Assembly (NCBI RefSeq): GCF_004138335.1 | Contig: NZ_RYFW01000009.1 | Span: 1-64,000, forward strand | Source: Peristeroidobacter agariperforans | Lineage (GTDB): Bacteria; Pseudomonadota; Gammaproteobacteria; Steroidobacterales; Steroidobacteraceae | DNA length: 64,000 nt | Direction: 5' to 3' | Program-made: the position numbers and the translations under genes | In this document: piece by piece, positions 1 through 64,000 of the stretch | How positions within the stretch are numbered: the first letter of the stretch is position 1 | Layout of the letters: each line of letters begins with the position of its first letter | The notes under the pieces: generated by a model | The model's input: only the letters and a program-made list of their open reading frames with translations | Told to the model about the DNA's origin: nothing | The model's database searches: none

Positions 1-2
1 GG

Positions 3-83
3 CTCTGGACGTACAACAATGAGCGTCCCAACATGGCGCTAGGTGGGTTCACGCCGATACAGAAGTTGGCGATGGCTGCTTAG
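3..83 (+). pseudogene. C-terminal remnant of an IS3-family transposase (OrfB)
   Basis: The third frame from the window edge reads LWTYNNERPNMALGG followed by FTPIQKLAMAA and a stop. This is the characteristic C-terminus of IS3-family OrfB integrases (YNxxRPHxALGxxTP). The 5' part lies outside the window, so I cannot tell whether it is a complete element cut by the window edge or a fragment. The right end of the element may lie shortly after the stop, near the sequence AACGGGGGGATTACC at about 112-126, but I could not match it to a left inverted repeat. Confidence 0.8.
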
Positions 84-254
84 TTCCTTTCCACTTCTGG
101 CTGCAGCTATAAACGGGGGGATTACCGTCTCACCGGAGCACGCAAGCGTAAAGCCCCCCCCTGCTCCGCGAAAGCGGCCGCGCGACTGAACAAGAATCGC
201 GTCGCCAGGCCAGCAGACCTCCACGCACGCTGAGCAACCTGTCTAGAGCAAAAA

Positions 255-505
255 GCTCGACTGCCACGGCGGCAGCCCCGGCGCTTGTCGCATGATAGAT
301 GTGGCGCAATGCCCTCATGAGCCGTGTGCGTTCCGCCCACGAAACAAATTGCAGTGAGTCGCGGATCAGGTGCACGATGGAAGTCTGCACCACGGTGTTG
401 GGAAACACGTCGGAGATCGCGTCTCGAAAGCCCGTTGAGCCGTCTGCCCCCCCGCTATCAGGATGTCTTGGATGCCGCGCGAATTGATGTCGCTGATCAA
501 ACCCT
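255..505 (-). pseudogene. Frameshifted fragment of an IS256-family (mutator) transposase
   Basis: On the minus strand one frame reads ISDINSRGIQDILIAG, then the adjacent frame reads ADGSTGFRDAISDVFPNTVV followed by QTSIVHLIRDSLQFVSWAER. These match the conserved IS256 stretch (RGVxDILIAxxDGLxGFPxAI...VQxCIVHxIRxSLxFVSxKDR). The two parts are in different frames, and the shift falls at a run of seven C at 447-453. Homology stops near 255, so the first half and the C-terminus of the transposase are missing. It is a dead remnant next to an IS3 remnant, suggesting repeated insertion here. Confidence 0.75.
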
Positions 506-633
506 GATGCCGCAATCGGCGCTGTATGATTTTTTGCCATCACTCGCTCCTTGAGTCGGAGCGGAGTGCATGGCTCTACACCTTGAAAATCAGAAACTCA
601 CGCATAGGGAATTTCACCAAAGGCGCTGACCAC

Positions 634-1188
634 TCAAGAGAGGATCCCAATCCCCTTCTCCCCAATCTCACACCTCACCTTCGCATACGCCCTCACCAAC
701 TCCCTTCTCACAATCCCCGGCGACATCCTCACGCGTTGCGCGATCTGCTCGTACGTCAACCCCTCATTCACATGCATCAACAGCACCTGGCGCTGCCTCA
801 ACGGCAACCTATCGACCGCCGCCTGCAACTGCTTCGCGACCGCCTTGCTGACTGACTTCCCTTTCCCTTTCTGAGCTGCACTACTCTGCTTCCCAGTCAA
901 CTCTTCTTCATCCTCCAGCCACTCATTCCCAGGCACGCCACACCACTCGTCCACCACATTCGCCGCGACCTTCAGCACGAAGGTCTGCGGGCACCTCATC
1001 AAGGTCTCATCGGTATACCCCGAGAAACGGATGAAGACTTCCTGAGACACGTCGCCTAGGTTGGTTGACGATCGGCCCCAGAGCCAGCGGCGCACCACGG
1101 CCTCCCAACTCGAAGTGAAGGACCGTTTCGGCGCGGCAGGGGTGGCCACGGTGACGGGCGCGCGCGCGCCAACAACATTGAGTTTCAT
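634..1188 (-). CDS. ECF-like RNA polymerase sigma factor
   Basis: The 184-aa protein ends in a clear sigma-70 region 4: DRLPLRQRQVLLMHVNEGLT then YEQIAQRVRMSPGIVRREL, the helix-turn-helix that recognises -35 elements. Upstream, at about residues 44-85, DVSQEVFIRFSGY...FVLKVAANVVDEW matches region 2 (DVxQExFxR). A Gly/Lys/Ser-rich linker of about 30 residues separates the two. Family members recruit core RNA polymerase to alternative promoters. No anti-sigma gene or FecR/TonB partner lies next to it, which is unusual. It is flanked by IS remnants and by a promoter-proximal repeat region. The regulon is unknown. Confidence 0.8.
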   Translation of the reverse strand: MKLNVVGARAPVTVATPAAPKRSFTSSWEAVVRRWLWGRSSTNLGDVSQEVFIRFSGYTDETLMRCPQTFVLKVAANVVDEWCGVPGNEWLEDEEELTGKQSSAAQKGKGKSVSKAVAKQLQAAVDRLPLRQRQVLLMHVNEGLTYEQIAQRVRMSPGIVRRELVRAYAKVRCEIGEKGIGILS

Positions 1189-1217
1189 TGCAGCTGTCCC
1201 CCTATCGCATCGCCGCC

Positions 1218-1256
1218 GAATGAACTTTGTTCACTTATATACATCGCAGAATGAAC
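1218..1256. promoter_or_regulatory. Inverted and direct repeats upstream of the sigma factor gene
   Basis: TGAAC-TTT-GTTCA (1221-1233) is a perfect inverted repeat about 33 bp upstream of the sigma factor start. The octamer GAATGAAC occurs at 1218-1225 and again at 1249-1256, 31 bp apart, about three helical turns. This resembles an operator or an alternative-sigma promoter region. The 1189-1496 interval holds no convincing gene besides these repeats and the stem-loop at 1455-1475. Confidence 0.35.
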
Positions 1257-1454
1257 ATTAGTCAAATGAAAGGAGGCCGGTTCGCACGCGTGCGCGGTCG
1301 TGTGGCGAGAAGCCGACGAGTGCGGACTAGAGACTGCGACTAATATGCAGTTAGCGACTCAGACGGAGCGCTTGGCGCGCTGGCGCGAAGGCGACACAGC
1401 GCCGGCAATTGTCCTGGAAGAGTTGTCGTGGACGGGCCAGAGTTGGCCATCGAG

Positions 1455-1475
1455 GCGCCACGCGAGACGTGGCGC
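1455..1475 (-). terminator. Stem-loop downstream of the merR-like gene
   Basis: GCGCCACG (1455-1462), five-base loop, CGTGGCGC (1468-1475) form a perfect 8-bp stem 21 bp beyond the stop of the minus-strand merR-like gene. No T-run follows on that strand, so it would be a weak terminator or a 3'-end-stabilising hairpin closing the translation operon. Confidence 0.35.
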
Positions 1476-1496
1476 GAACGGATTCAATTCAGAAAA

Positions 1497-1862
1497 TCAG
1501 CGCCTCAGGATGCGCAGGACTTCCTCGAGCTCCACCCGAATCTGACGCACGATCTGCTGCGCCTGCGTGAGATCGTCCCGCGCCTCATCGCCCTGCAGGC
1601 GATTGCGAGCGCCGCCGATGGTGAAGCCCTGCTCATATAAAAGAGAGCGGATCTGTCGAATGACGAGCACATCCTGCCGCTGGTAGTAGCGACGGTTGCC
1701 GCGCCGCTTCACGGGCTTGAGTTGCGGAAACTCCTGCTCCCAATAGCGCAGCACGTGCGGCTTCACGCCACACAGCTCACTCACTTCGCCAATGGTGAAG
1801 TAGCGTTTGCCGGGGATTGCCGGCAGCTCGCTGTTATTGCCTGCTTCCAGCATAGGCCTCAA
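1497..1862 (-). CDS. MerR-family transcriptional regulator (ihfA-linked)
   Basis: The 121-aa protein has a MerR winged helix-turn-helix at residues 20-90 ([42 protein letters not shown]), then a short helical tail rich in Gln, Arg and Glu that probably dimerises. It lacks the Cys-containing effector domain of metal sensors. A gene of this type sits directly after ihfA in many gammaproteobacteria, so the placement supports the call. Its start overlaps the end of ihfA by 29 bp; a second Met at 1853 also overlaps, so translation is probably coupled. Function in this conserved position is not established. Confidence 0.9.
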
Positions 1863-2133
1863 CTCGGGCTTTCAGTTTTTGGCCGGGGCGGAAGGTCACC
1901 ACGCGACGGGCGCTGATGGGAATTTCTTCGCCAGTCTTGGGGTTGCGCCCGGGGCGCTGGTTCTTATCGCGCAAATCGAAGTTGCCGAATCCGGAAAGCT
2001 TGACCTGCTCGCCCGTCGAGAGCGACGCGCGCAGCTCCTCGAAGAACAGGTCCACCAGCTCGCGTGCCTCGCGCTTGTTGAGACCGAGCTGGTCGAACAG
2101 TGCTTCTGCGATCTCCGCTTTGGTCAGTGCCAT
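1834..2133 (-). CDS. ihfA: Integration host factor subunit alpha
   Basis: This 99-aa HU/IHF-family DNA-bending protein begins [20 protein letters not shown] and has the IHF-alpha signature [20 protein letters not shown] (residues about 48-67), including the Pro in [10 protein letters not shown] that intercalates into DNA. Length matches the family. With IhfB it forms the heterodimer that bends DNA by about 160 degrees in recombination, replication and transcription. It lies 15 bp after pheT, the usual gammaproteobacterial order. Confidence 0.98.
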
Positions 2134-2148
2134 GCTGCTGTGTCCCGC

Positions 2149-4530
2149 TCATTGATCCCGGAGGGTGGCGTTCAGCTGTCGGCCCAGTTGTTCGACGACC
2201 TGCGCCACGAGGGCGTCGGCTTCGTTGTCCGTCAGCGTGCGGGAAGTATCCTGCAATTGCAGTCCTAAGGCTATGCTTTTCTTGCCTTTCTGTAACTGCT
2301 GCCCCTGATACACCGAGAGCACGGTCAAGCGCTTCAAGAGCCTTCCAGCGCTCTGCTGCACTACGGCCCGAACGGCCTCGACGGGCAACCCTTCGTCGAC
2401 GATCGCCGCAATATCGCGCCGGATGGCGGGGTATCGGGAAATCTCCTCGAACTCAGGGACGACCGCGGCCAGGCCTGCAGCGGTCTCCAACTCGAAGACG
2501 AACACCGGATATGTCAAATCCAGGCGCTTGGAATGCTCGGGGTGAACGGCGCCTAGCCAACCGACTGGACGGTCGCCCCGGTAAATTCGCGCCGACTGGC
2601 CCGGGTGCAGCGCGGGATGGGCTTCGGCGACGAAGCGGAATGCATCCGCTGCGCCGGTGAGTCCGATCAGTGCTTCGACATCAGCCTTCACGTCGAAGAA
2701 GTCGACCTTGCGTGACTCCACGCCCCACTGCTCAGGTAACACCGAGCCGGTCACGACACCCGCGATCACTTCGGTCTCGCCTGCCGCGGAATAGCGGCGC
2801 CCCACTTCGAACAGACGCACGCGCGGCTGCTGACGGCGCTGATTGCTGCCGACCGCCTGAAGCAATCCGGGCCATAGCGACACTCGCATGACCGCAAGCT
2901 CCGCGGAGATCGCGTTGCTCAATGCAACGGCGGGTTCCGGACACAGCGCCGACTGATACGCCTGATCGGTGAACGCGTAGTTGATGGCTTCCTGATAGCC
3001 GCGATCGACGAGCAGATCGCTCGCGCGCTCGTTGCGAATCTGCGTTTCGGTCCAGGGCGAGGGCTCGTGCGCACCGATCTCCGCAGCTTCGGGAATGTTC
3101 TCGAAGCCATGCAGGCGCGCGACTTCTTCGATCAGGTCTTCCTCGATGCGAACGTCGAACCGCCAGGTCGGCGGCGTGACTTGCCACTGCCCTGCACTGC
3201 CGCTCACCACCATGCCGAGCCGCTCGAGCAGCGACTGCACGATCGACGCATCGATCTTCGCGCCGAGCACGCGCTCGACCCGGCTGTGTCGTAGGCGGAC
3301 GGGCGCGAGAGCCGGGTAGCTTCGCGATGCGCGCGTCACGACCAAGGGGCCGACCTTGCCGCCCGCGCTTTCGACCAGCAACTGCGTCGCACGCTCGATG
3401 GCACGCTCCTGCAATTCGGGGTCGACGCCACGCTCGAAGCGTTGCGATGCATCCGTGATCAACCCATAACGACGGCCGCGACCAGCTACGTCATTCGGAT
3501 CGAAGAACGCGCATTCGAAGAACACATCGACCGTGCCATCGGCGATGCCGGAGTGTTCGCCGCCCATCACTCCAGCCATGCCGAGAATGGAGCGCTCATC
3601 CGCGATCACGAGCACATCGGGTGTGAGCACGATCTCGCGACCATCGAGCAGCTTCAGCTTCTCGTTGGGCTTCGCGAAGCGAACGCTGATACCGCCGCTC
3701 AGCTTGGCGAGATCGTACGCATGCATCGGCGCGCCGAGCTCGAGCATCACGTAATTGGTGATGTCGACGACGGCGCTGATGGGACGCAAGCCCGCGCGAC
3801 GCAGGCGCTCCTGCATCCAGAACGGGGAAGCGGCGTGCGAGCGAATGCCCCGAATCACGCGACCGACGAATTTGTAACAGCCCACGGGTGCATCCGCGGC
3901 CTTGCCCGTCTCGATGCGAACCGGGAACGTATCGGTGATTGTCGGCACTACCGGCTCGATCACCGGCGGATGCAACGGCTTGCCACGCGCGGCGGCAACT
4001 TCACGCGCGACGCCCTGCACGCTCATGGCATCGCCACGATTCGGCGTGAGATTCACGTCGAAGATCGTGTCATCAAGACCGAGCGCGCCGACCAGGTCCT
4101 GTCCCGGCTTCAAATCCGCCGGCAAATCGTACAGGCCGGACGCCTCTTCATTGATCGCAAGCTCACGCGCCGAACACAACATGCCGGCCGACTCGACACC
4201 GCGCAGCTTCGCGCGCTTGATCTCGGTGCCATTCGGCAACTTCGCGCCAATGGTCGCAAGCGGCGCCTTCATGCCGACGCGAACGTTCGGCGCGCCGCAC
4301 ACGATCTGAAATTCTTCCGCCCCCGTGGACACGACGCAAACGTTCAGCTTCTCCGCGTCGGGATGTTTGGTCACGGACTTCACTTCACCGACGACGACTC
4401 CGGGAAGCTGCGGGCCAGCTGCGGCGATGCCCTCGATCTCGAGGCCCGCCATCGTCAACGCGTGCGCAAGCGCCGGGACGTCATCGCCCGTGTCCACCCA
4501 ATCACGCAACCAGTTCAAGCTGATCTTCAT
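2149..4530 (-). CDS. pheT: Phenylalanine-tRNA ligase, beta subunit
   Basis: The 793-aa protein matches the long bacterial beta chain. It begins MKISLNWLRDWVDTGDDVPA. An EMAP-type tRNA-binding domain follows (GEVKSVTKHPDAEKLNVCVV, about residues 46-65), then B3/B4 editing segments (DLTPNRGDAMSVQGVARE-like motif near 160-180), B5, and the C-terminal anticodon-binding FDX-ACB fold (SRYPAIRRDIAAIVDE). With PheS it forms the alpha2-beta2 enzyme charging tRNA-Phe; the beta chain hydrolyses mis-acylated Tyr-tRNA. It starts 34 bp after pheS. Confidence 0.98.
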   Translation of the reverse strand: MKISLNWLRDWVDTGDDVPALAHALTMAGLEIEGIAAAGPQLPGVVVGEVKSVTKHPDAEKLNVCVVSTGAEEFQIVCGAPNVRVGMKAPLATIGAKLPNGTEIKRAKLRGVESAGMLCSARELAINEEASGLYDLPADLKPGQDLVGALGLDDTIFDVNLTPNRGDAMSVQGVAREVAAARGKPLHPPVIEPVVPTITDTFPVRIETGKAADAPVGCYKFVGRVIRGIRSHAASPFWMQERLRRAGLRPISAVVDITNYVMLELGAPMHAYDLAKLSGGISVRFAKPNEKLKLLDGREIVLTPDVLVIADERSILGMAGVMGGEHSGIADGTVDVFFECAFFDPNDVAGRGRRYGLITDASQRFERGVDPELQERAIERATQLLVESAGGKVGPLVVTRASRSYPALAPVRLRHSRVERVLGAKIDASIVQSLLERLGMVVSGSAGQWQVTPPTWRFDVRIEEDLIEEVARLHGFENIPEAAEIGAHEPSPWTETQIRNERASDLLVDRGYQEAINYAFTDQAYQSALCPEPAVALSNAISAELAVMRVSLWPGLLQAVGSNQRRQQPRVRLFEVGRRYSAAGETEVIAGVVTGSVLPEQWGVESRKVDFFDVKADVEALIGLTGAADAFRFVAEAHPALHPGQSARIYRGDRPVGWLGAVHPEHSKRLDLTYPVFVFELETAAGLAAVVPEFEEISRYPAIRRDIAAIVDEGLPVEAVRAVVQQSAGRLLKRLTVLSVYQGQQLQKGKKSIALGLQLQDTSRTLTDNEADALVAQVVEQLGRQLNATLRDQ

Positions 4531-4564
4531 CGCGAGCGTTCCAATGCGTTAATGGCAGCCATCA

Positions 4565-5659
<1,095 letters not shown>

Positions 5660-5682
5660 TTATCGAGCGTGGAGCCCGAGGA

Positions 5683-6051
5683 TCAAGCTGCTTGCTTCAG
5701 CAGACTGTCCCGAGCTTTTTGCGCGATGACTGCAAACGCCGCCGGATCGTTCATCGCGATGTCGGCCAGCACCTTGCGGTCGATCGACAGACCCGCGAGG
5801 TTCAAGCCAGCGATCAGCTTGCTGTAAGACAAGCCGTGAACGCGAGCTTCGGCGTTGATGCGCGTGATCCACAGAGCGCGGAAGTTGCGCTTGTTGGTCT
5901 TGCGATCGCGATACGCATACTGGCCGGCCTTGATGACGGCCTGCTTCGCGGCGCGGAAAACTTTGCGACGGGCGTTGTAGTAACCCTTCGCCTTCTTGAG
6001 GATCTTCTTGTGACGGGCGCCCGCAATGACGCCTCTTTTAACGCGTGCCAT
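5683..6051 (-). CDS. rplT: 50S ribosomal protein L20
   Basis: The 122-aa basic protein begins [20 protein letters not shown] and contains the family core [20 protein letters not shown] and the C-terminal domain [20 protein letters not shown]. Full length. L20 is an early 23S rRNA assembly protein, and in enterobacteria it represses translation of the rpmI-rplT message by binding the leader. It follows rpmI by 11 bp. Confidence 0.99.
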
Positions 6052-6062
6052 GACTTATCTCC

Positions 6063-6260
6063 TCACTTCGCGTTCGGGAGCAACTGCTCCATGCGGACCA
6101 GATCCTGCTTCGCGACCATCGAAGGCGCGCGCAGCTGACGCTTACGCTTGCTCGGCTTCTTGGTGAGGATGTGACGACGGTGCGATTGGGCTCGCTTGAA
6201 CCCTTTGGCAGTCTGGCGAAAACGCTTCGCCGCTGCCCGGTTGGTCTTCAACTTAGGCAT
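6063..6260 (-). CDS. rpmI: 50S ribosomal protein L35
   Basis: The 65-aa protein begins [20 protein letters not shown], the canonical L35 N-terminus, and has the Lys/Arg-rich [17 protein letters not shown] segment. An in-frame Met four codons upstream (6272) would add MRNA, which is not family-like, so I use the internal start. It lies between infC and rplT in the standard order, with a structured 139-bp leader. Confidence 0.97.
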
Positions 6261-6305
6261 TGCATTTCTCAACTACTTGTTAGCCTTTGAGGTACGCCTG
6301 TTATG

Positions 6306-6382
6306 GGCGCCCTGTCAGGCGGGACAGCGCCGACCTTTTATTGAGTCGTTGCTGTTCGCTTGTCGTGACCCCGAAGGGTCAC
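6306..6382 (-). promoter_or_regulatory. Structured infC-rpmI leader
   Basis: On the transcript strand the leader has GUGACCC-UUCG-GGGUCAC (6365-6382), a perfect 7-bp stem capped by the very stable C(UUCG)G tetraloop. A second stem pairs CTGTC (6312-6316) with GACAG (6323-6327) and may extend with GGCG/CGCC. In E. coli this gap carries the L20-binding translational operator of rpmI-rplT, so an autoregulatory role is plausible here, but the fold is not shown to be homologous. Confidence 0.45.
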
Positions 6383-6399
6383 TTGTGTTGTTCGACGAC

Positions 6400-6924
6400 C
6401 TACTTCTTCTTAGGTCCGAACATCATCACCATCTGCCGTCCTTCCATGAGCGGGTTCTGCTCGACCGTGGCGTAAGGCGCCAGATCGGCTTGGACTCGCC
6501 CAAGCAATTCACGGCCGACTTCCTGATGAGCCATTTCACGGCCACGGAACCGCATGGTTACCTTGGCCTTGTCGCCCTCCTCCAGGAAGCGGATCAGATT
6601 ACGCAGCTTGACCTGGTAATCGCCTTCCTCGGTGCCGGGGCGAAACTTCACTTCCTTGATCTGTATCTGCTTCTGCTTGCGCTTCGCTGCGTGGGCCTTC
6701 TTGTTCTGTTCGAACAAGTATTTGCCAAAGTCCATGATGCGGCAGACCGGCGGCTCCGCCGTCGGCGATACCTCAACCAGATCGAGTTCGGCGGCCTTGG
6801 CCATCTCCAGCGCGTCGAAGCGGCTCATGACGCCCGCCTGTTCGCCGGCAGCATCGATCACTCGCAACTGAGGCGACGTGATCTCTTCGTTGCGACGAAC
6901 GCGTTTTCCTATGGGAGCAGCGAT
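6400..6924 (-). CDS. infC: Translation initiation factor IF-3 (non-canonical ATC start)
   Basis: IF-3 binds the 30S subunit, blocks premature 50S joining and checks initiator tRNA pairing. The protein has both domains: the N-terminal half ([20 protein letters not shown]) and the C-terminal half ([20 protein letters not shown]...[16 protein letters not shown]). The conserved N-terminus continues upstream of any ATG, GTG or TTG start: [12 protein letters not shown] is encoded in frame back to an ATC codon at 6922-6924. A perfect GGAGGTA lies 6 bp before it. IF-3 genes commonly use rare AUU/AUC/AUA starts for autoregulation. This start gives 174 aa, against about 180 in E. coli. Starting at the downstream TTG (6867) would delete the conserved N-terminus. 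The gene begins 3 bp after thrS. Confidence 0.93.
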
Positions 6925-6927
6925 GCG

Positions 6928-8853
6928 TTATACCTCCAAACTAGTCCGGCCGCGGCTCGCGACTTCTTCGGCAAGCTTCGCGGCCAATACCTCAACCGGC
7001 ATAGCCCCGAGATCCTTGCCATTACGCGTGCGCACGGCCAGAGAATTCGAACCTGCTTCGCGATCGCCCGCCACCAATAGGTAAGGCACCCGCTGCAGGG
7101 TGTGTTCGCGAATCTTAAAGCCGACCTTTTCATTGCGCAAGTCTGAAGTCACGCGAAGCCCCTGATTTTTCAGGGTTTCAGTGATGCTACGCACGTACTC
7201 GGCCTGCCCGTCCGTGATGTTCATCACCACAGCCTGCACCGGCGCGAGCCAGGCCGGCAGTTTGCCCGCGAAATGCTCGATCAAAATGCCGGTGAAGCGC
7301 TCGAGCGAGCCGAACATGGCCCGATGCAGCATCACGGGGGTGTGCTTCTGGCCATCTTCACCGATGTAGTGCGCGCCGAGCCGACCGGGCATGTTCAAGT
7401 CGACCTGCAGGGTGCCGCACTGCCAGTCCCGACCAATGGCGTCGCGAAGCACGAATTCAAGCTTCGGCCCGTAGAACGCGCCCTCGCCCGGATTCAAGGT
7501 GTATTCGAGGCCCGCGGCGGTAACCGCCTGTTTGAGCGCGGCTTCGGACTGGTCCCACACCTCATCCGCGCCGACCCGCTTGGGCGGACGATCGGAGAAC
7601 TTGATGCGCACGTCAGTAAAGCCAAAGTCGGCATAGATGCCGAGGATCAGCTTGGTGAGGTTCACGGCCTCATCGAACAGCTGGTCCATCGCGACGAAGC
7701 TGTGGCCGTCGTCCTGGGTGAACGCGCGAACGCGCATCAGGCCATGCAGCGCGCCCGACGGCTCATATCTATGTACTTTGCCGAACTCGGCAAAGCGCAG
7801 CGGCAGATCGCGATAGCTGCGCAGGCCCTGGTTGAAGATCTGCACGTGGCCCGGGCAGTTCATGGGCTTCAAGCAGAACTTCCGTTTCTCCACTTCCGTG
7901 AAGTACATGTTCTCGGCGAACGTCGCGAGGTGCCCCGAGGCATCCCAGAGCTTCACGTCCATGACTTCCGGACCGCTCACTTCCTGCCAGCCGGCGCGAC
8001 TCTGGTACTGACGCATGTAGGCGATCAGGGTCTGGAACAGCGTCCAGCCCTTCGGATGCCAGAACACGGCGCCGGGCGCTTCCTCCTGGAAGTGGAACAG
8101 GTCCTGTTCCTTGCCGATCTTGCGGTGATCGCGCTTCTCGGCCTCCTCCAAGCGAGTGAGGTACGCCTTGAGCGATTTCTCATCGCCCCAGGCAGTTCCG
8201 TAGATGCGTTGAAGCATCTCGTTACGCGAATCGCCGCGCCAATAGGCGCCGGCGACCTTCATCAACTTGAAGGCCTTCAACTTCCCGGTGCTCGGCACGT
8301 GCGGGCCGCGGCACAGGTCGACCCAGTCGCCCTGCCCGTACAGGCTGATGTCTTCCTTCTCCGGAATGCTGGCGATGATCTCGGCCTTATAGATCTCGCC
8401 CTGGTCCTGGAAGAACTTCACCGCGTCATTGCGGCTCATCACGCGACGGGACACCTTCTGATCCGCGTCGGAGAGCTCGTGCATGCGAGCCTCGATCGCC
8501 GTCAGATCTTCGGTCGTGAACGGGCGCTTGTAGGCGAAGTCATAATAAAAGCCGTCCTCGATCACCGGGCCGATCGTGACCTGCGCTTCCGGAAACAGCT
8601 GCTTCACGGCCTGGGCGAGCAAGTGCGCGGTCGAATGCCGAATGACATCCACGCCGTCGGCGTCGCGGCTCGTGACGATGGCGAGCTGCGCGTCCTTATC
8701 GATGACGTAGGAGGTGTCGACGAGACGGCCATCGACCTTGCCCGCCAGCGCCGCTTTGGCGAGACCGGCGCCGATGTCTGCGGCAACCTTCTCGACCGAA
8801 ACCGGTTCTGCGTAGGTACGCTGGCTGCCGTCCGGCAGGGTGATTACAGGCAT
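6928..8853 (-). CDS. thrS: Threonine-tRNA ligase
   Basis: The 641-aa class II synthetase has the full domain set. A TGS domain lies at residues 1-62 ([20 protein letters not shown]). The editing domain has the Zn-type [16 protein letters not shown] and SADDR-like region. The catalytic core carries [34 protein letters not shown] and [18 protein letters not shown], and an anticodon-binding domain forms the C-terminus ([20 protein letters not shown]). Cys in KPMNCPGH is a catalytic Zn ligand. It charges tRNA-Thr and clears Ser-tRNA-Thr. First gene of the minus-strand translation operon. Confidence 0.99.
6931..6937 (-). promoter_or_regulatory. Shine-Dalgarno that fixes the infC start
   Basis: GGAGGTA on the minus strand lies inside the last codons of thrS and 6 bp before the ATC codon of infC. 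No ATG, GTG or TTG lies at a suitable distance, which is why ATC is taken as the initiator. Confidence 0.8.
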
Positions 8854-9231
8854 GAGACGAGAGAATTCAAGCCGTTAGCGGCAGGAAAAAAGGACGCGCA
8901 GTATGCCCGGCCGCGTTATGGCAGGCAACCGCGAGGACGACGAGCCGAGCCGGAAAGGATGAGGACCTACCCAGCGCAGCTTCGAGCCGCGTTCTGTGAA
9001 GAATTATCCAGCGGTGACAAAGACTTACGGACGCTTCCTTTAGTAGCCTCGGAGGCATCAGCCGGCCCGTCGGCGGCATCAGCCTCGCCCCAAGGGACCC
9101 TGAAGTTGATCGCCCGCTTCCTCCATATCGGCTTTGGCGAGCGCAGAGCACTGGAGCGGACAGGCCCTAAGTCATGGGTGTATTTATCTAGCCGCCTCAC
9201 GGCCGCAGTGAGGCCGGAGGAAAGGCAAGGT
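8854..9231. other. Divergent intergenic region, no gene seen
   Basis: This region separates thrS from the proline-racemase-family gene. No plausible gene is seen. GGCATCAGCC is repeated directly around 9055-9089. GCCTCAC (9194-9200) and GTGAGGC (9208-9214) form a hairpin directly before the GGAGG at 9216-9220 that serves the downstream gene. I could not assign a -35/-10 pair for either gene, and no Thr-tRNA-like operator is obvious. Confidence 0.4.
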
Positions 9232-10269
9232 ATGAGCTTCATCTTCGATCGATGGCGCTGGCAGCCGCCCGCGCACTTTCAACGCATCACGACCCTCGAA
9301 ATGCACACCGGCGGCGAGCCGCTGCGCATCTTCACCTCGGGGCTTCCCGAGCTGCCGGGCGAGACCGTACTAGATAAGCGTCGCTACTTCCGCGACCACT
9401 TCGATCACCTTCGCACCGCGACGATGTGGGAGCCACGCGGCCATTCGGATATGTACGGCGCGGTCATCACGCCCTCGCGAGACGCCGACCTCGACGTCTT
9501 CTTCCTGCACAACGAGGGCTACAGCACCATGTGCGGGCACGCGATCATCGCCATCACCACGCTCGCCTTCGAGACAGCATTGATCGAACGCTCCGGCGAA
9601 CGACGCGAGCTGAGCCTCAATGTGCCCGCTGGGCGCATCCACGCCATCGCCCACATGGACGGCGAGCGCGTGAGATACGTGTCCTTCCGCAATGTGCCCT
9701 CCTTCGTCTATCGACGCGACCAGCACGTCGACGTGCCGGGCTTGGGTCGCGTGCGATTCGATATCGCCTATGGCGGCGCCTTCTATGCCATCGTCGAGGC
9801 CGCGCCCCTCGATCTCACGCTCGAGCCCCGCGAGTTCAATCGTCTCATCGATCTGGGTCGACGCATCAAACATGCAGTGATGGCCAGCGTTCCCGTCGAG
9901 CACCCGTTCGAAACGGATCTCGGTTTCCTCTATGGCACGATCTTCACGGGACCGGCCCAGGAGCCCGGTCATCACAGTCGGAATGTTTGTATTTTCGCGG
10001 ATGGCGAGGTCGACCGGTCCGCCACCGGGTCCGGAGTCAGCGCACGGGCGGCACTCCATTACGCCCGAGGCGAGCTCACCTTGGGTACGCCCATCACGAT
10101 CGAAAGCATTTTGGGCAGCACCATGACGGTGCGCGTTGCCGAGGCGACGCCGTTCGGCCCCCACGCCGCGATCATTCCGGAAGTGAGCGGCACCGCGCAC
10201 ATCACCGGTCGCAATGAGTTGTATCTAAATCCAGACGACCCGCTCGGGCGAGGCTTCAACTTTCGGTAG
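9232..10269 (+). CDS. Proline racemase family enzyme, probable trans-3-hydroxy-L-proline dehydratase
   Basis: The 345-aa protein has the proline racemase fold: N-terminal TLEMHTGGEPLRI and the first active-site motif STMCGHAIIA with Cys101. At the second active-site motif, where racemases and 4-hydroxyproline epimerases read PCGTGTSA, it reads ATGSGVSA, placing Thr265 at the second catalytic Cys. Family members with Cys/Thr, such as human L3HYPDH, dehydrate trans-3-hydroxy-L-proline to pyrroline-2-carboxylate instead of racemising. The start is the Met beginning MSFIFDRWRW, preceded by GGAGG; an open frame upstream lacks homology. The AraC-family gene that follows probably regulates it. Confidence 0.85.
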   Translation: MSFIFDRWRWQPPAHFQRITTLEMHTGGEPLRIFTSGLPELPGETVLDKRRYFRDHFDHLRTATMWEPRGHSDMYGAVITPSRDADLDVFFLHNEGYSTMCGHAIIAITTLAFETALIERSGERRELSLNVPAGRIHAIAHMDGERVRYVSFRNVPSFVYRRDQHVDVPGLGRVRFDIAYGGAFYAIVEAAPLDLTLEPREFNRLIDLGRRIKHAVMASVPVEHPFETDLGFLYGTIFTGPAQEPGHHSRNVCIFADGEVDRSATGSGVSARAALHYARGELTLGTPITIESILGSTMTVRVAEATPFGPHAAIIPEVSGTAHITGRNELYLNPDDPLGRGFNFR

Positions 10270-10286
10270 TACAGGCCAACGGGCGC

Positions 10287-10325
10287 ACTGTGGGGAACCG
10301 CTAATGGCATTTGCCATTTCACAGT
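10287..10325. promoter_or_regulatory. Nested inverted repeats upstream of the AraC-family gene
   Basis: AATGGCA-TT-TGCCATT (10303-10318) is a perfect inverted repeat. It is nested inside ACTGTG (10287-10292) and CACAGT (10320-10325), also inverted. It lies 18 bp after the dehydratase stop and about 48 bp before the AraC start. It may be an operator or a hairpin between the two genes. Confidence 0.4.
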
Positions 10326-10372
10326 AACAAACTGCAGCGCTCCCCTATAGAGCCGCAATCTGCTCATCATCC

Positions 10373-11368
10373 GTGACCAGGATCGTCTACCAGGATATCG
10401 ATCAGTTCGCAGAGGCAATGCGGGGCACCGCCGGGTGTTTCGTTCGGACCGCGCCTGCCGCGACGCATTGGTGGATCGAGGGCATCGAGCTTGCGACCTC
10501 CTCGATGCAGCAACTCCAGACGGGTGGCCCGTTTACCTTCGCAGGAACCGGCGCCGAGGGAACCCTCACCTTTCAGGTGCCGCTGACGGATCCCGGTCGC
10601 GTGCGAATCAACGGGCAATCGCTCGAATCCAACGCGTTTCTATTTCTGCACGGCGACTGTCCGCTCGTCTGGACAGGCAGCGACGCCTGCCGATGGGCCA
10701 CGGTGACGTTTCCTTCGAATCATACATTGGCCGCGCAGGCCGTCGTGGCATTCGCTGGCGAAAGCGTCGATCACACGGTTCATCGACGCACACCGAAACT
10801 TTTCCTGGACGAGGTGAAGGAGCTGATTGACTCGGCCCTCGCCGCGGAGGTGGCTGGACAGCACGCCCTCGAGAGCGCGCTCGCCACGGCACTCATGCAT
10901 GCGTTGGAACACAGTCTTCCGGTGCGCCCCGCCCGGAATGCTGGCCGTCCGCAGCTGTCGCGCTCTGCCGTCATTGCGAAGTCCCTGGCACTCATCGACG
11001 CCAATCCCAGCCAGCCCCTGTTCATCGACGACCTGTGTCGGGCCACGCAGGTCAGCGAGCGAGCGCTGCGAAACATCTTTCAGGAATACTTCGGTGTCGG
11101 CCCGATGCGCCTGCTGAAGATTCGCCAGCTTCACGAAATCCGCGCGGCGCTGCTGAGGTCGCAGCCCGGGGACGATACCGTCACTCACATCGCGGCCCGC
11201 TTCGGCGTTCTCGACCCGAGTCTGCTCGCTCGCAACTACAAAATCCTCTTCGGTGAAACGCCGTCGCGAACCCTGCACAGAGCGCCCGCCGAATCTCAGG
11301 ATCGGATGCACGTCGGCTGGCTTCGGTATGCGTCGCGAATATTCCAGGACGATCAGCCGCTGCGATAG
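10373..11368 (+). CDS. AraC-family transcriptional regulator
   Basis: The 331-aa protein has a C-terminal AraC/XylS double helix-turn-helix at about residues 215-310 (PLFIDDLCRATQVSERALRN, IFQEYFGVGPMRLLKIRQLH, VTHIAARFGVLDPSLLARNY, FGETPSRTL). The N-terminal 200 residues form a sensor-like domain with no recognised fold. The start is GTG; an ATG about 15 codons in is an alternative. Orientation and closeness to the hydroxyproline-dehydratase-like gene suggest it controls that gene, probably in response to a hydroxyproline compound (inference). Confidence 0.85.
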   Translation: MTRIVYQDIDQFAEAMRGTAGCFVRTAPAATHWWIEGIELATSSMQQLQTGGPFTFAGTGAEGTLTFQVPLTDPGRVRINGQSLESNAFLFLHGDCPLVWTGSDACRWATVTFPSNHTLAAQAVVAFAGESVDHTVHRRTPKLFLDEVKELIDSALAAEVAGQHALESALATALMHALEHSLPVRPARNAGRPQLSRSAVIAKSLALIDANPSQPLFIDDLCRATQVSERALRNIFQEYFGVGPMRLLKIRQLHEIRAALLRSQPGDDTVTHIAARFGVLDPSLLARNYKILFGETPSRTLHRAPAESQDRMHVGWLRYASRIFQDDQPLR

Positions 11369-11414
11369 GCCGCGCGCATTGTCACAGAAAAAAGTTGCTC
11401 GGGACGTCTCGCAC

Positions 11415-12059
11415 TCAAGACGACCAGGGCGCTCTCAAGATGAGGCTGCAGAAGTCCCCGCGCTTAAAACCCGGATCCTTGTACGCAAGCACGTCATCGT
11501 TGAACGTTCCATAGGTGCTCTGAGGCCGATGCTTCATGCCCTGATAGAACGCATCGATCATTCTCTGCTTGAAATCCTCGCCGCGCGGATAGGCAGCCGT
11601 GACCGCCTCACGCTGCTCCGCCGTCAATTGTTCATAGCCGCGCCCGACGACATCCACTGCTGCTCCGACCTGCAGCAACTCGATCTCTGGATGCAGATGC
11701 TCTGGAATGCCTGGGGTCGTGTGTAAAGCAATCGCAAGCCATACTCTTTCGATCTCGCTTGCAGCGATGCCTTGAGCGCGCAGATATTCGCGAGCGGCAT
11801 TCGCACCGTCGACTTCGAAGCGCAGTTGACTGGTTCCATACTTCGGCGTGAGGCCGATGTCATGGAACAGGGCGGCGATGTAAAGCAGCTCGGAATCGAA
11901 CTTGAGGCCCTTGCGCTCACCGAGCAGCGCACTCCAAAAGTAAACCCGCGTGGAGTGCCGGAACAGCAGCTCGCTCTCGGTATCGCGAATGAGCTGCGTG
12001 GCCTCACGCGCGAAGGCGCTGTCGGGAATGCGCACGCCGAAGATATCGTTGTGCCTCAC
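11415..12059 (-). CDS. HD-domain hydrolase-like protein
   Basis: The 214-aa protein has an HD-domain metal site: His in LLFRHSTRVYFWSALLG (about residue 34), the HD pair in YIAALFHDIGLTPKYG (about 67-68), and a downstream Asp in VGAAVDVVGRG. The arrangement resembles cyanamide-hydratase-type HD proteins, but substrate cannot be inferred. It starts with GTG, 14 bp after the AhpD-like gene, so the two probably form an operon divergent from the MocR regulator. Confidence 0.75.
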   Translation of the reverse strand: MRHNDIFGVRIPDSAFAREATQLIRDTESELLFRHSTRVYFWSALLGERKGLKFDSELLYIAALFHDIGLTPKYGTSQLRFEVDGANAAREYLRAQGIAASEIERVWLAIALHTTPGIPEHLHPEIELLQVGAAVDVVGRGYEQLTAEQREAVTAAYPRGEDFKQRMIDAFYQGMKHRPQSTYGTFNDDVLAYKDPGFKRGDFCSLILRAPWSS

Positions 12060-12073
12060 GACGCTCTCCCTTC

Positions 12074-12556
12074 TCAGCCCTGCTCGTGCGCTTTTGCAGT
12101 CGAAGCCTGCTTGGCGGCGGCAGGCGGCGTGCGAAAGCTGATCGCCATCCGGTTATAGAGATTCATCAGACCGATCGCGATCGTCAGATCCGCAAGCGCT
12201 TTCGGCTCGAAAACGGCGGCGGCCGCTTCATAGTCCGCATCGGGCACGCCGGTCTGGGCAACCCGGGTCACACTTTCCGCCCAGGCAAGCGCGGCGCGCT
12301 CGGTCTCAACGAACAGCGCTCCGCTCTCCCGCCACGCCGGAACCAGAACCAGCTTCTCGGTCGCGAGGCCGTCTTTGAGCAGATCGCGCGAGTGCAGGTC
12401 AATGCAGTACGCGCAGCCATTGACCTGCGATACACGAAGAAAAACGAGGGTCACCAGCTCTTTGGGCAAGCCGCTTTGCATGACGTAGCCATAGGCGCCG
12501 CCCAGCGCCTTCATGCCGGCCGGCGCGGTCGCGTTGTAGTCCAGACGTTGTGTCAT
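12074..12556 (-). CDS. AhpD-like / carboxymuconolactone decarboxylase family protein
   Basis: The 160-aa protein carries the alkylhydroperoxidase-D signature NGCAYCIDLHSRDL: a CxxC redox pair and the proton-relay His, here at about residues 51-58. Family members are small helical oligomers that reduce peroxides or act on lactones. I start at the Met beginning MTQRLDYNATAP, which has AGAGG 6 bp upstream; a 29-codon upstream extension looks non-coding and crosses the divergent promoter. First gene of a two-gene operon with the HD protein. Confidence 0.88.
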   Translation of the reverse strand: MTQRLDYNATAPAGMKALGGAYGYVMQSGLPKELVTLVFLRVSQVNGCAYCIDLHSRDLLKDGLATEKLVLVPAWRESGALFVETERAALAWAESVTRVAQTGVPDADYEAAAAVFEPKALADLTIAIGLMNLYNRMAISFRTPPAAAKQASTAKAHEQG

Positions 12557-12612
12557 CTCACACCTCTCGAACGAAGTGGCTACAAGATGCTCCGCGCATG
12601 GGGCATCGAACA

Positions 12613-12642
12613 GTACCAAGATTGGCATTTCCGGCTGTACCA
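12613..12642. promoter_or_regulatory. GTACCA direct repeats in the MocR divergent promoter
   Basis: GTACCA occurs at 12613-12618 and again at 12637-12642, 24 bp apart, between the two divergent genes. MocR/GabR regulators are known to bind spaced direct repeats of the type ATACCA, so this is a candidate operator. Confidence 0.45.
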
Positions 12643-12649
12643 TCCGGCC

Positions 12650-14071
12650 ATGCCGGACCTGCGCATCGAGCTCGACCGCGGCAGAGCGATGCCGCTGGCC
12701 ACACAGATTTATGGCGCGATTCGAGACGCCATCGAAAGCGGACGCCTCGCGTCGGGCGCGAAGTTGCCCTCGTGGCAGGATCTCGCATCACAGCTCGGTG
12801 TCTCTCGCGGCACGGTGCGCAGCGCCTACGAACGCCTGATGGACGAGCAGTTCGCGATTGGCATGGGCGCGGCAGGAACACGCGTCGCCGAGAGACCCGC
12901 GTCCTCGTCTACGCCCGACCGCTCGGCCGAGGGGACTCCGGTACCGGAGCTATTCCACGACTTCGGCACGATGCCGCTGACGTTTCAGATGGGCGTACCC
13001 TCTCAGGCTGCGTTTCCTTTCAAGCTGTGGTCGCGCATGCTCACTCGAGCGAGTCGAGCGGCTGCGGCTGCGCCGGTCTCTTATCCCGATCCACGCGGCG
13101 AGCCGGAGCTGCGCAAGGAGATCGCAGGCTATCTGGCCATCGCTCGTGGTCTTCACTGCAAGCCATCGCAGATCTTGATCACGAGTGGATTCTCGGGTGC
13201 ACTCGGGGTAGTGCTACGTACGCTTCAGCTCGAAGGCAAGGAGGCCTGGATGGAAGATCCGGGCTTTCCACTCACGCGCACTGCCCTTCGCTTCGCCGGC
13301 ATGAGCGTCACGGGTGTGCCCGTCGATGCGGAAGGCTTGGATGTGAACGCCGGCATTCAAAGAGCGCCTGGCGCGGCGCTCGCCATCACCACGCCCGGTC
13401 AGCACGCGCCGCTCGGAATGACGATGTCGCTTGCACGTCGCCTCGCCCTTTTGGAATGGGCCGGGCGCAACGACGCTTGGATCATCGAAGACGACTATCT
13501 CAGCGAGTTGCAGCTGCAAGGGCGCGCCGCCCCCGCGCTCGCCTCGTTGGATCATCAGGGACGAGTGCTGCACATCGGCAGCTTCAGCAAGACGATCAGC
13601 CCGGCGTTGCGCCTGGGCTTCGTGGTGTTCCCGTCGCCCTTGGCAAGTAAGTTCGCCGATGTCGCGGCATCTCTTGCGCCGGCGCCCTCCGCCACCGTGC
13701 AACGCGCGGTCACCGCGTTCTTGCGCGAAGGCCACTACCTTCGTCATCTGCGCCGCATGAAGCGCTTGTACCATGCTCAAAGAGAATCATTGCTTCGATG
13801 CTTGCGGGATGTGGCTTCGGACACCGTGACCGTGCAAGCGAGCGCAGGCCTCGCAATCGTCACCTCTCTTCCTCGAGCGGTAAGCGATGTCGATGTGGCG
13901 TTACGCGCTCTGCTCTTTGGTCTTGCGCCCACGCCGCTCTCGCCATGGTCGATACAATCTCCGCCGTTGCGCGGACTGCTGCTCGGCGTGACCAATCTCG
14001 ATGAACGACGATTGGCGGCAGATTGCCGTCGTCTGGTCGAGTTAGCCGAACAGGCAGACCCCGGCCGCTAG
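12650..14071 (+). CDS. MocR/GabR-type PLP-dependent transcriptional regulator
   Basis: The protein joins a GntR winged helix at residues 1-75 (PLATQIYGAIRDAIESGRLA, GVSRGTVRSAYERLMDE) to a fold-type I aminotransferase domain. Conserved PLP residues are visible: YPDPRGEPELRKEIAGYLAI, IEDDYLSEL (Asp pairing with pyridine N), and HIGSFSKTISPALRLGFVV (Schiff-base Lys in SFSKT). I start at MPDLRIELDRG, 473 aa, typical for the family; upstream Mets in frame lie in the neighbour's promoter. Divergent from the AhpD-like/HD pair, its likely target. The effector is unknown. Confidence 0.9.
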   Translation: MPDLRIELDRGRAMPLATQIYGAIRDAIESGRLASGAKLPSWQDLASQLGVSRGTVRSAYERLMDEQFAIGMGAAGTRVAERPASSSTPDRSAEGTPVPELFHDFGTMPLTFQMGVPSQAAFPFKLWSRMLTRASRAAAAAPVSYPDPRGEPELRKEIAGYLAIARGLHCKPSQILITSGFSGALGVVLRTLQLEGKEAWMEDPGFPLTRTALRFAGMSVTGVPVDAEGLDVNAGIQRAPGAALAITTPGQHAPLGMTMSLARRLALLEWAGRNDAWIIEDDYLSELQLQGRAAPALASLDHQGRVLHIGSFSKTISPALRLGFVVFPSPLASKFADVAASLAPAPSATVQRAVTAFLREGHYLRHLRRMKRLYHAQRESLLRCLRDVASDTVTVQASAGLAIVTSLPRAVSDVDVALRALLFGLAPTPLSPWSIQSPPLRGLLLGVTNLDERRLAADCRRLVELAEQADPGR

Positions 14072-14088
14072 AGCTGCCGACGCGACCT

Positions 14089-15000
14089 CTACAAAGCAGC
14101 GTCGATTGCGACGTATGACTCGATGCAGGCTCGCTCACCTGCCTTTTCGGCCTTCCACGGGCCGTGCTCCATGCCGAAGATGAACTCTCGACCGCTCTCC
14201 CGCATCTTGCTCGTGATGTGCTTGAAGATGTTGCCGTAGTTCATCTCACCGGTGCCAGGCCAGAGCCGACCGGGCACATCGCCCATCTGAAAATACCCGA
14301 TCTCGTTCCAGGTCTGATCGATGCTCGCGATGATGGAGCCCTGGTTCTGCTGCAGGTGATACATGTCGAAGAGGATCTTGCAGGCGGGACTATCAATGGC
14401 CCGACAGAGCTCATACGCCTGATCGGCCGTGCGCAGGAACAGATCGGGCGAGTCGGCCAACGGCTCCAGCACCATCACCAGATTCTCGCGCTCGAACACC
14501 TCGGCGCCGGCGCGCAGCACGTCAATCGCGTTGGCCGTCTGGATTCCGATCGGCAACCGGGGCGTGAACACCCCGGGAACCACGGTCATCCATTTAGCGT
14601 TCACGCGCTTTGCGACGCCCACCGCCTCCTGACAGGCTTTGGCAAACGTCTTCGGATTGTCTTTCTCACCCGTCGTGAACAATTTGTTCTGGTTGCCACC
14701 GACCGCGACGACAAACACGCCCAGCGACATGCCGAGCTGCTGCAACGTGCGAGCGATCGTTTCCTGCTCCGAGACCGGACGCTGCATCATCGAATTGTCT
14801 TCGAGCGCCGTGAAGCCCTCGTCCGCCATGAACTTCAGCTGGTCCACGACGCCTGCGCCGGCATGCGCCGTGAACTGGCCCAGGTGCGGCGCGAGCTTCA
14901 GCTTGAACCGGCGCTTGGCTGACGCACCCGACAGCGATGGCGCCGCTGCCAGTGCGAAGGCGCCAAGAGCGGTATGCACAAGGGTGCGGCGTGTAATCAT
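14089..15000 (-). CDS. Exported hydroxypyruvate isomerase-like TIM-barrel protein
   Basis: The mature part (about 275 residues) matches the xylose-isomerase-like barrel of hydroxypyruvate isomerases: LAPHLGQF, GFTALEDNSMMQRP, VLEPLAD (metal Glu), KILFDMYHLQQNQGS (metal Asp and substrate His), GYFQMGDVPGR, and FGMEHG. The N-terminus MITRRTLVHTALGAFALAAA is a Tat-type signal (RR, then a hydrophobic stretch and an AxA-like site), so it is probably folded before export. I start at the Met before ITRR; Mets 2 and 14 codons upstream are possible. Substrate is not certain. Confidence 0.85.
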   Translation of the reverse strand: MITRRTLVHTALGAFALAAAPSLSGASAKRRFKLKLAPHLGQFTAHAGAGVVDQLKFMADEGFTALEDNSMMQRPVSEQETIARTLQQLGMSLGVFVVAVGGNQNKLFTTGEKDNPKTFAKACQEAVGVAKRVNAKWMTVVPGVFTPRLPIGIQTANAIDVLRAGAEVFERENLVMVLEPLADSPDLFLRTADQAYELCRAIDSPACKILFDMYHLQQNQGSIIASIDQTWNEIGYFQMGDVPGRLWPGTGEMNYGNIFKHITSKMRESGREFIFGMEHGPWKAEKAGERACIESYVAIDAAL

Positions 15001-15189
15001 GAGCATCACCAAGCGGGTCGTGAGTTGTTTGGAGTCCGGCAATCAAGCGGCGGTTGCGCGGTCGGGCGGCAACGCCTCGTTGAATTGGGTGTGCAAGTCT
15101 GCACACGCGGAGTGCACAACTTCAAGTTGTAAGTGCCAACAGCCAATCCATCATGGATGCACTTACCTATCGATCGAAGGCACTCGAAG

Positions 15190-15528
15190 ATGGCATGGCT
15201 TCTTCTCTTCGCCGCGGGCATCGCGGAGATTGTCATGGCGATGTCGCTCAAGTCCGCGCAAGGCTGGACCCGTTTGGGCCCAAGCGTTCTTGGATTGGGC
15301 GCCGCGCTCGTAAGCGTCGTCCTCCTCACATTTGCCGTCACGCGACTGCCAGTGACCACCGCCTATGCGGTGTGGACCGGATTCGGCGCCATTGGGGTGT
15401 CGTTGATTGGCATTGCCCTATATGGGGACAGCGCGCACCCCCTACGTCTTGCGTGTCTCGTCGCGATCTTCGCAGGAATGATCGGACTGCACCTGATCGA
15501 CGCCAGGCTCGAAGGACACCTGCCATGA
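15190..15528 (+). CDS. Small multidrug resistance (SMR) family transporter, SugE/Gdx-like
   Basis: The 112-aa protein has four predicted membrane helices and the conserved membrane Glu of SMR proteins (LLLFAAGIAEIVMAMSLK, Glu13) that couples proton and cation exchange. YAVWTGFGAIGVSLIGIALY matches the family's central helix. SugE/Gdx members export guanidinium or quaternary ammonium compounds. The start beginning MAWLLLFAAG gives the family length; an in-frame upstream extension is not family-like. Its stop overlaps the azoreductase start (ATGA). Confidence 0.9.
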   Translation: MAWLLLFAAGIAEIVMAMSLKSAQGWTRLGPSVLGLGAALVSVVLLTFAVTRLPVTTAYAVWTGFGAIGVSLIGIALYGDSAHPLRLACLVAIFAGMIGLHLIDARLEGHLP

Positions 15529-16151
15529 GCAAACTCCTCTACATCGAGTCTGCGCCGCTCAAGAGCCGATCGCACACCATCGCGGTGTACCGGGCGTTCG
15601 AGCAGGCATATCGAGCGGCGCACCCGAACGATGAGATCGAGACGCTCGATCTTTGGCAGATGAGCCTGCCGCCGTTCGATGCGCAGACCATCGAAGCGAA
15701 ATTCGCGGTCCTCAGAAGCAATGAGTTCACGCCGCAGCAACTGGCGCGATGGCAGGCCGTCCGAAACGTCTCGCGCCACTTCAACGCGGCGGACAAGTAC
15801 GTGTTCGGCGTCCCGATGTGGAATTTCGGCGTGCCATACGTCTTGAAGCACTACATCGACGTCGTGACCCTGCCGGGTGAGAACTGGACCTGGTCACCCA
15901 CGACAGGCTACGGAACGTTGGTATCGGGCAAGAAAGCATTGGCCATCTATGCAAGCGCGAATCTGCACGCAGATGCAGGCGCTGACGCCGACGATTTTCA
16001 AAAGCCGTTCATGCGCCGCTGGCTTCGATTCATCGGCATCGAGAGCGTGCAGGAAATCACGCTCGCGCCGACACTGTCGGACCCGGCGACATTGCAGGTA
16101 TTGCGAGCGGAGGCGATCAGGAGCGCGACAGAACTTGCATCGCATTTCTGA
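15525..16151 (+). CDS. azoR: FMN-dependent NADH-azoreductase
   Basis: The 208-aa flavodoxin-like protein begins MSKLLYIESAPLKSRSHTIA, the phosphate-binding loop of AzoR. It carries FGVPMWNFGVPYVLKHYIDV, the FMN-contacting PMxNFxxPxxLKxxID motif. Length matches E. coli AzoR (about 201). It would reduce quinones and azo compounds with NADH. The ATGA overlap with the SMR gene and the 14-bp gap to the following LysR gene suggest one operon for handling toxic aromatics or cations (inference). Confidence 0.93.
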   Translation: MSKLLYIESAPLKSRSHTIAVYRAFEQAYRAAHPNDEIETLDLWQMSLPPFDAQTIEAKFAVLRSNEFTPQQLARWQAVRNVSRHFNAADKYVFGVPMWNFGVPYVLKHYIDVVTLPGENWTWSPTTGYGTLVSGKKALAIYASANLHADAGADADDFQKPFMRRWLRFIGIESVQEITLAPTLSDPATLQVLRAEAIRSATELASHF

Positions 16152-16165
16152 TGTAGTCTTCTGTC

Positions 16166-17086
16166 ATGGCAAAACGACTCTCGCCGCACCGGCCCATCGA
16201 TTGGGATGACTTCAGGTATGTGCTCGCCCTCGCCGACTCCGGCTCGTTGAACGACGCAGCGAGCGCCCTGCGGGTCAACCGCACAACGGTCCTGCGGCGG
16301 ATCAATGCCTTTGAGCGTAAGCACGGTGTTCGTTTGTTTGAGCGCCTGCGCACGGGCTACTTGTTGACCGAGGCCGGAAACGAGTTGCTGGCGGCTGCGC
16401 GCGGTTTTGAGAGCGCGCTGATGCAGATCGAGCGCAGGCTTGCGGGCCAGGATCTGCGCGCTGAAGGTCTGGTGCGAGTCACGACGACGGATACGCTGCT
16501 CGCCTCGGTGTTACAGGCGCCACTCGCGACGTTCCAGCGCCAGCACCCGGGCATCACGCTCGATGTGGCGACATCGAATGAAATCGCAAACCTGTCCAAG
16601 CGCGATGCCGATATCGCCATCCGCCCGGTGGCCGAGGCGCCGGAATTTCTGGTCGGCCGGCGCATCGGCGCCGTGGCCTTCGCGGTGTACGCGGCAGCGA
16701 CGGCGGAGGAGCCCCGATCGACCGTGAAAGCGCCTGGCGATCGTTGGCTCGGGCCGGATGAAACGCTCGCTAGCACGAGCGTGGCCCGCTGGATGCGCAG
16801 TGAGATGCCGTCCGTTCGACCCGAGATTCGAGCAGACTCACTCGTGTCGTTGCGTGAACTCTGCGCGGCGGGCGCAGGTCTCGCCGCGCTGCCTTGTTAC
16901 CTCGGTGATTCCGATGCTCGACTCACGCGTATTCGCCCGCCAATTCCCGCGATGACGACCGCGCTGTGGATCCTGACCCACCCCAACCTCGCTCGTACGA
17001 CGCGCGTGCGCTTGTTGATGGATCATCTGTCGACGGAGCTCGGTCGCCAAAGGCCGCTGCTCGAAGGACAGCGACCGAGAATGTAG
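16166..17086 (+). CDS. LysR-family transcriptional regulator
   Basis: The 306-aa protein has an N-terminal winged helix (IDWDDFRYVLALADSGSLND, AASALRVNRTTVLRRINAFE) and a LysR periplasmic-binding-like effector domain from about residue 95. It resembles the subgroup lacking the usual second-subdomain length, with a compact effector domain. It follows azoR in the same direction instead of being divergent, so autoregulation within the operon is likely. Confidence 0.9.
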   Translation: MAKRLSPHRPIDWDDFRYVLALADSGSLNDAASALRVNRTTVLRRINAFERKHGVRLFERLRTGYLLTEAGNELLAAARGFESALMQIERRLAGQDLRAEGLVRVTTTDTLLASVLQAPLATFQRQHPGITLDVATSNEIANLSKRDADIAIRPVAEAPEFLVGRRIGAVAFAVYAAATAEEPRSTVKAPGDRWLGPDETLASTSVARWMRSEMPSVRPEIRADSLVSLRELCAAGAGLAALPCYLGDSDARLTRIRPPIPAMTTALWILTHPNLARTTRVRLLMDHLSTELGRQRPLLEGQRPRM

Positions 17087-17090
17087 CCGC

Positions 17091-17486
17091 CTACAGCAGC
17101 GGCAACCCTCCGGTGATGGCGTCCACACGGTCTTCCCGATCGGGGCCGATGGCGACGGAAGTGTACGTCGGAACATTGCCGAACTCCGTGAGCCCGGCAT
17201 CCTGAATCAGGGCAGAAATGAGTCCCGCCGCCCTTGCAGCATCGTGTAACGCCAGCAGTTCCTCTTCGGAGTTCACCGAGACGCAGATCTTCTTGAAGCG
17301 CCCCAGCAGCCAAGGCTCGATCCGGGCATCGAGCGGAATGACGAAGCTTCCCTGCTCGGCATGGCCAAGCTGCAAGATCGCGCGCATCGACGCATGGGCG
17401 CCCTGCGCGACCATCTTGCCCTTGCGCATGTTCAGGTCCTTGCGCAGAACGATCACTTGTTTGTGTTCCACAGCGCACCTCGACAT
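17091..17486 (-). CDS. Peptidyl-tRNA hydrolase 2 (PTH2) family protein
   Basis: The protein (131 aa from the start chosen) carries the PTH2 core: HKQVIVLRKDLNMRKGKMVA, QGAHAS, KKICVSVNSEEELLALHDAA, and DAGLTEFGNVPTYTSVAIGP (D-x-G-x-T-x(3)-x-PTxT). The conserved Lys (KGKMVAQGAHA), Asp and Thr are present. Archaeal and eukaryotic PTH2 recycle peptidyl-tRNA; bacterial copies are accessory. Several starts are possible; I use the Met beginning MSRCAVEHKQ. It overlaps a GNAT remnant at its 5' end and ends 4 bp from the convergent LysR gene. Confidence 0.88.
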   Translation of the reverse strand: MSRCAVEHKQVIVLRKDLNMRKGKMVAQGAHASMRAILQLGHAEQGSFVIPLDARIEPWLLGRFKKICVSVNSEEELLALHDAARAAGLISALIQDAGLTEFGNVPTYTSVAIGPDREDRVDAITGGLPLL

Positions 17487-17634
17487 CTGCCTCATGCGCA
17501 GGCAGCAACCGCAAGCCAATGCCTTGGCGGCGCGGCTGCTCTGCTACCCAAAACCAATCTACGAGCAGCCACGACCAGAGAACGACGCCTTTGAGGTCGA
17601 CAATGACCTCCTGGGCTGCATTTCGCGCAACCAT
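17467..17634 (-). pseudogene. Truncated GNAT acetyltransferase remnant
   Basis: In a frame different from the PTH2 gene, the minus strand encodes IVDLKGVVLWSWLLVDWFWV followed by AEQPRRQGIGLRLLPAHEAD. This matches the acetyl-CoA-binding motif A of GNAT proteins (DLLWVxExxRGQGxGxRLLxxAE). The N-terminal strand region and everything after motif A are missing, and the PTH2 start cuts into its 3' end. Confidence 0.6.
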
Positions 17635-17742
17635 CCATAAGGGTCGCGTGGCGTCACGGCCGATCCGGCTTCGATTGTAGCGGCCCAAACCCCCAGAAAA
17701 CATTTATTGGGTGGCACGCAGACCTGCAGATCTTTTGTGTCG

Positions 17743-18180
17743 TCATTGCTCACGAAGGTGCAGCAGCGGATATGGCATCCCCGCGGTGTCGAGCTCGGAA
17801 CGGCCGATGACTTTGAAACCGAGTCGTTCATAGAATCGTCGCGCGCCGATATTCTGCTCGTTGACATCGACGCTGAGCGTGCGACCCGATGTTCTCGCGG
17901 TCTCAACCAGACATCGTCCGACGCCACGGCCGTGATAAGCCGGATCGACGAACAAGCTGTCGATGAGGCCCTCGGCAGCTCCCATGAATCCCATCGGATG
18001 ATCCTCAGCATCCACGGCCACCTGCAACACAGCGTTGGGCAGATATTGCTCGCGCACCTGTGCACCGATCATCCTCAGGTGCTCGGGACTTACGAATCCA
18101 TGCGTCGCCTCAACTGCCGTTCGCCAGATCTCGAACAGGCGCGGCAGGTCTTCTGGTCGATTGGGTCGAATGCGGATCAT
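17743..18180 (-). CDS. GNAT-family N-acetyltransferase
   Basis: The 145-aa protein begins MIRIRPNRPEDLPRLFEIWR and has motif A DSLFVDPAYHGRGVGRCLVE (Q/RxxGxG/A acetyl-CoA loop) plus the C-terminal NIGARRFYERLGFKVIGRSE typical of RimI/YafP-like acetyltransferases. I start at the Met preceding IRIRP; a 28-codon upstream extension is not conserved in form. Substrate cannot be read from the sequence. Confidence 0.9.
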   Translation of the reverse strand: MIRIRPNRPEDLPRLFEIWRTAVEATHGFVSPEHLRMIGAQVREQYLPNAVLQVAVDAEDHPMGFMGAAEGLIDSLFVDPAYHGRGVGRCLVETARTSGRTLSVDVNEQNIGARRFYERLGFKVIGRSELDTAGMPYPLLHLREQ

Positions 18181-18343
18181 TGCTGGTTCCCGAAGATTTG
18201 AAGCGCGGCGTACTGGAAACTCGATGAATTCAAGAAAGTAGCCGCACAGTAAGGACATCAACAATCCCCGAAGGTCATCTGCGAACTGTCATGGCAAACC
18301 AGCAGAACCGTAGCCCCCAATTCCGACCGCGCCATCCGCCACT

Positions 18344-18904
18344 TCAGCGACGCTTGGCCCATTCTTCGGCAGTGATCTTGTAGAGGCAGTGTCTTCGCAA
18401 AGCATTGCCGACCGGCACCGCCGGATGGTCGAAGTCCTCCCCCGTGTTGTGCATGCCGATGCGCTCCATGACGGCGCGCGACGGCGTATTCATCAACGCC
18501 GTATAGGAGACGATTTCGGGAAGGCCCAACTGCTCGAAGCCGATGCTCAGCGATGCCCTGGCGCCCTCGGTAGCATACCCCTGGCCCCAGAAGCGCCGCG
18601 CAAGTCGCCAGCCGATCTCGACACACGGCGAGAAGGGCAGTTCCTGTTTCGGGATCCAAAGGCCCACGAACCCGATGAATTCGCCGCTGTCCTTCAGCTC
18701 CACCGCCCAATTGCTCCAGCCGTGCTCGCCGAACTGGCTCAGCCAGTAATCGACGCTCGCGCGTGACTGCTCCTCAGAGATGAGCGAGGGAAAATACCGC
18801 ATGACTTCCGGATCCGAATTCATGGCGATGAACGGTGCAATGTGTCGCTCGCGCCAGGCGATCAAACGCAGACGCGGCGATTCGTGCTCGATGAACTGGC
18901 GCAT
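18344..18904 (-). CDS. GNAT-family acetyltransferase, RimJ/RimL type
   Basis: The 186-aa protein contains ESPRLRLIAWRERHIAPFIA, DPEVMRYFPS, VEIGWRLARRFWGQGYATEG (acetyl-CoA loop) and NTPSRAVMERIGMH, the hallmark order of the RimJ/RimL subgroup (GNAT type 3), whose members modify protein N-termini or small molecules. I start at MRQFIEHESP. It is a separate gene from the upstream GNAT, with a 163-bp gap. Confidence 0.9.
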   Translation of the reverse strand: MRQFIEHESPRLRLIAWRERHIAPFIAMNSDPEVMRYFPSLISEEQSRASVDYWLSQFGEHGWSNWAVELKDSGEFIGFVGLWIPKQELPFSPCVEIGWRLARRFWGQGYATEGARASLSIGFEQLGLPEIVSYTALMNTPSRAVMERIGMHNTGEDFDHPAVPVGNALRRHCLYKITAEEWAKRR

Positions 18905-19031
18905 TGCTCGGCCAACTGCGATGACGTGACGATTGCAGGAAAGATCGCCGACTGACGATCCGCAGCGCAAGAGGCAAAAGGCCACTTATCGCGTCAGCGC
19001 GATTGGCCGCGCGTGTCACAGACAGGGCTGT

Positions 19032-19355
19032 CTAGAACTGCATGATCTCGGCTGATATCACTTCCAGCTTCGAGGCGCAGCCGATGGCTCTGGACCCGCC
19101 CGGCGACAGGATGAACTCTTCCTGCATGTCCTTGGCTCCGACCGCCGACCATCTGACCTGCACCTTGATGCTCAAGTGGGTATGGCGACTGCTCACCACC
19201 CAGGAGCGATTGAACTCATCGCACTGTCGGTCCGTCGAGGGCACGACGAAGTCCGCGGCCGCAGGCTCTTGGGCCGCGCCCAGCTCGGCCAGAGTGATTC
19301 CTAACGCCAGCACCACAGCCGGTAACGGCCGAGTGGCCCCCAGAGAATTTTTCAT
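19032..19355 (-). CDS. Small secreted protein of unknown function
   Basis: The 107-aa protein starts with a signal peptide (MKNSLGATRPLPAVVLALGI, then TLAELGAAQ with an AxA-like cleavage site near residue 28). The mature part of about 78 residues has two Cys (RQCDEF and GCASKL) that could form a disulfide, and predicted beta structure (LSIKVQVRWSAVG). I recognise no family. It stands alone between GNAT and NYN genes. Confidence 0.6.
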   Translation of the reverse strand: MKNSLGATRPLPAVVLALGITLAELGAAQEPAAADFVVPSTDRQCDEFNRSWVVSSRHTHLSIKVQVRWSAVGAKDMQEEFILSPGGSRAIGCASKLEVISAEIMQF

Positions 19356-19582
19356 GGTTGCAGTCCTGTTGCGCCCCGGCGCAAATGAGACGGCTAATTG
19401 TTCGATCGCTCCACGGCAAGCATGTGCCCGGCGAGCCGCGGCACCTGTTACTCACCTCTCACTTGTGAGAACTCGCAGGGCTACCTTGATCGAGATTTGT
19501 GAGAGCCGTCAAGTGATTCCGGGAGACAAACATGCCCCACTTCGCTCGCGGGACACGAATCTGACTCGGCAGGGAGCACCCC

Positions 19583-20287
19583 ATGCAAATCGCCCTCTTG
19601 ATCGACTGCGAGAGCGCCAGTCCCGACTCCATCGACGGCATCCTGGGCGAGCTCGCCGCCAAAGGCATCATCAACATTCGACGCGGCTATGGGAACTGGA
19701 AGAATCAGCCCGGCTGGGAAGCAAAATTACATCCCTTCGCCATTCAGCCCATCCAGCAGTTTGCCTACACCAAAGGCAAGAATGCGCTCGATATGTGCAT
19801 GACCGTTGACGCGATGGACCTGTTGTATACGGAAAAGGTCGACTGCTTTGCGCTCGTAACCAGCGACTCCGATTTCACGCCGCTGGTTCTCAAACTGCTC
19901 TCCAAGGGCAAGACGGTCATCGGCTTTGGCGAGCGCAAGACGCCGGCGCCGTTCGTGCGGGCGTGCTCGGAATTCATTCACACCGACAGCTTCAAGGAGC
20001 CCTCCCCCGAGCACCCTCTGCCATCGATGATGGCGCGAAGGACGAAGAACGAACTGCGCGGGGACACCGAGCTGATGAACGTACTGCGCGCCGCCGTCGA
20101 AGGCATGAAGGATGAGAACGGCTTCGCGCCAATGGGCCGCATCGGCCAGTACATCTCCAACCATTCCTCCTTGAGCTCGAAGAACTACGGCTACGCGCGC
20201 TGGTCGGATCTGATTCGCGCAACCGAGTATTTCGAGGAGAGCCCCGGAGAGAACCGTCAACCTCGCTTTCGGCGCCCAGAAAACTAA
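19583..20287 (+). CDS. NYN-domain (LabA/DUF88) protein with C-terminal OST-HTH/LOTUS domain
   Basis: The 234-aa protein has a PIN-like NYN nuclease domain at residues 1-140: acidic LLIDCESASPDSID, NALDMCMTVDAMDLLYTEKV and FALVTSDSDFTPLVLKL, with Asp residues in metal-binding positions, and KTVIGFGERKTP at the end. Residues about 160-225 (TELMNVLRAAVEGMKDENGF, APMGRIGQYISNHSS, YGYARWSDLIRAT) form an OST-HTH/LOTUS RNA-binding domain. Family members are predicted or shown RNases. AGGGAG precedes the ATG by about 6 bp. It lies just upstream of the lanthipeptide genes, with no evidence of a functional link. Confidence 0.9.
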   Translation: MQIALLIDCESASPDSIDGILGELAAKGIINIRRGYGNWKNQPGWEAKLHPFAIQPIQQFAYTKGKNALDMCMTVDAMDLLYTEKVDCFALVTSDSDFTPLVLKLLSKGKTVIGFGERKTPAPFVRACSEFIHTDSFKEPSPEHPLPSMMARRTKNELRGDTELMNVLRAAVEGMKDENGFAPMGRIGQYISNHSSLSSKNYGYARWSDLIRATEYFEESPGENRQPRFRRPEN

Positions 20288-20514
20288 AAGCACTTCGGCA
20301 CGTTCGCTTTCAACGCCCCCCTGCGATCACACCCATCAACCGCCGGCCGCCCTGGGCTCGGAGGTCGACGCGCGTGAGCCACTTTCCGCCGCAAATCCGC
20401 TGACTACATAGGAGACCCATTTCCGAAGCGGCGACGGCCAGCGCTTTGTCGCGCCCGGGTGAGTCCCTGGTGGCATCCGCCATCTGCGCAACATTGAGTC
20501 AAAGGAGAGATTTT

Positions 20515-20703
20515 GTGAAAGACGTCATGACCAAGAAGTTGGTTCTGAATCGCGAAACGCTGAAGGTCCTGAGCCCTTCGGACGCCCGCCAGGTTCAGGG
20601 TGGACAGCCGCGGGAATTCAGTGTGCCGCCCGGTTGCTCCGATGGCGGCGGCAAGTACTGCACGATGACTTGCCCGCCCTATTCCACCGCCAGTGCCTGC
20701 TAA
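20515..20703 (+). CDS. Class I lanthipeptide precursor peptide (LanA)
   Basis: The 62-aa peptide has a leader typical of double-glycine class I lanthipeptides: TKKLVLNRETLKVLSPSDAR then QVQGG, with the KKLxLNxETLxxL motif and a GG site after residue 30. The predicted core has 32 residues with four Cys (41, 49, 53, 62), four Ser (36, 42, 57, 60) and three Thr (50, 52, 58), ending in Cys. Each Cys has a Ser or Thr a short distance before it. The start is GTG, with AAGGAG about 8 bp upstream; an ATG four codons later lacks a suitably spaced site. The adjacent LanB, LanC and C39 transporter make the call strong. Confidence 0.9.
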   Translation: MKDVMTKKLVLNRETLKVLSPSDARQVQGGQPREFSVPPGCSDGGGKYCTMTCPPYSTASAC

Positions 20704-20714
20704 CTGAAGTGACC

Positions 20715-20740
20715 CACGGGGAAGCACAAGCTTCCCCGTG
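20715..20740 (+). terminator. 11-bp hairpin between precursor and lanC (attenuator or processing site)
   Basis: CACGGGGAAGC (20715-20725), loop ACAA, GCTTCCCCGTG (20730-20740) form a perfect 11-bp stem 12 bp after the precursor stop and 15 bp before lanC. No U-run follows, so it is more likely a partial terminator or 3'-stabilising element that raises precursor over enzyme expression, as often seen in RiPP operons. Confidence 0.6.
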
Positions 20741-20754
20741 ACTCCGGCGCATAT

Positions 20755-22032
20755 ATGACCGAGACGATCGTGAACGAACATCTGCGCGCAGGGGCACGTG
20801 ACGCACTCCTCGACATCGTGCGGGCCCTGCCGCTGCCTGGACAAACCAAGAGTCCCGCGCTCGCGGGCGGCGAAGCGGGGTTGGCGATCTTTCACGCGTA
20901 CCTTGCGAAATCAGGTCTGTTGCCGCCCGAAACATCGCAGCGACACCTCGAGCTCACATTCGAGCATCTGCAATCGGCCGTGGCTGCCTTGCCCGCCCCG
21001 GCTTCGCGGCTGGACCTGTACTCGAGCTTCGTCGGTGTGGCCTGGGCGGCCAATCACGCGCATGCGATGGAGGTGCTGCCGGAGAGCGACGATCTGTGTG
21101 ACGCTGCCGATGAGGCAGTGCTCGAAGGGTTGCGCGAGCACGGCAGCTCGCTGCCTTGCGAGCTGATCTTCGGCCTGAGCGGCATCGGTGTCTATGGCCT
21201 GGCCCGTTGGCATCGTCCGGCGGGCCGACAGATCGTCGAATGCGTCGTACGCGCGCTGGAAGAAAGCGCCGTCCTGGATCGCGGACTGCGAACCTGGTTT
21301 CACTCCCCCGAACACCTCTCGGCCAATGGTTTGAAGGAAGCGCCCGAGGGTTACTTCAATCTGGGCCTGTCGCACGGTGTTCCTGGCGCCCTGGTGTTCC
21401 TTTCCAAAGCGGCTGGACACGGCGTGCCAGGGGCGCAGGCATTGCTGATCGAGGCGCGGCACTGGCTGCTTCTTCAACAGCGCGCCTTCAGCAACGGATC
21501 TCGCTTTGGTTTTTCCGTGCTGCCGGCGGCGGATCGGCAACCTGAGATCGAAGGCTCGAAGGTGGCGTGGTGCTATGGCGATCTCGGTGTGTGCGCAGCG
21601 CTCTTGCAGATTGCCCGACACGCACGGCGCACCGAGTGGGAGCCCGTCGCGCTCGATCTGGCTCGAGCGTTGGCGCATCGTCCCGCGCCCGACAGAGACG
21701 TCATGGATGCGGGCCTGTGTCACGGCGCCCTCGGCAATGCTCACATCTTCGCGAGACTTCATGCCGCAAGCGGCGAACGCTGCCTGCACGAGGCCGCACT
21801 TCGCTGGCTGCAGGCAGGACTTGCGATGCGCAAGGAAGGCGCGCCCGCTGCCGGGTTCCTCACGTGGTTCCCTCCGCAACCCGATGAGCCCACGCGAGAC
21901 CCCTGGATCCCCCGTTACGGCCTGTTGGAAGGCATCGGCGGCATCGGCCTTGCGCTGCTGGGATTTCTGACGCAGGTCCCGCCCGCCTGGGATGAATTCA
22001 TGATGGTCGACATTCCGGCAGCAGGAGGCTGA
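20755..22032 (+). CDS. Lanthionine synthetase C-like cyclase (LanC)
   Basis: The 425-aa protein is an alpha/alpha-toroid LanC, which catalyses Michael-type addition of precursor Cys thiols to dehydroalanine and dehydrobutyrine. The zinc ligands are visible: Cys273 in VAWCYGDLG, and Cys322 and His323 in GLCHGALGN. His207 in NLGLSHGVPG matches the acid/base His of NisC. The C-terminal YGLLEGIGGIGLALLGFL is the usual last GxxG repeat. Family-standard length. A weak ribosome-binding site lies after the hairpin, so it may be translated at lower level than the precursor. Confidence 0.93.
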   Translation: MTETIVNEHLRAGARDALLDIVRALPLPGQTKSPALAGGEAGLAIFHAYLAKSGLLPPETSQRHLELTFEHLQSAVAALPAPASRLDLYSSFVGVAWAANHAHAMEVLPESDDLCDAADEAVLEGLREHGSSLPCELIFGLSGIGVYGLARWHRPAGRQIVECVVRALEESAVLDRGLRTWFHSPEHLSANGLKEAPEGYFNLGLSHGVPGALVFLSKAAGHGVPGAQALLIEARHWLLLQQRAFSNGSRFGFSVLPAADRQPEIEGSKVAWCYGDLGVCAALLQIARHARRTEWEPVALDLARALAHRPAPDRDVMDAGLCHGALGNAHIFARLHAASGERCLHEAALRWLQAGLAMRKEGAPAAGFLTWFPPQPDEPTRDPWIPRYGLLEGIGGIGLALLGFLTQVPPAWDEFMMVDIPAAGG

Positions 22033-22035
22033 ATC

Positions 22036-25000
22036 ATGTCGAGCGATGCCTCGCCGTCGCCGCGCTATCGCGTGGCGGGTTTCTTCGGCCTCAGAACACC
22101 GCTGCTGGCCTTCACGGAATATCTGCACTGGGCGACCAATCTCGAGGCACCCCGAGCGCTCGATGCAGGCGAGCCTCTCGAGCCTGCGCTGCGCACCGAT
22201 CGGGAAACATTGCGCGGGCGGCTGCGTGCGTTGATCGCCCGCCCCGAGATTCGCGAGGCCCTGCTGCTCGCCTCGGCCTCCCTCGATCGAAGCCTCGCGC
22301 ACTGGCTCGAAGAGCCCGACAGCGAGCGTGGCCTTGCGGCGGAGCTCGTCCTCGTCCGTTACTTCCATCGCATGACGCATCGATGCACGCCGTTCGGACT
22401 CTTTGCCGGCCACGCGCTGGGTCGATTCGCGCCGCACACCTGCCTGCAGCTCGAGCCCGCTGAAAGGAGCTGGCGTCGCACGCGAATCGATCGTGGCCTG
22501 ACCAGCAAACTGGTGCACCACCTCGAGCAGTCGCGCGCACTGCGTGAGTCATCCACCGTGTATCCAAACACGAGCCTCTATCGAACGGCGGACCGCCTGC
22601 GATACGTTGAATACACCGTGGATGAGCATGGATCCCGAAACTACCGGCTGGTAGCCGTCACCGAAGATTCCTATCTGTTGAGCGTGCTGGCGCGTGCGAG
22701 CGTCGGCGCCACCATCGCGCAGCTCGCGACCGCGCTTGCCGCCGAAGCGGGCGTGAGCGTCGATGAGGCGAGCGCGTATATCCACGAGCTGATCGACGCC
22801 CAGATTCTGATTCTCGATCTGGAGCTGCCGATCACCGGGCCTGATGCGATCGGTGCCCTCGTCCATAGGCTCAAGGCTTCTGCAGAAACCCACGAGATCG
22901 GGCACATCGTTCAGGATGTTTTGTCCCGAATGCACGAGCTGGATCAGGCCGGCATCGGCAACTGCGCTTCGCGGTACGAAGCCATCACGCAGCAGGTGGC
23001 GAAGCTGCCGGTGCCGACCGCTCGTACGAGCCTGTGGCAGGTGGATCTCTTCAAAGCGGCCGATCGATTCGCGCTGGGCCCGCAGGTCGCGCGCGCACTC
23101 GAAGAATGCGTCTCACTGCTGCAGCGAATTGCCCCGCTGCCGGATCAGGATCCGTTGCATGCCTTCCGGGAGGCCTTTCGCAGGCGCTACGAGGAGCGCT
23201 GGGTGCCTCTGATGGAAGCGCTCGACCCCGAAACAGGTATTGGATTTCCCGTGGGCGCCCGCTCGGCAACCGATGATTTGTCTCTGCTTGCGGGGTTGGT
23301 CCTCAACACCGGTGCGAGCGAATCCGAGCCCCTGTGGAGCGCTCGGGACGCTTACATGATGCGCAGACTCGAAGCGCTGCGCGCGCAGAACATCCGCGAG
23401 TGGCGCTTGGAGGAGGCCGATCTTCAGGCGCTCGATTCCAAGGCGGGCGCGCAGACGCTCGCCGATTCCTACGATCTCATCGTACGGCTGATCGCCCCCT
23501 GCAATAGCGCAGCCGAGACCGACGACTTCAAAGTGCAGGTGCACGGCTGCTATAGCTCGGCAGGCCGAATGCTCGGGCGCTTCTGCTACGGCGACGATCA
23601 GCTGAGCGAGAAAACGCGCGAGCTGCTGCGCAAGGAAACGGAGGATCGACCGGATGTCATCTTCGCGGAGGTCGTGCACCTTCCGCAGGGACGCGCCGGC
23701 AACCTGATCGCAAGACCCGTGCTGCGCGAGCATGAGATCGTCTTTCTGGGTCGCTCCGGCGCCCAAGCCGAGCAGCAGATCAAGCTCTCGGATCTGATGG
23801 TGAGGCTGGTCGGGGATCGTCTCGTGTTGCACTCGATCGCTCACGGCAAAGAGGTCATTGCGCGCCAGACCACCGCCTTGAACTTCACGATTACCAATGC
23901 CGTCAGCCATTTTCTCGGCGCCCTGAGCCGACAAAACATTCGCGCCTCGCTGGGCTGGAACTGGGGCAGGTTGAGCCATGAGCCTTTTCTGCCCCGAGTG
24001 TCGAGCGCTCGCGCGATTCTGGCGCGCGCCGCCTGGAATCTGAAAGCAATCGATCTCGAGCCGATCCTCGGCGCTCGCGACGCCGAGCGGCTCCGCCGAG
24101 TGCAGGCGCTGCGGCAGGAGCGCGGGCTGCCCCGCTTCTGCCTGGTGATGGAAGTCGACAACGAGCTGCTGATCGATCTCGACAACATACTCAGCATCGA
24201 TTCGTTCTGCGATCTGGTGAAGAACAAACCGATCGTAACTCTCGAGGAATGCGTACCCGCTGTGGACGAGCTCGCTGTATATGGCCCAGAAGGCCGCTTT
24301 ACACATGAGCTCGTGGTGCCGCTGCTTAAAGAACACGCTGGGCCGCCGCCCCGCGCTGTCGCAGGCCCGCCACCCAAAAGCGCAATGCAGGTGACGGAGA
24401 ATTTCGCGGCAGGTTCCGAATGGCTGTTCTACAAGCTTTACGGTGGCGACGGCGCCGCTGACGGCGTGCTGACCGAAGCCATCGCATCCGTCGTTGCCGA
24501 ACTGCGTGACCGCGGCGTGATCGACAATTGGTTCTTCATCCGCTACGGCGATCCCGACACGCATTTACGAATACGGTTGCACGGCGACCCCGAGCGGCTG
24601 AACGCCGAGGCGTTGACCAGGATGCACGCCGTGTTGAGCCCGATGCTCACCAGCCGGCGCCTGTGGCGGCTGGAGCTTGCAACCTACGAGCGAGAAACAC
24701 ACCGATACGGCGGACCTGCGAGCATCGAGTGCGCCGAGCGCTTGTTCGGCCTCGACAGCGAGGCGGCACTTGCAATCATCGCCGCTTGCCAAGGTGATCA
24801 GGGCGCGACTTTCCGATGGCAGTTGGCACTGGCAGGCGTGGATCGCTGGCTGCGTGACTTCGGACTGGATCTCGAAGCCCGCCGAGTCTTCGCGCGCAAG
24901 GCTCGCGATGGATACAGCAGCGAGTTCAACGCGCAACACAAGGCGACACAGAAATGGTTCGCCGAAACCTTCCGCGCACAACGTAAGGCGATCGAACCGT

Positions 25001-25299
25001 TGATTGCCGAAGCTCCCGCGCCGGCCGAACCGGCAATCCTCGCCGGCTTACACGCTCTGGAACGACGCAGCCTGGGGGTGGCGCCGCTCATCTCACGCAT
25101 GCGCGACCTGCACGAGCGCGGCCTGCTGTCGACTTCACTCGAAAGCATCGCGCACAGCGTAATTCATATGTTCGTAAATCGGCTGATGCGCTCTTCACAG
25201 CGTCAGCAGGAACTCGTGATCTATGAGTTTCTGACCCGACTGTATGACTCCGAGTCGGCTCGACGCCGCGCGCCGGCACGCAGCTCGGTTCACGACTGA
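22036..25299 (+). CDS. Lantibiotic dehydratase (LanB), full length
   Basis: The 1087-aa protein has both parts of class I LanB. The N-terminal glutamylation domain carries RYFHRMTHRCTPFGLFAGHA, the conserved RxxxRxTPFGLFAG motif, at about residues 110-130. The C-terminal SpaB-type elimination domain starts near residue 790 (SEWLFYKLYGG, IDNWFFIRYGDPDTHLRIRL) and ends with HSVIHMFVNRLMRSSQRQQE. Such enzymes glutamylate Ser/Thr using Glu-tRNA and eliminate glutamate to give dehydro residues. AGGAGG lies about 8 bp before the ATG, 3 bp after lanC. It is a single polypeptide, unlike the split LanBs of some Bacteroidetes clusters. Confidence 0.94.
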   Translation: MSSDASPSPRYRVAGFFGLRTPLLAFTEYLHWATNLEAPRALDAGEPLEPALRTDRETLRGRLRALIARPEIREALLLASASLDRSLAHWLEEPDSERGLAAELVLVRYFHRMTHRCTPFGLFAGHALGRFAPHTCLQLEPAERSWRRTRIDRGLTSKLVHHLEQSRALRESSTVYPNTSLYRTADRLRYVEYTVDEHGSRNYRLVAVTEDSYLLSVLARASVGATIAQLATALAAEAGVSVDEASAYIHELIDAQILILDLELPITGPDAIGALVHRLKASAETHEIGHIVQDVLSRMHELDQAGIGNCASRYEAITQQVAKLPVPTARTSLWQVDLFKAADRFALGPQVARALEECVSLLQRIAPLPDQDPLHAFREAFRRRYEERWVPLMEALDPETGIGFPVGARSATDDLSLLAGLVLNTGASESEPLWSARDAYMMRRLEALRAQNIREWRLEEADLQALDSKAGAQTLADSYDLIVRLIAPCNSAAETDDFKVQVHGCYSSAGRMLGRFCYGDDQLSEKTRELLRKETEDRPDVIFAEVVHLPQGRAGNLIARPVLREHEIVFLGRSGAQAEQQIKLSDLMVRLVGDRLVLHSIAHGKEVIARQTTALNFTITNAVSHFLGALSRQNIRASLGWNWGRLSHEPFLPRVSSARAILARAAWNLKAIDLEPILGARDAERLRRVQALRQERGLPRFCLVMEVDNELLIDLDNILSIDSFCDLVKNKPIVTLEECVPAVDELAVYGPEGRFTHELVVPLLKEHAGPPPRAVAGPPPKSAMQVTENFAAGSEWLFYKLYGGDGAADGVLTEAIASVVAELRDRGVIDNWFFIRYGDPDTHLRIRLHGDPERLNAEALTRMHAVLSPMLTSRRLWRLELATYERETHRYGGPASIECAERLFGLDSEAALAIIAACQGDQGATFRWQLALAGVDRWLRDFGLDLEARRVFARKARDGYSSEFNAQHKATQKWFAETFRAQRKAIEPLIAEAPAPAEPAILAGLHALERRSLGVAPLISRMRDLHERGLLSTSLESIAHSVIHMFVNRLMRSSQRQQELVIYEFLTRLYDSESARRRAPARSSVHD

Positions 25300-25313
25300 G
25301 ACCACCCCCACCC

Positions 25314-25523
25314 ATGTCATCTCACCTGAATCGCGATCTCTTTCGCCAGCAAGCCATCGACTACCATTTCAACGAGCCGGAGAGCAGCGGCGTGACGAAC
25401 GCGCGACCTCGTTGGACCGGGCTCATGATCGCAGCTTTGCTGACGCTCGCCGCGGCGACGCTCGTGTACATCGTTGCAGCGGATGCCGTGGTCGATGTGC
25501 TCTTGGAGCGGTTGCTTCGATGA
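25314..25523 (+). CDS. 69-aa single-pass membrane protein, resembles a HlyD adaptor N-terminus
   Basis: The protein starts SSHLNRDLFRQQAIDYHFNE, has a Pro/Arg segment (NARPRWTG), one membrane helix (LMIAALLTLAAATLVYIVAA), and ends DVLLERLLR. The LFRxxAI start, short cytosolic arm and single helix match the first 60-70 residues of HlyD-type membrane fusion proteins of bacteriocin exporters, but the coiled-coil and barrel domains are absent. Its stop overlaps the ABC transporter start, and the gene sits where an adaptor gene would be expected. It may be a minimised adaptor, an immunity peptide, or an unrelated membrane protein. Confidence 0.6.
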   Translation: MSSHLNRDLFRQQAIDYHFNEPESSGVTNARPRWTGLMIAALLTLAAATLVYIVAADAVVDVLLERLLR

Positions 25524-27676
25524 TCGGCATGCGCCGGGGGCGACGAGAAGTTCCCTACATTGCGCAACTCGAGGCCCTCGAGTGTGGCGCAGCCTGTCTT
25601 GCGATGGTGCTTGCATATCACGGTCATCACGCGCCGCTACCTGAAGTGCGGGAAGCCTGCGGAGTCTCGCGCGACGGTGTCAACGCCCTCGCCATTCTGC
25701 GGGCCGCGGAGCGCTATGGATTGGAGGCGACGGCATACACCGTCAGCATCGAGCAGCTCCCTGCGGTGCCTCTGCCGGCCATCCTGCACTGGAACTTTCA
25801 TCATTTCGTCGTGCTGGAACGATTGCACGAGCGCGGCGGCGCCACGCTCGTCGATCCGGCCGGCGGTCGATGCACCGTCAGCGCCGAAACACTGGCCAGC
25901 TCGTTCACGGGTGCGATCCTGGCATTCTCGCCCACGCCCCGCTTGCAGCCGCGTCGGCCGAAGCAACCCAACCTCGGCCGCTATCGTGAATGGATCCGCG
26001 ACAATGTGAGATCGATCGGGTTGATCCTGTTGTGCTCGGTGCTGCTGGAGATGCTCGCGTTGGCGTTTCCGATCGGTCAGCAAATCCTGGTTGATCGCGC
26101 CCTTGGCTCGCACGACACGCACCTGTTGTGGAGGATTGCTGCTGCGCTCTTCGCGGCCACACTGGTCCGCTTCGCACTCGTCTTTGCACGGGGGTATGTG
26201 CTCAGCAACCTGCAGGCCATCCTGGATGTCGGCCTGCTCGGGAATTTCATGAAGCACGCCATCCGGCTGCCGATCGGTTTTTTTCTGCAGCGCTCGCCCG
26301 GCGATCTGCTGCAGAGACTGGAGAGCAATGGCAGGCTGCGAGCCTTTCTCGGCTCAGAGATCGTTACGTCGTTTCTCGACGTGTTGTTGATCCTCGGCTA
26401 CGCCGGACTGATGTTTGTTTACCACTGGCAACTGGCGCTGATCGTGGTTGGCATCGGGCTGCTGCGGGTCCTGCTACAGATCCTGCTGGGTGGGTTGAAT
26501 CGCAAGGTCAGCGCCGCCGAGCTCAGCGCACTGAGCCGTTCGGGTGGCGCGTTGGTCGCCTCCCTCGATGCCATTGAAACATTGCGGGCTGCGTCGGCCG
26601 AGTCCTTTGCCCTGCGCCGCTGGGGCGATGCCGTCGTGCAGCGGGCACGCACCAGTCTGCCTCGCATGGAACTGGAAAATATCAGTGCGCAGGCGACGAC
26701 GCTGCTGAGCGCTCTGGGCTTTGCGACCGTCGCCGCCGTGGCCAGCGCCGAACTGCTCGCCGGTCAGATGTCGCTTGGTGTGTTCTCCGCATTCCTGACG
26801 CTGCAGGCGCTGTTCCTGGAGCCGGTCGGGACGTTGATGAAAAACATCGAACAGCTGCATCATCTGCGTTCCCACCTTGCGCGCCTCGACGATGTGCTGG
26901 ACGCCCAACCCGAGCGCGGCGGACGCGCCACCGCCGCTCATCTGCGCGGCGAAATCCGCCTCGAAGGCGTGCGCTTCAGATATTCCGCCGCGGCCGAGTG
27001 GAGCGTGCAGGGAGTGAGCATTCACGTACGCGCCGGCGAGATGCTCGCCATCGTGGGCTCTTCCGGCTCGGGCAAGAGCACGCTGGCCCGCTTGCTCCTG
27101 GGCCTGCTGATGCCAGGTGCTGGCAGCGTGAAGTTCGACGGTCGGAATATTGGCGACTACGACCTCGATGAGCTGCGGCGGCGAATGGGCGCGGTCCTGC
27201 AGGAGAACGAGCTGCTGTCGACCACTATTTTAGAGAACATTGCGCTGAACGATCGCTCCGTGCCCGTGGCGAATGTGAAAAAGGCCGCTCGTCTTGCGTG
27301 CGTGGATCACGTGATCGACGCCCTGCCGCTCGGCTATGACACGCAGCTCGGTGAACGCGGAGTGCAGCTCTCGGGGGGCGAACGGCAGCGCCTGTGCCTT
27401 GCGCGCGCCATTGTGCATCGGCCCGCCGTGCTCGTGCTGGATGAAGCGACGAGCGCCCTGGATGTGGACACCGAAAGACGCGTTCACAGGAATCTGCGCG
27501 GCCTCGCCTGCACACGCGTCGTGATCGCGCACCGCCTTGCAACCGTACGCGATGCCGATCGCATCCTCGTCATGGATCGTGGACGTGTCGTCCAGCAAGG
27601 GACCTACGAATCGCTGCTCGGCGAAGCGGGTGTGTTCCGCGATCTGGTCGATGCAGGGGCCCTCCTGCATGCCTGA
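25520..27676 (+). CDS. Peptidase-containing ABC transporter (C39, LanT/PCAT type)
   Basis: The 718-aa protein has three parts. Residues 1-130 are a C39 bacteriocin-processing peptidase with oxyanion Gln16, catalytic Cys22 (ECGAACLAMV), His95 (FHHFVVLE) and Asp112 (VDPAGG). Residues about 150-430 form six membrane helices. The C-terminal ATPase has Walker A GSSGSGKST, signature LSGGERQRLCLARAI, Walker B AVLVLDEATSALD and H-loop VIAHRL. It should cleave the leader after the GG of the precursor and export the core. The ATG overlaps the upstream stop (ATGA); a longer open frame runs antisense-like through lanB and is not used. Confidence 0.94.
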   Translation: MIGMRRGRREVPYIAQLEALECGAACLAMVLAYHGHHAPLPEVREACGVSRDGVNALAILRAAERYGLEATAYTVSIEQLPAVPLPAILHWNFHHFVVLERLHERGGATLVDPAGGRCTVSAETLASSFTGAILAFSPTPRLQPRRPKQPNLGRYREWIRDNVRSIGLILLCSVLLEMLALAFPIGQQILVDRALGSHDTHLLWRIAAALFAATLVRFALVFARGYVLSNLQAILDVGLLGNFMKHAIRLPIGFFLQRSPGDLLQRLESNGRLRAFLGSEIVTSFLDVLLILGYAGLMFVYHWQLALIVVGIGLLRVLLQILLGGLNRKVSAAELSALSRSGGALVASLDAIETLRAASAESFALRRWGDAVVQRARTSLPRMELENISAQATTLLSALGFATVAAVASAELLAGQMSLGVFSAFLTLQALFLEPVGTLMKNIEQLHHLRSHLARLDDVLDAQPERGGRATAAHLRGEIRLEGVRFRYSAAAEWSVQGVSIHVRAGEMLAIVGSSGSGKSTLARLLLGLLMPGAGSVKFDGRNIGDYDLDELRRRMGAVLQENELLSTTILENIALNDRSVPVANVKKAARLACVDHVIDALPLGYDTQLGERGVQLSGGERQRLCLARAIVHRPAVLVLDEATSALDVDTERRVHRNLRGLACTRVVIAHRLATVRDADRILVMDRGRVVQQGTYESLLGEAGVFRDLVDAGALLHA

Positions 27677-29633
27677 GCGAACGTCGCTTCCCGGCCTCGA
27701 TGAGCAGCTGGCCACGCGACGGCTGCTCTGCAGGCTTCGCCTACCGCATGAGCCGGATGAACCCGAATCAGCGCTGAGCCTGCTTGCTCGCCTTGAACGT
27801 CAGGGCGTACACGGACGTCTCACACGGATCGCGAACGAGGATCTGCGTCAGCTCGATGGCCCTACTCTCATTCTGCTGAGGGACCGTCGCTGGCTATTGG
27901 TCACGACAGTCCGTCATGGACGAATCGTGGTCGAAGATTCGCACGGCCACGAGCAAACATTCTCGTTTCGAGCGGTGAGTGAGTCATTCGCAGGCATGGT
28001 ATTCGACAGGACGCCGCAGTTGCCGACCGGCGGCACCGTTCTGTCACGAATAGCGCGCCTGATGTGGCAGCACCGGCGAGCCCTGTATCCCGTGGTGGCG
28101 CTCGTCCTGCTATTGCAGGGTTTGAGCCTGCTCGGCCCGCAACTTACCCGGATGCTCGTCGACGACGCACTCCCGCAAGACTCCACGGAGTTAATCTATG
28201 GAATCCTGGCAGGCATGTTTCTCATTGCGTTGCTGCGCTCCGCGGCGAGCTGGCTGGAACAATGCATCGTGCAGCTCATGCAGGTCCACCTCGATGCCAG
28301 TCTCGAACGAGGACTGCTGGCGCATGTGCTGCGGCTGCCCTATCGCTTTCTGGAAGCAAAGTCGGTGGGACAGATCATCCAGGGATTCATGGGAATCACG
28401 CAGGCGCGCACTGCACTCACCGTGGATGTGCTCGGTATTGCGCTGGGCAGTCTCACCGGGCTTTGTTTGCTCGTCGCGATGTCCTTGATGATGCCCGTGC
28501 AGACGCTGCTCGTAGTCGCGGTCGGCGCTGCCTCATCGATCCTCGCCGTCGTGTTCGGCAGCCGGCAAGAAAGATTGCAGCGGCAAGTCGTTGACGCTTC
28601 GGTCCGCGAGCGCGAGAGCGCGTTGGAGATTCTCGGTCGGATCACGACGCTGAAGGCTGCCGGAGCTGCCGGTCGGGCGATGGAGCGCTGGCTCATTCTG
28701 TTACGACGCTCACGCGCTCTGATCCGACAGAACGAGCGGCTGACGCTCGCCTGTCAAGTGTCCATCGATGTGCTCGGACAGGTGCAGCTGCAGGCGCTGT
28801 GGATCTGGGGTGGCCTGCGTGTGCTCGCAGGCGCGCTGCAGCTCGGAGAGCTGATCGCGTTCACTGCGATGGCGACACTGTTTCACGCGGCCACGGGGCG
28901 CGTCGCGAGATCCTTCGTCAAGCTCCGCGAGTTGAAAGCGCAGGTGACTGAAACGGAGTGCCTCCTGGCGCAACAGCCGGTCGTGCCCACATACCGCCGC
29001 AGCGCGCGGCGCTCGACGCCTGACATCGAGGTACGAGATCTTTGGTTTCGCTACGGCGAAAATCGTCCTTGGGTTTTCGAGGGGCTGGATCTCGTCATTG
29101 CTGCGGGGGAGATTCATCACCTGCGTGGGCCCTCCGGGTTCGGCAAGTCGACGCTGCTGAAGCTCGTGGCCGGATTATATGAACCCTGCAAAGGAGAAAT
29201 CCTGATCGGCGGCCGGCCGCCGCAAGCGGCTCGAGACGACATGATCTTCGTTCCGCAGCACGTCCGCACATTCAATGCCAGCGTGCGCGAGAACCTGGTC
29301 TTGTTTTCCGGTGGAGCGCAGTTCGCTCAGCTGATGCGCTCGGCCGAACTCACGGGCCTGGCAAAGCATGTCCAAGAGCTGCCCATGGGCTATGAGACGT
29401 TGCTCGCGCATGGCGGCGCCAATTTCTCAGGGGGACAGCGACAGCTCATCGCGCTCACCGCGGCGCTCACTTCCGACAAACCCGTCCTGCTCCTCGATGA
29501 GGCGACAGCCAACCTCGACGCCTCCTCAGCGCGACGCCTTCTGGAAAGCCCGCTCTTCGAGGGACGAACCGTTGTGCATGCGGGTCACGACTTGCAACGG
29601 GTTCCGGCCAGCACATCGCGCGTCCGCGCCTGA
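27669..29633 (+). CDS. Second ABC transporter with degenerate C39-like domain
   Basis: The 654-aa protein overlaps the first transporter by 8 bp. Residues about 35-115 align with the C-terminal half of a C39 domain (LILLRDRRWLLVTT, VVEDSHGHEQTFSFR, SFAGMVFDRTPQLP), but the catalytic Cys segment is absent and the HFVV His is replaced. Six membrane helices follow at about 130-400. The ATPase has Walker A GPSGFGKST, signature FSGGQRQLIALTAAL, Walker B PVLLLDEATANLD and His in VVHAGHDLQ. It may form a heterodimer with the first transporter, bind leader without cutting, or provide self-protection (inference). Confidence 0.9.
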   Translation: MPERTSLPGLDEQLATRRLLCRLRLPHEPDEPESALSLLARLERQGVHGRLTRIANEDLRQLDGPTLILLRDRRWLLVTTVRHGRIVVEDSHGHEQTFSFRAVSESFAGMVFDRTPQLPTGGTVLSRIARLMWQHRRALYPVVALVLLLQGLSLLGPQLTRMLVDDALPQDSTELIYGILAGMFLIALLRSAASWLEQCIVQLMQVHLDASLERGLLAHVLRLPYRFLEAKSVGQIIQGFMGITQARTALTVDVLGIALGSLTGLCLLVAMSLMMPVQTLLVVAVGAASSILAVVFGSRQERLQRQVVDASVRERESALEILGRITTLKAAGAAGRAMERWLILLRRSRALIRQNERLTLACQVSIDVLGQVQLQALWIWGGLRVLAGALQLGELIAFTAMATLFHAATGRVARSFVKLRELKAQVTETECLLAQQPVVPTYRRSARRSTPDIEVRDLWFRYGENRPWVFEGLDLVIAAGEIHHLRGPSGFGKSTLLKLVAGLYEPCKGEILIGGRPPQAARDDMIFVPQHVRTFNASVRENLVLFSGGAQFAQLMRSAELTGLAKHVQELPMGYETLLAHGGANFSGGQRQLIALTAALTSDKPVLLLDEATANLDASSARRLLESPLFEGRTVVHAGHDLQRVPASTSRVRA

Positions 29634-29963
29634 GTGCACCTCCGGTTCCCATTGACGGCTGCGCTTATGAGGCCGACACGTGTCGAAATCGAAGCCGTAT
29701 TGAAATGACTGTGCTCGAACGAGGCTCAACCAGCACCGGACTTGCTCAGCTGGCGGTAGCGCTCAAACATCCAAGAGCTCGAGGGCTCTCAAGCCAACCC
29801 TCGACTGTTGACATGCCCTGGCCTTTTTGCTCTGCTGAGAGCCTGTCTTGCGTTGCGCTGCCGCCGGTAGCGCACCCTCATCGAGAGGCGCTGCAGCGGA
29901 TTCACCTCCGTCACGCTCGATGCAGGTTCTCAAACAAGGGCGCCTCTTAAGAGAGGCTCCCCT
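29634..29963. other. Intergenic region after the lanthipeptide cluster
   Basis: No credible gene is seen. TCGAGGG (29779-29785) pairs with CCCTCGA (29798-29804) and could end the lanthipeptide transcript, without a U-run. GCCTCT-TAAG-AGAGGC (29942-29957) forms a perfect 6-bp hairpin ending 6 bp before the MOSC gene start, and its 3' arm contains the AGAGG that would be the ribosome-binding site. Confidence 0.4.
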
Positions 29964-30689
29964 ATGCACATACATGGGAATGGCGGGCTTGTCGGCCGCG
30001 TCGTTGGCTTGTGGCGTTATCCGGTAAAGTCCATGCGTGGCGAGGCACTGAACGAAGTCAATGTTTCTTGGCATGGCTTGGCTGGCGATCGACGGTGGGC
30101 GTTCGTCCGTGACGGCGTCGCGCAAAGCGGCTTTCCGTGGCTTACGTTGCGAGAGCGGGCCGATATGAATCATTACCTGCCTTCGTTCGTCGACCCAACG
30201 CAACCGGACAAATCTTCGACATTGGTGCGCACGCCCGGGGGAGTCACGTTCGACGTCACAGACCCTACGCTTGCGGCGGAGTTGTGGCCGGACGGCGCGC
30301 GTGTGATCAAACACGACCGCGGTGTCTTCGATACCTTTCCGCTGTCACTTATCACGAGACAGACGATCGAAGCGCTCGCAGGCATGGTGAGTACGCCGCT
30401 CGATGTCCAACGTTTCCGGCCCAATCTGTTGATCGACGCCGCAAGTGATGCGCCGTTCGCTGAGGACGAGTGGGTCGGCCGCATCTTGAGGATCGGAGAC
30501 CTTCGAATGCGTGTCGACAAGCGGGATGGCCGCTGCGCGGTCATCACCATCGATCCTGCGACATCGCAAAAAGAACCTAGCGTGCTGCGTGCAGTCGTGC
30601 GGCAACGTCAGGGTTGCGCCGGCGTCTACGGGTCGACTGTCGCGCCGGGTCGGATCGCGTTGGACGATGACGTGCTCATCATCGAATAG
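29964..30689 (+). CDS. MOSC domain protein
   Basis: The 241-aa protein has a MOSC N-terminal beta-barrel (VVGLWRYPVKSMRGEAL, GLAGDRRWAFV) and the MOSC domain with FRPNLLIDA, WVGRILRIGDLRMRV and GRCAVITIDPATSQKEPSVL. The Cys in GRCAVITIDP is the conserved residue of MOSC sulfurtransferase and molybdenum-cofactor-binding proteins such as mARC and YcbX. No partner ferredoxin or reductase domain is fused. Substrate unknown; related proteins reduce N-hydroxylated compounds. Confidence 0.9.
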   Translation: MHIHGNGGLVGRVVGLWRYPVKSMRGEALNEVNVSWHGLAGDRRWAFVRDGVAQSGFPWLTLRERADMNHYLPSFVDPTQPDKSSTLVRTPGGVTFDVTDPTLAAELWPDGARVIKHDRGVFDTFPLSLITRQTIEALAGMVSTPLDVQRFRPNLLIDAASDAPFAEDEWVGRILRIGDLRMRVDKRDGRCAVITIDPATSQKEPSVLRAVVRQRQGCAGVYGSTVAPGRIALDDDVLIIE

Positions 30690-30873
30690 AATACCCGCCC
30701 AGCTGGAAGCGCGATCGGCCCGGGTGGAAATCGCGCACGAGGCCCATCCCGGCGGCTGGAGGGATGCGGCAAGCAGTAACTTCAGGTGACGGGGTCACTT
30801 GGCAATTACCTGCAGTCGCGACCACCCCAGCGATTATGGGCAGTGGCAAGTTATTGAATCAGAACAAATTTGT

Positions 30874-30948
30874 TGGTGCGCGCGACAGGGATCGAACCTG
30901 TGACCCCTACCATGTCAAGGTAGTGCTCTACCGCTGAGCTACGCGCGC
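30874..30948 (-). tRNA. tRNA-Val (GAC)
   Basis: The minus strand folds as a full cloverleaf: acceptor GCGCGCG/CGCGCGC, D-arm GCTCAGCGGTAGAGC, anticodon stem CTACC/GGTAG with loop carrying GAC, T-arm with GGTTCGATCC, and an encoded CCA end. It lies between MOSC and uvrB. Confidence 0.97.
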
Positions 30949-31023
30949 ATCCGGGGCGAATCGAAGGGGGCGGAAGAATAGCGGCGTGTCGTGATGGGTG
31001 CAAGCAACAATGCGTCGATTCCC

Positions 31024-33060
<2,037 letters not shown>

Positions 33061-33252
33061 GGTTTGCAGCGAGCGCGGTGAAACGGGCATAGCGGAACCG
33101 GAGGGTTGGGACTCGGACGGCGGTTTTCCAGGCCGTCACGCTAAGCTCCAGGCCGTGCGTATAGAGCCGGAGGCTGAATCACTCTACAATCGCACGAAAA
33201 CATCCCGGCGCTTGTCAGGGATTTTCCGTTTTCGCAGTCACTCGGTGTCGCC

Positions 33253-34449
33253 GTGAGTCTACCAGTTTCGAAGCGCGTCCAGCGTGTGAAGCCCTCCCCG
33301 ACCGTGGCCCTCACCGGCCGGGTCGCGCAGCTGAAGGCCGAAGGCAAAGACATCATCAGCCTGGGCGTCGGCGAGCCCGATTTCGACACGCCGGTGCACA
33401 TCGCAGACTCCGGCGTCGAGGCTATTCGCAAAGGCTTTACTCGCTATACGCCGGTCGAAGGCGTCGCCGAGCTCAAGGACGCAATCATCGCGAAGTTCAA
33501 GCGCGAGAACGGGCTCGAGTACAAGCGCAATCAAATCCTGGTGTCCACCGGCGCGAAACAGACCATCTTCAACCTGATCCTCGCGGTCGTCGATCCGGGC
33601 GATGAAGTCGTCGTGCCCGCGCCCTACTGGGTGTCATATCCAGACATGGTGCTGCTCGCCGATGGCGTTCCGGTCATGCCCTACGCCGGGCCCGAGCAGG
33701 GTTACAAACTCACGGCGAAACAGCTGGAAGCCGCCATCACACCGAAGACGCGTCTCTTCATTCTGAACAGCCCGAGCAATCCGACCGGTGCTGCGTACAG
33801 CGCAGCCGAGCTGCGCGCGTTGGGCGATGTGCTCGTCAAACATCCGCAGGTCATCATCTGCACCGATGACATGTACGAGCACATCTATTGGGGCAAGGAG
33901 CCCTTCGTCAGCCTCGCGCAGGTGTGTCCGGAGTTGTACGACCGCGTCGTGACGACCAATGGCGTGTCGAAGGCGTACGCGATGACGGGCTGGCGCATTG
34001 GCTACTGCGGTGGACCGATCGAGCTGGTCACCGCGATGTCGACGATTCAGAGTCAGAGCACTTCGAATCCCTCCTCGATCGCGCAGAAGGCCGCGATCAC
34101 AGCGTTGAACAGCGATCAAAACTGCGTGCGCGAGATGAACAAGTCGTTCAAGGAGCGTCACGACTTCGTCGTTGCGGGCTTGAACAAGCTGCCTGGCGTC
34201 ACGTGTCTCGAAGGCGCAGGCACGTTCTACGCGTTCGCTCACGTGGAAAAGGCGATGAAGATCGTCGGGGTGAAGGACGACAATGCGTTCGCCGAGCATC
34301 TGCTGGTGCACGGCGGCGTCGCGGTCGTGCCGGGCAGCGGTTTCGGTGCGCCCAATCACATGCGCCTGTCGTTCGCGACCAGCATGAAGAATCTGGAAGA
34401 GTCGCTGAAGCGCATGGAAAAGACGCTGCGAGCCGCACAGGCCGCTTGA
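33253..34449 (+). CDS. Pyridoxal phosphate-dependent aminotransferase, aspartate type (class I)
   Basis: The 398-aa fold-type I enzyme has the N-terminal SLGVGEPDFDTPVHIADSG, PLP phosphate site VSTGAKQTIF, SNPTGAAYS (Asn contacting PLP), and Schiff-base Lys in GVSKAYAMTGWRIGYCGGP. It closely matches the AspC/AAT Ib subgroup that transaminates aspartate and often prephenate or aromatic substrates. The start is GTG. A CTAGAG-TGCG-CTCTAG hairpin follows the stop directly. Confidence 0.95.
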   Translation: MSLPVSKRVQRVKPSPTVALTGRVAQLKAEGKDIISLGVGEPDFDTPVHIADSGVEAIRKGFTRYTPVEGVAELKDAIIAKFKRENGLEYKRNQILVSTGAKQTIFNLILAVVDPGDEVVVPAPYWVSYPDMVLLADGVPVMPYAGPEQGYKLTAKQLEAAITPKTRLFILNSPSNPTGAAYSAAELRALGDVLVKHPQVIICTDDMYEHIYWGKEPFVSLAQVCPELYDRVVTTNGVSKAYAMTGWRIGYCGGPIELVTAMSTIQSQSTSNPSSIAQKAAITALNSDQNCVREMNKSFKERHDFVVAGLNKLPGVTCLEGAGTFYAFAHVEKAMKIVGVKDDNAFAEHLLVHGGVAVVPGSGFGAPNHMRLSFATSMKNLEESLKRMEKTLRAAQAA

Positions 34450-34450
34450 T

Positions 34451-34466
34451 CTAGAGTGCGCTCTAG
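34451..34466 (+). terminator. Short hairpin after the aminotransferase gene
   Basis: CTAGAG, loop TGCG, CTCTAG form a perfect 6-bp stem 2 bp after the stop. No T-run follows, so termination is uncertain. Confidence 0.3.
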
Positions 34467-34504
34467 CCGTTAGAACCTGGGTCGCAACCTTGAGGAGGCG
34501 ACCC

Positions 34505-34930
34505 ATGACGAGCATTACAGAGAGCAATCGGGCCATCGTCACCGGCATCATGGAGGCGCTCTCGCGCGGCGAGCGCCAGCCCTTCGCCGACGCGATGGCG
34601 GACGACTTCACCTGGAACATGATCGGCACGACCGCCTGGTCGGGCAAATACCGGGGCAAGGCCGATGTACGGCAGCGTTTGTTCACACCGCTGTTCGCCC
34701 AGTTCGGCAGTCACTACACGAACACGCCCAAGCGCATCCTCGCCGATGGCGATTTCGTCGTGGTCGAGAGTTGGGGCAACGTGACGACCAAATTGGGCAA
34801 GCGTTACTGCAACACCTACTGCCTGGTCATCCGGATGCACGAGGGCAAGATGGCGGAGCTGACCGAATATCTGGACACGGAGCTCGTGACCTCGGCGCTC
34901 GAGCCACCCGCCTGGGCGAAAACCGCATGA
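34505..34930 (+). CDS. SnoaL/NTF2-like protein
   Basis: The 141-aa protein has the NTF2-like cone fold pattern: helical N-terminus (NRAIVTGIMEALSRGERQPF), ADAMADDFTWNMIGTTAWSG, GKADVRQRLFTPLF, then strands RILADGDFVVVESWG, YCNTYCLVIRMHEGKMAELT and EYLDTELV. Family members are small enzymes such as ketosteroid-isomerase-like proteins or binding proteins; substrate is not predictable. GAGGAGG lies 7 bp before the ATG. Its stop overlaps the MerR start (ATGA), so the pair is co-translated and the MerR protein probably controls it. Confidence 0.85.
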   Translation: MTSITESNRAIVTGIMEALSRGERQPFADAMADDFTWNMIGTTAWSGKYRGKADVRQRLFTPLFAQFGSHYTNTPKRILADGDFVVVESWGNVTTKLGKRYCNTYCLVIRMHEGKMAELTEYLDTELVTSALEPPAWAKTA

Positions 34931-35376
34931 GTCCGAAAAGCACGCGCTTTCACATCGGCCGGCTCGCTCGCGAGACCGGCCGCAGCGTGCACACGATTCG
35001 CTGGTACGAAAAGCAGGGGCTGATGCCCGGCGTGACGCGCGATCCGGGCGGCCGGCGCGTTTACGTCACGCAGCACATCGGTTGGTTGCTGTTTCTCGAT
35101 CGGCTGCGTTACGCAGGAATGACGGTGCGCGAGATGCGCCGCTACGCGAGCCTCGCTGTCCAGGGCAAAAAGACCATTCGCCAACGACTGGAACTGCTCG
35201 AAGCGCACCATGCCCGCACGACGGCGCATATCGCCGAACTTCAGGCGGCGCTGCGCTTCGTCGAGCGCAAGCAGGCCTACTACTTGAAATGGCTGACCGA
35301 CGACCGCCGGCCCGGCGACTTCGACCTGGGCGAGCGCCCCACCCCGCGCCGAACCGCCCGTGCGGCGGCCCCGTAG
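34927..35376 (+). CDS. MerR-family transcriptional regulator
   Basis: The 149-aa protein has a MerR winged helix at residues 8-75 (HIGRLARETGRSVHTIRWYE, KQGLMPGVTRDPGGRRVY, YAGMTVREMRRYASL) followed by a coiled-coil dimerisation helix (RQRLELLEAHHARTTAHIAE). No Cys-based metal site is seen, so it is the small-molecule-sensing type. Start overlaps the stop of the SnoaL-like gene. The C-terminus is Arg/Ala/Pro-rich. Confidence 0.88.
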   Translation: MSPKSTRFHIGRLARETGRSVHTIRWYEKQGLMPGVTRDPGGRRVYVTQHIGWLLFLDRLRYAGMTVREMRRYASLAVQGKKTIRQRLELLEAHHARTTAHIAELQAALRFVERKQAYYLKWLTDDRRPGDFDLGERPTPRRTARAAAP

Positions 35377-35529
35377 GCCGTTGTCAGCCGATGCCGACCC
35401 GCCGCAACGCACCGTCGGGTTTCCGGAAAGGATGTCAACTCAAAAAGTTGCGACCGAAGTCACCTCGATTCCTTGACACGGCCGCGGCGCATTACGCAAA
35501 ATCCCGCGCCTTCGATTTGACCCACCTGT

Positions 35530-35604
35530 TCCCCGGTAGCTCAGTGGTAGAGCGACGGACTGTTAATCCGTTGGTCGCTGGTTCGAGTCCGGCCCGGGGA
35601 GCCA
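35530..35604 (+). tRNA. tRNA-Asn (GTT), island integration site
   Basis: Acceptor TCCCCGG/CCGGGGA, D-arm GCTCAGTGGTAGAGC, anticodon stem CGGAC/TCCG with loop carrying GTT, T-arm GGTTCGAGTCC and encoded CCA form a complete cloverleaf. Its 3' end is duplicated at 43083-43101, marking it as the attachment site of the adjacent island. The left junction keeps the tRNA intact. Confidence 0.97.
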
Positions 35605-35607
35605 CCT
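35588..35607. repeat. Left attachment site (attL)
   Basis: TCCGGCCCGGGGAGCCACCT covers the T-arm/acceptor 3' end of tRNA-Asn plus 3 bp. The copy at 43083-43101 is identical but for one missing G. Confidence 0.8.
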
Positions 35608-35717
35608 CCTGATCCAAGGAGGTCCAAGGAAGGTCACCAAACGCTGCAAAGACCTATAAATCCAGCGTTTTCTGATCCGCCACATCTTCAGCGATCCGTT
35701 GACAGCGTACCATATTT

Positions 35718-35765
35718 GGGGGTACTGCTAGGGGTACCCATTACAGCGCTCGGAGTGGTACCCCC
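35718..35765. repeat. Integrase arm-type repeats, left end
   Basis: GGGGGTACTGCTAGGGGTAC (35718-35737) holds two direct copies of a (G)GGGGTAC unit, and GTACCCCC (35758-35765) is an inverted copy ending just before the integrase start. The same paired arrangement occurs at 43004-43023 near the right end. These are likely integrase arm-binding sites that could also let the integrase repress its own gene. Confidence 0.5.
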
Positions 35766-35767
35766 AG

Positions 35768-36976
35768 ATGCCGCCGCTGACAGATTCGGCGATTCGCAGC
35801 CTTAAACCGCCCGAAAAAGCCTGCAAGCTCTTCGACGGTGGCGGTCTATACCTGCTGGTGAAGCCAAATGGCGCTCGCCTTTGGCGAATGAAGTATCGCG
35901 TTGATGGGCGCGAGAAGCTCATCAGCTTCGGTCAGTACCCCGACGTTCCACTCAAGAGTGCGCGCGAGCGTCGCGACGAAGCGCGACGACTGATCGCCGC
36001 TCGCGTTGATCCGAGCGCAAAGCGCAAAGCTGAGCGCGCTGCTACGTCCGACACGTTCGAGGCGATCGCGCGCGAATACCTGGAGCTGAAGTCGAAGAAC
36101 CTCAGCGCGCGGACGTTTGCCAAGAAGCTTGGCCGTTTCGAGGCGTTCGCCTTCCCTTTCATCGGCAAGCTACCGATCACGTCGATTGCGGCACCGCAAT
36201 TGCTAGCGGCGCTGCGCAGGATTGAGGAACGCGGGAATCACGAGACGGCGCATCGAGTGCGCGCGGAATGCGGCGAAGTGTTCCGCTATGCCATCGCGAC
36301 CGGGCGCGCGGAGCGCGATCCGACCGGCGACTTACGTGGCGCGCTCGCGCCGGTCGTCGTTCGCAACCACGCCGCCATCACCGAACCGATGAAGATCGGC
36401 CAGCTGGTACGGGCCATTTACGGCTACCAAGGTCAGCCAGCGACGGAATACGCATTGAAGCTGTTGCCGCTCGTGTTCGTGCGTCCAGGTGAACTGCGGG
36501 CCGCTGAGTGGTCGGAGTTCGACTTGGAGACTGCCGAGTGGCGGATTCCGGGGAGTCGCATGAAGATGCGCGAGCCGCACATCGTGCCGCTCGCTCGCCA
36601 GGCTGTCGCCCTTCTCCGTGACTTGCAGCCGCTGACTGCCGCAGGTCGCTACCTTTTTCCGTCACTTCGGGGCGGCGACCGACCGATCAGCAACAACACC
36701 TTGAACGCCTCGTTACGTCGGCTCGGCTATACGGGCGATGAAATGGTGTCGCACGGATTTCGGTCGATGGCCTCAACATGTTTGAACGAACAAGGCTGGC
36801 ACCCGGATCTGATTGAACTTCAGTTGGCGCATGCCGAGCGCAACAAAGTTCGTGCAGCGTACAACCGTGCTACCCGCCTCGCCGAACGACGAAAGATGAT
36901 GCAGGCGTGGGCGGACTACCTCGACGCGCTGCGCACCGGTGCGGAAGTTATCGCCTTCCGACGGGCGACAAAATGA
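35768..36976 (+). CDS. int: P4-type tyrosine integrase
   Basis: The 402-aa recombinase has the DUF4102 arm-binding N-terminus (MPPLTDSAIRSLKPPEKACK, LFDGGGLYLLVKPNGARLWR, MKYRVDGREKLISFGQYPDV), a SAM-like core-binding domain, and the catalytic domain: Arg in VFVRPGELRAAEWSEFD, HxxR in VSHGFRSMAST, and Tyr in RAAYNRATRLAERRKMMQAW. It would integrate the island by site-specific recombination at the tRNA-Asn 3' end. It reads away from the tRNA and adjoins attL, the usual P4-like arrangement. Confidence 0.95.
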   Translation: MPPLTDSAIRSLKPPEKACKLFDGGGLYLLVKPNGARLWRMKYRVDGREKLISFGQYPDVPLKSARERRDEARRLIAARVDPSAKRKAERAATSDTFEAIAREYLELKSKNLSARTFAKKLGRFEAFAFPFIGKLPITSIAAPQLLAALRRIEERGNHETAHRVRAECGEVFRYAIATGRAERDPTGDLRGALAPVVVRNHAAITEPMKIGQLVRAIYGYQGQPATEYALKLLPLVFVRPGELRAAEWSEFDLETAEWRIPGSRMKMREPHIVPLARQAVALLRDLQPLTAAGRYLFPSLRGGDRPISNNTLNASLRRLGYTGDEMVSHGFRSMASTCLNEQGWHPDLIELQLAHAERNKVRAAYNRATRLAERRKMMQAWADYLDALRTGAEVIAFRRATK

Positions 36977-37188
36977 CTACTCAAACTAGCGTGCGCGGCT
37001 AACCTGCTACGGACGGCATCTCGACGAGAACTCATCCGGCAAAACAGTTTCTGTTCGCGACTTGGCCTGAGCTGACCCATCCCTTTGGGTGTTAGACGCC
37101 GGAATCTCGGCTAGCCCGCCTCTTCAATGTGTCGTGCCGCGGATCCCAATAGGGGCAATAACAAACAGAGCGCCGATCTTCTCGTTAG

Positions 37189-38787
37189 ATGATTAACAAG
37201 AGGCTATCGGCAGTGCTCTACCCGTCCGGTCCTCCACGGCCCGCCCTCCGCCGTCGATTCTGCCTCGCCAACGCCTGGACTGTCATTCTGACCATGCTCT
37301 TCGGAGAGACCACCCACGCGACGGCGAATGTCTCGAAGCGTGACAACGGCGAGCCATCGTATTGGGTCGAGCAACTGGCGAATGGGTTGAAATTTCCGTC
37401 CGCGATTGCTTGGCTTCCGGATGGCGGCATTTTGATCAGCGAACGTCAGGGCGGGTTGCGGATTCTCCGAAAAGGTACACTTGATGCTGATCCCATCTCT
37501 GGAACACCGCCAAGCGTTCAAGATCTGCTAAACGGTATCAAAGACATCGCGCTGGATCCTGATTTCAATGTCACTCGAACGCTCTACATCCTGATTGCCG
37601 AAGGCACTGTCGCCTCTCATCACGCCGCGGTGTATCGCGCTAGACTTGAGCAGACGACGTTACGTGACGTGCAGCGCATCTTCCGCAGCAAAGAAGAAAC
37701 TAACAGCGGTCCAGTAGCTGGACGACTGCTCTTTCTCGCCGACAACACACTGCTCGTCGCGTTGCCGGTCTCCGGCGAGACGGCCATGACACCCGCCGCG
37801 CAGCAGCTCGACTCGCATATTGGCAAGATCATTCGCATTCATCGCGATGGATCTGTTCCCACCGACAATCCCTTCCTGAGATCACCAGGCGCACTTCCGG
37901 AGATCTGGAGCATCGGACATCGTGTTCCGATGGGTCTTTACGAGGACCGGGCCGCAGGCACAATCTGGGAGGTGGAGGCGGGTCCACGAGGAGGCGACGA
38001 GCTGAACATCCTGAAAGCAGGTCGCAATTATGGATGGCCAAAAGCAACCTGGGGATTCGATTACAGCGGCGCTTTAGTCGCGCCGACGCAAACAAATGCC
38101 GGCTTTGAAGATCCCACTTTGGTCTGGACACCGTCGATCACGCCCACATCCATCGTTCGGTATCAAGGCGAGATTTATCCGCAATGGCAAGGTGACTATT
38201 TTATTGGAAGCCTTACCGGCAAAGCACTGATGCGTGTGCGCATCAATGAGGGCAAAGTTCTTCTTCAAGAGCGGCTTCTAATCGATCTCAATGAGCGGAT
38301 TCGAACTATTGCCGTCGGGCCCGATCATCACCTCTATGTTCTCACCGACCATCACAATGGGCGGATCCTGAGGATTAACCCCGGCGCACCGCCGGAAGCT
38401 CTAGAAAGCCGCATAGCTCGACCACTTCCGCAGCCTGCATTCACGGATCGGTCCCCCGTGCCGGGTAACGCAGCGATTGGCAAACAAGCATTTGTCGAAG
38501 CCTGCGCGGCCTGTCATAGCGTCGGGACATTCATTCAAGGAGGACGAGTGGGCCCCGATCTTGCCGGAGTCTACGGACGAAAAGCCGGAGCGCAGAAGAA
38601 CTTCGCGTACTCGTCAGCGATGGCTAATTGGCAGCACGATTGGGATTACAAATCACTCAATGCCTTTCTAATCGATCCTGCGGCCTACTTACCTGGAACA
38701 GCAATGTCAGCCGCGCCAATAGTCGATGCGGAACTGCGCGCCCACCTCATTGAATTCCTCAGGAGTGAATCGCAACCCTCGCCATAA
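37189..38787 (+). CDS. Quinoprotein (glucose/sorbosone-type) dehydrogenase fused to cytochrome c
   Basis: The 532-aa protein has an N-terminal export signal (ALRRRFCLANAWTVILTMLF). A soluble-type PQQ sugar dehydrogenase beta-propeller follows (LKFPSAIAWLPDGGILISER, GIKDIALDPDFNVTRTLYIL, EIWSIGHRVPMGLYED, GDELNILKAGRNYGWPKATW). The C-terminal class I cytochrome c has CAACH (Cys439-His443) and a probable axial Met near 505 (GTAMSAAP). The fusion would oxidise a sugar or alcohol in the periplasm and pass electrons to its own haem. Island cargo. Confidence 0.9.
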   Translation: MINKRLSAVLYPSGPPRPALRRRFCLANAWTVILTMLFGETTHATANVSKRDNGEPSYWVEQLANGLKFPSAIAWLPDGGILISERQGGLRILRKGTLDADPISGTPPSVQDLLNGIKDIALDPDFNVTRTLYILIAEGTVASHHAAVYRARLEQTTLRDVQRIFRSKEETNSGPVAGRLLFLADNTLLVALPVSGETAMTPAAQQLDSHIGKIIRIHRDGSVPTDNPFLRSPGALPEIWSIGHRVPMGLYEDRAAGTIWEVEAGPRGGDELNILKAGRNYGWPKATWGFDYSGALVAPTQTNAGFEDPTLVWTPSITPTSIVRYQGEIYPQWQGDYFIGSLTGKALMRVRINEGKVLLQERLLIDLNERIRTIAVGPDHHLYVLTDHHNGRILRINPGAPPEALESRIARPLPQPAFTDRSPVPGNAAIGKQAFVEACAACHSVGTFIQGGRVGPDLAGVYGRKAGAQKNFAYSSAMANWQHDWDYKSLNAFLIDPAAYLPGTAMSAAPIVDAELRAHLIEFLRSESQPSP

Positions 38788-38841
38788 CCTTATGCCAAGT
38801 CGATCAAGCGCCGAGCACGGCGGCGACCCCGATTGAGCGGC

Positions 38842-39948
38842 TCATCGGACTGCTTTTGCTCCCAATCCACAAAGCGCTCGGTCCCGCTCTTTGGCATAGA
38901 CTGATTTGCTGAGCCACTCCCGCGTCAATTTTAGTTGTGTTTCGTCTACGCTCCCGCTCACAGCCGCAGCAGCCAACATCGCATCTGCGCGAGCGCGGAT
39001 TACCTCGCCATGCTCGGGATGGCTCAATATATACAAACTGTTGGTTCGCATCCCGGCCAATACCAATCGTCCAGCAACGAGCGGATCTATACCATTCTGA
39101 TGACTCTTAACAAATAAAACCTGCCGTGCCTTCTCTTCATCACTCAATGGCGTTTTTGGGTTTGTCAGATTTTCTGGACGATTGCGATCTGCGTTTGGCA
39201 TATCTGATCTCACCACACCTGGACAGAATACGGAAACACCTATATCAGTATCGTCGAACCCCATTCGCAGCGATTCCATCATTCCAACGACCGCAAATTT
39301 CGAGAGTGAATAACTTCCAGTGCCAGTGCCGGCAGCCAGTCCCGCGATCGATGATGTGCTGATGATCTGCCCGCCTTCGCCGTGAGATCGAAGGTACGGA
39401 AGAAAGCAATGCACGCCATTGAATACTCCGTCGACATTCACACGCATCACCCAATCCCAGTCTTTATAGCTTGCCGAGCTAAGCGGCCCAAGTGTCGCCA
39501 CCCCTGCGTTGTTCACCAGTGCATGAATCTTTCCAAACACTCGTGCAGTTTCCTTTGCCGCTCCTTCCATACCGCCACGATCAGTTACGTCGACGTTAAT
39601 GGCATGAACGGCATCAGTCACTGACCGAAGAATCTCGAGTGCCGTGTCCGCGTGACGTTGGGTTCGATAGCCTATACAAATCTTCATCCCAGCTTCCGCA
39701 AATGCGCGCGCAATCCCCAGACCGACGCCACTCGATCCACCGGTAATGAACGCCACTTTTCCCTTCACGTCTCGCATGGGTGCCCGTGCGTTCGCTGCGC
39801 ATTCTTGCGATCGAGGCTTGTTTGGCTCGGGCTCGCCCTGTGCCGCCGCCCTATTCGCGACACTCACCAGCCCAATTCCCGCACTGACGAGAGATGCGCG
39901 CACCAAGAAGGCGCGACGCGCGCGACTGAAAACCGAGTCGTGTACCAT
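38842..39948 (-). CDS. Exported short-chain dehydrogenase/reductase
   Basis: The 368-aa protein starts with a twin-Arg-like signal (SRARRAFLVRASLVSAGIGL, ending NRAAAQG), unusual for an SDR. The Rossmann domain follows: GKVAFITGGSSGVGLGIARA (TGxxxGxG), NNAG in ALVNNAGVATLGP, catalytic Ser in ISTSSIAG and YxxxK in GSYSLSKFAVVGMM. A Cys-containing linker precedes the fold. I start at MVHDSVFSRA, which has AAGGAG 6 bp upstream; another Met lies 9 codons earlier. Convergent with the quinoprotein gene; the two may act on related exported substrates (inference). A bound cofactor would have to be exported with the folded protein by Tat. Confidence 0.88.
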   Translation of the reverse strand: MVHDSVFSRARRAFLVRASLVSAGIGLVSVANRAAAQGEPEPNKPRSQECAANARAPMRDVKGKVAFITGGSSGVGLGIARAFAEAGMKICIGYRTQRHADTALEILRSVTDAVHAINVDVTDRGGMEGAAKETARVFGKIHALVNNAGVATLGPLSSASYKDWDWVMRVNVDGVFNGVHCFLPYLRSHGEGGQIISTSSIAGLAAGTGTGSYSLSKFAVVGMMESLRMGFDDTDIGVSVFCPGVVRSDMPNADRNRPENLTNPKTPLSDEEKARQVLFVKSHQNGIDPLVAGRLVLAGMRTNSLYILSHPEHGEVIRARADAMLAAAAVSGSVDETQLKLTREWLSKSVYAKERDRALCGLGAKAVR

Positions 39949-40197
39949 AGCTGCTCCTTGATGGCGCCAAGACATGGTCGCCCTGGCACATCATGCTCAC
40001 AAGCGGCAACGGTCTACGGCGCCGGCACGGCAGCGAATCTCATCGAAGAATGCCGCAGTGTCGCCAAGGATTTGCGTAGTAGAGAGAGCGAAAGACATAG
40101 CAGCCGGACTAAGATCACCAGTGCGTGTCAAACTGCGCATATTTGGTTCATGCAAAAAAAAAGCCCGCTCGCTGCCTTAGCTTAAAACCTCGCCTAC

Positions 40198-41097
40198 TCA
40201 TAGACTGCGCGCATAAACACTAGCAACGTAGCGCCCTCGCCCGTCGCCATGACCTAAGTCCAGAGATGTTGCCGCGCGGGCCTCGCGCTCGCTAAATCCT
40301 TCGGCGCGGTACGCCTGCATGCGCTCGGCCGCGAATGCGTAACGGGCACTGTGACTTTGAATGCCGGCGCGATCGCAAACATTTTTATAAACACTAATCG
40401 CCTGTTTAAGGCCCGTGGTGCCTGCACCATCGACGCGCGTTACAAGATATCGTTGTCCGCTGGCTTCCAGGAATGCTAGGGCGGCCCGCACTGCTGCCAG
40501 AGCTCGACCAACATTCGCCGGATGCACATCTCGCGGTCGCGCGCCCTTGGTGCCGGCGATCACGCGCACGGAGCCATGCTCCTCCAATTCGCGCTGCCAG
40601 CGGGTCAGCGGTTCCATTTGGCCCCCGCGGATAGCCTCCACCTCGCGCAAGCCAAGGGAACGTTGGAGTTCCAGAAGGACGCCGAGGCTCGGACGCCCGA
40701 GTCGCTCCATCCGCTGTTGAAACGCGCGAATGGCGTCATCGGAAAGCGGCTGCTTAGTGCCCAGACGGGAACCACGACCGATGCCTAACGCCCGATTGTT
40801 GTAAGCGGGATTGGTCGCCAGTCCCTGCTTGTCTATGTGTTTGAGCACGGCGCGCAGGTGGCTCATCTCATTAGCGAGCGTTCGCGCGGCGATCCCCTCG
40901 GAAGTTCGGCGCTGGGTAAAAGCCTGCAAATGCCGGCCACCGATCTGAGATGCTGCCTGGATGCCATAGCCCAGCTCACGCATAATTCGAGCGAACGTAT
41001 TGAACGTGCCGCAGCGGGCTTCACGCGTGAGATGCGCACCGCTCAGCTCATATCCGATCCGATGGAGATCGGCTCGAAGTTCGGTCTTTCTGCTCAT
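40198..41097 (-). CDS. Second tyrosine recombinase (ICE-type integrase-domain protein)
   Basis: The 299-aa protein has a SAM-like N-terminal domain (TFNTFARIMRELGYGIQAAS, RTLANEMSHLRAVLKHIDK) and a catalytic domain with Arg in LQRSLGLREVEAIRGG, HxxR in SHSARYAFA, LGHG in LDLGHGDGRGRY, and Tyr in YVASVYARSL. This resembles the integrase-domain proteins found in integrative and conjugative elements rather than P4-type integrases. I start at MSRKTELRAD, preceded by GGGAG; 23 upstream codons look non-conserved. The downstream A/T run at about 40152-40160 may aid termination. It is inside the island, not at its edge. Confidence 0.82.
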   Translation of the reverse strand: MSRKTELRADLHRIGYELSGAHLTREARCGTFNTFARIMRELGYGIQAASQIGGRHLQAFTQRRTSEGIAARTLANEMSHLRAVLKHIDKQGLATNPAYNNRALGIGRGSRLGTKQPLSDDAIRAFQQRMERLGRPSLGVLLELQRSLGLREVEAIRGGQMEPLTRWQRELEEHGSVRVIAGTKGARPRDVHPANVGRALAAVRAALAFLEASGQRYLVTRVDGAGTTGLKQAISVYKNVCDRAGIQSHSARYAFAAERMQAYRAEGFSEREARAATSLDLGHGDGRGRYVASVYARSL

Positions 41098-42040
41098 CAC
41101 TCCCGTTCCACAGCGATTCCGCCAATTCACAAACGCGCACATCCGGACATTCCCAGCAGGAAACATTCCCGCCTTTCTCCATCGCGAGCGGCCGGACGTG
41201 CATTGATCCGGTCGGGTTAGTTTCGTGGCCTCACCGCAGCACGTGCCGGTGGCATGTGTTGCAGCTCGCGCGTGAGCGCGAGATCGAGGCTGCCCATAGA
41301 GGGCCGCTCGCGGTGGCTGACATCGACGAAGGGAGCTTCATTGCGAAGCTTTGATTGATTGCGTCCGTTGCGGACGCGGTGTCACATGCTCGGTGTCGGT
41401 GAGATACGCTGCTGTGACAAGGAGTTGCGGCAGTGGGCCGTGTGCGTCACTTTCTCGGCTTCGCCGAAGACAGTGACGCACGCGTGGAGGAATACTGCGT
41501 TTGGCGCAGCTTTGTGTATTTACGTCGTTAGAAGAATGGTTGCCGCAGGATGCGACCGCTGGACAGCGGATTGGAGAAGAAAGGCGTCAGCGCCCGAGTG
41601 ATGAGTCATGACCACAACCTGATCGGCTGCGCAGCTCTGCCTGGCCTGAAGCTGCTTAGGGGTTGCCTGCAACGCAGGCGGGGGTTACGACGATGCCATC
41701 GTCGTCAGGGAGAAATCCGTTCAGCGCCGAGAATGCACCCGCGACGAGCCATCTGCAAACTATCATCGTGAGTCCGCGCGCTCTGCGTCTGTTGAGTTCC
41801 ATGGAAACCGCACGGCGGGCAATTGGCGAGTCAGCTCGCCAGACTTTGCGCAGGCGCTGCGTTAGGCCACAGCCGCGGCGTGGACCAATTAGCGACTCTC
41901 TGCCCTGGAAAACCTTCTTGGTTCCGGCTGCGGCAAGGCTCGGTGCTCAATACGAGAACCGCTCGCTGGCAGAAGTAAGGGCGGCCCCGCCACGCGACGG
42001 AGCCACCCTGCCATTGACCGCCATCGGCGCGGTCTATGAC
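41098..42040. other. Hairpin-rich stretch without a convincing gene
   Basis: I find no supported gene. Perfect hairpins are frequent: GCGTCCG-TTG-CGGACGC (41361-41377); GTGCGTCACT/AGTGACGCAC (41442-41451/41472-41481) enclosing TCGGC-TTC-GCCGA; GCCTGC-AAC-GCAGGC (41665-41679); ACGACGAT-GCC-ATCGTCGT (41687-41705). A codon-like open stretch ending LAREREIEAAHRGPLAVADI...SFIAKL and a stop at about 41352 (+) may be the tail of a lost gene; I cannot identify it. Confidence 0.4.
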
Positions 42041-42235
42041 TCACCGTTTCGCGAAGTGTGCAGCCAGCGCCTCGATGACCTCTTCGACGAGGGTTCGAGC
42101 CGTCCGGATGACGGACGCGATAGCACCTGGGTAGTTCTCGATGTTTTCCGGTTGCACCAAGTCCTCCGCAACATTGAGGAGATCGACGGCTTGCTTCAGA
42201 CAGACCAGCTCATCCGTAATCGGCCGGGGTGTCAT
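42041..42235 (-). CDS. 64-aa hypothetical protein, third gene of the XRE operon
   Basis: The protein begins MTPRPITDELVCLKQAVDLL and is predicted all-helical (LNVAEDLVQPENIENYPGAI, RTARTLVEEVIEALAAHF). The ATG overlaps the stop of the XRE gene (ATGA), which supports it as a real, co-translated gene. Its pattern of acidic helices resembles the first gene of the operon, so the two may be distant paralogues or fold similarly. Function unknown. Confidence 0.6.
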   Translation of the reverse strand: MTPRPITDELVCLKQAVDLLNVAEDLVQPENIENYPGAIASVIRTARTLVEEVIEALAAHFAKR

Positions 42236-42609
42236 CGCGCGTACCCCCGACGGCCGTTGCTGTCTTCGAGTACATCGATGATCCTGATGACGAAGCGCTG
42301 TTGCGTCTTCGACAGTGCCTGCAACCGCCCCGCGTGCCTGATACAACGCGGAGACAGTCGCCCCTTTGGAACGCGTATGGGCTTTGACAGGCCAACCATT
42401 TCCTCGACCGAGACCGAGAACACCTTCGCCAGTTTGGCAAGCACGAGCACCGAGATGCGACGCTCGCCAATTTCGTACGCGAACACGGCCTGCTGTGAGA
42501 CACCGAGACCGCGGGCCAGCTCGGCCTGCGTCATGCCTCGCGACTTGCGGAGCGCCGTGACGTGCGCGCCCAGTGCTTTGAAGTAGGCGCGGCTTTCATG
42601 CTTAATCAT
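42232..42609 (-). CDS. XRE-family transcriptional regulator
   Basis: The 125-aa protein has a Cro/C1-type helix-turn-helix at residues 14-72 (LGAHVTALRKSRGMTQAELA, RGLGVSQQAVFAYEIGERRI, LVLAKLAKVFSVSVEEMVGL) and a basic, helical C-terminus (ALSKTQQRFVIRIIDVLEDS). It is flanked on both sides by small genes that overlap it by ATGA, forming a three-gene unit. Such regulators in islands control excision or toxin genes; nothing here fixes the target. Confidence 0.88.
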   Translation of the reverse strand: MIKHESRAYFKALGAHVTALRKSRGMTQAELARGLGVSQQAVFAYEIGERRISVLVLAKLAKVFSVSVEEMVGLSKPIRVPKGRLSPRCIRHAGRLQALSKTQQRFVIRIIDVLEDSNGRRGYAR

Positions 42610-42833
42610 GGCCGCACCTCCGTGTCGCCGACCTCGGACGCGATGAAGCTCACCGCGTCCGCCACGTCCTCGATCATCTCCACCACGACGCTGACCGCGT
42701 CGGCCAAGCTGAACTTAAAGTCCTCCTCGTACTCCGCGACGTACTGAATACACGCCAGGACAGCGGCAGCTCTCTGCAGACGCCGAAGCTGACCGTTTAG
42801 GCGTTCCCGAACGGATACCTCTTGATCGCTCAT
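42606..42833 (-). CDS. 75-aa hypothetical helical protein, first gene of the XRE operon
   Basis: The protein (SDQEVSVRERLNGQLRRLQR, AAAVLACIQYVAEYEEDFKF, SLADAVSVVVEMIEDVADAV) is short, acidic and predicted helical. Its stop overlaps the XRE start by ATGA, supporting translation. I recognise no family. It is transcribed leftwards from the region just inside attR. Confidence 0.55.
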   Translation of the reverse strand: MSDQEVSVRERLNGQLRRLQRAAAVLACIQYVAEYEEDFKFSLADAVSVVVEMIEDVADAVSFIASEVGDTEVRP

Positions 42834-42944
42834 GCCGGCCCGCCTCGCCGCCCGACGATGGACGGCGCGCAGGCAGTCAGCGGCGACGGGATAGAATCTC
42901 CAGCAGCCATGACTTGCACCTCTCAGATGTGCAGGTTTTGGTTA

Positions 42945-42978
42945 GCCGCCAGCCGTGGTTGCACCCATGGCTGGCGGC
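42945..42978. repeat. Long hairpin inside the right island end
   Basis: GCCGCCAGCC (42945-42954) and GGCTGGCGGC (42969-42978) pair perfectly, and GTGG/CCAT can extend the stem by four pairs to a six-base loop. No U-run on either side. It sits in the gene-free right end between the XRE operon and attR and could be a terminator-like barrier or part of the excision region. Confidence 0.45.
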
Positions 42979-43003
42979 GCTCTTGCGACCACTGGTAGGA
43001 TGC

Positions 43004-43023
43004 GGGGGTATTACTGGGGGTAC
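43004..43023. repeat. Integrase arm-type repeats, right end
   Basis: GGGGGTATTACTGGGGGTAC matches the left-end pair at 35718-35737 in 17 of 20 positions, with the same unit spacing, and lies 59 bp inside attR. Confidence 0.5.
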
Positions 43024-43082
43024 TTAAAACGAGAACGCCCAGCTCAGTTCTTTCTGATCAATAGGTTGTGCGTCGTTTGGCG

Positions 43083-43101
43083 TCCGGCCCGGGAGCCACC
43101 T
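43083..43101. repeat. Right attachment site (attR)
   Basis: TCCGGCCCGGGAGCCACCT is the tRNA-Asn 3' end with one G deleted from the G4 run. The remaining tRNA is absent, as expected for the distal junction of an island. Confidence 0.75.
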
Positions 43102-43150
43102 AATCTTCAAGCCACAACGGCTCAAGCGCTCAAGCGCACCACGCGGTCGC

Positions 43151-45106
43151 ATGGCTAGAACCGATCCCGCGCTGTACTTGCCCATTAGCGAACAAGCGCT
43201 GAGTCGGATATTGAATGAAGCGCACAGCCTCGCGACCACCCTCGCCGGCTTGAAAGCGCCCGAGCTCGGGGCGCTCATGCTCCTGCAGTCCTTGCCCAAA
43301 ATGGCGCAACACGGCGCGGTGGTCGCCGAGCGCATCCTCATGGAGGCGATCAAGGCCGGCCAGGCGAAAGTCGCGCGAGAAGGCGCGAGCGCGTTGGTCG
43401 AGGAAGCCATCGGGTCGTTGGAGCGTGCGAAAATTCGAGCGGGTCATGGTCTGCTCGGCGATCTCGGAATCTCCCTTCTGAGCGATGAGCAAATTGGTCA
43501 GCAGAATTTCCTGACGGCCGATGACGCGTGGGACAGCAGCAGTCGCGATCGCTATCACGCCCGCGATCACGAGGTGCGCGAGCAAGTCGTGTTGCCTTCT
43601 GGCGCGATGAGCTTCCTGACGCGGGAGCAGACGCGCATCTATCGGGAAATCTCGGCGCAGGCCGACGATCACATCCATGTGCAGGGTTATGCCGGGACGG
43701 GCAAGTCCTATCTGATCAAGTCCCTGCTCGGGACGCTGCGTAACGCGCGCGTGCTGGTGCTGGCGGAGCGACAAACACAACTGCAGGCATTGCTCGCGGG
43801 CATGGGCAACCTGCCTCACGTCTACCCTCGGCGCTTCGATGTATTGGCGCGCGAGATGGTGCCGGCGGATCTGACCGATCCAACCAACCTTCGCATGAGT
43901 CAGCCCTACTCCGCGGCCGCACCCATTTCCGATGAGCTCATCATCCGACATCTGGGAATCCGCGCGAGCGGAACCCTTCTCGAACGCGATCTCGTTGCGA
44001 TCGTCCGACGCACGGTCGCGCGCTTCTGCGCCAGCAGCGATGCCGAGATCGACGATGTTCACATTCCGGTTCGCAACCTCCCTGCGCTGGAGCCGACCGA
44101 AAGGCGCCTCGTGCTTCACCACGCAACCGAGTTGTGGAACGCGATCTTGATGCCGACATCGCGCGACTTCCAGCCGCCCATCCGACGAGAGCATCGAATC
44201 AAATGGGCCGCGCTGCGCGGCTGGCGGATCCCAGCGCGCTACACCCATGTGCTCATCGATGAATGTCACGACCTGAAGAAGCCGATGCTGCAGATTCTCG
44301 ATGGCAGCCCTCAGGCAGTGATCAGCCTGGGCGATGAATATCAGAATCTGCAAGGCTTCCCACAGCGACGCACCCATGTCGTGAGACAGCGCGCCGTCAC
44401 CTCGTCGGTGCGCTCGGGTCAGTTGCTCGAAGCCGTCGTCAACCCGATCATCGCTGCGCACCCGAGCGCCACGAAAGACCGCTTTCTCGGCAATCCGCTG
44501 CACCGGACGGAGATCGTTTACTACGATCGCCCCCGCATACCGGAGCATCCCGCGGCGATCCTGGTGAGCGACACTTGGGGCTTGTTCGAGTGGGCGCAGC
44601 GGCTGGCGGCGGAGAATCTGGACGTCGAGTTGTTGAGCAATCGGCAACAGCTGAACATGTTCGTCAGCGATTGTATCGAGCTGCGTCGAAATGGCGTCCG
44701 CCCGCGCCATGGCGAGATCTTCCGTTACGAATCGTGGCAGACACTGGCCGAGAACAATCAGAAAAGCCCCGGCTTTCAACGCATCGATCGCATGCTCCAG
44801 CGTGGCTACGACATCAAGGATTGGGCGAGGACGGCCGATCGTTTCGTCGCCCAGGGCAAGTTCGCGCTCGGTTTGATCGAAGATGTGCGCAACCGCGAGT
44901 TCGCCGGCGTCATGCTGGTGCCGGAACTGGTCGATGGCGTATGGGAGGCGCGCAAAGAAGACTATGCGGCCGCGAGCGCTGCACTTTACGTGGCGGTCAC
45001 GCGGGCCCAGCACCGGCTGATCGTGCCGGAGCGACTGCGACACTGGCTGGAAGAAATATCCGGCCGAACTCGCGCTGCGCGACCGCAACTCTCATTCGAG
45101 CGCTGA
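43151..45106 (+). CDS. Superfamily 1 (UvrD/Rep-like) helicase or ATPase
   Basis: The 651-aa protein has SF1 motifs: Walker A VQGYAGTGKSYLI (near residue 180), Walker B/motif II HVLIDECHDLKKPM, motif III VISLGDEYQNLQGF, and C-terminal motif VI AALYVAVTRAQHRLIVPERL. The first 160 residues (LPISEQALSRILNEAHSLAT, KMAQHGAVVAERILMEAI) are helical and not a known helicase domain. Motifs IV and V are not obvious, so it could be a DNA translocase or a nucleic-acid-dependent ATPase. It begins 49 bp outside attR. A similarly long open frame on the opposite strand is a codon-bias shadow. Confidence 0.82.
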   Translation: MARTDPALYLPISEQALSRILNEAHSLATTLAGLKAPELGALMLLQSLPKMAQHGAVVAERILMEAIKAGQAKVAREGASALVEEAIGSLERAKIRAGHGLLGDLGISLLSDEQIGQQNFLTADDAWDSSSRDRYHARDHEVREQVVLPSGAMSFLTREQTRIYREISAQADDHIHVQGYAGTGKSYLIKSLLGTLRNARVLVLAERQTQLQALLAGMGNLPHVYPRRFDVLAREMVPADLTDPTNLRMSQPYSAAAPISDELIIRHLGIRASGTLLERDLVAIVRRTVARFCASSDAEIDDVHIPVRNLPALEPTERRLVLHHATELWNAILMPTSRDFQPPIRREHRIKWAALRGWRIPARYTHVLIDECHDLKKPMLQILDGSPQAVISLGDEYQNLQGFPQRRTHVVRQRAVTSSVRSGQLLEAVVNPIIAAHPSATKDRFLGNPLHRTEIVYYDRPRIPEHPAAILVSDTWGLFEWAQRLAAENLDVELLSNRQQLNMFVSDCIELRRNGVRPRHGEIFRYESWQTLAENNQKSPGFQRIDRMLQRGYDIKDWARTADRFVAQGKFALGLIEDVRNREFAGVMLVPELVDGVWEARKEDYAAASAALYVAVTRAQHRLIVPERLRHWLEEISGRTRAARPQLSFER

Positions 45107-45249
45107 CGCACCCGTTATTGATGCGGCAGGCGCAAGCTGCCCACATCGACGCAAGAAATCCCGCCAGAAAGCCCCGTAGCGGCACGAGATCGATGGGCGC
45201 TGTCCCCGGCAGGATTGTATGATCCAGCCAACCACCAACGATCTCGGCC

Positions 45250-46221
45250 ATGACGCTCACCGAACTTCGTTACATCGTCGCCCTCGGGCAGGAACAGCAC
45301 TTTGGCCGCGCGGCCGAGCGCTGCAATGTCAGTCAGCCGACCCTGAGCATCGCGGTGAAAAAGCTCGAGGACGAGCTCGGCGTCAGTTTGTTCGAGCGCG
45401 CCAAGCAAGGCGTGCTGGTCACCCCGCTCGGGGTACGGATCATTGCGATGGCGAGCGCCGTCCTGGAACGGACGGCCGAGATCAAGGACGTGGCCGCGGG
45501 CGACGCCAATCAGCTGCAAGGCCCCCTGGCCTTGGGAACGCTGCCCACCGTCGGGCCGTATCTGCTGCCCCAGTTCATTCCTTTACTGCGAGAAATGGCG
45601 AGCGGCATGCCGCTCTTCGTCGAAGAGGCCGGTCAGCAAACATTGGCGGCGAAATTGCGCAATGGCGATCTCGATGTCTTGTTGATCACGGCGCCGTTCA
45701 GCGAACCGGATATCGTGACGCAGCCGCTCTTCGATGAACCCTTCGCCGTCATGCTGCCGGCGAGACATCGGCTCGCCAGCAAAACCAGCATCGACGTGAA
45801 CGATCTGGACCCGTCCGAGGTGCTGCTCCTGGATGAGGGGCACAGCTTTCGCGAGCAGGTGCTCGCGGCATTTCCACAACTTCGGCCCGCCGATGCCGAG
45901 CCGAATCTGCGCGGTTCCATGAGGGGCAGCACGTTTGAAACACTGCGCCACATGGTGGCCTCGGGCCTGGGCATCACCCTCCTGCCGCAGACGGCTGCGC
46001 ATGCCCCGCTCTACTCGTCCGATATATTGGTGACCCGGCCTTTTACCGAACCCGCGCCGAAGCGCACGCTGGTGCTCGCCTGGCGTGTAAGCTATCCCCG
46101 GCACAAGGCCATCGACGTGCTCCGAAGGGCAATTCAGGCCAGCAGCGCCGCCTATTGGAATTACAATACGGCGCGCGAGCCGGCAACGCCCGGCGTCATG
46201 ATCGAGAACCGGGACTGGTAA
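45250..46221 (+). CDS. OxyR-like LysR regulator lacking the redox cysteines
   Basis: The 323-aa protein is strongly OxyR-like: the N-terminal helix (MTLTELRYIVALGQEQHFGR, AAERCNVSQPTLSIAVKKLE) and effector domain (LLPQFIPLLREMASGMPLFV, GITLLPQTA, FTEPAPKRTLVLAWR). At the redox loop, where E. coli OxyR has Cys199 and Cys208 (GHCLRDQAMGFC), it reads EGHSFREQVLAAFP: Ser199 and Phe208 at the same numbers. It therefore should not sense peroxide by disulfide formation. It starts 143 bp after the helicase gene and ends 6 bp before the halogenase gene, so it may be co-transcribed with that gene. Confidence 0.88.
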   Translation: MTLTELRYIVALGQEQHFGRAAERCNVSQPTLSIAVKKLEDELGVSLFERAKQGVLVTPLGVRIIAMASAVLERTAEIKDVAAGDANQLQGPLALGTLPTVGPYLLPQFIPLLREMASGMPLFVEEAGQQTLAAKLRNGDLDVLLITAPFSEPDIVTQPLFDEPFAVMLPARHRLASKTSIDVNDLDPSEVLLLDEGHSFREQVLAAFPQLRPADAEPNLRGSMRGSTFETLRHMVASGLGITLLPQTAAHAPLYSSDILVTRPFTEPAPKRTLVLAWRVSYPRHKAIDVLRRAIQASSAAYWNYNTAREPATPGVMIENRDW

Positions 46222-46227
46222 CGCCGG

Positions 46228-47718
46228 ATGCGACCGTTGTCCAAAATCGTGGTGGTGGGAGGTGGCACGTCGGGCTGGCTGGCCGCGGCCATGCTTCGCC
46301 ATCATTTGAAGCGCGAGCTGTGTGAGATCGAGCTGGTCGAGTCCGAGGAAATCGGCACGATCGGTGTCGGCGAGTCCACCGTGCCCCCATTCGTCGGGCT
46401 GATCCATCGCCTCGGCATCGACGAGCGGGAATTCATTCGCGCCACCGACGCCACCTACAAGCTCGGCATCCAGTTCGTCGGCTGGCAGCGGCGCACGGAC
46501 ACCTACTTCCATCCGTTCGGCGCCATCGGCAAACCGATCGGCACGCACGACTTCTATCAGTGCTGGCTCAAAGCCCGCGCCCAGGGCGACAGCTCCGCCC
46601 TGCAGGATTTCTCCCCTTGCCATGTCATGGCGGAAAACGGCCGTTTCTTTCCTCCGTCTCGCGCACGTAACACGCCCATCGGGGGCGCGAACTATGCGCT
46701 GCACGTCGATGCAAACCGGGTCGCCCAATATCTACGCCACTTCAGCGAAGGCCGCGGTGTCAAACGCACCGAAGGTCTCGTCACCGACGTGCGCCGGCGC
46801 GACGATGGGTTCATCGATCACATCGAGCTCGCCGATGGCACGAAGGTCCAGGGAGATTTCTTCATCGACTGCTCCGGCGCGCGCGCGTTGCTGATCGGCA
46901 AGACGCTGGGCGTCGAGTCGATCGACTGGGCGCCGTACTTGCCGTGCGATCGCGCCGTCACCGTCAGAACAGAAAACAGCGGCCCGCTCGTTCCCTACAC
47001 TCGCGCCACCGCGCAGAAATCAGGATGGATGTGGCGCATTCCGCTGCAATCCCGGGTTGGCCAGGGCTACGTATATTCCAGTCGGTTCAGCACCGATGCG
47101 GACGCAAGATCCACGCTCCTGCGCAACGTGGATACCGCCTGCCTGGACGAGCCCAGAATCATTCCTTTCACGACCGGACATCGCCGCGAGTTCTGGAAGC
47201 TCAACTGCCTGTCGATTGGACTTGCCGGCGGCTTCATCGAGCCGCTGGAGGCCACTGCCATCCATCTGATGGCGCGTGGCATCGATTTCTTCCTGCGTTA
47301 CTTCCCGAATCGCGAGTGCGATCCGGCGCTCGCCCGCGAGTACAACCGTCGCATGACGGCCGATTACGAAGAGGTGCGCGACTTCATCGTCCTCCACTAC
47401 AGCGCGACAAATCGCGACGATTCCCCCTTCTGGCAGGCCTGTCAGCACCTGCCCTTGCCCGATTCCCTGCAAGAGCGCATCGAGCTCTTCAAGAGTCAGG
47501 GCGCCATGCGCGAAGGTGTCGATGAGCTGTTTCGTGCATCGAGCTGGCAATCCGTGTTCGAGGGCATGGGCATTCGCCCGCGCGCCTACTCTCCGCGTGT
47601 CGACAACATCGACTACGCGCACATCGAAGCGACGCTGCGCACGGCCAAGGCCGCCATCGCGGGGATGGTCGAACACCTGCCGACCCACGAGCAGTTCCTG
47701 GGCGGCCAGGCCAGCTGA
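46228..47718 (+). CDS. Flavin-dependent tryptophan-halogenase-family protein
   Basis: The 496-aa protein has the FAD-binding GGGTSGW (residues 11-17), GESTVPPF, catalytic Lys78 in ATYKLGIQFVGW (PrnA Lys79 position), the family motif WxWxIP (W267-M-W269-R-I-P), and EPLEATAI carrying the Glu that aids halogenation. The family adds chloride or bromide to tryptophan or other electron-rich aromatics with FADH2 and oxygen. No flavin reductase or pathway genes lie beside it, and many gammaproteobacterial members have unknown substrates. It follows the OxyR-like gene by 6 bp, suggesting joint transcription. Confidence 0.9.
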   Translation: MRPLSKIVVVGGGTSGWLAAAMLRHHLKRELCEIELVESEEIGTIGVGESTVPPFVGLIHRLGIDEREFIRATDATYKLGIQFVGWQRRTDTYFHPFGAIGKPIGTHDFYQCWLKARAQGDSSALQDFSPCHVMAENGRFFPPSRARNTPIGGANYALHVDANRVAQYLRHFSEGRGVKRTEGLVTDVRRRDDGFIDHIELADGTKVQGDFFIDCSGARALLIGKTLGVESIDWAPYLPCDRAVTVRTENSGPLVPYTRATAQKSGWMWRIPLQSRVGQGYVYSSRFSTDADARSTLLRNVDTACLDEPRIIPFTTGHRREFWKLNCLSIGLAGGFIEPLEATAIHLMARGIDFFLRYFPNRECDPALAREYNRRMTADYEEVRDFIVLHYSATNRDDSPFWQACQHLPLPDSLQERIELFKSQGAMREGVDELFRASSWQSVFEGMGIRPRAYSPRVDNIDYAHIEATLRTAKAAIAGMVEHLPTHEQFLGGQAS

Positions 47719-47754
47719 CACGCGCTGTCATAGCGAGAATCAATCGGCGTTCGA

Positions 47755-47783
47755 TTGAGCGCCCCGCGCCGCTCTTCTATAAA
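47755..47783 (+). promoter_or_regulatory. Sigma-70-like promoter for the antiporter gene
   Basis: TTGAGC (47755-47760), 17-bp spacer, TATAAA (47778-47783). The transcript would start about 55-60 bp before the antiporter ATG. Confidence 0.5.
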
Positions 47784-47848
47784 ACCCGCCTCCGAGGGCG
47801 TACTGCCGACTGGCCTGCCGCCCACCAATAACAAAGACGGGGGCTTGC

Positions 47849-49135
47849 ATGTCGGTCGCGAAGCTGTCGGTGGCTTTCTTTCTGCAGATGTTTGTCATCC
47901 TCGCGACCTGTCGCGTGGTCGGCTGGATCGGCCGCCGCTATCTGAAACAACCGCAGGTCGTCGGCGAGATGATCGCCGGCGTGATTCTCGGTCCTTCGCT
48001 ATTCGGTCTGTTCCTGCCCGAGATCCAGAAAGCCGTCTTTCCAACCGAGACGAAGGGTGTGTTGTATGTCGGCGCGCAGCTGGGCGTCGGGCTTTATATG
48101 TTCCTGGTCGGGCTCGGCTTCAGGACAGATCATTTCCGGCACAGCCTGGGCAAGGCTGCAGCGGTCTCCATCTCAGGCATGGCGGCGCCATTTCTGATCG
48201 CGATCATCGGCACGCCGTGGCTGATGACCGTGCCCGGCTTGTTCGCCGACACCGCGACGCGCTTCGACGCCACCTTGTTCATGGGCGCGGCGATTGCGAT
48301 CACGGCGTTTCCAATGCTGGCCCGAATCATTCACGAGCGAGGACTGAGTCATACATCGCTCGGCACGCTGTCTCTTTCTGCCGGTGCGATCGATGACGCC
48401 GCCGCCTGGTGCGTGCTCGCGATCGTGCTTGCGAGCTTCGGCGCAGGCTCGGGCGTCGCGTTCACCGCCATCGGCGGCGGCATCGTGTTCGCTGGCTGCA
48501 TGCTTCTGATCGTGCCGAAGCTGCTCACCCGGCTCGGGCGCACGGCTGAACGCGAACAGGCGATCACCCAGTCGCTGAGTCCCACCTTGCTCTCGATCGT
48601 GCTGATGCTGTTCATGCTGTCCGCCTACGTTGCCGACTTCATCGGCCTGCACGCGGTATTCGGCGGTTTCCTGCTGGGCACCGTCATGCCTCGCGGCGCC
48701 CTCGCCGACAATTTGCGACGCCTGCTCGAACCGTTCACGGTCGTGGTGTTGCTGCCGATGTTCTTCACGTATTCCGGCCTCAACACCCAACTGGCCATGG
48801 TCAACAGCGTCGAGCTGTTGCTGATGGGCGCCGTGATCCTGGCTGCTTCCGTCCTTGCGAAGTTTGGCGCCTGCTGGGCGGCGGCGCGCCTGTCCGGTCA
48901 GGACAACAGCACGGCGCTCGGCATCGGCGCGTTGATGAATGCCCGGGGCCTCATGGAGCTGATCATCATCAACATCGGCCTGCAGGCCGGCGTCATTGGC
49001 CCCGCGCTCTTCTCCATCCTGGTGCTCATGGCGATCGTCACAACGCTGATGGCATCGCCACTCTTCGAGCACGTCTACGGCCGCGACGCTCGCGCGCGTG
49101 GCGAGCTCGACGCTCTACAGAGCGCAGCCAACTGA
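47849..49135 (+). CDS. CPA2-family cation:proton antiporter
   Basis: The 428-aa integral membrane protein has about 12 hydrophobic segments, beginning AFFLQMFVILATCRVVGWIG. It carries VVGEMIAGVILGPSLFG (the conserved GEIxAGxxLGPS of KefB/NapA-like exchangers) and SLSAGAIDDAAAWCVLAIVL with the essential Asp-Asp. There is no C-terminal RCK/TrkA-N domain, so it is not a full KefC. It would exchange Na+ or K+ for protons. Its last 61 bp overlap the convergent peroxiredoxin-like gene. Confidence 0.92.
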   Translation: MSVAKLSVAFFLQMFVILATCRVVGWIGRRYLKQPQVVGEMIAGVILGPSLFGLFLPEIQKAVFPTETKGVLYVGAQLGVGLYMFLVGLGFRTDHFRHSLGKAAAVSISGMAAPFLIAIIGTPWLMTVPGLFADTATRFDATLFMGAAIAITAFPMLARIIHERGLSHTSLGTLSLSAGAIDDAAAWCVLAIVLASFGAGSGVAFTAIGGGIVFAGCMLLIVPKLLTRLGRTAEREQAITQSLSPTLLSIVLMLFMLSAYVADFIGLHAVFGGFLLGTVMPRGALADNLRRLLEPFTVVVLLPMFFTYSGLNTQLAMVNSVELLLMGAVILAASVLAKFGACWAAARLSGQDNSTALGIGALMNARGLMELIIINIGLQAGVIGPALFSILVLMAIVTTLMASPLFEHVYGRDARARGELDALQSAAN

Positions 49136-49590
49136 CGCGGCAGGCCGCGAGCGCGCAGACCGGCAGCGGTCTGCGCCAGGTCGATCGGCGAAGGCAGCGC
49201 CGTTCCCGCTGCATAGACGATCGTACGACGCGCGCGCATGTCGCCGTCCAGGATCGTCACGAAGTGCTCGTACGGGTTTACGCGCCAGTCGCCCGGCAAC
49301 AGCTCATCTACTTCGTACGAGGGAAGGAAACGTCCGCCCACGTGCGAAACCCAGCTGCGACGATAGCTGCCACCCGAGGCGACCACCGCGAGGTCCAATC
49401 GTTCGAGCTCCTCGGACAGGCAGGACACCCAACGATCCGCCTCGAAGCCGTGAGACGCGAAGTCCTCCGGATGTGAGAACAGCAGCGACCAGCGTCCGCC
49501 CAACCAGCGGCGCAGCCGCTCGGTCGAAGACAACGCGATCGCATGGATGGCATCCAGTCCGTATTCACGGTTGACTGACATTTGCAGCAT
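49075..49590 (-). CDS. Peroxiredoxin-like (AhpC/TSA fold) protein without peroxidatic Cys
   Basis: The 171-aa protein has the thioredoxin-fold start of AhpC-type peroxiredoxins (RWSLLFSHPEDFASHGFEAD against typical WxILFSHPxDFTPVCTTEL). The PxxxTxxC motif has become EDFASHGF, so the peroxidatic Cys is gone. The rest (LDLAVVASGGSYRRSWVSHV, NPYEHFVTILDGDMRARRTI) keeps the fold pattern. GGAGGAG lies 4 bp before the chosen ATG. It is probably non-catalytic for peroxides, perhaps a sensor or structural protein, unless the divergence marks a pseudogene. The 61-bp overlap with the antiporter end may reflect a shifted C-terminus. Confidence 0.65.
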   Translation of the reverse strand: MLQMSVNREYGLDAIHAIALSSTERLRRWLGGRWSLLFSHPEDFASHGFEADRWVSCLSEELERLDLAVVASGGSYRRSWVSHVGGRFLPSYEVDELLPGDWRVNPYEHFVTILDGDMRARRTIVYAAGTALPSPIDLAQTAAGLRARGLPRQLAALCRASSSPRARASRP

Positions 49591-49758
49591 CTCGCTCCTC
49601 CAATCGCCCACTTCGGCAGTGGGTTCAGGATGCGTCGGCGCGCCATCTCATGTCAGTCGGATCGCGGTTATGTAATGGTCATCATTGCGGCAGCCGGGTG
49701 ACAGCGCGTGGGTTTGTCTTCATTCGCTTAAGGCGATGTCAGCAAACTTCTGCAGTTG

Positions 49759-49786
49759 TTGACACCACGCCGACGCCGAGTAATAT
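49759..49786 (+). promoter_or_regulatory. Near-consensus sigma-70 promoter of the rtcB leader
   Basis: TTGACA (49759-49764), 16-bp spacer, TAATAT (49781-49786). The expected start is near 49793, about 200 bp before rtcB, giving a long structured leader. Confidence 0.7.
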
Positions 49787-49826
49787 GCGCGCCCCCGGGC
49801 TGTACCCGGGTCTACCGGAGTCGGAC

Positions 49827-49874
49827 ATGCTCGCACCCCAAAATCTTGAAACGAATATGAACAACGCGCGTTGA
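49827..49874 (+). CDS. Candidate 15-aa leader peptide
   Basis: The ORF reads MLAPQNLETNMNNAR followed by a stop. A GGAG lies 6 bp upstream of its ATG, and its stop codon directly abuts the first base of the switching hairpin, as in translation-controlled attenuators. Four of 15 residues are Asn. Only sequence layout supports translation. Confidence 0.4.
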   Translation: MLAPQNLETNMNNAR

Positions 49875-49938
49875 TCCGCAAGATGACTTGCGGAGCACGC
49901 CTGCTCCCCAAGTCAGGTGCGTAGCTTAGGCTCCGCTT

Positions 49939-49975
49939 AAAAGCCCCTGGCCGGGAAACCGACCAGGGGCTTTTT
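49939..49975 (+). terminator. Intrinsic terminator just before rtcB
   Basis: AAAAGCCCCTGG (49939-49950) pairs with CCAGGGGCTTTT (49963-49974), followed by T5. The loop can fold further as CGG-GAAA-CCG with a GNRA tetraloop. This is the strongest terminator in the window, yet it lies in front of rtcB with only the rtcB ribosome-binding site between. Confidence 0.85.
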
Positions 49976-49994
49976 CATTTCAGGAAGAAATCTC

Positions 49995-51203
49995 ATGCCA
50001 GTGCAAATTACGTTGAACAAGGCTCGGGTGCCGGTGAAGGTCTTCACCCAGGACATCGAGCACGACGCCATCCAGCAGCTGCTCAATGTGGCGCAGCTGC
50101 CCATCGTTCACGGCCATGTGGCCGCCATGCCTGACGTCCATCACGGCATCGGCGCGACCGTAGGCAGCGTGATCCCGACCAAGCAGGCGATCATTCCTGC
50201 AGCGGTCGGCGTGGACATCGGCTGCGGCATGAATGCCGTTCGCCTGACGCTGCACGCGAAGGATTTGCCGGAGAGCCTCGCGAAGCTGCGCAGCGCCGTG
50301 GAGGCGCGCGTGCCGGTGGGCTTCAATCAGCACGACTCCGACAAGGTGCGTGGCAGTGCGCACGCCCGGCAAGGCCGCGTGCTCGATGATCGTCTCGACA
50401 AGATCGTCGGCAAGCACCCTGGGGTGATGAAGATGCAACGTCGGTTCGCGCAGACCTGGGTGTGTCAGCTCGGCACGCTCGGTGGCGGCAATCACTTCAT
50501 CGAGCTGTGCCTGGATGAGGAGCAGCGCGTTTGGGTGATGTTGCACTCCGGCTCGCGCGGTGTCGGCAATGTGTTCGGCCGTTACTTCATCGAAGCCGCG
50601 CGCAAGGACATGCGTCGTCATCAGGTCAATCTGCCGGATCGCGACCTCGCCTACTTCAGCGAAGGCTCCGATCTCTTCGACGACTACGTCGAGGCGGTCG
50701 ACTGGGCGCAGGACTACGCGCTCTTGAATCGCAGCATGATGATGAAGCTGGTGCTCGATGCACTCGCGCCGCACCTGCCGCCGTTCAAGCTCGATGGGGA
50801 GGCGATCAACTGTCACCACAACTACGTGGCGGTGGAACGCCACTTCGGCGAGAAGCTGTTCATCACTCGCAAGGGTGCGATCAGCGCACAGGAAGGACAG
50901 CTGGGCATCATCCCCGGCAGCATGGGTGCCAAGTCGTACATCGTGCGCGGCAAGGGCAATCCCGAGTCGTTCTGCTCATGCTCGCACGGCGCGGGCCGTC
51001 GCATGAGCCGCACGGAGGCGAAACGCCGCTTCAACCGTTTCGATCTGGCCAAGCAGACCGAAGGCGTGGAGTGCCGCAAGGACGGCGGCGTGCTCGATGA
51101 GATCCCGGCAGCCTACAAGGACATCGACGGGGTGATGGCCAACCAGTCGGACCTGGTCGATGTGGTGCACACGCTGAAGCAGGTGATGTGCATCAAGGGA
51201 TAG
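49995..51203 (+). CDS. rtcB: RNA-splicing ligase RtcB
   Basis: The 402-aa enzyme seals RNA with 2',3'-cyclic phosphate or 3'-phosphate and 5'-OH ends, using GTP and Mn2+. Conserved sites are present: MPDVHHGIGATVGSVIP, GVDIGCGM (Asp74, Cys77 metal ligands), GTLGGGNHFIEL, LHSGSRGVGN, INCHHNYVAVE, and SCSHGAGRRMSR with His331, the guanylylated residue. Length matches bacterial RtcB. No rtcA or rtcR lies nearby; control is more likely by the upstream leader and terminator. AGGA lies about 9 bp before the ATG. Confidence 0.97.
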   Translation: MPVQITLNKARVPVKVFTQDIEHDAIQQLLNVAQLPIVHGHVAAMPDVHHGIGATVGSVIPTKQAIIPAAVGVDIGCGMNAVRLTLHAKDLPESLAKLRSAVEARVPVGFNQHDSDKVRGSAHARQGRVLDDRLDKIVGKHPGVMKMQRRFAQTWVCQLGTLGGGNHFIELCLDEEQRVWVMLHSGSRGVGNVFGRYFIEAARKDMRRHQVNLPDRDLAYFSEGSDLFDDYVEAVDWAQDYALLNRSMMMKLVLDALAPHLPPFKLDGEAINCHHNYVAVERHFGEKLFITRKGAISAQEGQLGIIPGSMGAKSYIVRGKGNPESFCSCSHGAGRRMSRTEAKRRFNRFDLAKQTEGVECRKDGGVLDEIPAAYKDIDGVMANQSDLVDVVHTLKQVMCIKG

Positions 51204-51204
51204 G

Positions 51205-51236
51205 AAAAGGGCTGGCTCCGAACGTCGGAGCCAGCC
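51205..51236 (-). terminator. Terminator between convergent rtcB and DUF885 genes
   Basis: GGCTGGCTCCGA (51210-51221) pairs with TCGGAGCCAGCC (51225-51236), a perfect 12-bp stem with a 3-base loop. Read on the minus strand it is followed by CTTTTCC, so it best serves the DUF885 gene, and it may also stop rtcB transcripts. Confidence 0.65.
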
Positions 51237-51248
51237 GCACGAACCGGC

Positions 51249-53108
51249 CTAAGCTGAGGTTCGTTTGCTCGCCACCCATTCGTTGACGAGACGTTCCAGC
51301 ACGGCGAGCGGCACGGTGCCCTGGGCAAGGGCCGCGTCATGAAACTGACGAATGTCGAAGCGTGCGCCGAGTTTCTTTCGCGCCTCTTCGCGCAGTTTCA
51401 GCCACTGCGTCTGGCCGATCTTGTAACTGGTCGCCTGACCAGGCCAACAACAGTATCTTTCCACTTCGGTGGTGATCGTTGATGGCAGCTCGCCGAGCGA
51501 TTTGACCATGTAGTCGACGCCCTGCTCTCGCGTCCAACGCTTGTGGTGCAGGCCGGTATCCACGACGAGTCGCGCCGCTCGGAACATATAAGACTTGATG
51601 TAGCCGATCTGGCCGAACGGATCGCCTTCGTAGACGCCCATCTCGTCCGCCAACTGTTCGGCGTACAGTCCCCAGCCTTCGCTGTAGGCGATAAACCAGC
51701 CCAGGCGCCGCACTGGATGGACGGCCGTGGACTCCTGCGCCAGCGCAATCTGGTGATGATGCCCCGGCGAGGCTTCATGCGCCGTCAGCGTCATCAAGCC
51801 CCACTTCGGCGTCTCCGCCGTATTGCGAAGATTGATGTAATAGGCGCCCGGCCTCGAGCCATCGAGCGCCGGCGGTTGATAGTAGCCGGCGGTCGCGCCC
51901 GCCTCGATATCCGGCGGCACGCGCCGAATCTCCACTTTGGATTTCGGAATACGACCGAAATACTTCGGCAGCTGTCCCTGGATCTTGACCATGCCGGCAT
52001 TGAGATAGTCGAGTATCTCCTGCTTGCCCGCATCGGTGTTGGGATAAACGAAACGCTTGTCGGACGCGAGCGCCCGCAGCCGCTCGCCCACCGAGCCCTG
52101 GGTCATGCCCTGGCTCTTGAGAATCTTGTCCGCGCGAGCGCTCAGCTCCGCCATCTGCTCGAGCCCCAGCCGATGGACCTCTTCGGCATTGAGCTGCGTC
52201 GTGGTCGAGTAACGCAAGGCGTATTGGTAGTACTCATCTCCCTTGGGCAGCTTCCAAACGCCGGCATCGCTCGTCGACTTCGGCCGAATGCCAGCGATGC
52301 ACTCGCGCTGACGCTGCAAGGCCGGATGAACTTGCTGCTCGACGATTCGCGTCACCTGCGCGGCCCAGTCGCCAGAGATGTCCTTCGCACGCGTACGAGT
52401 GTCAATGGACGTCACGAGCTTCGTTTCTGCCGGCTTCTGGGCCAGCATGCCATCCATCAACGCGACCGTGCGATCTACGACGAAGTTGGGCGGAATGACG
52501 CCCATGGCGTACTCGGACTTCAGCCGCCCCGTCTCATTGTCGAGCTCCTTCGCGAAAGCAACGACGCGAGATACATACGCCTCGGCATCCTCACGCTTCT
52601 CTATTGTGTGCTGGTTGTGCAGGAAGTCCGGAATGCTTCGATACGTGCCACCGAGCTGGTGCACGCTGTACGGCTCAGGCCAACTGAAGGTGCCGTAGTT
52701 GAAATTGTCGTACCCGCTCACGATCACGCGGAACAGATACTCGAAGGAGTCGTAGTCAGCTTTGGACTGCGCCGACAAGGCGTTGCGATCGATCGCCTGC
52801 AATCGATCGAAGGCCGTGCGGATGACCTTGTGATCTTGCTCGATGCCGGCGGGTGAGCGATCGAGCAATTTGCGCTTCGCACTCGCATGCGCTCCTTTGT
52901 CCGTACCGTACGTGGTGCGTGCTTCCGGATTGGCCATCACTTCTTCCTCATAGATGTAATCCATGAGGGCGTGCAGGTCTGCTTCGGCTTTGGTCTTCGC
53001 CGGCGCGCTCTGTGAGAACGCAAGCGTGGGCAAATTAGCTACGACTGCAGTGTATACAGCGGATCTCAAAAACGAACGCCGGTCGCTCAACGCAAAGCTC
53101 CTCGTCAA
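51249..53108 (-). CDS. Exported DUF885-family metallopeptidase-like protein
   Basis: The 619-aa protein starts with a Tat-like signal (DRRSFLRSAVYTAVVANLPT). The DUF885 domain has LTAHEASPGHHHQIALAQES (zinc-binding HExxPGHH) and IAYSEGWGLYAEQLADEM (Glu ligand), and ends with FDIRQFHDAALAQGTVPL, where DUF885 proteins carry a conserved FHD. Distant relation to M1/M3-type gluzincins is accepted; some members are carboxypeptidases. It follows the D-aminoacylase-like gene by 57 bp in the same direction. Confidence 0.9.
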   Translation of the reverse strand: MTRSFALSDRRSFLRSAVYTAVVANLPTLAFSQSAPAKTKAEADLHALMDYIYEEEVMANPEARTTYGTDKGAHASAKRKLLDRSPAGIEQDHKVIRTAFDRLQAIDRNALSAQSKADYDSFEYLFRVIVSGYDNFNYGTFSWPEPYSVHQLGGTYRSIPDFLHNQHTIEKREDAEAYVSRVVAFAKELDNETGRLKSEYAMGVIPPNFVVDRTVALMDGMLAQKPAETKLVTSIDTRTRAKDISGDWAAQVTRIVEQQVHPALQRQRECIAGIRPKSTSDAGVWKLPKGDEYYQYALRYSTTTQLNAEEVHRLGLEQMAELSARADKILKSQGMTQGSVGERLRALASDKRFVYPNTDAGKQEILDYLNAGMVKIQGQLPKYFGRIPKSKVEIRRVPPDIEAGATAGYYQPPALDGSRPGAYYINLRNTAETPKWGLMTLTAHEASPGHHHQIALAQESTAVHPVRRLGWFIAYSEGWGLYAEQLADEMGVYEGDPFGQIGYIKSYMFRAARLVVDTGLHHKRWTREQGVDYMVKSLGELPSTITTEVERYCCWPGQATSYKIGQTQWLKLREEARKKLGARFDIRQFHDAALAQGTVPLAVLERLVNEWVASKRTSA

Positions 53109-53165
53109 CGGTATCAGTTACCAATAGCACGTTGAAGAGTTCGACGCACGCTCACCCCCGTTGGT

Positions 53166-54770
53166 TTACATGAGGGTGCCTCGAGCGCGGCCGAGCACTC
53201 GTCCACCGCGATCTTTGGTAATCTTCCCGGCACTCACTGCAACCACGCCGTTCACCACCACGAACGTCACGCCCGTTGAGAGCTGCCTCGGATTCTCATA
53301 GGTCGCATTGTCTCGAAGCGTCTTCGGATCGAAGACAACGAGATCCGCTCGCGCGCCCGCGCGGATCACACCACGATCCCGCAGTCGCATGATCGAGGCC
53401 GTCAAGCCCGTCATCGAATGAACCGCCCGCTCGAGCGTGAGCACCGGATCGTCGATGGCGTAGCGCCGTAGCTTCTTTGGGAATGTTCCGTAGGCGCGCG
53501 GATGAGGCATGCCGTTGTCTTCGGATAACAGCGACCCATCCGTCGATGTCATCGTCCATGGCTGCGCCATGAAGGCGCGCACGTCAGTTTCATTCATGTT
53601 GAAGGAGAAGATGGTCGGCGAGCCGCTGGCAATCAGCTCGATCGCCACATCGACGGCTTCGGCCTTGCGTTGTTTCGCGATAGCATCGAGCCGCAGACCT
53701 TCGAGCCGCCTGTCGGGCCGATAGGAGCTGATCAGAATCGACTCCGCGCCGCCCCGGTTCTCCAGGTTCGCCGCGACGCTCGCACGAATCTTCGCTCGCA
53801 GCGCCCGATCCTTGAGGCGCCTTCTCAGTTTGCTCTCGCCGCCTTCCATGGCCCAGCCCGGGATCAGCGCCGCGGACAATGACGTGCCGGATGCATCATA
53901 GGGATACTGATCGGCGAACACCTCCACACCCTCGGCTCTCGCGGCGTTGATGTTGCGAATGACTTCGGCAGACATGCCCCAACACGCCCGCGTGCTCGCT
54001 TTGATATGAGTCACGATGCCGGGCAGCCGGGCTTCACGCGCGACTTGAATGACTTCATCGACCGCGGCGATCAAGCCAATGTTGTAGCGGCTCTCATCGC
54101 GAATGTGGCTGGTGTAGATGCCGTCGAATTGCGCGGCCACCCGCGCGAGCGCAATGTGCTCATCCGTCTTGGAAAAGTTGCCGGGTGGATAGAACGGCCC
54201 GGCCGATAACCCCAACGCGCCCGCCTCCATGCCCGCGCGCACCAACGACTGCATCCGTGCGAGCTCTTCCGCGGTGGGCGCTCGATTGCGATAGCCCAGC
54301 ACCTGAATGCGAATCGAGTTGTGAGGCACGAGTAGCGCAACATTCACACCCGGCCTCGCCTGCTCGATCCGGAGGCGCTGAGTCGCAAGGTCCACCGGCC
54401 CACCGCCGTCGGGGTTCAGCACGATCGTGGTGATCCCCTGGGTCAGCAGCGGCTCGGCGCTCCCGAGCGCATCCTCGCCAATGGCGGGCCACGCATGCGA
54501 GTGTGGATCGATGAAGCCTGGCGCCAGGTACTGGCCGTTCGCCTCGATCATCCGTTTCGATGCGGCATTCGCCGGCAGCTTGCCGACCGCGGCGATTCGA
54601 TCACCGGCGACCGCGACGTCCGCGTAGTACCAAGGCGTGCCCGTGCCATCGAGCACGCGAGCGCCACGAATCAACAAATCATAGGCAGGTGCCTCCTCCG
54701 AAGCGCGCGATCCGACCCCGAGCAGCAGGCAGCCGATGGCAAGCGCGAACTGTAATGTCATCGATTGCAC
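53166..54770 (-). CDS. Exported D-aminoacylase / N-acyl-D-amino-acid deacylase family amidohydrolase
   Basis: The 534-aa protein has a signal peptide (LQFALAIGCLLLGVGSRASE) and an amidohydrolase barrel: YDLLIRGARVLDGTGTPWYY, metal HxH in LAPGFIDPHSHAW, IYTSHIRDESRYNIGLIAAV, IVTHIKASTRACWG, NMNETDVRAFMAQPWTMTST (Asp) and DRGVIRAGARADLVVFDP. This order is that of D-aminoacylases and related deacylases. Export suggests it works on peptidoglycan- or peptide-derived N-acyl-D-amino acids. It is next to DUF885 and divergent from the M55 peptidase. Confidence 0.9.
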   Translation of the reverse strand: MQSMTLQFALAIGCLLLGVGSRASEEAPAYDLLIRGARVLDGTGTPWYYADVAVAGDRIAAVGKLPANAASKRMIEANGQYLAPGFIDPHSHAWPAIGEDALGSAEPLLTQGITTIVLNPDGGGPVDLATQRLRIEQARPGVNVALLVPHNSIRIQVLGYRNRAPTAEELARMQSLVRAGMEAGALGLSAGPFYPPGNFSKTDEHIALARVAAQFDGIYTSHIRDESRYNIGLIAAVDEVIQVAREARLPGIVTHIKASTRACWGMSAEVIRNINAARAEGVEVFADQYPYDASGTSLSAALIPGWAMEGGESKLRRRLKDRALRAKIRASVAANLENRGGAESILISSYRPDRRLEGLRLDAIAKQRKAEAVDVAIELIASGSPTIFSFNMNETDVRAFMAQPWTMTSTDGSLLSEDNGMPHPRAYGTFPKKLRRYAIDDPVLTLERAVHSMTGLTASIMRLRDRGVIRAGARADLVVFDPKTLRDNATYENPRQLSTGVTFVVVNGVVAVSAGKITKDRGGRVLGRARGTLM

Positions 54771-54901
54771 GAATTACCCCGTGACTAGCCCCAGCATGCT
54801 AAACGCAGCCAGCCGTGGGGATGTGCCCACGAGCCTCACCCTTTTATGATGGGTGGCTCCGGCGGCCACCGATAACCAACCACCCGCATCGAGGTCCGAC
54901 G

Positions 54902-55810
54902 ATGAAAGATCGCCCATCTCTATACACCCTGCTGGCCCTGCTCACATTCGCGCTGCTGCCCGGCCCCGCCGCGGCACAGACGCCCTTCAAACTTTACATC
55001 TCGGCCGATATGGAAGGTGTCGCCGGCGTCGTCTCCGAGCAGCAGATCCTGCCGAGCGGCTTCGAATACTCGCGCTTTCGCGAGTTCATGACGGCCGAAG
55101 TGAACACCGTCATCGACGCCGCCTTCGCGGCCGGCGCCACCGAAATTGTCGTGAGCGATTCCCATGGCAACGGTCAAAACCTGCTGATCGAGAAATTTCC
55201 AAAGAAGGTCTCGGTCGTGCGCTCGTGGCCGCGGCCACTGATGATGATGGAAGGTATTGATGAGTCCTTCGCGGGCGTCGTGCTGCTCGGCTATCACACC
55301 AGCACCCACAATGAGGCCGGCGTGCGCGCGCATACGCTCTCGAGCGCGCGGCTGACGGAGGTTCGCATCAATGACAGGCAAGTGGGCGAAGGCGAGATCA
55401 GCGCCGCCATCGCGGGACACTTTGGCGTGCCCGTCATCCTGGTCACCGGCGACGATCAGCTCGTGAAAGAGTTGCAAGGCTCACTCGGCAACGTCGAAGG
55501 CGCGGTCGTCAAATGGGCACATGGCTTCCATTCCGCCCGTACGCTCACCCCCACCGAAGCGAACGAGGTGATTCGCGCGGCGACGGAACGCGCGCTCGGA
55601 CGAATCAAGAGCTTCAAGCCTTACAAGGTCGCAACACCCGTGCGCTTCGACCTGCGTTTCAAGAGCTATCGCCAGGCCGACATGCTGAGCTATCTACCCA
55701 TCGTCGAGCGCATCGACTCGCACACGGTTCGTTACATCGCGAAGGACATGCCCGCCGCGTCCAAGTTCGTCGAGTTCGCGGTGACGTACGAAGCAGACAT
55801 GGATCCATGA
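54902..55810 (+). CDS. Exported M55-family D-aminopeptidase (DppA-like)
   Basis: The 302-aa protein has a signal peptide (SLYTLLALLTFALLPGPAAA, cleaved before QTPF), then the M55 fold: LYISADMEGVAGVVS (DxE zinc ligands), EIVVSDSHGNGQNLL, VVLLGYHTSTHNEAGV (His site), and GEGEISAAIAGHFGVPVILV. DppA in Bacillus removes N-terminal D-Ala. Most M55 proteins are cytoplasmic, so the signal peptide is notable. I start at MKDRPS, with GAGG upstream; earlier Met codons lie in the promoter. Divergent from the D-aminoacylase-like gene. Confidence 0.9.
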   Translation: MKDRPSLYTLLALLTFALLPGPAAAQTPFKLYISADMEGVAGVVSEQQILPSGFEYSRFREFMTAEVNTVIDAAFAAGATEIVVSDSHGNGQNLLIEKFPKKVSVVRSWPRPLMMMEGIDESFAGVVLLGYHTSTHNEAGVRAHTLSSARLTEVRINDRQVGEGEISAAIAGHFGVPVILVTGDDQLVKELQGSLGNVEGAVVKWAHGFHSARTLTPTEANEVIRAATERALGRIKSFKPYKVATPVRFDLRFKSYRQADMLSYLPIVERIDSHTVRYIAKDMPAASKFVEFAVTYEADMDP

Positions 55811-55992
55811 GCTGCCCCGAACCGCCGACCGCACCGCATCTAGCTGCGGTGAGGCATGCCGGCTGCGCTTACATGTTTCATAACGCTGTTTCGCAAGTCG
55901 CTGTTCTGCGGAGATGTCACGCTTCTTGCACCCTCAGCGCCTGAGCATCTCTCACTGCGAGAACGGCTGGCCAGAAACAGAGGAGTGTTGTC

Positions 55993-56580
55993 ATGAACAT
56001 CGCACAGCTGTTGGTCGCCTTCGGCTCGATGTCACTTCTTGCGAGCCAGGCGAACGCAATACAGGTCTTCGAAATCTCCGGCTTCATTCGCCAGGTCATC
56101 CCGAGCGCCAGTGGTGAGACGGTACCTATCGTTGCAGGAGACCTTGTGTCTGGGACGCTGGTCTATACGCCCGAATCGGCTACGGTGGTCGCCGGCACTT
56201 GCATGGACAACGCATTCAGTTATGAGTTAAACATCGATGAGGTGGTCATCCAGTCGATCGACCCGCGGGGCTGTGTGGGAGGGGGCATCATGGAGTTCAA
56301 CCCTTTCTCGAATGTAACTGACCCTTCCTGGCTGTCCTCAGAACTTGCGTGGGCTATCGATATCGATTCCGTGCTGCAGGAATCACTCGCACCGTCGGCC
56401 CTGCTCGGCAATTGGGACATCTTCTGGATCCTGAATCAAAACTTCGAGGACATCATCGTATTCGGAACCATCACCGCTGCACGCGAGATCAAGGTCCCGG
56501 AGCCTGCCACTCTTGGATTGTTTGGCTTGGCATTGATGCTGTTTGGACTCGCTGATCGACGGCTGCGTCCAAACTCGTGA
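55993..56580 (+). CDS. PEP-CTERM sorted exported protein
   Basis: The 195-aa protein has a signal peptide (QLLVAFGSMSLLASQANA) and a C-terminal sorting tag: VPEPATLGLFGLALMLFGLA then DRRLRPNS, i.e. VPEP, a hydrophobic helix and Arg-rich end. PEP-CTERM proteins are cut and anchored by exosortase (XrtA-type) in the envelope, often with exopolysaccharide genes; none are here. The mature domain has two Cys (GTCMDN, PRGCVG) and a beta-rich pattern but no known family. Confidence 0.9.
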   Translation: MNIAQLLVAFGSMSLLASQANAIQVFEISGFIRQVIPSASGETVPIVAGDLVSGTLVYTPESATVVAGTCMDNAFSYELNIDEVVIQSIDPRGCVGGGIMEFNPFSNVTDPSWLSSELAWAIDIDSVLQESLAPSALLGNWDIFWILNQNFEDIIVFGTITAAREIKVPEPATLGLFGLALMLFGLADRRLRPNS

Positions 56581-56593
56581 GAGTGGTGTGATT

Positions 56594-56683
56594 TGGCGGA
56601 AGGGGTGGGATTCGAACCCACGAGACTCGTGAGAGCCTGCCGGTTTTCAAGACCGGTGCAATCGACCACTCTGCCACCCTTCC
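56594..56683 (-). tRNA. tRNA-Ser (TGA)
   Basis: A class II tRNA of about 90 nt with encoded CCA: acceptor GGAAGGG/CCCTTCC, anticodon stem-loop CCGGTCTTGAAAACCGG with TGA, a long variable arm (AGGCTCTCACGAGTCT) and T-arm GGTTCGAATCC. It lies between the PEP-CTERM gene and a lipoprotein gene. Confidence 0.97.
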
Positions 56684-56757
56684 ACGCATGACGGCGCCCC
56701 CGGGCGAGGAGCCGGAGGGCGCGCATCCTAGCATGGATCGGGGGTGAGCGCCGGGAC

Positions 56758-57792
56758 CTAGCGCAGGCCGATCGTCGCCCCGCCGAACTCCGGATCCCCC
56801 TTCCCCTCCAGCGGCGATCCCGCCTGCGGCCGATATTCGGCGTCCAACTTCGGATCCTGCTCGATGACGTTGTCGCCCTTCCGCACGACTGCCGCATCCT
56901 TCGCAACCAACCCGCCTTCGTTGCCAAACAGCGCGCTGTATCCGACCCAGATCTTGCTGTTCTCCGTCGCGCGCGCCACGTACGGCGTGTTGTTCAGGAA
57001 GATGGAATTCGTCGCGTAGATGGTTGCCTCCTGCTCGCCATAGAGCCCGTCATCGAGATTGCGATCGAACACCGAGTTCTCGACATGAGCGGATGCGTTG
57101 TTATACGCCGCGATGCCGGCCGAATCGTTCCCGCGAATGAGCGCGTTGGCAAGGCGCAGATGCGCATGCTCATCCAGCCAGATCGCGACGTGGCCATCGA
57201 GAATGCGAAGGTTCTGCGCATCGAGATCGGAGTTGCCGCGTCCCGTGAGTCCCATCTTTTGATATTTCTCGATCGTCACATCGCGAACGCGCACGCGACT
57301 GTCGATGGCGAAGATGCCGTGGCCTTCGTAGATCTCATCTTCCTCGACATCGAACTTGAAACCCGTGAACGTGAGCCCCTGCACGTCGACGTTCGCGCGA
57401 TGGATCACGAGCCCCGTGGTTCGGGGGCCGGCGCTGCCGTCGATCACGGCGCCGGGTTCGCCGACCAGGCTCAGCCGTTTGCCATCGACCACGGCGAACC
57501 CGCGGATCGTGTGAATCTTGTAGGGCACATCGCGCACGCCGGCCGCCGTATAGGTGCCTGGCCGAATCCGAACCGTGTCGCCATCGGTGGCGGCATCGAT
57601 CGCGGCCTGGATGCCGCTGCCGCCGGAGAATGCGCAGTCCGAGGCGAGCGCCTGTGTCGGGCAGACGACGTGGGTTTTCGAACCCGCTGAACTTGCCGGT
57701 GTGCTTGCCTGCGGGCTGCGGGCGCAGCCCGACAACACGCCGACGAACACGAGAGCGAACAGGCTGAAGCGCACGGCCATGCGGATTCTCAC
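56758..57792 (-). CDS. Lipoprotein with right-handed beta-helix
   Basis: The 344-aa protein has a lipoprotein signal (SLFALVFVGVLSGCARS, lipobox LSGC), a Ser/Ala linker with two Cys (HVVCPTQALASDCAFSGG), and parallel beta-helix repeats: IQAAIDAATDGDTVRIRPGT, LVIHRANVDVQGLTFTGFKF, NSDLDAQNLRILDGHVAIWL, IRGNDSAGIAAYNNASAHVE, NSVFDRNLDDGLYGEQEATI. It resembles secreted polysaccharide-binding or lyase-like NosD/PL-type repeats, but no catalytic motif stands out. Two Mets (57792, 57780) are possible starts. Confidence 0.85.
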   Translation of the reverse strand: MRIRMAVRFSLFALVFVGVLSGCARSPQASTPASSAGSKTHVVCPTQALASDCAFSGGSGIQAAIDAATDGDTVRIRPGTYTAAGVRDVPYKIHTIRGFAVVDGKRLSLVGEPGAVIDGSAGPRTTGLVIHRANVDVQGLTFTGFKFDVEEDEIYEGHGIFAIDSRVRVRDVTIEKYQKMGLTGRGNSDLDAQNLRILDGHVAIWLDEHAHLRLANALIRGNDSAGIAAYNNASAHVENSVFDRNLDDGLYGEQEATIYATNSIFLNNTPYVARATENSKIWVGYSALFGNEGGLVAKDAAVVRKGDNVIEQDPKLDAEYRPQAGSPLEGKGDPEFGGATIGLR

Positions 57793-58009
57793 TACCTTGG
57801 TGAGTCAAGTATGTTGGCAACAGGCCGATGCTCGTAGATGCGTAGTTGGCCCCGCCTGGTGCGGCACCCACACCAGCCGATGCAGAGATGTCAGGTCTTG
57901 GTCAGCCTCGCGGCCCTATGCTGCTCGTTTTCCGCCAGCCTATGTCGCCAGCGAAGGTTGAGAATGAATCGCGATCCCGCCCTGCTCGGCCGCCGCCTAT
58001 CCTCGTGCC

Positions 58010-58684
58010 ATGCGCCTGCTGCTCGTTGAGGACAATCCGCAGCTGGCGGAGCTCGTGCATGATGGCCTGATCGGGCAGGGATTCGCCATCGACCGCTGCG
58101 GCTCTCTAAAAGAAGCGTTGGCTGCCCGCGCCGCCGCGAGCTACGACCTCATTCTGCTCGATCTGGGGTTGCCCGACGGCGACGGCATGAGCCTGGTTCG
58201 CGAGCTGCGCCAGGGCAACGATTCGACGCCGATCTTGATTCTCACCGCGCGCGGCGGGCTCAACGACCGATTGATCGGGCTCGACGGGGGCGCGGACGAT
58301 TACCTGGTAAAGCCGTTCGAGATTGCGGAGCTCGCGGCTCGCTGCCGAGCCCTGTTGCGTCGGCCCGGCGCGAGCCTCGGCGTCGTTCTGCACCTGGGTA
58401 ACGTGGCCCTTGATACGACGACGCGCACGGTCACGGTCAATGAACAGCGCATCGAGATTCCGCCGCGCGAAGTTGCGCTGCTCGAACAATTGCTGCGTCG
58501 CGCCGAGCAAGTCGTCCGTCGCAATCAGCTCGAAGAGTCGCTGTACTCCTTCGGCGAGGACGTCACACCGAATGCGCTCGAAAGCGCGGTATCGCGACTA
58601 CGCAAGCGCCTGGCCGCCGCCGGCGCCAACGTCATGGTGCGCACCGCGCATGGCATCGGCTACGCGATCTTTCAGCAGTCCTGA
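58010..58684 (+). CDS. OmpR-family response regulator
   Basis: The 224-aa protein has a receiver domain (LLLVEDNPQLAELVHDG, phosphoacceptor Asp51 in LILLDLGLPDGDGM, conserved Lys in GADDYLVKPFEIAEL) and a winged-helix OmpR-type output domain (NEQRIEIPPREVALLEQLL, ALESAVSRLRKRLAAAG, IGYAIF). QseB/TctD-like subgroup. The histidine kinase follows with 4 bp between them, then the OprB-like porin with an ATGA overlap, a three-gene operon. Confidence 0.95.
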   Translation: MRLLLVEDNPQLAELVHDGLIGQGFAIDRCGSLKEALAARAAASYDLILLDLGLPDGDGMSLVRELRQGNDSTPILILTARGGLNDRLIGLDGGADDYLVKPFEIAELAARCRALLRRPGASLGVVLHLGNVALDTTTRTVTVNEQRIEIPPREVALLEQLLRRAEQVVRRNQLEESLYSFGEDVTPNALESAVSRLRKRLAAAGANVMVRTAHGIGYAIFQQS

Positions 58685-58688
58685 CCCG

Positions 58689-60023
58689 ATGCAACCCGGT
58701 CCGAGCCTCCTCCGGCAGATTTCTGTTCGCCTGGTCGCGGCGGCCGTGCTCGTCTCGTTGATCGAGATCATCGGCGTCCTCGCGATCTACGCGAGCAACC
58801 GGCCCAAGCTCGCCGCGGAGTTGGTGACGACGGAGGCCGACCGCGTCTTCGACGCACTCACGAGCGACGATCCCCATCAAAGTCTCGCGCAACTCGAAGC
58901 CCCTCGCGGCGCCGACGACTGGGCCCTCACGGTTCACGACAGCAGCCGCAAGCTGATCTTCGAGCACGCGCCGAAAAATCCAAAGCTGTTCCAGCCTCTG
59001 CCCGCGCCCGTCGATCACGAATGGACGCGACTCGAGCGCGACAGCGGCCCGGTGATTCTGTCGGGCGCCCGTCATCTTCCTAACAACGCGTGGGTCACGA
59101 TGACGGTGAGCGGCGAATCACTGCCGCTCTTCGGATTGGTGTTCGTCCGCGAAGCGTACGCGCACGTGATCGTGCCCGTCGCGCCCGTCACGATTCTGTT
59201 GCTGGTCCTGAATGTTTATATCGTGCGACGGATGCTGGCGCCGCTCGAAGCGTCTGCCGCTGAAGTCGATGCGCTCGAACCCTCGCGAATGGAAACGCGC
59301 CTGTCGGTGCCCGCCACGCCCAGAGAAGTTCGAGCGCTGGTTCTCGCGATGAATCGCGCCCTGGATCGTCTCGAACGGGCGATGCAGACGCTCGAGTCGT
59401 TCACGGCCGACGCGGCCCATGAGATGCGCACGCCGCTGTCGATTCTAAAGCTGCGCGTCGAGGCGCTCGAGGCGGGCCCTGCGAAGGACGCGCTGCGTGA
59501 GGATGTGTCCGCGATGACGCGGCTCGTGAACCAGATGCTCGACCTGGCGCAGGCCGACACGCTCGATTCGCAAATCACGCAAACGGTGGATCTCGCCGCA
59601 CTCGCGCGCGACGTGGTCGAGCGCATGTTGCCGGTCGCAGTGGGGCGCGGCTGTGACATCGCCCTCATCGATCACGGAGGCGGCACGGTGAAAGGTCACG
59701 CCGAAGCCCTCGCCCGTGTGCTCGCGAACCTCATCGACAACGCCATCGCCCACTCACCGCGAGATCGCAGCATCGATGTCACCGTTGGCCCCGCAGCGCG
59801 CCTGGTAGTTCGGGACCGCGGCCCAGGTTTCTCGCCGGAGAACGCCGAGCTGTTGTTCCGACGCTTCTGGCGAGGCGCCGCGCCGGGTCGTGCGGGCGCG
59901 GGCCTGGGCCTTGCGATCGCCCAAAGCATCCTCGCTCGACACGGCGCGACGATCGCGGCCGACAACGCGCCCGATGGCGGCGCCGTTTTCACCATTCAGT
60001 GGCAGCAAGAGAGCCTTTCATGA
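58689..60023 (+). CDS. Sensor histidine kinase
   Basis: The 444-aa protein has two membrane helices (residues about 12-33 and 158-180) flanking a periplasmic sensor of about 120 residues (DDWALTVHDSSRKLIFEHAP), then HAMP-like linker, HisKA with His244 (ADAAHEMRTPLSILKLR), and HATPase with NLIDNAIAHSP, RDRGPGFSPENAELLFRRFW and GAGLGLAIAQSILARHG. Sensor type resembles QseC/TctE. Longer reading frame upstream belongs to the response regulator's shadow; the ATG is taken 4 bp after its stop. Confidence 0.94.
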   Translation: MQPGPSLLRQISVRLVAAAVLVSLIEIIGVLAIYASNRPKLAAELVTTEADRVFDALTSDDPHQSLAQLEAPRGADDWALTVHDSSRKLIFEHAPKNPKLFQPLPAPVDHEWTRLERDSGPVILSGARHLPNNAWVTMTVSGESLPLFGLVFVREAYAHVIVPVAPVTILLLVLNVYIVRRMLAPLEASAAEVDALEPSRMETRLSVPATPREVRALVLAMNRALDRLERAMQTLESFTADAAHEMRTPLSILKLRVEALEAGPAKDALREDVSAMTRLVNQMLDLAQADTLDSQITQTVDLAALARDVVERMLPVAVGRGCDIALIDHGGGTVKGHAEALARVLANLIDNAIAHSPRDRSIDVTVGPAARLVVRDRGPGFSPENAELLFRRFWRGAAPGRAGAGLGLAIAQSILARHGATIAADNAPDGGAVFTIQWQQESLS

Positions 60024-61207
60024 GAACTGCGGGAGTGCCGGCGATGATCGCGGCACTGGGGTTGCCGATGTACGCCGAGGCCGCCGAGTCGGCGGATGGA
60101 GATCCGCCGCTGCAACTCGAAGCCGCGTACACGGGTGAAGTCTGGCGCAACGTGCGCGGCGGCGTGCGTGAGGATGGCACCTATCTCGACAACATCGACC
60201 TCATTGCAACTCTCGATGCCGAACGTGCGTGGGGCTGGAGGGGCACGACCTTCGTGGTCTCGGGGCTGCACAACAATCGACCGACGCTCTCGGATCGCAT
60301 CGTCGGCGACATCCAGACCGTCAGTAACATCGATACCGACGGCGCGACGCGATTGTATGAGGCGTGGGTGGAACGCGCCTTCGAGGCGGGCGCGATCAAG
60401 CTGGGTCTGATCGATCTGAACAGCGAACTCGATGTGAATGAGACCGGCGCACTCTTCATCAACAGCTCGCACGGCATCGGCCCGGACTTCAGTCAGGTCG
60501 GTGAGAACGGTCCGTCGATCTTTCCTATCACCGGCTTTGGCGGGGTGATGCGCTGGGACTCCAGCGAGCGCCTGCAGATACGCGTCGCCGCGTTCGAAGG
60601 CACGGTGGGCGATCCCACGCATCCTCGACGCACGACGGTCGATCTGCAAAGTGGCGAAGGCACGCTATTGGTCGGTGAAGTCACACTGCGTCCCAACCAA
60701 GCCAATCGCACCCTCCTCGGCGTGTGGCGTCACACCGGAGGATCGACCGACTTCTCCGATGAAGCAGTGCTGCGACGAACCGAATCGCTGGGCTTCTATG
60801 CGCTCACCGAGGGAACGTTGATGGAGCGCGGCGAAAGCGCACTCTCGGCCTTCCTTCGCGTGGGCCTCGCGGACGCCGACGTGCATCAGATCTCCCGCTA
60901 CTTCGGCGCGGGTCTGGTCTGGTCGGGACCGATGCTCGCGAGTGCCGAACACGAGGAGCAACTGGGCCTGGCGCTGGCCAGTGTCACCAATGGCGGTGCG
61001 TTCCGCCACGCTCAGGCAGATCTTGGCCTTGCCTACGAGCGGCACGAGACTGCGATCGAGCTGACCTATCGAGTGCAAGCCTTGTCATGGCTCGCGCTGC
61101 AGCCGGACCTGCAGTACATCATCAGTCCTGGCACCGACCCGGCGCTCGATGACGCATGGGTGGTGGGGCTGCGATTCGAGCTGAACTGGAGCAACGAGCC
61201 GGGCTGA
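60020..61207 (+). CDS. OprB-family carbohydrate-type outer membrane porin
   Basis: The 395-aa protein starts with a signal peptide (MRTAGVPAMIAALGLPMYAE) and has the OprB-like beta-barrel pattern of alternating strands: DGTYLDNIDLIATLDAERA, GLIDLNSELDVNETGALFIN, SSHGIGPDFSQVG, PSIFPITGFGGVMRWDSS, and a final strand DAWVVGLRFELNWS. OprB channels pass sugars. The ATG overlaps the kinase stop, so the two-component system probably controls its own porin in response to a substrate it admits (inference). Confidence 0.87.
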   Translation: MRTAGVPAMIAALGLPMYAEAAESADGDPPLQLEAAYTGEVWRNVRGGVREDGTYLDNIDLIATLDAERAWGWRGTTFVVSGLHNNRPTLSDRIVGDIQTVSNIDTDGATRLYEAWVERAFEAGAIKLGLIDLNSELDVNETGALFINSSHGIGPDFSQVGENGPSIFPITGFGGVMRWDSSERLQIRVAAFEGTVGDPTHPRRTTVDLQSGEGTLLVGEVTLRPNQANRTLLGVWRHTGGSTDFSDEAVLRRTESLGFYALTEGTLMERGESALSAFLRVGLADADVHQISRYFGAGLVWSGPMLASAEHEEQLGLALASVTNGGAFRHAQADLGLAYERHETAIELTYRVQALSWLALQPDLQYIISPGTDPALDDAWVVGLRFELNWSNEPG

Positions 61208-61225
61208 GCACTCGCCTCGCTTCGA

Positions 61226-61858
61226 CTACTGCAGATATTTGACGATCAGACGCGTGGCCTCATCGACCAGCCTGTCCACCACCTCGTCCGAGATCATGTC
61301 GGATCGGTGCAAGACCGCGTTGTGAGTCAGCGCCTCGATCGAGGTCACGCAGACGTAGGCCGCCATATCCAGGTCGAGGGTGCGAAGCTCCTCGCGATGA
61401 GCTTCGAGATAGCCCTTGAAGAGCGTGTAGAACTCGCGATTGAAGACTTCGATGTTTTCAAGGCGCCCGGTGCGCGGCAGCTGTTCCGCCAGCACCCGAT
61501 GGAGCTTGGGATCGACGCGATGCGCCTCGATCGCGACCGTGACGAGCCTGCGCACCGCCTTCGGAATCGGTAGCGAGGCCACCTCCGCCAGCGCGCCGCG
61601 CGCGATCTGCATCAGCTCCTCCTGGTGACGAAGGATGACGGCGACCACGAGCGATTCCTTGCTCGGAAAATACTGGTACAGCGAGCCGACGCTCACGCCG
61701 GCCGCCTCGGCGATCCGGTTGGTGCTGGCCTTGTCGAACCCTTCCCGGACCAGGATACGGGCGGTCGCTCCGACGAGCGCGTCGACCGTCGCGCGCGATC
61801 TGTCCTGAGAGGCGTGCTTGCGAGGCTTGGTGAGGGGTTTGCGAGCCATGGCTCGCAT
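61226..61858 (-). CDS. TetR-family transcriptional regulator
   Basis: The 210-aa protein has the TetR N-terminal helix-turn-helix (residues 25-75: ATVDALVGATARILVREGFD, TNRIAEAAGVSVGSLYQYFP, SKESLVVAVI) and a helical ligand/dimer domain. Ligand unknown. Two Met starts (61858, 61849) lie on either side of a 16-bp palindrome. It is 6 bp after the PepSY gene and co-oriented, so it probably represses that operon. Confidence 0.9.
   Translation of the reverse strand: MRAMARKPLTKPRKHASQDRSRATVDALVGATARILVREGFDKASTNRIAEAAGVSVGSLYQYFPSKESLVVAVILRHQEELMQIARGALAEVASLPIPKAVRRLVTVAIEAHRVDPKLHRVLAEQLPRTGRLENIEVFNREFYTLFKGYLEAHREELRTLDLDMAAYVCVTSIEALTHNAVLHRSDMISDEVVDRLVDEATRLIVKYLQ
61841..61856. promoter_or_regulatory. 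16-bp perfect palindrome over the tetR start codons
   Basis: GCGAGCCATGGCTCGC overlaps the second possible start Met of the TetR gene. Perfect dyad symmetry of this length suits a TetR operator, but its position inside the coding start would demand use of the internal start or translation-level effects; the coding constraint alone could also explain it. Confidence 0.35.
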
Positions 61859-61864
61859 TATAGA

Positions 61865-63007
61865 TCAGGCGATCGCCGCGTTCTGCGCCTGGCGCTTACG
61901 GGCACGTTCCTCGACACGCCGACGGTCCAGATACATCAGCCAGCCGGTAATCATGAAGAGCGGCAACGCGAGGCTCGAGAGCATCAAGAGCAACGAACCG
62001 ACGACGCCGAAGTACGCGCCCTTGTGAATGGACAGCATGCTCGCGAGCAGCCGCGCGCCGGTCTGCTTCTCCGCATAGCGCTCGTGCGAGAGCACTTGCG
62101 AGTTCGTCGGATCGATCTTGACCGTATTGAACGCAGTGACATGGGGTGCATCGGCCATCAGATACTGAATCCGCAGCGGCTCTTCGTCCTCCTTTGGAAG
62201 GCGCACGGCGATCTGGCCGTGAGATTCCGAGGCGGTGGCCTGCTCGAAGGATGCCCAAGCCTTATCAATGTCCGGCGCAACCAGTCGCTTGCCTTGCATC
62301 TGTTCTTCGGCGACGGGCGGCACACCGGCGAGCCGCTCGAGAATGTCGCCGTACCACGCGTAGGCGAAATACAAACCGGTGAGCGCCGAGAGTAACAAGA
62401 GCGGCAACACGTACGTGCCGACGACAGCGTGTAGCGAATAGAGGAAGCCGCGCCCGCGCAGCTTACGATCGACCACGAACCAGGCACGCCAATTGGTCGT
62501 CCGTCGCGGCCAACGCAAGTACAGGCCCGTCGCGACCATCGCGATCAAACAGATCGCCGCGATGTCGACGACACGGCGGCCGATGTACTCACCCGCCAGT
62601 CGATCCGTGATCAAGCCGCGATGCACTTCTTCGATCAGCTCGAAGAATTTCTCACCGCGCGCCCCGCCGCTCAGCCAGTCGCCCGTGTAGGGGTTCAAGT
62701 AACGCACGATCTCGCCCGAGTCCGACACAAACAGAACGCGCACGGCCCCATCCGCCTCGCCCGGCGCGGTCACCGTGCGCACGCGTGCCCCCATGCGCTG
62801 GGCTTCGGCCTGCGTGCGCTCGAGGAGCACCGGCATGGCCAACCGTTCGCCCTTCACCTCCACCTTGCGCGTGTCGGCATTCAACGCCGCGAGGATCGGA
62901 TCCTGAAACGACATCATCGCGCCGGTGAATCCCATGATTGCCAGCAACACGCCGATGGTGATGCCGACCAGCCAATGGGCCTGAAACCAGAACCTGCTTT
63001 TAGCCAT
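61865..63007 (-). CDS. PepSY-associated membrane protein (iron-uptake reductase type)
   Basis: The 380-aa protein has four main membrane segments (HWLVGITIGVLLAIMGFTGA, VDIAAICLIAMVATGLYLRW, YSLHAVVGTYVLPLLLLSAL, GVVGSLLLMLSSLALPLFMI) and two PepSY-type periplasmic regions (TQAEAQRMGARVRTVTAPGE, GDWLSGGARGEKFFELIEEV HRGL). Conserved His near the membrane (EVHRGL, LHAVVG, SIHKGA) suits haem/FMN ligation in PiuB/FsqB-like reductases of ferric siderophores. I start at MAKSRFWFQ; 40 upstream codons are open but unlike the family. The TetR gene follows in the same operon. Confidence 0.9.
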   Translation of the reverse strand: MAKSRFWFQAHWLVGITIGVLLAIMGFTGAMMSFQDPILAALNADTRKVEVKGERLAMPVLLERTQAEAQRMGARVRTVTAPGEADGAVRVLFVSDSGEIVRYLNPYTGDWLSGGARGEKFFELIEEVHRGLITDRLAGEYIGRRVVDIAAICLIAMVATGLYLRWPRRTTNWRAWFVVDRKLRGRGFLYSLHAVVGTYVLPLLLLSALTGLYFAYAWYGDILERLAGVPPVAEEQMQGKRLVAPDIDKAWASFEQATASESHGQIAVRLPKEDEEPLRIQYLMADAPHVTAFNTVKIDPTNSQVLSHERYAEKQTGARLLASMLSIHKGAYFGVVGSLLLMLSSLALPLFMITGWLMYLDRRRVEERARKRQAQNAAIA

Positions 63008-63130
63008 ACGCGCGAGGGGATGAAGACGGACGGCGGGGAGCCTAGCCCGTTCTGCCTGACAGAGACCTGACACGAACGGCGAATTTCGGCTGAAAACTCG
63101 CAGGTGCGCGCCCGAGCAGTCTGACACCTA

Positions 63131-63171
63131 CACAATTGTGCGCGGCAAGAACGCAACTGTGACGAATTGTG
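63131..63171. promoter_or_regulatory. CACAATTGTG operator-like repeats
   Basis: A perfect 10-bp palindrome CACAATTGTG (63131-63140) and a related GAATTGTG (63164-63171) lie between the divergent PepSY and beta-propeller genes. This is a candidate binding site for a dimeric regulator, such as the TetR product. The 63008-63261 gap otherwise holds no gene. Confidence 0.4.
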
Positions 63172-63261
63172 CCCCCTCCGTGGAGGGGCGCGAGCGCGCC
63201 TCGCGAGCGCGTACAGTCCGCTGCGTTCACACAACGGATTGCACTGGCCACGGAGAGAACC

Positions 63262-64000
63262 ATGCTCAAACGCTTAGGGGGGACTGCCCGGCTCGGGCGC
63301 TGGCTGGCGGCGAGCAGCGCACTGTTTCTAGCCACGATGCTCGCGCCCGCGGTGCAGGCTGCACCATCGTTCGTCGCTTTCGAAAGCGGTCACGTCCGGC
63401 CGCTCGCCTTGTCAGCGGACGGCAGCAAGCTGTTCGCCGTCAACACACCGAACAATACGCTGGTCATCTATAACGTCACGCCGATTGGCATTTTCAAGCA
63501 CGCCGAAGTATCGGTCGGCTTGGAGCCCGTCGCAGTTGCCATCCGCAACAGCAACGAGGTGTGGGTGGTGAATCATCTGTCCGACAGCGTCAGCGTGGTC
63601 GCTGTGTCAGGCATGCCTCGAGTCACCCGAACGCTGCTCGTGGGTGATGAGCCGCGTGACATCGTCTTCGCCGGCAGCAGCGGCCGCGCCTTCATCACAA
63701 CCGCGCACCGTGGCCAGCATCGCACCGATCCCTCCATCGCCTCGGTCTCAGGCGCCGGCGATCCGCAACTCACGACGCCCGGGGTCGGTCGCGCCGACGT
63801 ATGGGTGTTCGACCCCGCGAATCTCGGCACGAGTTTCGGCGGCACCCCGCTCAAGATCATGTCGTTCTTCAGCGATACGCCGCGTGCGCTCGCCGTGAGC
63901 CCGGATCGCAAGACCGTCTACACCGCGGCCTTCAAGTCCGGCAATCAAACGACGACGGTGTTCGAGCTGATGGTCTGCGACGGCTTCGATCCGAACACGC
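63262..64000 (+). CDS. Secreted YncE-like beta-propeller protein (partial)
   Basis: The frame is open to the window edge (at least 246 aa, no stop). A signal peptide ([25 protein letters not shown]) precedes repeated propeller blades: [80 protein letters not shown]. These PxxVAVxxD-VWVxNxxSDxVSV blades match YVTN/YncE repeats of secreted or surface proteins. CGGAG lies 8 bp before the ATG. Function and remaining domains are outside the window. Confidence 0.88.

Follow-up and report, generated by a model that had tools for sequence, protein, structure and literature searches.

A probable class I lanthipeptide operon of Peristeroidobacter agariperforans with an HlyD-type stub gene ahead of its C39 ABC exporter genes

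Results

Gene content of the operon

The window analysed in this work is a stretch of 64,000 nucleotides from P. agariperforans (contig NZ_RYFW01000009.1, positions 1 to 64,000), and all coordinates refer to it. Open reading frames and family searches delimit an operon at 20515-29633 on the + strand, with the gene order lanA-lanC-lanB-stub gene-ABC1-ABC2 and the following features:

20515-20703, + strand: lanA, precursor of 62 aa, GTG start, leader ending in GG, core with 4 Cys and 7 Ser/Thr
20715-20740, + strand: hairpin between lanA and lanC, perfect 11-bp stem, no T tail
20755-22032, + strand: lanC, cyclase, PF05147, zinc ligands C, C and H
22036-25299, + strand: lanB, full-length dehydratase with N and C domains, PF04738 and PF14028
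25314-25523, + strand: HlyD stub, 69 aa, FRxEA-type box and one membrane helix, no periplasmic part
25520-27676, + strand: ABC1, C39 peptidase-containing ABC exporter subunit, catalytic Cys, His and Asp present
27669-29633, + strand: ABC2, a further ABC exporter subunit whose C39-like domain at the N-terminus lacks the catalytic Cys and His; Walker A, signature and Walker B motifs kept

The spacers measure 51 nt (lanA/lanC), 3 nt (lanC/lanB) and 14 nt (lanB/stub), and the last two junctions are overlaps. With no intergenic gap above 51 nt, the tight operon described in the original prediction is confirmed. The layout given there holds for the core families and was incomplete in two respects: the exporter comprises a second ABC subunit, and the place that HlyD has in the nearest syntenic cluster is occupied by a reduced form of it. 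The hairpin between lanA and lanC has a folding energy of -25.6 kcal/mol (z -5.15), which 0 of 200 shuffled sequences reached; it may be an mRNA-stability or attenuation element and could set the ratio of precursor to enzymes. To the right of the cluster, at 35530-36976, a tRNA-Asn gene is followed by a tyrosine integrase, a possible start of a genomic island.

LanC and LanB are as had been predicted, and the precursor is probably so. The lanA leader gave 21.2 bits (E 2.4e-4) with the class I leader model NF038153, just below its cut-off of 22. LanC scored 93.5 bits with PF05147 (LANC_like; cut-off 23.2) and carries the WCYG and CHG motifs. In LanB both the glutamylation domain (PF04738, Lant_dehydr_N, 505 bits) and the elimination domain (PF14028, Lant_dehydr_C, 230 bits) are present. 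LanB aligned to NisB with E 4.8e-23 (phmmer), and this alignment shows counterparts of R83, R87, T89, D121, R464, R784/786, R826 and H961, which we take to be the catalytic residues of NisB. Residues R112, R116, T118, D152 and R515 of the window LanB are invariant in all seven rows of the LanB alignment. The active-site residues that were compared, a point that the original prediction had singled out for checking, are all kept, both the NisB-type residues of LanB and the C, C and H ligands of LanC. In the genome itself (7.65 Mb in 17 contigs) the LanC, LanB and C39 families are each matched once. Gene content together with the LanB and LanC residues gives good support to the predicted class I cluster, and biosynthesis of a lanthipeptide of this class is likely.

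Two exporter subunits

ABC1 matches PF03412 (Peptidase_C39) with 114 bits, in addition to ABC_membrane and ABC_tran, and in the alignment it retains the catalytic Cys, His and Asp of the C39 domain, as expected of a PCAT. ABC2 matches ABC_membrane and ABC_tran and has no match to PF03412; its N-terminal domain nevertheless aligns with C39 domains, and as the catalytic Cys and His are absent it does not qualify as a PCAT. The C39 peptidase transporter of the original prediction therefore stands with regard to the active site of ABC1, and must be corrected with regard to its composition, two ABC subunits instead of one. The pairing of an active with an inactive C39 domain suggests that ABC1 and ABC2 probably form a heterodimer.

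A reduced HlyD-type gene

The absence of HlyD, which had been stated for this cluster, was not upheld. The 69-aa product of 25314-25523 is homologous to the N-terminus of HlyD-type adaptors: with an HMM built from 13 such N-termini it gave E 2.9e-5 at a modest 19 bits, and the next of 706 open reading frames of the window gave E 0.5. The HMM and the alignment agree on an N-terminal cytosolic box followed by a membrane helix. The periplasmic lipoyl/barrel-sandwich and barrel domains are missing from the stub, which has no Pfam match, and the periplasmic part of the adaptor of the nearest syntenic cluster, used as a tblastn query, found no convincing match in the window (best E 2.2). When the stub was used as a query in its own genome no other convincing N-terminus was found (next E 0.38).

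The codon usage of the stub is that of a gene read in frame, and among 2000 fragments taken out of frame from the genes next to it none reached its GC3-GC2 value. Its stop codon overlaps the ABC1 start as ATGA, an arrangement also seen in locus L187. As the window stub lies below every Pfam and NCBIfam cut-off, and two other stubs match no NCBIfam model, genes of this kind are easily overlooked.

Relatives and origin of the cluster

With LanB as query, the only match among 200 genomes of the family was that of the window genome itself, and the same was true of 296 genomes of the order. Among 369 genomes of the class there were four: its own, one of 32% identity along the protein, and two with short C-terminal matches only, one of which lies inside an open frame of 1107 aa. 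The cluster is rare in the genomes sampled. The seven-row LanB alignment was also compared with genome contigs, and among the best 80 of at least 549 confirmed stretches the top ones are 40-43% identical and come from Planctomycetota, Acidobacteriota, Myxococcota and Paenibacillus. No relative of the exact window cluster was found among the family, order and class genomes or the best 80 LanB matches listed. The related clusters have core peptides that differ from that of the window, at a LanB identity of only about 40%.

The nearest syntenic cluster, L019 (Acidobacteria, NC_groundwater_866), has the order lanC-lanB-HlyD-ABC1-ABC2. Its ABC1 is 46% identical to that of the window, and its ABC2 has the same dead C39-like domain as the window ABC2, at 36% identity. 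It differs from the window in that a full HlyD of 406 aa, matching Pfam HlyD_3 and HlyD_D23 (barrel-sandwich domains), lies between lanB and the C39-ABC gene, where the window has the stub. Motif searches of this locus found no precursor.

A 55-row LanB tree puts the window next to Acidobacteriota and Bacteroidota, at the end of a long branch, with a support of 85 and without a star. A donor lineage was sought in this tree and none could be pinpointed on account of the long window branch; the cluster looks acquired, from a source that the tree does not single out. In G485, which is of the same class as the window genome, the C39 transporter groups with that of Pseudoalteromonas.

Some of the other LanB loci have features of their own. 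A Cupriavidus plasmid (L004), whose record is not annotated, carries a full LanB in another Proteobacterium, and BLAST found no LanC relative there; on a Rhizobium plasmid (L006) a full lanB adjoins a cupin-like gene, and a protein annotated as belonging to the LanC family is encoded further upstream. In L183 (genome G1342) the LanC at 5164-6417 has D and Q at the positions expected for the zinc ligands C and H, and the adjacent precursor has a core with a single Cys, so that dehydration without ring formation may be all that its product undergoes.

Stubs ahead of other C39 transporters

We surveyed the region upstream of 122 C39-ABC places, duplicates included, that had been picked by similarity to the window ABC1 or LanB, for which reason the counts are not to be read as frequencies. 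No HlyD N-terminus was detected in 64 places, a full-length adaptor was present in 35 (and 4 uncertain ones), a stub in 14 and a short adaptor in 5. Hence a C39 transporter is not always accompanied by an HlyD N-terminus. By the survey rule L024 and L032 are "none" and were judged short by eye (HMM E 9.2 and 0.42); L103, "short" by the rule, has 430 aa and was treated as full; and one Mycobacterium gene is present twice, as L032 ("short") and L136 ("none"). In five loci (L024, L032, L067, L175 and L178), from Actinomycetota or from genomes sampled under that phylum, the adaptor ahead of the C39 transporter is of intermediate length (145-184 aa).

Removal of duplicates left seven distinct stubs: those of the window, Paenibacillus solanacearum, three genomes of its order, Nonomuraea and genome G1154. 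The order lanC-lanA-lanB-stub-ABC was found in all three loci read (P. solanacearum and two genomes of its order), and the fourth locus of the Paenibacillus group, L186, has both stub and LanB. The stub locus of Nonomuraea showed no relative of LanB or LanC.

The order to which G1154 belongs had matches in 57 of 145 genomes. Among thirty loci that were retrieved, 11 carry a stub, whereas the adaptor of the other 19 is longer, with at least 314 aa by ORF length. The reading frame extends beyond the retrieved sequence for 4 of the longer adaptors and for one stub. The 11 stub loci come from 11 genomes, G1154 included, and their ABC proteins are 79-100% identical. The clusters are of class II, with a LanM-like protein conserved in all four loci compared; that of L217 scored 928 bits and is accompanied by a mersacidin-family precursor. 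The LanB of G1154 groups with Myxococcus (support 92 in the LanB tree), and this stub group probably consists of myxobacteria. The record of G1154 (locus L017) is titled Comamonas sp. KCTC 72670, an organism name that looks wrong for what is probably a myxobacterium.

Phylogeny and selection

The ABC1 tree comprises 94 rows, the 122 places having been reduced by 11 duplicates and by 17 places of Bacteroidota that lack HlyD. On this tree the stub label needs four changes, all four of them forced by starred branches. A second tree, computed under a mixture model from 37 rows (28 chosen from the 94 and 9 chosen from the 30 loci of the G1154 order), agrees with the first. The sister of the window ABC1 is that of L019, which has the full HlyD (100*), and the G1154-group stubs nest within successive starred branches of full-length adaptors. 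In these trees stubs thus precede C39 transporters on four separate branches: the window, the Paenibacillus group, Nonomuraea and the G1154 group.

Two alternative groupings were submitted to the AU test. A single clade of all stubs was rejected (p 3.4e-9), as was a clade of the window with the Paenibacillus group (p 1.5e-10), the latter grouping having been picked after the first tree had been seen. Truncation of a full adaptor is the simplest reading of how the stubs arose, the change counts themselves being unable to tell gain from loss.

All 11 stub pairs compared gave a dN/dS ratio under 1 (0.19-0.57); they come from genomes other than that of the window and are not all independent, as pairs share genomes. 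Three ABC1 pairs used as a yardstick gave 0.16-0.24, and a fourth such pair yielded no value. In the five stub pairs that were divided, the ratio was 0-0.26 for the cytosolic box against 0.54-0.89 for helix and tail. These ratios indicate that purifying selection acts on the stubs of genomes other than the window's and is weak in their helix and tail.

Discussion

Proposed role of the stub

We propose that the window encodes a class I lanthipeptide pathway with a stub-assisted C39-ABC exporter. LanB would dehydrate Ser and Thr residues of the core, LanC would close thioether rings onto the Cys residues, and the C39 peptidase-ABC transporter would cut at the GG motif and export the peptide. The stub would derive from an HlyD adaptor of which only the cytosolic box and the membrane helix were kept, and would dock on the C39 domain and the transmembrane helices of ABC1/ABC2, thereby stabilising or activating the pump. 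Because the lipoyl, coiled-coil and barrel parts are absent, no TolC duct could be built from it; with this duct given up, the product would be released into the periplasm or take another outer-membrane route. On balance we lean slightly towards this account as a whole. Within it the docking and activating role of the stub is less likely than the lanthipeptide part, plausible but somewhat short of probable.

Work on hemolysin secretion offers a model for such a role. HlyD without its N-terminal 45 residues does not activate the HlyB ATPase, according to the accessible part of PMC4446572, a review which differs within itself on whether N-terminally deleted HlyD loses TolC recruitment or keeps the association with TolC and substrate. 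The structure of HlyB with HlyD, as given in the accessible part of PMC11026475, shows the N-terminal region of HlyD in contact with TM1/2 of HlyB, and acidic residues of HlyD in contact with basic residues of the HlyB C39-like domain. All this work concerns full-length adaptors only, and the role suggested for the stub is by likeness to them. A simple charge docking does not fit the stubs well: over the 22 residues from the box, basic residues outnumber acidic ones in 6 of the 8 stubs compared, the window having 3 acidic and 2 basic, and an acidic cluster is not evident.

Alternative explanations

It is possible, although we regard it as unlikely, that the window stub is a functionless, decaying remnant of an HlyD gene left by a deletion, and that the exporter works alone. 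The full HlyD of its nearest relative, the failure to find a second genome with the window cluster and the 64 of 122 C39-ABC places in which no HlyD N-terminus was detected upstream would all agree with such decay. An open frame with in-frame codon usage would not be expected of it, however, nor would the ATGA overlap with the ABC gene that recurs in L187, and the same type of truncation is under purifying selection in other genomes. A full-length adaptor encoded elsewhere might also supply the duct, either alone or mixed with stubs in the transporter. Large Gram-negative genomes usually encode many adaptors, and G1154 has both stub-type and full-adaptor C39 systems; but the window genome has one C39 family match and the search of that genome with the stub brought up no second convincing N-terminus, which makes a supply in trans fairly improbable.

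We give little credence to the possibility that the stub has been recruited for immunity against the peptide, as a small membrane protein. Such proteins are common in lantibiotic clusters, and no immunity gene was recognised in this one, the Pfam comparison having covered the operon and seven genes of the window outside it. Selection is nevertheless concentrated in the cytosolic box that the stubs have in common with full HlyD and not in the helix and tail, stubs accompany class I as well as class II clusters, and all those found precede a C39-ABC gene, the search having been confined to such places. Equally hard to accept is an ordinary class I lanthipeptide cluster in which the small open reading frame is incidental: LanBC with a C39 LanT and GG precursors have indeed been published (PMC3951391 and PMC7268733, as far as their accessible parts go), whereas the homology of the stub, its recurrence and the tree tests all speak against mere coincidence.

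Significance

We return to the stub-assisted exporter as the preferred reading. The cytosolic N-terminus of HlyD-type adaptors has been studied, in the literature accessible for this work, in full-length proteins, where docking is hard to separate from the building of the duct. Stubs that occur naturally on four branches, under selection where it is measurable, do separate the two and make the question testable in harmless soil bacteria, and they bear on how Gram-negative bacteria release lanthipeptides. As a tentative generalisation, possible rather than probable, peptide exporters may repeatedly shed the adaptor duct and keep the N-terminal docking segment as a separate, tiny gating or activating subunit of the C39-ABC pump, in Gram-positive bacteria and, if the hosts are as they seem, on at least two occasions in outer-membrane lineages. 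If this is true, Gram-negative bacteria would have a route of lanthipeptide release that dispenses with the TolC duct, and the stubs would make up a new, autonomous class of subunit of ABC exporters.

Comparison with known systems

In HlyB/HlyD/TolC type I secretion and colicin V-type export, a C39 or C39-like ABC protein likewise adjoins an N-terminus of the HlyD family; unlike HlyD, the window stub has no lipoyl, coiled-coil or barrel part. The literature search, judged from listings and with subscription journals largely outside its scope, found no described stub of HlyD type. The two-subunit NHLP bacteriocin exporters (TIGR03796/03797) are the best NCBIfam matches of ABC1 and ABC2, with scores far under the equivalog cut-offs (627 of 853.3 bits for ABC1 with TIGR03796, 242 of 709.4 bits for ABC2 with TIGR03797), and the window exporter differs from them in lying beside lanthipeptide enzymes.

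The lantibiotic cluster MXAN_2853-2858 of Myxococcus xanthus DK 1622 is of class II (LanM), as opposed to the class I of the window. The accessible part of PMC3951391 lists in it MXAN_2854, a short hypothetical protein that has the length of a precursor without its features and is numbered next to LanT (MXAN_2853). From gene order alone, as it adjoins LanT, MXAN_2854 is probably another stub of the kind present in 11 genomes of the G1154 order, and was not recognised as such. In the same accessible part the term HlyD is absent, but a table has "HylD" beside two other LanT homologues.

LanBC with a C39 LanT and a GG precursor has been known since 2014, from two myxobacteria and one actinomycete (PMC3951391, accessible part), and GG-leader class I precursors were described in Bacteroidetes in 2020 (PMC7268733, accessible part). 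The salivaricin type and the clusters of Cystobacter fuscus, Corallococcus coralloides and M. tusciae, as they appear in the accessible part of PMC3951391, share with the window LanB, LanC, a double-glycine precursor and a bifunctional C39 transporter, and two of these class I clusters belong to Gram-negative myxobacteria. What the window has beyond what is reported of them is a second ABC subunit, whose C39-like domain is dead, and the 69-aa HlyD stub. The combination of LanBC, C39 LanT and GG precursor is therefore already known, and it is the second ABC subunit and the HlyD stub that set the window cluster apart.
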